Source: a virus. From it: a DNA stretch of 26,692 nucleotides. The position numbers and the translations under genes were made by a program. Where the stretch lies: positions 1 to 26,692 of the IMG/VR virus record IMGVR_UViG_3300031974_004443; one strand, written 5' to 3'. A model generated the notes under the pieces. That model had not been told where the DNA came from and did no database searches. It saw nothing but the letters and a program-made list of their open reading frames with translations. Position 1 is the stretch's first letter. Each line of letters begins with the position of its first letter. Below are positions 1 to 26,692 of this stretch, in pieces.

Positions 1-110
1 CCATTATCTATAATATGAATATCTGATATTAAATCATACTCAAGATATTTTGGTAACATCTTCTGTAAGTTAGGTGATTTATAAAGTGTTGGTATTACTA
101 ATTCTATCAT
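1..110 (-). CDS. Glycosyltransferase-like protein, N-terminal part only
   Basis: Only the first 36 residues lie in the window, and the gene runs off the left edge. The protein opens with MIELVIPTLYK and reaches IIDNG at the edge. A beta strand ending in a P-T pair, followed about 25 residues later by a strand ending in D-N, is the usual opening of GT-A fold (family 2-like) glycosyltransferases, where the second acidic strand helps bind the nucleotide sugar. Its ATG overlaps the stop of the upstream gene as ATGA, so it is the last visible gene of a leftward operon with bS21 and is probably translationally coupled. The acceptor cannot be known; phage surface glycans or host envelope are possibilities. 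The fold call rests on a short stretch. Confidence 0.5.
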   Translation of the reverse strand, partial: MIELVIPTLYKSPNLQKMLPKYLEYDLISDIHIIDN

Positions 111-442
111 AATGAATAATTTTTTCTTCCTCTTATTCTATATTCTCTTCTCTGAAGTTCATAATCAGGTATAATATCCCAAACAAATTCTTGAAAATGA
201 GAATTAGGAGTAAACATTAGGTCTGCTATTTCTTTAATATATTCTTTGTATAATGAATGATAATTTTCCATATAATCTTCTACATCAGCTTTATTAATTC
301 TACCCTTTTTAGCATACTCCCAAATTTCTGAAGGATACTTAGATTTTATCTTATCTTTTTCTTCTTTATACTTTTTATAATTTTCGTTTGTTTCTAAACC
401 TTTTTCTTCCAATATTATTAATTTACTTCTTGTTAATGGCAT
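107..442 (-). CDS. Hypothetical protein, 111 aa
   Basis: I do not recognise this protein. It is charged, rich in Lys, Glu and Tyr, mostly helical by composition in the first 75 residues, and ends in a basic RRREYRIRGRKN-like tail. There is no signal peptide or membrane segment, so it is probably cytoplasmic. Its start lies inside the last 20 bases of the bS21 gene in another frame, and its stop overlaps the next gene as ATGA. It is therefore wedged in a tight four-gene leftward operon. A purine-rich AGAGGGA lies about 13 bases before the ATG, too far for a typical SD. The next Met is about 57 residues in, so this start is the most likely. The basic tail and the bS21 neighbour make an RNA- or ribosome-related role conceivable, but this is only inference. 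Confidence 0.6.
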   Translation of the reverse strand: MPLTRSKLIILEEKGLETNENYKKYKEEKDKIKSKYPSEIWEYAKKGRINKADVEDYMENYHSLYKEYIKEIADLMFTPNSHFQEFVWDIIPDYELQRREYRIRGRKNYSL

Positions 443-701
443 TATTTCTTTTCCCTCTTTTTTTAGAATATAGTTTTATTTTAGTATCACCATCTTCTAT
501 CTTCTGTAATTTAGTTGCTAACTCTTGTTCTCTTTTAGCTTTCATCATAGATTTTCTTTTTATAACTGAAGGTTTTAAAAATTCTTTTCTATTCTTTAAT
601 TCTATAAGATGTTCTGATGCTCTTACTTTTCTTTTGAATCTTGAAAGTAATTTTTGAAATGTTTCACCTTTTCTTTTTTTTACTGATACTATTGATGCCA
701 T
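423..701 (-). CDS. rpsU: Phage-encoded 30S ribosomal protein bS21
   Basis: This 92-aa protein matches ribosomal protein bS21 over residues 1-60: a short beta start, GETFQKLLSRFKRKV (12-26), then EFLKPSVIKRK (40-50) and a basic helix. The RFKR and KPSVxKR blocks are bS21 hallmarks, and the second is typical of Bacteroidetes. A charged extension follows (residues 61-92), longer than the roughly 64 aa of host proteins. In Bacteroidetes, bS21 with bS18 and bS6 is known to cover the anti-SD tail of 16S rRNA. By my alignment from memory, the host Tyr54 corresponds to Arg57 here. The gene has no SD (upstream sequence TAAAGATAT), although flavobacterial rpsU is known for a strong, autoregulatory one. 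It starts 6 bases after a 50-aa gene, and a TATATAAA box lies 13 bases before the ATG. Phage bS21 genes are known from Bacteroidetes phages, also on the strand opposite the late genes. Confidence 0.88.
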   Translation of the reverse strand: MASIVSVKKRKGETFQKLLSRFKRKVRASEHLIELKNRKEFLKPSVIKRKSMMKAKREQELATKLQKIEDGDTKIKLYSKKRGKRNNAINKK

Positions 702-707
702 ATATCT

Positions 708-860
708 TTATTTATTTATATATTTTTTCTTAAGTTGGTTATAGCTAACAGTTAACATTGGTACTCTTTTTCTACTCTGTGATGCTAATTTCCAATATAA
801 TGCTTTTGGTGTATTTTTCACCCAAGTTTGCATATCAATAGTTTTTAAGTATGTCCACAT
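708..860 (-). CDS. Small basic protein, 50 aa
   Basis: This short gene starts MWTYLKTIDMQTWVK and ends QLKKKYINK. It has 9 Lys, 3 Trp and no acidic stretch, so it is strongly basic with several aromatics, a composition fitting a nucleic-acid or ribosome contact, though I recognise no family. No SD is visible (ATAAATTATT before the ATG). It is the first gene of the leftward operon and lies 6 bases before bS21, next to the GC-rich repeats at 884-990. The clean start, the tight spacing and codon use like its neighbours make it a probable real gene despite its size. An alternative is a leader peptide that sets bS21 expression. Confidence 0.55.
   Translation of the reverse strand: MWTYLKTIDMQTWVKNTPKALYWKLASQSRKRVPMLTVSYNQLKKKYINK
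715..722 (-). promoter_or_regulatory. TATATAAA box upstream of bS21
   Basis: On the minus strand TATATAAA lies 13 bases before the bS21 start, inside the last codons of the 50-aa gene. Similar boxes precede other gene blocks here (1127, 3786, 7952, 13971). It resembles T4-type late promoters (TATAAATA), but AT-rich DNA makes chance matches common. Confidence 0.25.
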
Positions 861-883
861 AATAATTTATTTTAAAAATTAAT

Positions 884-927
884 AACCTCGAACTTGTATA
901 GTGCTGCAGTTGCTGCAGTGCGAGGTT
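884..927. repeat. GC-rich hairpin with twin CTGCAG palindromes
   Basis: AACCTCG at 884-890 pairs with CGAGGTT at 921-927. Inside, CTGCAG at 904-909 and again at 913-918 form a 6-bp stem with a TTG loop, extendable to 9 bp with wobble pairs. The element stands out sharply in very AT-rich surroundings. A related copy starts exactly 60 bases later at 961. Confidence 0.65.
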
Positions 928-960
928 GATACTATTTATTTTAATTTATCTTGTTATTAA

Positions 961-987
961 GTGCTGCAGTGCTGCGGCTGCTGCGAG
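961..987. repeat. Second GC-rich GCTGC element, direct repeat of 901-927
   Basis: GTGCTGCAGT is shared exactly with 901-910. It is followed by more GCTGC units and GCGAG, as in the first copy. There are three GCTGC units here against two in the first copy. GCAG at 966-969 can pair with CTGC at 981-984. The flanking AACCTCG arm of the first copy is absent. Confidence 0.55.
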
Positions 988-1126
988 TTTTAAGTTTTAA
1001 AAATAGAAAATTTACCTGAACCAACAATAATTTACTATTGAAGTTTAGAGGATTATACTCTTAGTCTCAATCTCAGAGTTTTTAATAAGATAAATTAGAT
1101 TTTCATTGGTTTACAATTATTCCTTT

Positions 1127-1136
1127 TATATAAATA
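1127..1136 (+). promoter_or_regulatory. TATATAAATA box ahead of the tape measure gene
   Basis: TATATAAATA contains an exact copy of the T4 late-promoter core TATAAATA. It lies 28 bases before the inverted repeat and about 177 bases before the tape measure ATG. No -35-like element is evident. Chance is a serious alternative in this composition. Confidence 0.25.
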
Positions 1137-1163
1137 TACCAAAAACTTGAAAACATAAAAAAA

Positions 1164-1241
1164 TTGAGGAAAAAGTTGCACAAAAGATAAAAAAAAGTAT
1201 AAAGGTAAACATAAGTGTGTAGATTGTGCAACCTTCCTCAA
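1164..1241. repeat. Long inverted repeat in the tape measure leader
   Basis: TTGAGGAA (1164-1171) pairs with TTCCTCAA (1234-1241), and GTTGCACAA (1175-1183) pairs with TTGTGCAAC (1224-1232). That gives 17 Watson-Crick pairs broken only by a 3-by-1 internal loop. The apical loop is about 40 bases, purine-rich, and carries TATAAAGGTAAAC. In RNA it would be a stable stem in the 5' leader, about 70 bases before the tape measure ATG. It could be an RNase III site, an attenuator-like element or a DNA site for a dimeric protein. Confidence 0.8.
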
Positions 1242-1312
1242 CTACTATATTATATATAATTATATATTGTGGTTATCTATACCAATCTTTTTTTCAAAAT
1301 ATAATTTATTAT

Positions 1313-3166
1313 ATGGCACAACAAACACTTGAATATAAAGTTAAGATTGATTCTGGTAATTCAGTAAAAACCCTTGGTCAGTTAGAAGAAGAGTTAGCTG
1401 GTATTAATGAAGAACTGAAAGATGTAGAAATAGGTTCGGATAGGTTTAAGGAATTATCTAAATCAGCACAAGATGCAACAAGAAGTATTGAAGAAATAAA
1501 CTCTGAAATCGCTGGTATTACTGGTGAAGATAAAATCAGAGGATTAGATGGTGCTGTAAAAATTCTTGGTGGTTCAGTATCTGGTTTAGTTGGTGGATTG
1601 GGTTTATTAGGTGTAGAATCAGAAACCTTTGGTAAATTTGAAGAAGCAGCCGCATCTGCAATTGCATTTGGTATTGGTATTAAAGATGTATCAGAAGGTA
1701 TTGGTCAATTAGGACCTTTATTTAAGAAATCAGGTATAGCCGCTAAATTATTTGGTATTACTACTAAACAAGCTCTCATAGCCACCGGTATAGGTATCTT
1801 TGCTGTTGCATTAGGAGGTATCATTGCATATTGGGATGATATAGTTAAAGGAATCGAGAAGTTCGGTGAGAAAGTACCATTTGTAGGTAAAGCAATACAA
1901 GCTTTAAAAGATGGATTTAATTCAGTAGTTGAATTCTTTAGACCTGTATTAGAATTCTTAGGTATCATGCCTACCGAAGCAGAAAAAGCAAACAATGCTG
2001 TAATTGCATCAAACGAAGCTCTATTAGAATCAGGTCAAAGAGAACTTGCATTATTACAAGCAAGAGGAGCTAAAGCAGAAGAGATATTTGCTCAAAGAGA
2101 GAAGATGTTAAAAGCGGAGTTAGATAATCTCCGTAGAACTGATGCTGAAAAAGAAGCAATATACCAAAAAGAAACCGAGTTATTAGCATTACAAGCCGCA
2201 GAAGAAAAAAGAATACAAGATGAAAGAGATGCGGCTCGTAAGAAACGAGAAGATGAGAGAAAAGCTGAACAACAGAAAAAAGAAGAAGAAGCTAAGGCTC
2301 AGAAAGAAAAAGAAGAACAAGCAGAAAAAGATAGATTACAATCTTTAGAAGATATTCGTAAAGAGTACGAGAAACGAGCTGAAGATGATGCTGCAGAAAC
2401 AGAAGTTCAAAGATTAGAATTAGAACAACAGAGAAAGTTAAAAGAGTTAGAAGATTTACAAGCTACTGAAGAACAAAAACTTCAGATTATAAATTACTAT
2501 AAAAATCTAATCAAAGAAGCTGAAGCAGAAGAGAAACTTGCTCTTGATGAAAAGAAGAAAGAAGAAGATGAAGCTGAGTTAGAAAGAATTGCAGAACAAG
2601 AACAAGCTAAGTTAGATATTAAGAAAGAATCTCTACAAACTCTTTCTGAATTATTTGGTCAAGAAACTGCATTAGGTAAAGCGGCATTGATTGCAAAACA
2701 AGCTTTACTTTTACAAGAATTAATTGGTGAAGCTAAAGGATTATCATTCAAAGCTAAGAATGTTGCAACCGAAGCAACTTTAGATGGAGCCAAAGCTGGT
2801 AGTAATATTGCTGTTGGTGCATCTGAAACTGCTAAAGTTGGTTTCCCACAAAACATTCCTTTATTGATTGGATATGCAGCACAAGCGGCCGCTATCTTTA
2901 GTACTGTTAAACAAGCGGTAAGTAAAACAACAGCATTAGCAGGTATTGGTTCAGCTCCAACCTTACCTTCTTTAAGTGGAGCTGCATCAGTTGCATCTAC
3001 ACCTACTGCAGCAACTCCTACACAAGAACAAATTGAATTACAAACTGCACAAGAACAAAGACAAGGACAACAACCTGTTCGTGCTTATGTACTTCAAGGT
3101 GATATTGCTAATTCAACAGAAGCGGCTAATAAATTAAGACAAAGAAGAACTGTTGGTCAAGTTTAA
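1313..3166 (+). CDS. Tail tape measure protein
   Basis: This 617-aa protein likely sets tail length and is threaded through the tail tube. It opens with an LEYKVKIDSGN strand and a helical region (residues 20-80) built on LxQLEEEL-type heptads. A Gly- and Ala-rich hydrophobic region follows (about 85-175), ending in a membrane-like segment (IATGIGIFAVALGGIIAYW, about 155-173). Next is a long Lys/Glu/Gln coiled coil (about 226-450), an Ala-rich amphipathic stretch and a C-terminal VRAYVLQGDI motif seen in Bacteroidetes phage tape measures. At about 1.5 angstrom per residue the tail would be near 90 nm. An in-frame GTG at 1226 is possible but lies inside an inverted-repeat arm and would add an odd Ile/Tyr-rich leader, so ATG 1313 is chosen. 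No SD is present. The gene lies far from the chaperone at 19.9 kb that normally precedes it. Confidence 0.85.
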   Translation: MAQQTLEYKVKIDSGNSVKTLGQLEEELAGINEELKDVEIGSDRFKELSKSAQDATRSIEEINSEIAGITGEDKIRGLDGAVKILGGSVSGLVGGLGLLGVESETFGKFEEAAASAIAFGIGIKDVSEGIGQLGPLFKKSGIAAKLFGITTKQALIATGIGIFAVALGGIIAYWDDIVKGIEKFGEKVPFVGKAIQALKDGFNSVVEFFRPVLEFLGIMPTEAEKANNAVIASNEALLESGQRELALLQARGAKAEEIFAQREKMLKAELDNLRRTDAEKEAIYQKETELLALQAAEEKRIQDERDAARKKREDERKAEQQKKEEEAKAQKEKEEQAEKDRLQSLEDIRKEYEKRAEDDAAETEVQRLELEQQRKLKELEDLQATEEQKLQIINYYKNLIKEAEAEEKLALDEKKKEEDEAELERIAEQEQAKLDIKKESLQTLSELFGQETALGKAALIAKQALLLQELIGEAKGLSFKAKNVATEATLDGAKAGSNIAVGASETAKVGFPQNIPLLIGYAAQAAAIFSTVKQAVSKTTALAGIGSAPTLPSLSGAASVASTPTAATPTQEQIELQTAQEQRQGQQPVRAYVLQGDIANSTEAANKLRQRRTVGQV

Positions 3167-3210
3167 CAAAACTTTAACATTTTTTATTTTTATATATCAA
3201 GTATTTTTCG

Positions 3211-3218
3211 TATCTTTG
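3211..3218 (+). promoter_or_regulatory. Bacteroidetes-type -7 promoter element (TATCTTTG)
   Basis: TATCTTTG is an exact match to the Bacteroidetes housekeeping -7 consensus TAnnTTTG. A T-rich stretch about 20 bases upstream (3181-3191) stands in for the TTTG -33 element, without an exact match. The endonuclease ATG at 3238 follows after 19 bases, so the leader would be short. It suggests the homing endonuclease is transcribed by unmodified host polymerase, independently of the virion genes around it. Confidence 0.6.
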
Positions 3219-3237
3219 TTGTTATAAAAGAAAGATT

Positions 3238-3762
3238 ATGTATTACATTTATCACATATCCAATGTTAAAATTGGATGTACAACAAATCCAAAAAGAAGA
3301 GTAAAAGAACAAGGATATACAGAATGGGAAATTCTTGAAACCCATGAATGTATAGATACTGCATCTAAACGAGAACAAGAACTACAAAAACAATATGGAT
3401 ATGCCGTTGATATTGCTCCTTATTCTACTTCTGTAAGAAATAGACCGAAGTGGAATGATAAAACGAGATATAAGGTTTGGTTAGATGAGGAAGCAAGAAA
3501 AAAAACTCTTAGACATCCTAATTTCATTAAGGGTTCAAAAGAATGGCATAAAAAAGATAATTACAAAACTTGTATTAAAAATATAAAAGGTGCAAAAAAA
3601 CCAAACTTATTAACAAAAGAACAAGAAGAATTTATTAAAAAAACATATTTTAAACAATTAAATCAACATACTATAATTCCAAGCGGAAAATATAATTCTA
3701 AACAACTTGCAGAAATGTTTAATGTAAGACAAGGTTTAATTGTTAAATATTATAAGAAATAA
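3238..3762 (+). CDS. GIY-YIG family homing endonuclease
   Basis: This 174-aa free-standing endonuclease probably cuts related phage genomes lacking it and spreads by repair. The N-terminus carries the GIY-YIG pattern: YYIYHI (2-7), VKIGCTTNPKRR (10-21) with the conserved Arg, and a likely metal-binding Glu46 in KREQEL. The middle is basic. The C-terminus (about 125-174) has a helix-turn-helix-like stretch with KQLAEMFNVRQGLIVKYY, as in other homing enzymes. The gene sits between two virion genes, with a 71-base gap before it and 38 bases after it. It has its own host-type promoter and is richer in AAA/AAG Lys codons than its neighbours, all signs of an inserted selfish gene. Confidence 0.85.
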   Translation: MYYIYHISNVKIGCTTNPKRRVKEQGYTEWEILETHECIDTASKREQELQKQYGYAVDIAPYSTSVRNRPKWNDKTRYKVWLDEEARKKTLRHPNFIKGSKEWHKKDNYKTCIKNIKGAKKPNLLTKEQEEFIKKTYFKQLNQHTIIPSGKYNSKQLAEMFNVRQGLIVKYYKK

Positions 3763-3785
3763 AATTTAACCACCTGGTATATTCA

Positions 3786-3793
3786 TATATAAT
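3786..3793 (+). promoter_or_regulatory. TATATAAT box ahead of the protease gene
   Basis: TATATAAT ends 7 bases before the ATG at 3801, in a 38-base gap. The same octamer lies at 7952-7959, 10 bases before another gene start. If it acts as a late promoter, the transcript would be nearly leaderless. It may be a chance AT-rich word. Confidence 0.25.
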
Positions 3794-3800
3794 TAAGTGT

Positions 3801-5666
3801 ATGGATATTGAAAACTACAAAGCTCCAAAAATCATTGCGTTAGAGATAGATGAATTTGATGAAGATTCTGGCGTGGATGCTATTGCTTTAGTTGAACAAC
3901 CGGCAATCGAAGCCGATTGGATTTATTTCTCATCTAACAAACAAATCTTCCAATCTTATAACGATTATCCACAAGAAGCATCTGATAATGCTTGTAAAGT
4001 ACTTCGTTGGATTGATGAACATGGTAGAGATGAAGTAGCAGGAATGACTCAAACAGGTCTTGCAAGAGCTAACCAATTGTGTAATAGAGAAAATATTTCA
4101 GAAGAAACAATTGCTCGCATGTCTGCATTCGCTAGACATAAACAAAATGCAGAAATAGATGAAGAATACAAAGGAACTCCTTGGAAAGACAAAGGATATG
4201 TTGCTTGGTTAGGATGGGGAGGAACAGCCGGAATTGAATGGGCTCAAAGAAAATTAAAACAAATCCGTAAAGAAGAACAATCAGAAGATTTTAATTTAGA
4301 AGAAAATTTACAATTCTACTTTGAATTGGTAGATTACCTTGATGGTATTCCACTTTTTACAACTAAAGAAGAAGCACAAGAAGCTGCTGATATGTTTGGA
4401 TGTGATGGAATACATGAACATCAAATAGGAGGATTTACTTTTTATATGCCGTGTTCTGAACATGATACTGCAATTCAAAAGTTTTTAGAAGAAGTAGAAG
4501 AAGTAATTCTTGAAAAGAAAAAGAAATATATAAACGATTTACCAAGTGATGTTCAAGATAAGATATTGGAATACTTAGATGAAGTAGGAGAGACCGAAGA
4601 GGGCTTGGAGAAGGAAGGTTGGGTGTTGATGGATGATGAACAAAAGTTCGCAATATCATCCAAGCCCAACGAACCTTCAATTCAAGATTATGGTGTATTA
4701 CCAAATGGTGATGTTGCTGTAAAAATTAGATACAAATATGTAGGACCGAGAGATTCTAAAAATAGAACTTTTTGTAAAAGATTATTAGATAAAAATTTAC
4801 TTTTTAGAAAAGAAGATATTAATAATATGACAATTAGTGGAGAAAATTCACAATTTGGTATTTATGATATTTTTACTTATAAAGGTTCTTATGGGTGTAG
4901 ACATAGTTGGCAAATAGTAAGAATGAGAAAAAATGTTGATGGTAGTGAAGTAACTACATTTGAAGATTCAGTAGATGCATCTTCTTCTGTTAACCCACTT
5001 CCAACAATGAATAGAAATCCCAATTCTACAACCTTAATAAATAAAGATGCAGAACAATCTGCATTTTCAAAGATAAATTTCGAAAACGAGAAACAACTTA
5101 TTGCAGGACCTTTAATGATTCCTCGTAAGTTGATTTATCGTTACGATGAGAAAAATGGTGAGTATTATGTGTATTTCACAGAATCAACCATAGAAAAGAT
5201 TGCTTACAAATACTTGATGAACAAATATCAAGAGAATACTAACTTAGAACATTCGGAAGCAATTCCGTTAAAGGATGTTGTATTAGTAGAATCTTGGTTG
5301 GTTCAAGAACCTGAAAAAGATAAATCATATGCCTTGACCGGTGAGAAATATGAAAAGGGTACATGGTTTGGAATTATGAAGGTGAAAAATTCAAGTGTTT
5401 GGGAGGAATGGGTAAAAACAGGCCGAGTAAAAGGATTTAGTGTGGAAGGCTTCTTTGCTGACCGTATGATAAATGCTTCTAAACACCGTTTTTACTATCG
5501 AACTACTGAAGGTGGAACTGAGATAGTAATTGACCACGAAACCTTAGTAGTTTTTATATTAAAAGATGGTGAGCGTTCTGCTATATTGCCAGATGGAACA
5601 TACGAACTTGATAATGGAAAGAAATTACAAGTTGTAGGTTCGAAAGCGATAGAGGGTTCGTTCTAA
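3801..5666 (+). CDS. Multidomain prohead protease (XkdF-like) with MuF-C-like domain
   Basis: This 621-aa protein probably matures the prohead by cleaving scaffold and other head proteins. Visible modules are as follows. Residues 55-156 are a domain with SDNACKVLRW, ARANQLC and GWGGTAGIEWA, common beside phage proteases. Residues 175-225 are a small module with a possible metal site, Cys201, His205, His207, Cys218 and His221. Residues 305-375 hold YVGPRDSKNRTFC and YGCRHSW, resembling the C-terminal part of MuF-type minor head proteins. Residues 435-560 are the XkdF-like serine protease core, with candidate catalytic His483 (LEHSEA) and Ser547 (KGFSVEG). A C-terminal LPDGTYELDNGKK module recurs in the scaffold. 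There is no SD. The length is well above that of a simple protease. The active residues are inferred from family patterns. Confidence 0.8.
   Translation: MDIENYKAPKIIALEIDEFDEDSGVDAIALVEQPAIEADWIYFSSNKQIFQSYNDYPQEASDNACKVLRWIDEHGRDEVAGMTQTGLARANQLCNRENISEETIARMSAFARHKQNAEIDEEYKGTPWKDKGYVAWLGWGGTAGIEWAQRKLKQIRKEEQSEDFNLEENLQFYFELVDYLDGIPLFTTKEEAQEAADMFGCDGIHEHQIGGFTFYMPCSEHDTAIQKFLEEVEEVILEKKKKYINDLPSDVQDKILEYLDEVGETEEGLEKEGWVLMDDEQKFAISSKPNEPSIQDYGVLPNGDVAVKIRYKYVGPRDSKNRTFCKRLLDKNLLFRKEDINNMTISGENSQFGIYDIFTYKGSYGCRHSWQIVRMRKNVDGSEVTTFEDSVDASSSVNPLPTMNRNPNSTTLINKDAEQSAFSKINFENEKQLIAGPLMIPRKLIYRYDEKNGEYYVYFTESTIEKIAYKYLMNKYQENTNLEHSEAIPLKDVVLVESWLVQEPEKDKSYALTGEKYEKGTWFGIMKVKNSSVWEEWVKTGRVKGFSVEGFFADRMINASKHRFYYRTTEGGTEIVIDHETLVVFILKDGERSAILPDGTYELDNGKKLQVVGSKAIEGSF
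4601..4678 (+). repeat. GC-rich imperfect hairpin inside the protease gene
   Basis: GAAGGTT (4614-4620) pairs with AACCTTC (4672-4678), GGG with CCC (4621-4623 with 4665-4667), and GGATGAT with ATCATCC-type bases (4631-4637 with 4655-4661). GAAC/GTTC closes the tip. GGGCTTGG at 4601-4608 is also the exact complement of 4660-4667. Positions 4591-4680 are about 47 percent GC by hand count, far above the surroundings. Confidence 0.5.
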
Positions 5667-5688
5667 ATCAACTAATTTCAAACCAAAT

Positions 5689-5693
5689 AGGAG
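5689..5693 (+). promoter_or_regulatory. Shine-Dalgarno of the scaffold gene
   Basis: AGGAG lies 6 bases before the ATG at 5700. This is good spacing and a clear SD in a genome where most starts have none. Confidence 0.75.
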
Positions 5694-5699
5694 TTAATT

Positions 5700-6413
5700 A
5701 TGAACAAGGAAGAACTAAGAGAATTAGTTAAAAAACATTTCAACTTAACTGATGCAGTATCAGAAAATACTGAAGAAGTAGTTAAAGAAGAAATGTCAGA
5801 TGTTGCTTCAGAACAAATCTTTGGTGAAATTTCAACAGCTGATGGAGAACTTACTCTAACTTACGAAGGAGAAGAACTATCTATCGGTTTACCTATCTTT
5901 GTGAAAACAGAAGATGGTAATGTTCCAGCACCGGATGGTGAACACGCTTTGGAAGGAGGTGTATTTATCAAAACCGAAGGTGGAGCAATCGTGGAAATTT
6001 CCGAAGGTGAACTTGAAGCAGAAGAGGAAGAAGAAGTAGTAGCTGAAGAACATGAAGAAAAATTATCTGAAGAAACTACTGAAACTGAATCTGAAGAATC
6101 TGTTGAAGAAAACTTCGAAGAACATGAGGATGAAGTTGTACTTGAAGAAAAAGAAGAAATCGTAGAAGCAATTGCTGAAATCGTTATCCCAATTATTGAG
6201 GAAATGAAGAAAGATATTGAAGAAATGAAATCTAAATTTTCTGAAACCGAATCTAAAGTTCAAGAATTTGCTTTAGCACCTGCAGTGGAAAGAACCAAGG
6301 CAGAAATTAAAAACCGTAATCATTCTAAAATTGATACTTCTTACAATCCTATCAATGATGATAAGAAAAGACAATTTGAGAGATTACTTAAAATTAGAAA
6401 CAAAAACAAATAG
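5700..6413 (+). CDS. Head scaffolding protein
   Basis: This 237-aa acidic protein lies between the prohead protease and the major capsid protein, the standard place for the scaffold. Residues 40-105 form a small beta module with PAPDGEHALEGG, akin to the C-terminal LPDGTYEL module of the protease next door. This suggests a shared binding surface or a protease-recognition unit. Residues about 105-155 are an extreme Glu-rich run, followed by a coiled-coil helix (about 155-195) and a basic C-terminal tail (KKRQFERLLKIRNKNK). Acidic coiled coils with a basic C-terminal capsid-binding helix are typical of scaffolds. It has a clear SD and ends in TAG only 11 bases before the capsid start. Confidence 0.75.
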   Translation: MNKEELRELVKKHFNLTDAVSENTEEVVKEEMSDVASEQIFGEISTADGELTLTYEGEELSIGLPIFVKTEDGNVPAPDGEHALEGGVFIKTEGGAIVEISEGELEAEEEEEVVAEEHEEKLSEETTETESEESVEENFEEHEDEVVLEEKEEIVEAIAEIVIPIIEEMKKDIEEMKSKFSETESKVQEFALAPAVERTKAEIKNRNHSKIDTSYNPINDDKKRQFERLLKIRNKNK

Positions 6414-6416
6414 GAG
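6412..6416 (+). promoter_or_regulatory. Shine-Dalgarno of the capsid gene
   Basis: AGGAG overlaps the TAG stop of the scaffold gene and lies 8 bases before the ATG at 6425. Overlap of SD and upstream stop may couple the two genes. Confidence 0.75.
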
Positions 6417-6424
6417 AATTAATC

Positions 6425-7339
6425 ATGGCAGGATTTAATGTATCTGCATTAGCAGATTTTAACAATGAGTTGGCTGGAGAATTCTTAGTAAAATCAGTAA
6501 TCGCTGGTTCAACTGCAGAATATGTAACAGTCAAAGAGGGGATTAAATATAAAGAACCTCTAAACCTACAAGAAGTAGACCTTGTAGTACAAGATGGGTT
6601 TGGTTGTGTTACAACTGAATCTGGTTCAGCGATATACACTCAAAGAGATTTGGAAGTATGTCAAAGAAGTTCACACGATGGATTATGTTTAAGAGATTTA
6701 GACAAGAAGTACATCGGTTTATTAGGACCTGAAGGTTCTTACCCAGAAACTTACGCTTTTGCTGAAGAATATGCATCTCAATTAGTTGCAAACTTCCAAA
6801 AGAAAAATGACCAATTTATCTGGACAGCATCAACTGGTTCAGGAGATTGTATTTCTGGTCTTAACACAATTTTAACAAGTGGTTCAGCTGCAACTTATGT
6901 AAGTTCATCAGCTCCTACATCTGATAACATCTTAGATATTATCGATGAGCAGTTAGAGAACTTAGCAGTAGATGTACAAGATAGAGATGACTTGACAGTA
7001 TTTATGTCAGTTGCTAACTTTAGAAAGTATATCGTTGGTTTAAGAAAAGCTAACAACTACTTCTATGACCCTAACACAGTAGAAAACAGAGGTTCATTAC
7101 TTTCAGCAATACACCCATTCGCTAACCTTAGAGTTGTAGGTACTGTTGGATTACAAGGTACAAATAGAATTGTCACTGGTCCAGCTAGACACATCGTAAT
7201 CGGTACTGACTTAGTATCAGATTTAGATAACTTCCAATTATGGTATGATATCAACGATGATAAGTTAAAGCATAGAATTGTAACTAAATTAGGTGTTCAA
7301 GTTGCTTATCCAGAGTTCTGGGTAACTAACAACCTGTAA
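6425..7339 (+). CDS. Major capsid protein (HK97-like fold)
   Basis: This 304-aa protein should form the icosahedral shell. It lies directly after protease and scaffold and resembles Bacteroidetes phage capsid proteins: an N-terminal helix (FNNELAGEFLVKSV), an IYTQRDLEVCQRSSHDGLCLRDL stretch with three Cys (about 71-92), a long helix before FIWTASTGSGD (about 120-143) and a C-terminal strand region ending GVQVAYPEFWV. The spread of Cys residues could allow disulfides or be chance. No delta-domain or long N-terminal arm for scaffold is fused to it, consistent with the separate scaffold. It has a strong SD and a regular, expression-friendly codon choice. The fold call is from family likeness, not structure. 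Confidence 0.85.
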   Translation: MAGFNVSALADFNNELAGEFLVKSVIAGSTAEYVTVKEGIKYKEPLNLQEVDLVVQDGFGCVTTESGSAIYTQRDLEVCQRSSHDGLCLRDLDKKYIGLLGPEGSYPETYAFAEEYASQLVANFQKKNDQFIWTASTGSGDCISGLNTILTSGSAATYVSSSAPTSDNILDIIDEQLENLAVDVQDRDDLTVFMSVANFRKYIVGLRKANNYFYDPNTVENRGSLLSAIHPFANLRVVGTVGLQGTNRIVTGPARHIVIGTDLVSDLDNFQLWYDINDDKLKHRIVTKLGVQVAYPEFWVTNNL

Positions 7340-7350
7340 TCATTAACTAA

Positions 7351-7356
7351 AGGAGG
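7351..7356 (+). promoter_or_regulatory. Consensus Shine-Dalgarno of the tail tube gene
   Basis: AGGAGG lies 7 bases before the ATG at 7364. It is the fullest SD in the window and a full match to the bacterial consensus. Confidence 0.85.
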
Positions 7357-7363
7357 ATAAATT

Positions 7364-7900
7364 ATGGCATGTGATATTACAAGTGGATTTGCTCTCGGAT
7401 GTAGAGATAATCTTGGCGGAATCAAAGCATTATACATCCTCTCTGGCTCTGTAGCTGGAATTACTGAAACTTCAAATGAGATTTCAGATATTTCTGGTAG
7501 TGGAGTATTTTATCAGTTTGATTTACAAAGAGGAACATCCGATTTCACAGAAACAATCAATGGTTCAACTGAAAATCAAACAGTCTTTTATGAGGCTACG
7601 GTAAATGCCGCGTTCGCTAAGATGCAAACTTCTACAAGAAACCAAATTAAGATTTTAGCTCAAAATCCAGATTTAAAGTTAGTTGTTGAAACAAACAACG
7701 ATACTTCTGGTGAGAAATTCTTCTATGTTGGTAGAGTGTACGGAGCTGCATTAAACGCAGGACAAGGTCAGTCAGGAACTGCTTTAGGTGATGCTAACGG
7801 ATATACCTTAACATTCACTGCTCAAGAGCCATCACCAGCTGATGTAATCACTGGTACAACTCTTAGTAGTGCTTTAACAGGAATAACTGTTTCACAATAA
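7364..7900 (+). CDS. Major tail tube protein
   Basis: This 178-aa beta-rich protein follows the capsid gene and begins MACDITSGFALGCRDNLGG, a Cys-bearing opening I associate with tube proteins of Bacteroidetes phages. The later blocks FYQFDLQRGTSDFTET, ENQTVFYEATVN and NGYTLTFTAQE fit the same family, and the Gly-Lys-Ala-Leu-Tyr start of the first strand is typical. It would polymerise into the tail tube around the tape measure protein. The strongest SD in the window and the strong terminator just after it point to high, separately ended expression, as expected for a protein needed in hundreds of copies. A head decoration protein is a less likely alternative. Confidence 0.7.
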   Translation: MACDITSGFALGCRDNLGGIKALYILSGSVAGITETSNEISDISGSGVFYQFDLQRGTSDFTETINGSTENQTVFYEATVNAAFAKMQTSTRNQIKILAQNPDLKLVVETNNDTSGEKFFYVGRVYGAALNAGQGQSGTALGDANGYTLTFTAQEPSPADVITGTTLSSALTGITVSQ

Positions 7901-7913
7901 GTGATTAAAGATT

Positions 7914-7950
7914 GAGTGGAAGGGAGAAATCTCTTCCACTTTTATCTTTT
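7914..7950 (+). terminator. Strong intrinsic terminator after the tail tube gene
   Basis: An 11-bp stem, AGTGGAAGGGA (7915-7925) with TCTCTTCCACT (7930-7940) including one G-T wobble, closes on a GAAA tetraloop (7926-7929). It is followed by TTTATCTTTTTT. It ends the block that runs from the protease or earlier. The next gene starts at 7970. Confidence 0.92.
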
Positions 7951-7951
7951 T

Positions 7952-7959
7952 TATATAAT
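7952..7959 (+). promoter_or_regulatory. TATATAAT box after the terminator
   Basis: TATATAAT directly follows the terminator T-tract and ends 10 bases before the ATG at 7970. Because the terminator should cut off upstream transcripts, a promoter near here is expected, which makes this copy the most credible of the set. The same octamer is at 3786-3793. Confidence 0.35.
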
Positions 7960-7969
7960 AAGGTAGAGT

Positions 7970-8452
7970 ATGCAAACAGTACAAGAAAATAGTAGAAATG
8001 AATTAGTATGGCCTTATGATGTTGTTGCGTGGGTAAACCCACCATCAGGTTCAAGGTCTAATTTTATATTTGCATACGAATCACTTGCAAACGATAGTAC
8101 CAAAGGTGTATTCGCAACTGCAAGTTTAGATTTAAACAATGGTAGATGGAGAAGAACTCCAATTACTCTTGTAACAGGCTCTACAACCAATCTTGGTGAG
8201 ATGTATGTAAAAGCTGGTACAACTTATGAAGTAGAGTTTAGATATGGTATAAAACCATTTTATATATGGAAAGAAGCAAGTTCTAATTGGACAGATACAG
8301 AAGGAACTTGGAGTAACCCATACACAGCTAATGATAGAAACTCAGTATTACAAGCAAGTGATAGAATGTTTGTATCAGGTTCAGTTTCACCAGAACAAAA
8401 ACTATATATAACATCTAATGAAGATGCTAAGTTTACAATTTATCAAGGGTAA
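7970..8452 (+). CDS. Beta-rich virion protein of unknown role, 160 aa
   Basis: I do not recognise the family. The protein is rich in Ser, Thr, Asn and aromatic residues with alternating strands (FIFAYESL, GVFATASLDL, TYEVEFRYG, KFTIYQG). It has no signal peptide, coiled coil or membrane segment, which fits a jelly-roll or Ig-like fold. The position between tube and portal genes suggests a head decoration protein or minor virion protein. It is the first gene after a strong terminator and so probably starts a new transcript. The upstream AAGGTAGAG is only a partial SD. The portal start follows its stop after 2 bases. The ATG is the first in frame after the gap. Confidence 0.65.
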   Translation: MQTVQENSRNELVWPYDVVAWVNPPSGSRSNFIFAYESLANDSTKGVFATASLDLNNGRWRRTPITLVTGSTTNLGEMYVKAGTTYEVEFRYGIKPFYIWKEASSNWTDTEGTWSNPYTANDRNSVLQASDRMFVSGSVSPEQKLYITSNEDAKFTIYQG

Positions 8453-8454
8453 GA

Positions 8455-9681
8455 ATGGAAAAGAAATTAAACAAACATAAATTAACCATCATTCCAAAAT
8501 ATGGTGAATACTATTATCCTACATCTAAAGTATTTGAAGATGATAAGGGAAAAGTAGTTTATTATGGTGAAGGAAATGAGTTTCCACAATATGTGATTGA
8601 ATTATTTAATAAATCATCAATCAATGGAACTGCAATCATCGCTAAAAGAGATGGAATTATTGGAGATGGTTTAACAACAGAAGATGAATCAATATTAGAA
8701 TATGCAAACAAAGAAGGAGAATCATGGAATGATATCTTCAAGAAAGTTGCTTTAGATAGAGCATTATTTGGTGGGTTTGCATTAGAAGTAATCTGGTCAA
8801 ACGATAGAACAAAGATTGCAGAAGTATATCATGTTGATTTCTCGTATCTAAGAGCACATAAGATGAATGAACGAGGAATTATACCTGGTTACTATATTTC
8901 ATCAGAATTTCAAAACAGAGGTAGGTTAAGAGTTAATCCAGATGATTTAACTTATGTTCCAAGATTTAATAAATTGGATAGAACCTCACCTTCACAAATT
9001 ATATATGTAGGAGATTACAGACCAGGTATGAGATATTATCCCTTACCCGATTATCATGCTGGTTTAAATATTATTGCATTAGATGCAGAGATAGATAATT
9101 TCCACAAAAACAATATTAAAAATGGATTAGCTCCATCTTTATCAATTACTACATTTACAAATGCAGATAATGAAGAAAGAGGAATAATCGAACAACAATT
9201 AAGAGATGCTTATGCAGGAAGTGATAATGCTGGTTCTCTTATTTATATGGATGTTGCAAACAAAGAAGAAGCACCGGTTATCACACCAATACCTCAGAAT
9301 GGAGCAGATGGGTATTATACTACTGTTAATGATATGGTTGTACAAAAGATACTTACTGCACATAGAATCACTTCTCCAATGATTTTAGGTATTAAAACAG
9401 AAGGTCAATTAGGTGGTAGAACTGAGATGTTAGAAGCTTATGCACATTTCCAAAAAACAGTAATCGAACCAATGCAATCTGACATATTGTCAGTATTTGA
9501 AGATATATTTAAAGTAAATGGATTAGATGTTACTTTAGGTGTAGAAACTACAAGAATATTTGAAGATGGTGAAGAAACAGAAGTAGTAACTTCAATCGAT
9601 GCAGAAAGTGGTGAAGATAATGAATTAGAAGAAAACATTGTAAATGTACAAGAAGAACCTAAAAACGAAGGAGTAATATAA
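8455..9681 (+). CDS. Portal protein
   Basis: This 408-aa protein should form the 12-fold ring at the DNA-entry vertex. Family signs include the opening VFEDDKGKVVYYGEGNEFPQYV, a helical wing with NGTAIIAKRDGIIGDGL (about 57-74), the central WNDIFKKVALDRALFGGFAL (about 91-110), and the conserved helix block with AHRITSPMILGI and GRTEMLEAYAHFQKTVIEP (about 302-340). The portal opening motif of Bacteroidetes phages is present. The C-terminal 45 residues are acidic and probably disordered. AAGGG 5 bases before the ATG is a partial SD. Its TAA overlaps the next ATG as TAATG, so portal and connector are probably coupled. The order is unusual in that the portal follows the capsid and tube genes. Confidence 0.88.
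   Translation: MEKKLNKHKLTIIPKYGEYYYPTSKVFEDDKGKVVYYGEGNEFPQYVIELFNKSSINGTAIIAKRDGIIGDGLTTEDESILEYANKEGESWNDIFKKVALDRALFGGFALEVIWSNDRTKIAEVYHVDFSYLRAHKMNERGIIPGYYISSEFQNRGRLRVNPDDLTYVPRFNKLDRTSPSQIIYVGDYRPGMRYYPLPDYHAGLNIIALDAEIDNFHKNNIKNGLAPSLSITTFTNADNEERGIIEQQLRDAYAGSDNAGSLIYMDVANKEEAPVITPIPQNGADGYYTTVNDMVVQKILTAHRITSPMILGIKTEGQLGGRTEMLEAYAHFQKTVIEPMQSDILSVFEDIFKVNGLDVTLGVETTRIFEDGEETEVVTSIDAESGEDNELEENIVNVQEEPKNEGVI
9668..9673 (+). promoter_or_regulatory. Shine-Dalgarno of the connector gene
   Basis: AAGGAG inside the last portal codons lies 7 bases before the ATG at 9681. It supports coupled re-initiation at TAATG. Confidence 0.75.
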
Positions 9682-10262
9682 TGGAAAATACCCTATTAAT
9701 TTCAGAAGCTAAGTTAAAAGCTTTTACAGATATAAACAATAACCTTGATGTGGATTTAATCAAATCTACAATCAGAGAGGCACAGATTGTTCATATCACT
9801 CGTCTTTTAGGTACAAAATTATACGATAAGATTTTATCAGATGTAGATAGTAATTCATTAAGTGGTAATTATAAAACACTTGTTGATGATTATGTGCAAG
9901 ATGCACTTATATACTGGTCTTACTATGAATCATTAGAATCAATTTATTTAAGACCAAGAAATAATGGTTTATTACAACCACAAGGAGGTGAGAACTCACT
10001 TTCTGTGGATATGTTGATTTATGATAAGAAAAGACAATCTGTTAAAAATAAAGCAGAATACTTTTCAGAAAGATTGGTAGATTATTTATGTTTTAATAAT
10101 GATTTATTCCCTGAGTATGGAACAGAAACAAACGATGATATTTATCCAGATGCAGGAATACAATTTAAATCTCCAATCGTATTTAGAAAAACAATTAGAG
10201 ATAATATTGAACAAATGGGTATAAAAGTTGTAAATTCACGATACAAGTATTTACCACAATAA
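9681..10262 (+). CDS. Head-tail connector-like protein
   Basis: This 193-aa, mostly helical protein sits right after the portal gene and overlaps it as TAATG. Its pattern (LISEAKLKAFTDINNNLDVDL, then IREAQIVHITRLLGTKLYDKIL, then a long YVQDALIYWSYYESL helix) matches a family common beside portals in Bacteroidetes phages. I regard it as the adaptor that docks under the portal ring, similar in role to HK97 gp6. The C-terminal 35 residues contain a possible extended arm. A strong SD implies good expression, although only about 12 copies per virion would be needed. The exact ring position (adaptor or stopper) is inference. Confidence 0.7.
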   Translation: MENTLLISEAKLKAFTDINNNLDVDLIKSTIREAQIVHITRLLGTKLYDKILSDVDSNSLSGNYKTLVDDYVQDALIYWSYYESLESIYLRPRNNGLLQPQGGENSLSVDMLIYDKKRQSVKNKAEYFSERLVDYLCFNNDLFPEYGTETNDDIYPDAGIQFKSPIVFRKTIRDNIEQMGIKVVNSRYKYLPQ

Positions 10263-10267
10263 GAGGA
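10262..10267 (+). promoter_or_regulatory. Probable Shine-Dalgarno of the fibre gene
   Basis: AGAGGA lies about 10 bases before the ATG at 10278. The complementarity is moderate and the spacing rather long. It overlaps the connector stop codon. Confidence 0.5.
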
Positions 10268-10277
10268 TTAAAATAAT

Positions 10278-12638
10278 ATGGCAAATTATAATTTAACAAA
10301 CCAACCAATATCAGCATCATTTCAACAATTGTTGCAAAAGAATGATTCTGATTATTTAGTAGATGGAACTGGTTCTTTAATAGAAAGTTTAAAAGTAACT
10401 GGCTCAATATCAGCATCCACTTATTATGGAGATGGTAGTAACTTAACAAATATCACAGCAAGTGCAGTAGATACAGGTTCTTTACTTATAACAGCATCAA
10501 GTGATTTTAGTGAAATTACATTTACAAAAGGTAATGGAGATACATTCTTAGTAGATAGTACACCAAGACAAGTTGTAGAACTTGTTAAAAACAAAAATGG
10601 TTTCATGGCCAAAGGTACACCTGTATATGTGAGTGGTTCAACAGGTAATGAACTTCATGTATATGCAGCATCAGCATCAAGAGCTGATAGGATGCCAGCT
10701 ACCTTTGTACTTGAACAAGATTTAAACTTTGATGAATCAGGTACAGCTATATTAAGTGGATTTATCAATGGTGTTGATACTTCTGCATTTGGTGAAGGAG
10801 ATAATGTATATGTAGGAGTAGATGGTGGATATACAAATGTAAAACCAACAGGTTCAGCAAACTTTATTCAAAAATTAGGTAATGTAGTTAAATCTGATGT
10901 AAATGGTAGTGGAGTTATTAGTGGAGCTGGTAGAAGTAATGATTTACCTAATATCCAAGAAGGATATACATGGGTAGGAGATTCTAATGGAGTACCACAA
11001 GCAGTAACAACAGGTTCTTTATTAATAGATACTGGTTCATTTGCTAAACTAATTGGTAATAATGAATTTAATGGAAACAACAACTTCTCAGGTAGTTTCT
11101 TTGCATCAGGTTCAGCAACATTATTTAATCCTGTACCAGGTGCATTTAATTTAGAACAAACTTTAGGATACGCTTCACATACCAAAGATAATAAACCAGA
11201 TACTTATTCAACTAACTTTATCGGTATGATGAATTACTCTGGTGTTGGTAACAGATACGATAAAGCTCTTACAATGTTCCAATATGATTCTCCATCATTT
11301 AATTATGGTGGTATTCAGTTCAATGCTGGTTATGAGATTGGTAACTTCTTACAAACAGTATCAGGTTCAATAGGTACAAATAGAATAGAAACTAAACCTG
11401 ATGGTAATACTTTACTAAGACAGTATGCACAAGAAATAAACATTGGTACAGCAAACACCGATGCTATTACCATTGGTAATGCTGGTTCAACTACTGCTGT
11501 TAATATTGGAGCAGCAACTCAAGTATCAGTTGGAGGAGGTTCATTTGTAATGAATGCACCAGTAACTGCATCTTCAAATTTAAAAGTAGATGGAAACTTT
11601 ACTTCTTCACTTCAAGAAGGATATGTATGGGTTGGAGATAGTTCAGGTACAACAACATTAGTTACTACATCATCTTTAGCAAGTGGTGGATTACCTTCTG
11701 GTGTAGTTAGTGGTTCTGACCAGTTAACAGGTTCATATGATTTAAGATATGCACAACTTGATGGAGTTAACTTCTTTAGTGGACCAAACAACATATTCAC
11801 AGGTAGTGTATTAGTATCTGGCTCAGGTCAGTTCATAAACCCTATACCAGGTGCATTTAGTTTCGATAGAGCAATTGATTATGGAACTGTACCTAAAGGT
11901 AATGTACCTTATTCGTATGGGTTAGGATTTACGGGTATGTTAAACTATGGAGGTGCAGGTAACCAATTTGATAATTCTAATGTAATGTTACAAGCTGATT
12001 CATCCGCATTCAATTACTATGGTATGAATTTTTGTGCTGGTTATCAAGTTGGTACTATTATGAAAACCATCTCTGGTTCATTTGCATCAAATAGAGTAGA
12101 AACAAATGCAGATGGTACTACAAGATTTTATGCATATGCTACAGAAATGGAAATTGGTACTGCACTCACCAATAATATTACTATTGGTAATGCAGGTTCA
12201 ACTCAAAATATTACAATTGGTTCTGCAACTCAAACTCTTTTAGGTGGTGGTTCAGTAGTATTAAATGCACCAACAACATTTAATGGTAGTAATATCATTA
12301 GTGGTTCTGTTAAAACAGAAGTTGCTACTACATCAATTACATCTAATACAGCATCGATTGATTTCTCAAATACTTCATTATTTGAATTAACACTTGCAGA
12401 TGGTGTAGATACACATATAGATGCAACGAATGTAGGAACAGGTCAAACAGTTAATGTATTGATTAACCAATCAGGAACATCAGCTGGAACAGTATCATTC
12501 TCACCTAAATTTTATTTCCCAAGTGGTAGTACTTATGTAGCAACTACAACAACAGCAGCACAAGATATAATAACATTGATTACATTTAATAACGAAAATA
12601 ATATCTATGTTTCATCGGTAAATAATATGGTTCAATAA
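10278..12638 (+). CDS. Large tail fibre or appendage protein with internal duplication
   Basis: This 786-aa protein is rich in Gly, Ser, Thr and Asn. The N-terminus has the STYYGDGSNLTNI motif seen in many marine phage fibres. Two copies of a roughly 218-residue unit follow (about 225-440 and 443-660). Each runs from QEGYxWVGDS through NPxPGAF, a GM(M/L)NY(S/G)G block and ITIGNAGST repeats to a GGGSxVxNAP end. The ITIGNAGST stretches resemble trimeric beta-helix or adhesin repeats. The C-terminus (about 675-786) is a beta domain with ADGVDTHIDATN and TGQTVNVLIN, common at the ends of marine phage structural proteins. It probably forms a trimeric external fibre on head or tail. It precedes a second putative adhesin by 1 base. 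Receptor binding is inferred. Confidence 0.7.
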   Translation: MANYNLTNQPISASFQQLLQKNDSDYLVDGTGSLIESLKVTGSISASTYYGDGSNLTNITASAVDTGSLLITASSDFSEITFTKGNGDTFLVDSTPRQVVELVKNKNGFMAKGTPVYVSGSTGNELHVYAASASRADRMPATFVLEQDLNFDESGTAILSGFINGVDTSAFGEGDNVYVGVDGGYTNVKPTGSANFIQKLGNVVKSDVNGSGVISGAGRSNDLPNIQEGYTWVGDSNGVPQAVTTGSLLIDTGSFAKLIGNNEFNGNNNFSGSFFASGSATLFNPVPGAFNLEQTLGYASHTKDNKPDTYSTNFIGMMNYSGVGNRYDKALTMFQYDSPSFNYGGIQFNAGYEIGNFLQTVSGSIGTNRIETKPDGNTLLRQYAQEINIGTANTDAITIGNAGSTTAVNIGAATQVSVGGGSFVMNAPVTASSNLKVDGNFTSSLQEGYVWVGDSSGTTTLVTTSSLASGGLPSGVVSGSDQLTGSYDLRYAQLDGVNFFSGPNNIFTGSVLVSGSGQFINPIPGAFSFDRAIDYGTVPKGNVPYSYGLGFTGMLNYGGAGNQFDNSNVMLQADSSAFNYYGMNFCAGYQVGTIMKTISGSFASNRVETNADGTTRFYAYATEMEIGTALTNNITIGNAGSTQNITIGSATQTLLGGGSVVLNAPTTFNGSNIISGSVKTEVATTSITSNTASIDFSNTSLFELTLADGVDTHIDATNVGTGQTVNVLINQSGTSAGTVSFSPKFYFPSGSTYVATTTTAAQDIITLITFNNENNIYVSSVNNMVQ

Positions 12639-12639
12639 T

Positions 12640-13860
12640 ATGAGAGTACAACCTTTCGCATATGTTAAAACTTTTGAAGAAGCGGTACCAGTAGGACCTA
12701 CATTATTCCCTGAATGGGAACAAACATGGGATGCAACTTTATCTGCTCAATATCTTGATGCATTAGATTCATTAAGTGGTTCAACTTATCAACAAATGTC
12801 AGATATGAATTGGGATATATCTGCATCTTTATTAATTAGCGATACGAATGATTATGAAGCGGCTGTAATTAAAGATAAATGGATTGTTGCAGCTTCATTT
12901 GCTACAAATACATTATTAAAAATTGATACAACTGCTAACTCAGCATCATTACATACTTTAGATGCAGGTGATACTCCTTCATCAAGAATGAGAGGTGGTT
13001 TTGCACCAAGTGGTTCAGATTCTATTTACTTTAGAAATAATAATGGAGAAGTATTACGATTTAATCCTGATAACAACTTTGCAGAACTATTTACTACTTC
13101 ATCTAACATAACAGTTGGACCAAGTGGTGGTACACCAGATTGGAATTGGAAATACTTCGGTTCTCTCAATAGTGGATTTGTTGGTGACCAAAATTATAGT
13201 TTCACAGTAGATGGAAATAATTCAGCATCATTTGATTTCTATGAATATACAGGTTCAGTAAACAGAGCTGCTAATTTCCTTAATCCTGATAATGGTAGAC
13301 CTACTTCGATTGCATATAATTCAAATGAGGCTAATGTTGAATACATTTCATCTTCAAGAGAATATAATTCAACAGGTTCATCTTTAAGTGGAACAAATGA
13401 ATATGAAGCTTGTGAGTTGATGCCATATTATAATAGTGGTGTTAGAGATGGATGGCAAGTTGTTTTAACAAATGTACAAAACGCAGCATTAGAATCACTT
13501 CATTATTATCGTAATGGTAGTACACAAGTTGTACCTGGTAGTGGAAGAGTTGTTAACCCAAAACCAAGAATGGCAACAATAGGACCTAATGGTAGATTCT
13601 ATTATTTTAATAGTGGTTCAGCAAATCTTAGAGAATATGATTTTACTACAAATACTGTAAACGATGTACCAATTAATGGTGCTGTGGTATCTGCTCTTGA
13701 TTTTAATTATAGAATATTTATGGCAAGTAATGGAGCAATGTATTTAATTCCATTCATTAATGGTAATAATGTATATAGAATATCCTTACCTCTAACTGGT
13801 TCAGATGCTGATAACATATATAACCTCACACATTCACCTTTCTATAATAAAGGAAAATAA
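12640..13860 (+). CDS. Beta-propeller-like adhesin or fibre-tip protein
   Basis: This 406-aa protein starts 1 base after the fibre stop and is probably co-translated, with no SD of its own. After an N-terminal region of about 75 residues it shows repeated four-strand-like units: AAVIKDKWIVAASFATNTLLKID, SDSIYFRNNNGEVLRFNPD, NGRFYYFNSGSANLREYDF and NGAMYLIPFINGNNVYRISL. Each has a display or readout strand followed by a turn, as in beta-propellers of the Kelch/NHL type. It may cap the preceding fibre and touch host glycans. There are no catalytic residues I can name, so a depolymerase role is not claimed. The N-terminal part might attach to the fibre. A terminator follows 45 bases after the stop. 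Confidence 0.55.
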   Translation: MRVQPFAYVKTFEEAVPVGPTLFPEWEQTWDATLSAQYLDALDSLSGSTYQQMSDMNWDISASLLISDTNDYEAAVIKDKWIVAASFATNTLLKIDTTANSASLHTLDAGDTPSSRMRGGFAPSGSDSIYFRNNNGEVLRFNPDNNFAELFTTSSNITVGPSGGTPDWNWKYFGSLNSGFVGDQNYSFTVDGNNSASFDFYEYTGSVNRAANFLNPDNGRPTSIAYNSNEANVEYISSSREYNSTGSSLSGTNEYEACELMPYYNSGVRDGWQVVLTNVQNAALESLHYYRNGSTQVVPGSGRVVNPKPRMATIGPNGRFYYFNSGSANLREYDFTTNTVNDVPINGAVVSALDFNYRIFMASNGAMYLIPFINGNNVYRISLPLTGSDADNIYNLTHSPFYNKGK

Positions 13861-13905
13861 AATTTCTTAATATTTATTTATATCAAAGTTTAAGCTATTT
13901 TTACA

Positions 13906-13943
13906 AAAAAGACCTGTTATAGTAAAATATTTCAGGTTTTTTT
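13906..13943 (+). terminator. Intrinsic terminator, possibly bidirectional
   Basis: AAAAAGACCTG (13906-13916) pairs with CAGGTTTTTTT (13933-13943) over 11 positions with one wobble, around a 16-base AT loop. The A-tract on one side and T-tract on the other make it workable from both strands. It ends the fibre block before the sigma-like gene. Confidence 0.85.
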
Positions 13944-13970
13944 ATTGTTTTTTGGTTTGGTTAATACTTA

Positions 13971-13978
13971 TATATAAA
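13971..13978 (+). promoter_or_regulatory. TATATAAA box ahead of the sigma-like gene
   Basis: TATATAAA lies after the terminator and 13 bases before the ATG at 13992. A new promoter is expected here because the terminator isolates the gene. No Bacteroidetes TAnnTTTG element was found in the gap (a GGTTTGG at about 13954 lacks the TA). Confidence 0.35.
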
Positions 13979-13991
13979 GGAAACATATATT

Positions 13992-14513
13992 ATGGATATC
14001 AAAAGATATATTGATAAACATTTTGAAGAAATAAAAAGAAAGATAATTGCTGTAACAAGAAATAATCCTAATACAGATGATTTAATTTCTGATTGTATCT
14101 TATCTTTGTTAGAAAAAGGAAGTGATTATCATCAACAATTATTAATAGATGATAAAGTACAGCATTATTTAATTAAGATGGCTTATATTCAATATAACTC
14201 ATCTACCTCACCTTTTCATTTAAAATATCGTAAAACTAATGCACAAGTATTAAGTGATTCACATTTGAATGTATCAGAAGAAGAAGAGGTAACAGAAAAT
14301 ACAGAAAAACTTACTAAGGATATAAAATTGTATATTGGTAACTTACCATTTTATGAAAGAGAGTTAGCAACACAACATTTTATTGAAGGTATATCTCAAA
14401 GAAAAATGAGTAAGAAATATAACATCAATAGAATTCATATTAGTAAAGATTTAAAAAATATTAAGAATAACATAAAAGTAACATTTAACAGAAACAAGTA
14501 TAGAGATGAATAA
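13992..14513 (+). CDS. Sigma-70-like RNA polymerase sigma factor
   Basis: This 173-aa protein resembles small sigma factors. Residues 28-42 (TDDLISDCILSLLEK) look like the region 2 helix that binds the polymerase clamp, with a basic SPFHLKYRK stretch at 73-81. An acidic linker (94-102) follows. Residues 117-160 (LPFYERELATQHFIEGIS, then RKMSKKYNINRIHISKDL) match the region 4 helix-turn-helix, including the E-R-E-L start. The factor could direct host polymerase to phage promoters such as the TATATAA boxes. It is the first gene after a terminator and heads the block leading to terminase. AAGGA lies 11 bases upstream, a weak SD. It differs from T4 gp55, which lacks region 4. A DNA-binding protein without sigma function is an alternative. 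Confidence 0.65.
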   Translation: MDIKRYIDKHFEEIKRKIIAVTRNNPNTDDLISDCILSLLEKGSDYHQQLLIDDKVQHYLIKMAYIQYNSSTSPFHLKYRKTNAQVLSDSHLNVSEEEEVTENTEKLTKDIKLYIGNLPFYERELATQHFIEGISQRKMSKKYNINRIHISKDLKNIKNNIKVTFNRNKYRDE

Positions 14514-14691
14514 CGAACTATTTAATTTAGAATTTTTATTATCATTATTTGGAGCATTATCATTAGGTTATGCAACATATAAGGGTATTAAGTGGTTATG
14601 GGTGAGAAAGCCTCGTATATCGTTTAAAAACCCACTTAAATCGTATATTAGAAAAGAAGTAATAAATTATTTAAAAGAAATACAAAAGTAA
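14506..14691 (+). CDS. Small single-pass membrane protein, 61 aa
   Basis: One hydrophobic segment (about residues 9-33, LLSLFGALSLGYATYKGIKWLW) is followed by a strongly basic tail (RKPRISFKNPLKSYIRKE). The tail should stay in the cytoplasm. It overlaps the sigma-like gene by 8 bases (frame shift at GATGAATAA) and is probably coupled to it. It could be a lysis helper or inner-membrane anchor, but I recognise no family. Its place before terminase rather than near the holin-like gene at 21181 argues against a simple holin call. Confidence 0.55.
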   Translation: MNNELFNLEFLLSLFGALSLGYATYKGIKWLWVRKPRISFKNPLKSYIRKEVINYLKEIQK

Positions 14692-14699
14692 AGGTAAAC

Positions 14700-15344
14700 A
14701 TGAAAACAAAACAAATAGCAAACTTTGAGAATTATGAGATATCAGATACAGGTATAGTAATATCTAATAAACAATCAAAACCAAAAATATTAAAACCACG
14801 AGAAGTATCACAAAGTAAAAAGAAATACTTACAAGTTAGTTTATATAATGAATTTTGTAAAATAGGTAAACATGGTTGGAAACTACCAAAACAATTATAT
14901 GTTCATAGATTAGTATGGGAAACATTTGTTGGTGAAATACCTGAAGGATATGAAATAGACCATATAGATAATAATCCACATAATAATAATCTATCTAATT
15001 TACAATTGTTGAGTAGAACTGAAAATGTTAATAAACATTATACAAGAGCTGATGTAAGATATCTTAGAGAACATAGAGATGAAATAATAAAAGATTATAT
15101 TGAATTACAAAGTTATTCTAAATTAGCTGAAAAGTGGGAATGTACAGCTGCATCTATATGGAGAATTGTGAATAATGTAATTCATAGATATTCTAAATCA
15201 AAGAAACAATATATAAACTATTCTTTTAATGAAGAAGATAATGATTTGTTTGCAACAACAGATTTAAGAAACAAAACAAAAGAACAATTAATTGAATTAT
15301 GGGAAAAAAACTATGGTGTAAAATACAACTTGGAACTTGGTTAG
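14700..15344 (+). CDS. HNH homing endonuclease with NUMOD4-like domain
   Basis: This 214-aa protein has an N-terminal NUMOD4-like DNA-binding part (NFENYEISDTGIVIS, residues 8-22), then an HNH nuclease core: the YVHRLVWETFVG strand-helix, DH at 87-88 with the catalytic His88, and NNPHNNNLSNL (91-101). A helix-turn-helix region follows (about 120-165, including KLAEKWECTAASIWRIV) and a charged C-terminus. It is probably a mobile endonuclease nested between the membrane-protein gene and a Cys-rich gene. AAAGG lies 8 bases before the ATG. Its last 46 bases overlap the next gene in another frame, so insertion seems to have trimmed or reused the neighbour's start. Confidence 0.88.
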   Translation: MKTKQIANFENYEISDTGIVISNKQSKPKILKPREVSQSKKKYLQVSLYNEFCKIGKHGWKLPKQLYVHRLVWETFVGEIPEGYEIDHIDNNPHNNNLSNLQLLSRTENVNKHYTRADVRYLREHRDEIIKDYIELQSYSKLAEKWECTAASIWRIVNNVIHRYSKSKKQYINYSFNEEDNDLFATTDLRNKTKEQLIELWEKNYGVKYNLELG

Positions 15345-15493
15345 AAAAGTTCATTGATGTTGTAACATTTGGTAATGGTGCATGGTATGCATACATTGTA
15401 GCAGTTAAGTGGTTAGGTTATGAATCATGTGGCTGTGAAGAAAGAAAAATTTGGTTGAATAAGTTAACTTGTAAAGATTACAAACATGAGTAA
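15299..15493 (+). CDS. Small CxC protein, 64 aa
   Basis: The recognisable part is ESCGCEERKIWLNKL near residues 42-56. This CGCxxRKxWLN motif appears in small proteins of Bacteroidetes phages whose function is not known to me, and with C58 it could bind a metal. An amphipathic stretch (about 13-40) precedes it. The listed ATG is the only Met, but the first 12 residues overlap the HNH gene, and a TTG near 15326 would begin at a more usual point. So the true start is uncertain. It overlaps the following gene by 8 bases and probably shares its message. Confidence 0.55.
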   Translation: MGKKLWCKIQLGTWLEKFIDVVTFGNGAWYAYIVAVKWLGYESCGCEERKIWLNKLTCKDYKHE

Positions 15494-15902
15494 ATTTAAA
15501 TTAGATGTAACAAAAGAAGCTTTGGTACTGTTTTATATTGAGAATTATAGAGGTAGAACCATGAAAGGTGAAGCAAGAGAAACTATGTATGAAGTTTATC
15601 AGTTATTTAAGAATGATGGTAGAACTTCTTCGGTATGTACTTGTTTAGATAGAGATACACATAATAAAGTAGAAAACTTTATAAATGAAATCGAATGGAG
15701 TGAAGAAACTCTTTCATCCTCTAAGATGAAACAAGTCCTACCTAATGTTTATGTAGAACCTCAAATTCAAGAAGAAGAATCTACACAAAATGTAAAAGTT
15801 GATATAAAGAAATTACAAAAAGCAATAGAAAAGAAAACAGAAGAAAGAAAAGCACAGAAGGTACCTGTTAAACCACAAAGAAGAAGAACAAGAAAAAAAT
15901 AA
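15486..15902 (+). CDS. Hypothetical protein with basic tail, 138 aa
   Basis: Residues 1-70 are a compact helical domain with YEVYQLFKNDGRTSSVCTCLDRDTH (split by a turn at DGRTSS); the VCTCLDRDTH part recurs in Bacteroidetes phage proteins lying near terminase. Residues 85-110 are acidic to mixed, and the end (KVPVKPQRRRTRKK) is strongly basic, which suggests DNA or RNA contact. It overlaps the CxC gene by 8 bases and is 4 bases from the next gene. Its place near small terminase makes a packaging or replication accessory role possible. I cannot name a function. Confidence 0.6.
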   Translation: MSKFKLDVTKEALVLFYIENYRGRTMKGEARETMYEVYQLFKNDGRTSSVCTCLDRDTHNKVENFINEIEWSEETLSSSKMKQVLPNVYVEPQIQEEESTQNVKVDIKKLQKAIEKKTEERKAQKVPVKPQRRRTRKK

Positions 15903-15906
15903 AGTT

Positions 15907-16221
15907 ATGAAGAAAAAACATCCTACATTTACAAGATTATCTGCATCGGAAGATGGTACGATATTTTATGAAAATGGTAATAAAGTACCAACAAATAAAA
16001 AAGGTACAAGAGAACAATTTGTTGTAAAAAAAGATGGTAAGTGTTACAACTTTGGTGTAAGAAGATTTGTTTGGGAATGTAATAATGGTAAAGTATTAGA
16101 TAAAAAATATGTGGTAGTTGGTAAAAACGATTCTAATCACATAAAAGATTTAGAAGTAATGACAAAATCAGAACATTCATCAAAAGTATATACAGATATA
16201 TGGAAAAGGAAGAAAGAATAG
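15907..16221 (+). CDS. HNH-like protein without catalytic His, 104 aa
   Basis: The layout follows the HNH/NUMOD4 endonuclease at 14700: an ASEDGTIFYENGNKV opening like NUMOD4, then RFVWECNNGKVLDKKYVVVG and KNDSNHIKDLEVMTKSEHSSK, matching RLVWETFVG...IDHIDNN...LSNLQLLSRTENVNK in the intact enzyme. The Asp-His pair is replaced by Val-Val/Gly, so metal-dependent cutting is unlikely. No C-terminal HTH is present. It may be a decayed homing enzyme or a domesticated DNA-binding protein. The short start has no SD. Its end overlaps the 56-aa gene at 16200 by 22 bases. Confidence 0.6.
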   Translation: MKKKHPTFTRLSASEDGTIFYENGNKVPTNKKGTREQFVVKKDGKCYNFGVRRFVWECNNGKVLDKKYVVVGKNDSNHIKDLEVMTKSEHSSKVYTDIWKRKKE

Positions 16222-16370
16222 AACACATACTACAACTTCTTAACACAGAAATAAAATCTATTGAGAATATAGAATTAGAAGATGATATTCCAATAGGACC
16301 AGAGTTATGGTTAAAAGTACATAAGTTAAAGAAGGCTTATAAAATAATAGAAGAATACAAATACAAATGA
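16200..16370 (+). CDS. Small acidic helical protein, 56 aa
   Basis: The ATG lies within the end of the upstream gene in another frame, and the stop overlaps the small terminase start as ATGA. The product begins MEKEERIEHILQLLNTEIK and ends KAYKIIEEYKYK. It is all helical in appearance, with heptad-like Leu/Ile spacing, so it may form a small coiled coil. The tight overlaps on both sides and normal codon use support a real gene. I do not recognise a family; a terminase or packaging partner would suit the position, as inference only. Confidence 0.5.
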   Translation: MEKEERIEHILQLLNTEIKSIENIELEDDIPIGPELWLKVHKLKKAYKIIEEYKYK

Positions 16371-16708
16371 GATATTCAAAAAAGAAATTAGAAGATATGG
16401 CTCTCAAAGCTATCAAAGATAATAGATTGACATGGCATGATGAAATTATTGCATTCTTACCTATAACTAAGGGTACTTATTACAATAAGAAATTAAACGA
16501 ATTAGACTCTATAAAAGATGCTATTACTAATAATCGTTTAGAGATGAAGGCTAAGTTAAAAAAGAAATGGTTTGAGAGTGATAATCCAACCTTGTCAATT
16601 GCATTGATGAAAATGATTGCAAACGATGAAGAGTGGGATAAATTAAATACACAGAAGAGTAAGAACCAAACAGAAACAACAGGTTCAATACAATTTGATT
16701 TTAATTAA
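16367..16708 (+). CDS. terS: Terminase small subunit
   Basis: This 113-aa protein matches the small terminase family common in Bacteroidetes phages. The N-terminal helix-turn-helix is residues 1-42 (with LPITKGTYYNKKLNELDSIKDA at its end). Next comes KAKLKKKWFESDNPTLSIALMKMIANDEE (about 60-88), a helical oligomerisation region. It binds phage DNA at the packaging site and stimulates the large subunit. It sits before the DNA methyltransferase, with a second methyltransferase between it and the large terminase. It starts by ATGA overlap with the 56-aa gene, and the methyltransferase starts 1 base after its stop, so one polycistronic message is likely. Confidence 0.78.
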   Translation: MRYSKKKLEDMALKAIKDNRLTWHDEIIAFLPITKGTYYNKKLNELDSIKDAITNNRLEMKAKLKKKWFESDNPTLSIALMKMIANDEEWDKLNTQKSKNQTETTGSIQFDFN

Positions 16709-16709
16709 T

Positions 16710-17897
16710 ATGAATAAGGTTACATTATTAAAAGGAGATTGTCTCCAAAAGTTAAAAGAGTTAGAAGATAATTCAGTAGATTCAGTAGTTACTGACCCAC
16801 CCTACCATTTAACATCAATCGTAAAAAGATTTGGTAAAGAAGATAGTGCAAAAGCACAATATGGAACAGATGGTGCATTCCAAAGAGCATCCAAAGGTTT
16901 TATGGGTAAAGAGTGGGATGGATTAGGTGAAGATGGAATTGGTATTGCAAACAACCCAGAACTATGGAAAGAAGTTCTACGAGTTCTTAAACCAGGAGGT
17001 CATCTACTTTCCTTTTCACATAGTAGAACATATCATAGACAAGCAGTAGCAGTAGAAGATGCAGGATTTGAGATAAGAGACCAGATAATGTGGATATATG
17101 GTAGTGGATTTCCCAAATCACATAATATAGGTAAAGCAGTAGATAAACTACAAGGAAACGAAAGAGAAGTAGTTGGAAAAAAGACAGGTGGAGCACATGA
17201 TACTACAAACCCAAATGCAGGATTTGGTCATGGTAAGTATGCAAACTCAAATAGAGAAGGTAGTAATTCAGTTAAAAATAAAACTGATAATTTATCTATT
17301 ATAACAAAAGGAAACTCACCCTACGAAGGATGGGGAACTGCTCTTAAACCTGCACACGAACCAATCGTTATGGCAAGAAAACCTTTTAAGGGTTCAGTTG
17401 CAAAGAATGTATTGGAATGGGGAACAGGTGGAATAAACATAGATGAGTGTAGAATTGGTAGTGAAGAAAGAGAAGGTAGATTTCCAGCAAACTTTATTCA
17501 CGATGGTATAGAAGAAGATTGGGCAAGATACTTTTATTGTCCTAAAGCATCAAAGAAAGATAGGAATGAAGGATGTGATGAGTTAGAGGAAAAAGGATAT
17601 AGTATAAACCAAGCACATAATTCTAAAACACTTGAAGAAAGATATGCACTAACATCCAAGAACAATCACCCAACAGTTAAACCAACTGATTTGATGGCAT
17701 ATTTGGTAAGATTAGTAACACCAAAAGGTGGAACAGTATTAGACCCATTTATGGGTAGTGGTTCTACTGGTAAAGCATCTGTAAGAGAAGGAATGGATTT
17801 CATCGGTATAGAAAGAGAAGATGAGTATATGGAGATTGCTAAAACAAGAATAGAACACGAAGAAAAGAAACACAAACATAGAGAGTTTTTTAATTAA
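16710..17897 (+). CDS. Site-specific DNA methyltransferase (DPPY type, probable N6-adenine)
   Basis: This 395-aa enzyme transfers methyl from SAM to DNA bases. DPPY (residues 29-32) is the catalytic motif IV, and DPFMGSGSTG (345-354) is the SAM-binding motif I. With IV before I the order is that of the beta class. HPTVKP (just before motif I) is also typical. The middle (about 140-320) should hold target recognition. A Met five codons upstream overlaps the terminase; the start at 16710, one base after that stop, is preferred. No restriction enzyme partner is seen. Likely roles are protecting phage DNA from host restriction or marking DNA for packaging, given the neighbours. The target sequence cannot be read from the protein. 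Confidence 0.88.
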   Translation: MNKVTLLKGDCLQKLKELEDNSVDSVVTDPPYHLTSIVKRFGKEDSAKAQYGTDGAFQRASKGFMGKEWDGLGEDGIGIANNPELWKEVLRVLKPGGHLLSFSHSRTYHRQAVAVEDAGFEIRDQIMWIYGSGFPKSHNIGKAVDKLQGNEREVVGKKTGGAHDTTNPNAGFGHGKYANSNREGSNSVKNKTDNLSIITKGNSPYEGWGTALKPAHEPIVMARKPFKGSVAKNVLEWGTGGINIDECRIGSEEREGRFPANFIHDGIEEDWARYFYCPKASKKDRNEGCDELEEKGYSINQAHNSKTLEERYALTSKNNHPTVKPTDLMAYLVRLVTPKGGTVLDPFMGSGSTGKASVREGMDFIGIEREDEYMEIAKTRIEHEEKKHKHREFFN

Positions 17898-17909
17898 AAA
17901 AAAGAAATT

Positions 17910-18644
17910 ATGAGTTTTATATATTCAAAAGAAAGATTTGGTAACATTGAAAGATTTTCACAAATAGCAAAAGATGCTGATTCTCTTTATCAGTATATGT
18001 ACCAAGATGATGAGATAGTACAATTAATGCAATTATTAGATAAAGAATTACCTAAAGATTCTAATTTCATTGAAATAGGAAGTGCTCTTGGTGGTTCTTT
18101 TCATTGTTTTGGAAGTGTATTACCAAATGGTAGAAAGATAAGTGTAGATGTTACAATAGATGATTCTAAGATGCCTTATCCTTCTTTTGTAACTCTTGAT
18201 GGGTACATAGAAAAAAGATGGGAGAATTGGAATAAAAACTTTACTGATGTGCATTCTATTTTAGGAGATTCTCTTTCTCAAGAAACTATCGATAAGGTAA
18301 AGAATATTTTAGAAGATAAAAAAGTAAATTTTATTTTGATTGATGGTGACCATTCACACGAATACATTAAATGGGATACTTTAAAATATTTACAATTTGT
18401 TAATGATGATGGTATCCTTGCTTATCATGATATATTTGGACAGTATCGTGGATTTTGGGCTGAGTTAATTTCATTTTATCCTAACGAATGTATTGAAATA
18501 AAATCTCAATTTACAGGTGATGAAGATAATAGACATTACGAAACGGATAGATTTGGAGAAAAAGTAAAAGGTCCTGGTATAGGTGTGTTAAAATTAAATA
18601 AAGAGATAAAAGAAGATTTATTAAAAAAATATAATGCTTTATAA
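17910..18644 (+). CDS. Class I SAM-dependent methyltransferase, small molecule or sugar type
   Basis: This 244-aa Rossmann-fold enzyme has motif I FIEIGSALGGS (53-63) for SAM, then ISVDV at the end of strand 2, FILIDGDHSHEYIKWD (about 141-156) and GILAYHDIFG (about 170-179). The IDGDHSHE and HDI blocks with metal-binding Asp/His are typical of the family containing cephalosporin-hydroxylase-like CmcI and macrocin-type O-methyltransferases. The substrate is unknown; a sugar or nucleotide, perhaps related to the glycosyltransferase-like gene at the left edge, is plausible. It lies between the DNA methyltransferase and large terminase and overlaps the latter by 11 bases, so it is co-expressed with packaging genes. 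Confidence 0.75.
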   Translation: MSFIYSKERFGNIERFSQIAKDADSLYQYMYQDDEIVQLMQLLDKELPKDSNFIEIGSALGGSFHCFGSVLPNGRKISVDVTIDDSKMPYPSFVTLDGYIEKRWENWNKNFTDVHSILGDSLSQETIDKVKNILEDKKVNFILIDGDHSHEYIKWDTLKYLQFVNDDGILAYHDIFGQYRGFWAELISFYPNECIEIKSQFTGDEDNRHYETDRFGEKVKGPGIGVLKLNKEIKEDLLKKYNAL

Positions 18645-19851
18645 AGGATTTAAACCCTACGAGTTTCAAAAGAAGATAATAGATGATATACTCACTAAAG
18701 AGGATATGTTCTATACTTTAGTTTGTGGTAGGCAGATTGGTAAAACGCTTTTACTAATTAATATGTTATTATATTACGGAATAAATAAACCCAAGAGTAT
18801 TCTTTTATGGGTATCACCTTATTATTCAATGGCTATCAAAGTTCTTTCACAAATAATAGATGCAATTGAAAAAACACCAATAACAAAAGAAGCTAATAAA
18901 TCAGAAAAGATTATTACACTTATAAATGGTACTCGTATATATTTTCGTTCTGCAGAGAAACCAGAAACCATTAGAGGTTTATCAGTAGATTATGCATTCT
19001 TAGATGAAGCACAAGATATATCAGATGATGCATTTAACAAAGCAATACTTCCTACCTTAACAGCCAAAGGTAAGAAGTGTTTAGTAGCAGGAACACCAAA
19101 AACTAAAAATTGGTTTTACTCATATTTCCAAAGAGGTGAAGAGGAGGGGTATAATTCTTATTCTGCTCCTTCTTCTATCTCACCTTATGTTAGTAAAGAA
19201 TTTTTAGAAGAACAAAAACAATCCCTTCCACCTGCAATATACGAACAAGAGTTTGAAGCATTATGGCAAGAAGGTGATGGTGAAGTATTCTCTAATATAG
19301 ATAATGTATCTGTGTTATCGGAATGGATATCTACGAAAGGAAGAACCGTTGGTGGTTTAGATATTGGAACAAAAGAAGATTACTCTGTTCTTACTATAAT
19401 GGATGATGCAGGTAGAGTTATATGGGTATGGAGAGAACGAGGATTAGAATATTCACAAATAGTTTCTAAAGTTGTTTACTTTTGTAAACAATACAATACA
19501 CAATTATTAATAGAAGCTAATTCAATGGGAGATGTGGTATATGAGATGATTAGAAAACAATATAAGAATGTTAAACCATTTATAACCACAAATACCTCAA
19601 AAGAAAATATAATTAGAAGATTGATTAGTGATATAGCAGATGGGAACTTAGAATTACCCTCTCCTAACCTTTTTAACCCACTTTACAGAGAGTTACAGAT
19701 GTTTCAGTACAAATACCTCCCAAGTGGAAAGATATCGTATCAGGCCATGGCTGGTGCTCATGATGATTGTGTGATGAGTTTAGCTATTTGTAATTGGAAT
19801 AGAGTAGATAACCCAATAAGAAAGAAATTAGTTATAAGTGGAATTAGGTAG
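18634..19851 (+). CDS. terL: Terminase large subunit (ATPase and nuclease)
   Basis: This 405-aa packaging motor drives DNA into the prohead and cuts it. The N-terminal ATPase has Walker A in VCGRQIGKT (30-38) with Lys37 and Walker B in YAFLDEAQ (120-127) with Asp124 and catalytic Glu125. The AGTPKT coupling motif follows (about 151-156). The C-terminal RNase H-like nuclease has three acidic candidates: Asp243 (GLDIGT), Glu294 (LIEANS) and Asp378 (AHDDC). All key residues are present, so the enzyme looks intact. The ATG lies 11 bases inside the upstream gene. There is no SD. The terminator-free 37-base gap afterwards leads to the tail chaperone gene. Confidence 0.95.
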   Translation: MLYKGFKPYEFQKKIIDDILTKEDMFYTLVCGRQIGKTLLLINMLLYYGINKPKSILLWVSPYYSMAIKVLSQIIDAIEKTPITKEANKSEKIITLINGTRIYFRSAEKPETIRGLSVDYAFLDEAQDISDDAFNKAILPTLTAKGKKCLVAGTPKTKNWFYSYFQRGEEEGYNSYSAPSSISPYVSKEFLEEQKQSLPPAIYEQEFEALWQEGDGEVFSNIDNVSVLSEWISTKGRTVGGLDIGTKEDYSVLTIMDDAGRVIWVWRERGLEYSQIVSKVVYFCKQYNTQLLIEANSMGDVVYEMIRKQYKNVKPFITTNTSKENIIRRLISDIADGNLELPSPNLFNPLYRELQMFQYKYLPSGKISYQAMAGAHDDCVMSLAICNWNRVDNPIRKKLVISGIR

Positions 19852-19888
19852 TTCCTATACCACAAATTAAATAAAAATATAATTTAGT

Positions 19889-20605
19889 ATGAGTAAAGAA
19901 ATAAAAGTTAATATACCAACCGAGTTTACAATTGAGCATTATCAGAAGTTAGGTCAATTTGAACACTTATCTGATTTAGAAAAAATAATTAGAATAGTTG
20001 CTACGATTTCTAATTATGATGAAGAAGATGTAAGAAATTGGGATATCGGTTCGATACAAGATATATACACAGATATTCATAAGAATATTATGACAACTGA
20101 TGCTGTGTTTTTACCTATCTTTGAATTTAAGGGTATTAAGTACGGATTACAACCAATATCTAAGATGAGTGCTGGTGAGTATATTGATTTAGATAATAAA
20201 ATCAAGAGTGGTGATGTATTGGATGTTATTTCTATTATTTATAGACCACTTACTGAATATAAGTTTGATACACTTAAATGGAAATTAAGAAGTGAGATAA
20301 AATTTATACAAGGTAAAACAGAAAATCTATTCAAATACTACAATGTAGAAGAGTATGATGTAGAGAAAAGAGAATGGAGAAAAGAGATATTTAAAGATTT
20401 ACCAATGGCTATTGCTCTTGGTGCATACAATTTTTTTTTGTTGATAGGGGTTCAATTATCAAACGATATCCTTCAATCTTCCCAAGCTTTGAGCAAGAAG
20501 GAGAAGGAGATGTGGAAGAACGGTCTGGACCAAGTATTCAAGAACATTGGGGATGGTTCTATACCCTCCATCACCTCTCTAAAGACGGAGGTATCCTCAG
20601 ATTAA
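19889..20605 (+). CDS. Tail assembly chaperone, zero-frame product (gpG-like)
   Basis: This 238-aa protein is the short form of a two-product chaperone for tail assembly. Residues 1-180 are shared by both forms and include SKMSAGEYIDLDNKI, a helical middle and ALGAYNFFLLIG. At 20431-20439 nine T bases form a slippery site (T TTT TTT in the zero frame). Ribosomes that do not slip finish 55 residues later with a Ser/Lys-rich end. Slipping by -1 after residue 183 gives a 281-aa form that continues to 20733. The gene lies after large terminase. In many siphophages it precedes the tape measure gene, but here that gene is far upstream. There is no SD; the start is the first ATG after the gap. Confidence 0.72.
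   Translation: MSKEIKVNIPTEFTIEHYQKLGQFEHLSDLEKIIRIVATISNYDEEDVRNWDIGSIQDIYTDIHKNIMTTDAVFLPIFEFKGIKYGLQPISKMSAGEYIDLDNKIKSGDVLDVISIIYRPLTEYKFDTLKWKLRSEIKFIQGKTENLFKYYNVEEYDVEKREWRKEIFKDLPMAIALGAYNFFLLIGVQLSNDILQSSQALSKKEKEMWKNGLDQVFKNIGDGSIPSITSLKTEVSSD
20431..20440 (+). other. Programmed -1 frameshift site (T9 G)
   Basis: Zero-frame reading is AAT TTT TTT TTG, so T TTT TTT (20431-20437) fits the X XXY YYZ rule, as does T TTT TTG (20434-20440). The -1 frame is closed by TAA at 20392-20394 but open from 20395 to the stop at 20731-20733, so the slip must occur in that window. TTGATA (20441-20446) can pair with TATCAA (20457-20462) just downstream, a weak possible stimulator. Slipping by the polymerase or a homopolymer sequencing error are alternatives. 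Confidence 0.75.
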
Positions 20606-20733
20606 CAGGAAAAGATGATGTTACAAAAGTAAATTTTGTTACAATGTTAAATTGGTTAAGTTTAGAAATGGATTTATCCAAAGAACAAGAAAAGAAAAAT
20701 AAACAATTATTAAATCAATATAGAAGAAGATAA
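20437..20733 (+). CDS. Frameshift extension of the tail chaperone (gpGT-like part)
   Basis: This is the -1 frame, 98 residues long, that follows the shared 183-residue part to make a 281-aa fusion. Its C-terminal section has EHWGWFYTLHHLSKDGG, then KVNFVTMLNWLSLEMD and a Lys/Gln-rich helix. A WGW-Y block, a short helix, then a V-x-x-LNWLS helix is the pattern of the extension region in Bacteroidetes phage chaperones. There is no ATG in the frame before the conserved part, only a GTG at 20512 with no SD, so separate translation is unlikely. The 168 bases shared with the zero frame are about 46 percent GC, against roughly 30 percent nearby. The long form would bind the tape measure, the short form the tube, by analogy with lambda. 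Confidence 0.72.
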   Translation, partial: FVDRGSIIKRYPSIFPSFEQEGEGDVEERSGPSIQEHWGWFYTLHHLSKDGGILRLTGKDDVTKVNFVTMLNWLSLEMDLSKEQEKKNKQLLNQYRRR

Positions 20734-21176
20734 TGGTTAGATACGATGAATTAGTAAATACAGTTGAATTATTTATAAGTAACCACAATTACTTTAAAGG
20801 ATTTGGACATGGTTCTATTGATAAGATAGATGCTGTAGTTAATCGTGGATATCCTTTATTGTTTATGAGGCCTATATCATCACAAGGTTTAAGTGGTGTT
20901 GATGGTAGAGAAAGAAGATTAACATTTGAATTTTATTCTTTAGATGTACCAAAGATTGGTGATGAGGATATGAGAAAAGTTCTTAACAATACAGAACAAG
21001 GTTTGTATGATTTATATGCGTATATATTAGATGGACCAGTACAATATCCCCTACAAGTAGAGATGAGTAATATTGTACCTTTGATTGAAGCATTTCAAGA
21101 TAAAGCTGCAGGTTGGGTTACTACTCTAACAATCTTAACAGATGCAAAAGGTATCACATATTGTGATATAGCTTAA
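20733..21176 (+). CDS. Neck or tail-terminator-like protein, 147 aa
   Basis: An alpha/beta protein with NTVELFISNHNYFKGFGHG at the start, YPLLFMRPI, then RRLTFEFYSLDVPK, a helix with NNTEQGLYDLYAYILDG, and GWVTTLTILTD near the end. Strand-helix alternation with a conserved F-x-x-LDV strand fits tail-terminator and completion proteins (gpU-like fold) of Bacteroidetes phages, but I cannot assign the exact one. The ATG shares a base with the stop of the chaperone extension. It lies before the holin-like and gp10-like genes. A role at the head-tail joint is inferred from order and size. Confidence 0.55.
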   Translation: MVRYDELVNTVELFISNHNYFKGFGHGSIDKIDAVVNRGYPLLFMRPISSQGLSGVDGRERRLTFEFYSLDVPKIGDEDMRKVLNNTEQGLYDLYAYILDGPVQYPLQVEMSNIVPLIEAFQDKAAGWVTTLTILTDAKGITYCDIA

Positions 21177-21180
21177 AATT

Positions 21181-21342
21181 ATGGAAAACAAAATATCATT
21201 TTTAAGTGGATTTACTTTTACATCATTATATACGATGACATTGTATGAATTTGGAATGGCTTTGTTATTAGGTATCATCGGTGGTGTAGGTGGGGTAATT
21301 GGAAAAGAATTATATTATTGGATTAAAAATAAATGGAAATAG
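21181..21342 (+). CDS. Small membrane protein, holin-like, 53 aa
   Basis: Starts MENKISFLSGFTF and has a hydrophobic region at about 21-44 (FGMALLLGIIGGVGGVIGKE), followed by a basic end. Residues 8-18 may form a second short membrane stretch. GG-rich segments and a GKExYYW tail occur in small putative holins of Bacteroidetes phages. The gene overlaps the next by 10 bases and follows the previous by 4, so it lies inside the neck gene block, an unusual place for a lysis gene. If it is a holin, its timing would follow late gene expression. An alternative is a virion membrane-contact protein. Confidence 0.5.
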   Translation: MENKISFLSGFTFTSLYTMTLYEFGMALLLGIIGGVGGVIGKELYYWIKNKWK

Positions 21343-21797
21343 AGAACATAAGAAAAGTACTGAAACAATTTTCTCAATTCTTAGAAGATAATCTGAAAGA
21401 TGGTATTATCAATCAGAATCTTTTAAAGAGTGGAAAGTTAGCTAATTCAGTACAAGTTAAATACGAGGATGATGAGAAAGAACCTCGTTTTAAAATCTCT
21501 ATGGAGAACTATGGATTTTACCAAGATAGTGGTATAAGTGGTATAAAAGTAAGACAACCATCTAATCCAGAATCTCTTTTTACACCAGGTCAATTTAAAT
21601 CTGATGTTATTGGAGGTCCACTTCCTTTTGTAGTTCGTAAATCAATTGCACAAAAAGGATTTAGACCAAGACCGTTTATAATTCCTTCGGTAAATAGAAC
21701 AATAAATTCTTTAGAAGATAAATTAATAGAAGCAGGAGAAGAAGATATAAACGAAGAAATCTTAGATATATTTAAAGTTAATGGAGCAATAGTTTAA
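21333..21797 (+). CDS. HK97 gp10-like neck or tail completion protein
   Basis: This 154-aa protein has LLKSGKLANSVQVKYEDDEKE, a strand with RFKISMENYGFYQDSGISG, then a basic turn with KGFRPRPFIIPSVNRTINSL. The leading helix, a SGxLxxS turn, YGxYxDxG and a P-R-P-F-I-x-P end are marks of the HK97 gp10-like family that joins head and tail. It overlaps the holin-like gene by 10 bases. The C-terminal 25 residues are acidic. The distal-tail gene starts 2 bases after its stop. The family link is by motif reading, so the neighbour role (stopper or completion) is inference. Confidence 0.72.
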   Translation: MEIENIRKVLKQFSQFLEDNLKDGIINQNLLKSGKLANSVQVKYEDDEKEPRFKISMENYGFYQDSGISGIKVRQPSNPESLFTPGQFKSDVIGGPLPFVVRKSIAQKGFRPRPFIIPSVNRTINSLEDKLIEAGEEDINEEILDIFKVNGAIV

Positions 21798-21799
21798 TC

Positions 21800-22993
21800 A
21801 TGGCAGTATCATTTACACAACAACCCACATCACCTAATGGTTCACAATCTACCATTGTATATGGATTACAAGGATTAAGTTCAAATCCACAAGCTAAATA
21901 TGTTTGTGATATTGTAGATAAAGATTCTTCTACTCAATTGGTAAGAATTAAACAACCTGCAAACGAAAGTAATTATGGTGTGTTTGAAATTAGTGAAGTG
22001 TTACATGATTATATGGGACAAGATGAAATATGGAAAACAACAACACCAGTCACTTCATCAAATTATAATGTAAGAGAGTTCTCAATACAATTTGGAGAAG
22101 AATTTGGTACATCACCTTCTTCTTCGGTAACAGTATATCCAAATCAAGTATCTCATGATATATTAATATATCCTGCAGTTACAGACCCGATAGATGGTTT
22201 GAATTGGGATAGTTCATCTTATGATAGTAAATCTCTTTCATCTCATCCAATTGGTATGTTTATGAGACCAGAGGATTATGGTACAATGCCTCGTATGAAT
22301 ACTTCATCATCTTATGTAGATTCTATTACTATCGTAGTATTTGATGCTGATTCTAATCCTCTTGCATTAAAAACAATAAACAACCCTTATCCTTATGCGA
22401 GTTATACTAATTCAGAATCTAATTTAGTACACTTTCCATTAGGACCAGCTAACTTTAAAGATGATTCTATTTTGAATATTCTTTCAACAGGTTCTGCATG
22501 GGATAATTACTTAATTCAAACTACACCAACATCGGATATACAACTTGTGGTAAATTTAAAAACTTGTTCTGATGAAAATGGTACAAGATTTGCATTTATT
22601 AACAGACAAGGTGTATGGGATTATTGGACGGCTAGTTTAACAAAGACAGAAAGTGAAACTTACTCACAAGATACATACGAACAAGTATTTGTTGATTTCT
22701 CTACAACAGATGGTACGATTCCATTCGATAAATCTCGTAGAGGTACAACAATATATAATAAATCGATTAAATCTAATTATACTGCTCAAACAGATTGGTT
22801 AAATAAAGAAAGAGCAGATTATTTAGTAGAGTTATTTGAATCACCTTCGGTATATGTTCAATATGAAGATGGTTTTATACCTGTTATTATTACTAATACA
22901 CAAATAGATAAGAAAACAAACCCAAGAGGTCAAAAATTATTTACATATAAGATAGAATATACATTAGCTAATCCAAGAAAATCTCGTAGATAA
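21800..22993 (+). CDS. Distal tail or baseplate protein, 397 aa
   Basis: A beta-rich protein that begins MAVSFTQQPTSPNGSQS, includes FEISEVLHDYMGQDE (about 62-76) and ends with FAFINRQGVWDYWTASLTKTE (in two halves), RRGTTIYNKSI, RADYLVELFESPSVYVQ and a final VIITNTQIDKKTNPRG strand. The N-terminal and C-terminal halves look like two beta-sandwich domains, as in distal tail proteins. Similar proteins lie before tail-tip genes in Bacteroidetes phages. It is placed 2 bases after the gp10-like gene and 2 bases before the tail-tip gene, so the three are one unit. The tail tape measure is not next to it. Assignment to the tail end is well supported, the exact ring is not. Confidence 0.6.
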   Translation: MAVSFTQQPTSPNGSQSTIVYGLQGLSSNPQAKYVCDIVDKDSSTQLVRIKQPANESNYGVFEISEVLHDYMGQDEIWKTTTPVTSSNYNVREFSIQFGEEFGTSPSSSVTVYPNQVSHDILIYPAVTDPIDGLNWDSSSYDSKSLSSHPIGMFMRPEDYGTMPRMNTSSSYVDSITIVVFDADSNPLALKTINNPYPYASYTNSESNLVHFPLGPANFKDDSILNILSTGSAWDNYLIQTTPTSDIQLVVNLKTCSDENGTRFAFINRQGVWDYWTASLTKTESETYSQDTYEQVFVDFSTTDGTIPFDKSRRGTTIYNKSIKSNYTAQTDWLNKERADYLVELFESPSVYVQYEDGFIPVIITNTQIDKKTNPRGQKLFTYKIEYTLANPRKSRR

Positions 22994-22995
22994 AA

Positions 22996-25900
22996 ATGAC
23001 GATTATAAGAGTTGAATATGATGGAGTCAGATATGATTTAGATGTATTGGAAGAAACTCCAATACGAGTAGATATATCTGCAATAGAAAATTCGAGTATT
23101 GGTGAAGTTTTCGGTGCTGCTTCTCAAGGATTTACCTTACCTGGTTCAAAGAAAAACAATAGATTCTTTAAACACGCATACAAAGTTGGTGTACAATCTG
23201 TACCTGGTCTTGGTGAATCAGTCCCTTGTTGGGTTATTTCTAAATCAGATACTCTTATAGAAGGTTCTCTTTTTTTAGATGAAGTAGTTAAAACTCCTAA
23301 TGGTGGATACAATTACGAAGTTACAATTGTAAACAATGTTGTAACATTTAACGAATCAGTAAAGACGGTTGCAGTTAGAGATTTAGATTGGAGTTCTTAT
23401 GACCATTCATTCTCAACTGCTAATGTAACTGGTTCTTGGACAGATAACCTTTTTGGTGGTGATATATATTATCCACTTATTGATATGGGAACAGATGGTT
23501 CTGAAACTACTGGTTCTCTTCCTATTGTTGGGATTACACCTGATACTGGTTCTGTAACACAAGGATATATAAACAACTCATCAACGCCATTGCAGGTTCG
23601 ACAGTTAACTCCTGCAATTAGAGTTAGTACGGTATTAGATAAAATTTTTGAACAAGGTGAGTTTTCGTATTCATCTTCTTTACAACCACTTTTTGATTCT
23701 CTTTATATCATGCCTAAACAAACAGAAGATTTATCTGTTAAAGGTAGTGGATTTACTTCATTTGGATTTATTGCTAGTTCATCAACAGACCAAACAGGTA
23801 TTTTAGATTCTGATGGATATGTAACTGCATCGATAAATACAGAGATATTTGATGAGAGTGGAACTTATAATCCTACAACTTACACTTATACTGTTGGTAG
23901 AAGTGGTACACATCAATTTAGAGGTGTAATTAATTATGAGATAGACCCTGAAGATACTGATGCAACCCTAACAGGTAGAATTAGAAATATTACTACAAAC
24001 ACTACACTTGGTTCTAATGCTTTTTCTGCAACTGAGATAACAGGCTCATTTACAGTTGAAACTAATTTAGTTAATTTATCTTTAGGTGATGAAGTACAAT
24101 TACAGATGGATTATACTCAAGGTGGTGGTGTTTCTTTATTAGAAGCTACCATTGCATCAGGTTCTAATTTTTCTACTCTACAATCACCTTTAAATTACGA
24201 AACAGGTACAATTAAGATTGGTGAACAATTTGAACCACAAACAAAGTGTATTGATATTTTACAAGGTTTAATACAAAAGTTAAATTTGGTAATTGAACCA
24301 GTATATACAGAGAATAGAACTTTAAAGATAGAAACATTTAGTACATGGGCCGATAGTGGTAAAGTAGTAGATTGGACAAGAAAGATACAACAAGCAGATA
24401 GAATAACTCTTCGTTCACCACTTTCATCTCAACAAAAAACTTTAAAGTTTGAAGATAATAAAGATAATGATAAATTATCTAAACAAGTAATTGATAATGC
24501 AGAAGGTTTCCAATGGGGAACTGAAGTAGTTGATGCTGTATCTGATGTACCACAAGGTGAAAAGAAATTAGGTACTTACTTTGCTCCCGTCATCTTAGAA
24601 AGAATGGAAGGTGGTACTGATACAAATTTAATACCACAATTATATAAAACAGATAATTCTCAAATTGGTAAAAAAACATTTAAGTTTAAACCAAGATTAG
24701 GATATAAGATTAATAACACACTTTCAGAGGTTGCATACATTGGTAATGATTCAGAACAATTCCAAGATTATGCAACGATATCAAATTATAACACAATACC
24801 TATTGTAAGTGGTTCTACTGAGAATTTACATTATAACGAATCTTTTTATCCACCTACATTTGATGCATCTCAAACAGGTTCTATAACTTCGTATGAAGCA
24901 TATTGGAATGGGTACATAGATTCTTTGTATATTACATCAAGTAAAATACTTTCTGCAGATATTCAGTTTGAACCTAATGAGTTAGCTGATATTGCGTTGA
25001 ATGATAAGATATTTGTAGAAGATAATTATTACAGAATCAATAAGATTAAAGGATTTAATGTTAATAATAATGATGTTGTTGGTTTAGAACTAATATCTTT
25101 AAGAGATGGATTTATAGTTCCATTCGTACCTAATTGTGTATTTGAATTTAATGCTATACCTATAAACACAACGAAATATTTAGAAATTAACTTATTTAAT
25201 AATACAACAACAAACTTCACATCAAGTATTAATGATACTGATATGCAATTTACAGGTGATATTGCATTAAGATTAGATGGTATGGTTGTTGGTACAGATT
25301 TCACATCATCAACTTATGAAATAAGTGGTTCACATAATATTGGTAACACATTTAATTTCCAAAACTTTAACTATGGTACTATCGAAGTAACCTCATCGTT
25401 AAGTTTAGATAATATTTTAACATCACAAGAATTTATTACATCATCTTATCCGAATGCAGGTGTTGGATTAAATCATGGTTCGTTTAATACTAACCTTTAC
25501 GATAGTTATAGTTTAGATGTGTATCTTAACCCATATGTACCACCTACAACTACAACTACTACTACTACAACTACGAGTACAAGTACAACAACAACTACCA
25601 CTACAACTACTACCCTTGCTCCAACTGGTTCGGTTGATTTTATGTATGAATTTAAATTGAATGAACCATCAACAGGAGCTATATTCTTTTCTGCACAAAC
25701 AATAAATATTTGTAATAGTAGAATACTTGAAACATATGATTATTATGAAAAAGATGTGTGGTATAATATAACAGGTTCATTTACACCAGGTACTAATTGG
25801 GATGTTGCTGGAGGAAACCAATACACGGGTAGTACAAGTTCTGCAAACGGTTCATTTACAGCTAGTTTATATTTAAATGGAGTGCAAACAGGTTCAACAT

Positions 25901-26604
25901 CATTTGGTGGATATCAATCAGTTAATTTATCAGCAGAATGTGGTGAAACAGGTTCACTTGCTTATATTACAAATAATGTTGATTCAGGAATCGGGATGCC
26001 AGATGTAATAGATTGGACAGGTGTAACAAGTGTAACAATGAGTATTGAATATAATCCTTCTGCAACTACAACAACAACAAGTACTACTACAAGTACTACT
26101 ACAAGTACTACTGTGCCACCACCAAGTGGTTCTACTCTTTTAGATGTTAGTGTGAATTCTGTTGACCTTACAACAAAAAATTATCTCCAAGAATGGAGTT
26201 CTTCATATGATGCAGGAAGTATTGTTTGTGCTGACCCCAATGATATTAAAGGAACTACTTGGATTGACCAACCTTTTACAAGAACTTTTAATAGCGGTAC
26301 TACTACTTACATATTATCAAATAATACATGGCCATGTAACAATACATGGTCTGAAGCTAATGGATGGACTGGTTCGTTTGGATTTTGGAGATTTCAATTA
26401 GGACCAAATTTACTTGCTGACCAATTAGAAGTAACATCATCATATTATTTAAATGACACCTTAGTAGAAACTATCGATGTAATTGCTAGTGAATCTGGTT
26501 CAAGCTTACAATGGACTCATTCCATTGATGAATTCGGTGGTGTTATTGAACCATTTAATTATACATCACACAGTTTTGAATTCATAGCGAGAAAGGCAAA
26601 TTAA
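22996..26604 (+). CDS. Tail-tip protein with poly-threonine linkers and C-terminal beta modules
   Basis: This 1202-aa protein is probably the tail hub or tip that meets the host surface. The N-terminal region (1-120) has ENSSIGEVFGAASQGFTLPG and KNNRFFKHAYKVG, seen in Bacteroidetes phage tail proteins. A central region (about 390-720) is hub-like, with FEPQTKCIDILQGLIQKLNL. The distal part is modular: a Thr/Ser run at 851-873, a beta module (about 877-1023), a second Thr/Ser run at 1024-1039, then a last beta module with several Cys (about 1046-1202). The linkers should act as flexible or glycosylated stalks, and the modules as receptor-binding units. Tandem 12-base repeats at 26077-26112 encode part of the second run. 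No SD is seen. Confidence 0.68.
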   Translation: MTIIRVEYDGVRYDLDVLEETPIRVDISAIENSSIGEVFGAASQGFTLPGSKKNNRFFKHAYKVGVQSVPGLGESVPCWVISKSDTLIEGSLFLDEVVKTPNGGYNYEVTIVNNVVTFNESVKTVAVRDLDWSSYDHSFSTANVTGSWTDNLFGGDIYYPLIDMGTDGSETTGSLPIVGITPDTGSVTQGYINNSSTPLQVRQLTPAIRVSTVLDKIFEQGEFSYSSSLQPLFDSLYIMPKQTEDLSVKGSGFTSFGFIASSSTDQTGILDSDGYVTASINTEIFDESGTYNPTTYTYTVGRSGTHQFRGVINYEIDPEDTDATLTGRIRNITTNTTLGSNAFSATEITGSFTVETNLVNLSLGDEVQLQMDYTQGGGVSLLEATIASGSNFSTLQSPLNYETGTIKIGEQFEPQTKCIDILQGLIQKLNLVIEPVYTENRTLKIETFSTWADSGKVVDWTRKIQQADRITLRSPLSSQQKTLKFEDNKDNDKLSKQVIDNAEGFQWGTEVVDAVSDVPQGEKKLGTYFAPVILERMEGGTDTNLIPQLYKTDNSQIGKKTFKFKPRLGYKINNTLSEVAYIGNDSEQFQDYATISNYNTIPIVSGSTENLHYNESFYPPTFDASQTGSITSYEAYWNGYIDSLYITSSKILSADIQFEPNELADIALNDKIFVEDNYYRINKIKGFNVNNNDVVGLELISLRDGFIVPFVPNCVFEFNAIPINTTKYLEINLFNNTTTNFTSSINDTDMQFTGDIALRLDGMVVGTDFTSSTYEISGSHNIGNTFNFQNFNYGTIEVTSSLSLDNILTSQEFITSSYPNAGVGLNHGSFNTNLYDSYSLDVYLNPYVPPTTTTTTTTTTSTSTTTTTTTTTTLAPTGSVDFMYEFKLNEPSTGAIFFSAQTINICNSRILETYDYYEKDVWYNITGSFTPGTNWDVAGGNQYTGSTSSANGSFTASLYLNGVQTGSTSFGGYQSVNLSAECGETGSLAYITNNVDSGIGMPDVIDWTGVTSVTMSIEYNPSATTTTTSTTTSTTTSTTVPPPSGSTLLDVSVNSVDLTTKNYLQEWSSSYDAGSIVCADPNDIKGTTWIDQPFTRTFNSGTTTYILSNNTWPCNNTWSEANGWTGSFGFWRFQLGPNLLADQLEVTSSYYLNDTLVETIDVIASESGSSLQWTHSIDEFGGVIEPFNYTSHSFEFIARKAN
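25546..25614 (+). repeat. Threonine-coding low-complexity tract 1
   Basis: A 69-base run of ACA, ACT and ACC codons with AGT or AGT-like Ser inserts gives 23 residues, 10 Thr, STS, 10 Thr. Codons are mixed rather than pure, so the length is held by protein sequence more than by DNA slippage alone. Confidence 0.85.
26065..26112 (+). repeat. Threonine-coding tract 2 with 12-base tandem repeats
   Basis: A 48-base run codes 16 Thr/Ser residues. Its last 36 bases (26077-26112) are three identical copies of ACAAGTACTACT. Perfect tandem copies suggest recent expansion and likely length variation. Confidence 0.9.
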
Positions 26605-26607
26605 ATT

Positions 26608-26692
26608 ATGGCAGATATATTTAAAGAAATAACATTAACAGAACGAAATAATGCAGGACCTTATTTCGATGTATTCTATTCAACAGATTGTA
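26608..26692 (+). CDS. Start of another tail protein, cut by the window edge
   Basis: The first 28 residues begin MADIFKEITLTERNNAGPYF and continue FDVFYSTDC. The opening ITL...GPYFDVFYS resembles beta-repeat tail proteins that follow the tip gene in Bacteroidetes phages. The ATG is 3 bases after the previous stop, with AAAGG about 12 bases upstream, too distant for a firm SD. The gene is complete at its 5' end and open at the 3' end, so length and role cannot be judged. Confidence 0.6.
   Translation, partial: MADIFKEITLTERNNAGPYFDVFYSTDC

Follow-up and report, generated by a model that had tools for sequence, protein, structure and literature searches.

In the Flavobacterium johnsoniae ribosome, Tyr54 of bS21 stacks on A1534 of the 16S rRNA (PMC9976891). 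The Y54A substitution raises translation of SD reporters about 1.7- to 3-fold in vivo and 3-fold in vitro (PMC9976891), which bears out an earlier, sequence-only reading of the DNA described here that had named Tyr54 as a key contact. A survey of 61 Bacteroidetes phage bS21 proteins found an aromatic residue at the Tyr54 position in all of them (Chen et al. 2022, PMC9723584), and virus-encoded bS21 can enter ribosomes (PMC6375957). Phage bS21 genes and their placement next to the structural genes have been published, as have the comparison at Tyr54 and the idea of ribosomes that favour the phage (PMC9723584, PMC6375957, PMC9976891), and the sequence-only reading was right that such genes were already on record (PMC9723584, PMC6375957). 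As a reason for phages to have bS21, the published proposals say that it may favour phage mRNAs, with the mark on those mRNAs left unnamed.

The window is the whole stretch of DNA analysed, a 26,692-base virus record from a marine-type tailed phage. Its plus strand carries a head/tail module with a weak tape-measure match, an XkdF-type protease, a putative capsid protein, a portal protein, a DUF6712 protein and a terminase. The bS21 gene (423..701, minus strand, 92 aa) adjoins the tape measure-like gene and lies on the strand opposite to the protease, capsid and portal. Ribosomal_S21 (PF01165) matches residues 7-59 (profile 2-54 of 55) at 31.6 bits, above the Pfam cut-off of 27, and a second Pfam scan of the ORF gave 32.5 bits; the full bS21 core claimed earlier is present. 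In phmmer, residues 9-65 align without gaps to residues 6-62 of F. johnsoniae bS21 (7jil chain z), which places Arg57 (codon AGA, 531..533, minus strand) in the column of Tyr54. A 22-sequence alignment of phage and host bS21 gives the same pairing, as had the alignment of the sequence-only reading. The block around Arg57 is ungapped and the flanking K43, R49 and A55 are invariant, which rules out a chance or misaligned arginine. A sequencing error or private mutation is also ruled out, because independent contigs share the residue. Sequence comparison therefore confirms a true bS21 with Arg57 in the Tyr54 column. The aromatic residue at position 54, a trait of the Bacteroidia-type bS21 that hides the anti-SD, is absent from the phage protein.

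The predicted model of the protein (AlphaFold, mean pLDDT 84.7) has helices at residues 15-29, 31-37 and 44-69, with Arg57 inside the long third helix. Its top Foldseek matches are bS21 chains of solved ribosomes, with E values above 0.001. The basic C-terminal extension, from about residue 70 (426..494, minus strand), is conserved in relatives, with the consensus KIEDGDTxxxLxxKKRKK. The charged extension of 30 residues described earlier is real and conserved when counted from about residue 63, but only the last ~22 residues have low confidence in the model and are probably disordered. The bS21 dN/dS of about 0.13-0.4 among four relatives indicates purifying selection, so the gene is not a chance ORF. 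In vitro, E. coli ribosomes with a pelagiphage bS21 kept almost no activity (~5%; PMC6375957), and the protein described here could be a decayed or moonlighting copy that does not work in ribosomes. However, the purifying selection, the conserved core and synteny, and the reported entry of phage bS21 into ribosomes (PMC6375957) make this very improbable.

Two small genes flank bS21 on the minus strand. The upstream gene orfA (708..860, 50 aa) was found by an HMM scan of the loci and belongs to a MWxYL...LYWKLxxQxRxRIPML family. The downstream gene orfC (107..442, 111 aa, ~100 aa in relatives) overlaps the bS21 stop and adjoins bS21 in most relatives. The trio orfA-bS21-orfC is conserved on the reverse strand of the window, L206, L207, L208, L234, L241, L243 and L290. 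Neither orfA nor orfC has a Pfam or PHROG match; the orfC model is predicted to be all-helical and matches the structure of a single viral prediction (A0A516LX63, E 1.2e-4). The long intergenic region that separates the bS21 operon from the tape measure gene (861-1312) has a predicted fold much more stable than that of shuffled sequences (z -4.1). It contains a hairpin at 1165-1240 (TTGAGGAA..AGTTGCACAA / TTGTGCAACCTTCCTCAA) and CTGCAG/GCTGC repeats near 890-990, and it may act as a bidirectional terminator or a regulatory element. An Rfam scan of the window gave nothing above the gathering score. Homing-endonuclease-like genes occur inside the structural module at 3238-3762 (GIY-YIG/T5orf172) and 14700-15344 (HNH_3 with NUMOD4). 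ARAGORN calls a tRNA-Asn (anticodon att) at 11436-11505, within the large ORF 10278-12638, which is probably a false positive.

The phage group was defined with the large terminase (18634..19851, plus strand, profile match); a protease search gave 14 related loci and a terminase search gave 58. The arginine is present in the bS21 of every relative that reaches the site. The site reads KAKREQ in the window, LAVREQ in G003, NAIREQ in G004, QAIREQ in L234, DAIRLN in G005, DAKRQN in G006, DAIRTQ in G330/G333 and EAIRLN in G450. Arginine also occurs in a larger set of marine phage bS21 proteins whose tail, KIEDGxTxxxLxxKKRKK, is similar. In a sister group that shares the orfC neighbour of bS21 (L241, L243/L245, L246) the residue is histidine, and the known Bacteroidetes phage type (L002-L017 and others) has tyrosine. 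Since all 61 phage proteins of the survey are aromatic at this site, the arginine family falls outside the published pattern. The sequence-only reading had presented the residue change and its proposed effect as the new part; the arginine does lie outside that pattern, but the Tyr54 comparison itself had already been published (PMC9723584), with the opposite result. In a bS21 tree the phage Arg/His family forms its own clade (100/98) outside the Arg-type host bS21, although this is weak evidence since the tree was built on 69 columns and has long branches. Acquisition of the arginine from an Arg-type host bS21 was considered and is unsupported by this tree of few columns.

No SD precedes the bS21 gene. 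The sequence upstream of its start is ATATAAATAAATAAAGATAT, with an SD duplex energy of -0.1 kcal/mol, and none of 28 relatives has an SD on this gene. Flavobacterium rpsU has an SD in 69 of 80 genomes, with a mean energy of -19.6. The very strong rpsU SD seen in many Flavobacteriales is therefore absent from the window and its 28 relatives, as the earlier reading had claimed for the window.

Other genes of the phage do carry SDs, in an uneven distribution, and those on the capsid genes are strong and conserved; the conserved ones given here are on the plus strand. The putative major capsid gene (6425..7339, assigned by synteny and conservation) has AGGAG at 6412..6416, kept in 9/9 relatives, and the scaffold-like gene 5700-6413 has AGGAG at 5689..5693, also kept in 9/9. 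Gene 7364-7900 has AAGGAGG at 7350..7356 (6/6 close relatives; absent in the Nonlabens phage), the DUF6712 gene 9681-10262 has AAGGAG at 9668..9673 (8/10 close relatives) and gene 10278-12638 has GAGGA at 10263..10267 (6/8 relatives). SDs are scarce at the orthologous starts of the tape measure (1/6), protease (0/8) and terminase (1/24) genes. An SD precedes 8 of the 29 genes of the window, where 8% is expected from shuffles (binomial p = 0.0016). Conservation gene by gene across the phage group argues for a function of these SDs. The SD-less tape measure and protease starts have a conserved AT-rich motif (AAAATATAATTTATTATATG; TATATAATA) directly upstream of the ATG (window 1298-1312 and 3780-3800; also L207, L208, L234 and L253), which may be a late promoter whose transcripts would have very short leaders.

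Among phage contigs grouped by the bS21 residue, SDs precede 109/314 ORFs with arginine, 9/83 with histidine and 1/92 with tyrosine; in the related family alone the counts are 56/181 for arginine and 9/67 for histidine (Fisher p = 0.005), where ORF starts were called automatically and the contigs are related and not independent trials (G330 and G333 have identical bS21). The closest extension-bearing marine phages with arginine reach 47-79% SD. The huge freshwater phages L371 and L372 (contigs of 118 and 274 kb) have an Arg-type, tail-extended bS21 with SDs on only 0/24 and 3/20 ORFs, and in the His-type relative G449 an SD precedes one gene of the capsid region; therefore, the coupling of arginine to SDs is not strict. 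EMB2 has an SD at a possible portal start.

These observations fit a mechanism in which the phage-specific bS21 would enter host 30S subunits in place of the host bS21; they fit a phage of an SD-using host equally well. Tyrosine would then be replaced by arginine at the contact that bends the 16S rRNA 3' tail into the bS21/bS18/bS6 pocket, and the anti-SD would stay available. In a Tyr-type host, that is a member of the Bacteroidia, the arginine would be expected to loosen the stacking on A1534 and release the anti-SD, and late capsid genes with SDs would be initiated preferentially on ribosomes with the phage bS21. Since it has no SD, the phage gene would also lie outside the SD-based feedback of host rpsU. 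The earlier reading had proposed both the exposed anti-SD and the escape from feedback; it is supported in part, and the conserved capsid-gene SDs are support that it did not have. That the Arg-type bS21 frees the anti-SD for SD-bearing late capsid mRNAs in a Tyr-type host is our tentative explanation, held at a little short of an even chance. If the host is Arg-type, nothing is switched.

Genomes were sampled evenly across the phylum of Flavobacterium from the better-scoring half of matches, and a host SD was defined as AGGA, GGAG or GAGG between -20 and -5, counted over about 20 kb per genome. The Bacteroidota genomes examined fall into two classes at position 54, tyrosine or arginine. SDs precede 8/228 ORFs in 16 Tyr genomes and 74/291 in 20 Arg genomes, and the Mann-Whitney p of 1.9e-5 is only indicative because the split is largely phylogenetic, sampling was from the better half and ORF starts were automatic. 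Tyrosine thus marks the SD-less genomes and arginine is the ordinary state of SD users, which is expected from the role of Tyr54 (PMC9976891). This split supports that role even if the host of the phage is an SD user. Variation among hosts, which the earlier reading had named as evidence against itself, is present across the phylum and absent within the sampled Tyr-type (SD-less) genomes. Its phrase "Tyr-to-Arg change" is right in that arginine occupies the tyrosine column, but "change" assumes a Tyr-type host and is unproven since arginine is normal in SD-using Bacteroidota. Two MAG records labelled as Rhizobium sp. and Chitinophaga pinensis (L068, L077) have rpsU 89% identical to that of Flavobacterium and are probably mislabelled or contaminated bins.

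It is a real possibility, though somewhat less than an even one, that the host belongs to a non-Bacteroidia class of Bacteroidota or to another phylum, has arginine (or lysine) in its own bS21 and uses SDs. The phage arginine would then be host-like, its bS21 would support translation as already proposed, and the capsid SDs would reflect host use. All 20 sampled non-Tyr Bacteroidota genomes have arginine and are enriched in SDs, the bS21 of E. coli and B. subtilis is also without tyrosine at this position, and Borrelia bS21 has Lys53 (PMC10618245). The SD share of the window (8/29) resembles that of Arg-type hosts, and the marine Arg phages at 47-79% SD imply that the arginine family occurs in phages of SD users.

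The structural genes argue for a different host. The portal protein (8455..9681, plus strand) matches 52 isolate phages, and all 52 infect Bacteroidota. The best of these matches is Nonlabens phage P12024S (29%), where the protease domain, gene 7364 and the DUF6712 gene have counterparts too. Capsid homologues were found in 4/395 genomes of the class of Flavobacterium (best 32%, E 1.7e-41) and in 0/197 genomes of an Arg-type class. The four genomes have Tyr, Tyr, Tyr and His in their own bS21, and their prophage regions contain homologues of the protease, gene 7364, the portal and DUF6712, and no bS21. Portal and capsid homologues are therefore mainly in Bacteroidia phages and Tyr-type genomes, which stands against an SD-using host, as do the position of the phage bS21 outside the Arg-type host bS21 in the tree and the window GC of 31%, which is below most sampled Arg-type genomes although some are at 31-35%. 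One Arg-type genome, G076, contains a weak homologue of the portal whose start is preceded by an SD.

Searches of isolate phages gave zero matches for bS21 (tblastn), for the capsid protein and for a tail-region protein. The terminase has only remote matches, in many isolate phages, and two weak ones in 395 Bacteroidota genomes. When 19.7 kb of the window were compared with 397 Flavobacteriaceae, neither a prophage nor a credible CRISPR spacer emerged; the matches were all short and due to chance or a shared motif, for example DPPFMGSGST of the methylase. The portal and capsid homologues point to Bacteroidia and the SD usage points to an SD-reading ribosome. SD usage was dropped as a decisive host marker, since the Bacteroides phage crAss001 (L343) has SD-like sequences on 10/34 ORFs (29%) in the 49 kb tested, unlike the other Bacteroidia phages checked (SD share 0.02-0.10). 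The homologies suggest that the host is likely within the Bacteroidota and somewhat likely within the Bacteroidia.

Even in a Bacteroidia host the arginine may keep the contact. The chemistry of arginine allows it to stack on a base, and therefore the sequence does not tell whether anti-SD hiding is lost. Guanidinium stacking or a phosphate contact of Arg57 with the 16S tail would keep the anti-SD hidden, the effect of the phage bS21 would lie elsewhere, for example in the N-terminal part or the basic C-terminal tail, and the SDs would be decoration or remnants. The histidine in sister phages suggests a preserved contact, crAss001, with no known bS21, shows that SDs are possible in a Bacteroidia phage, and the phage-host differences in bS21 are mainly N-terminal (Chen et al., PMC9723584). 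However, this explanation is improbable given the gene-by-gene conservation of the SDs and the partial freeing of the anti-SD by Y54A itself (PMC9976891).

The release of the anti-SD by an Arg-type bS21 is supported by the conserved arginine, the conserved capsid SDs, the association of arginine with SDs in phages and hosts, and the Y54A effect. The portal and capsid homologues in Bacteroidia, the missing SDs at the homologous starts there and in Nonlabens P12024S, and the separate bS21 clade also support it. It is weakened by the exceptions (L371/L372, G449, crAss001 and EMB2), by arginine stacking, automatic starts and the relatedness of the phages, and because an SD-using host would account for arginine and SDs together. 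A stronger version, that the phage makes SD-blind Bacteroidia ribosomes SD-reading and marks its capsid mRNAs with SDs, resulting in a dedicated late-infection ribosome, is rather unlikely; under it, orfA and orfC may assist the bS21 exchange.

In the part of the literature covered, we found no report of a non-aromatic residue at position 54 in a Bacteroidota-phage bS21, or of SDs on the capsid genes of bS21-carrying Bacteroidota phages; at the homologous capsid-gene starts examined in Bacteroidia prophages and Nonlabens P12024S there are none. The phage group offers a candidate mark, the capsid-gene SDs, and a candidate switch, the arginine at the Tyr54 contact.

The freshwater Bacteroidetes phages of Chen et al. 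2022 resemble the window in that their bS21 gene, too, lies on the reverse strand and neighbours the genes for capsid, protease, portal and terminase. The window phage differs from their 61 aromatic proteins in its arginine, its capsid-gene SDs and its basic C-terminal extension, and from Tyr-type phage contigs, which have SDs on 1/92 ORFs. The Y54A mutant of F. johnsoniae (McNutt et al. 2023, PMC9976891) has the same residue altered in the same family, to alanine where the phage has arginine, and F. johnsoniae rpsU has a very strong autoregulatory SD where the phage gene has none. The bS21 of Pelagibacter phage HTVC008M (Mizuno et al. 2019, PMC6375957) is likewise virus-encoded and expected to replace the host copy, but it is derived from an alphaproteobacterial host in which anti-SD hiding is undescribed. 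The bS21 of Chlorobia and other non-Tyr Bacteroidota has arginine at the position like the phage, and the sampled Arg genomes use SDs; however, the phage family is its own clade with a different C-terminus.
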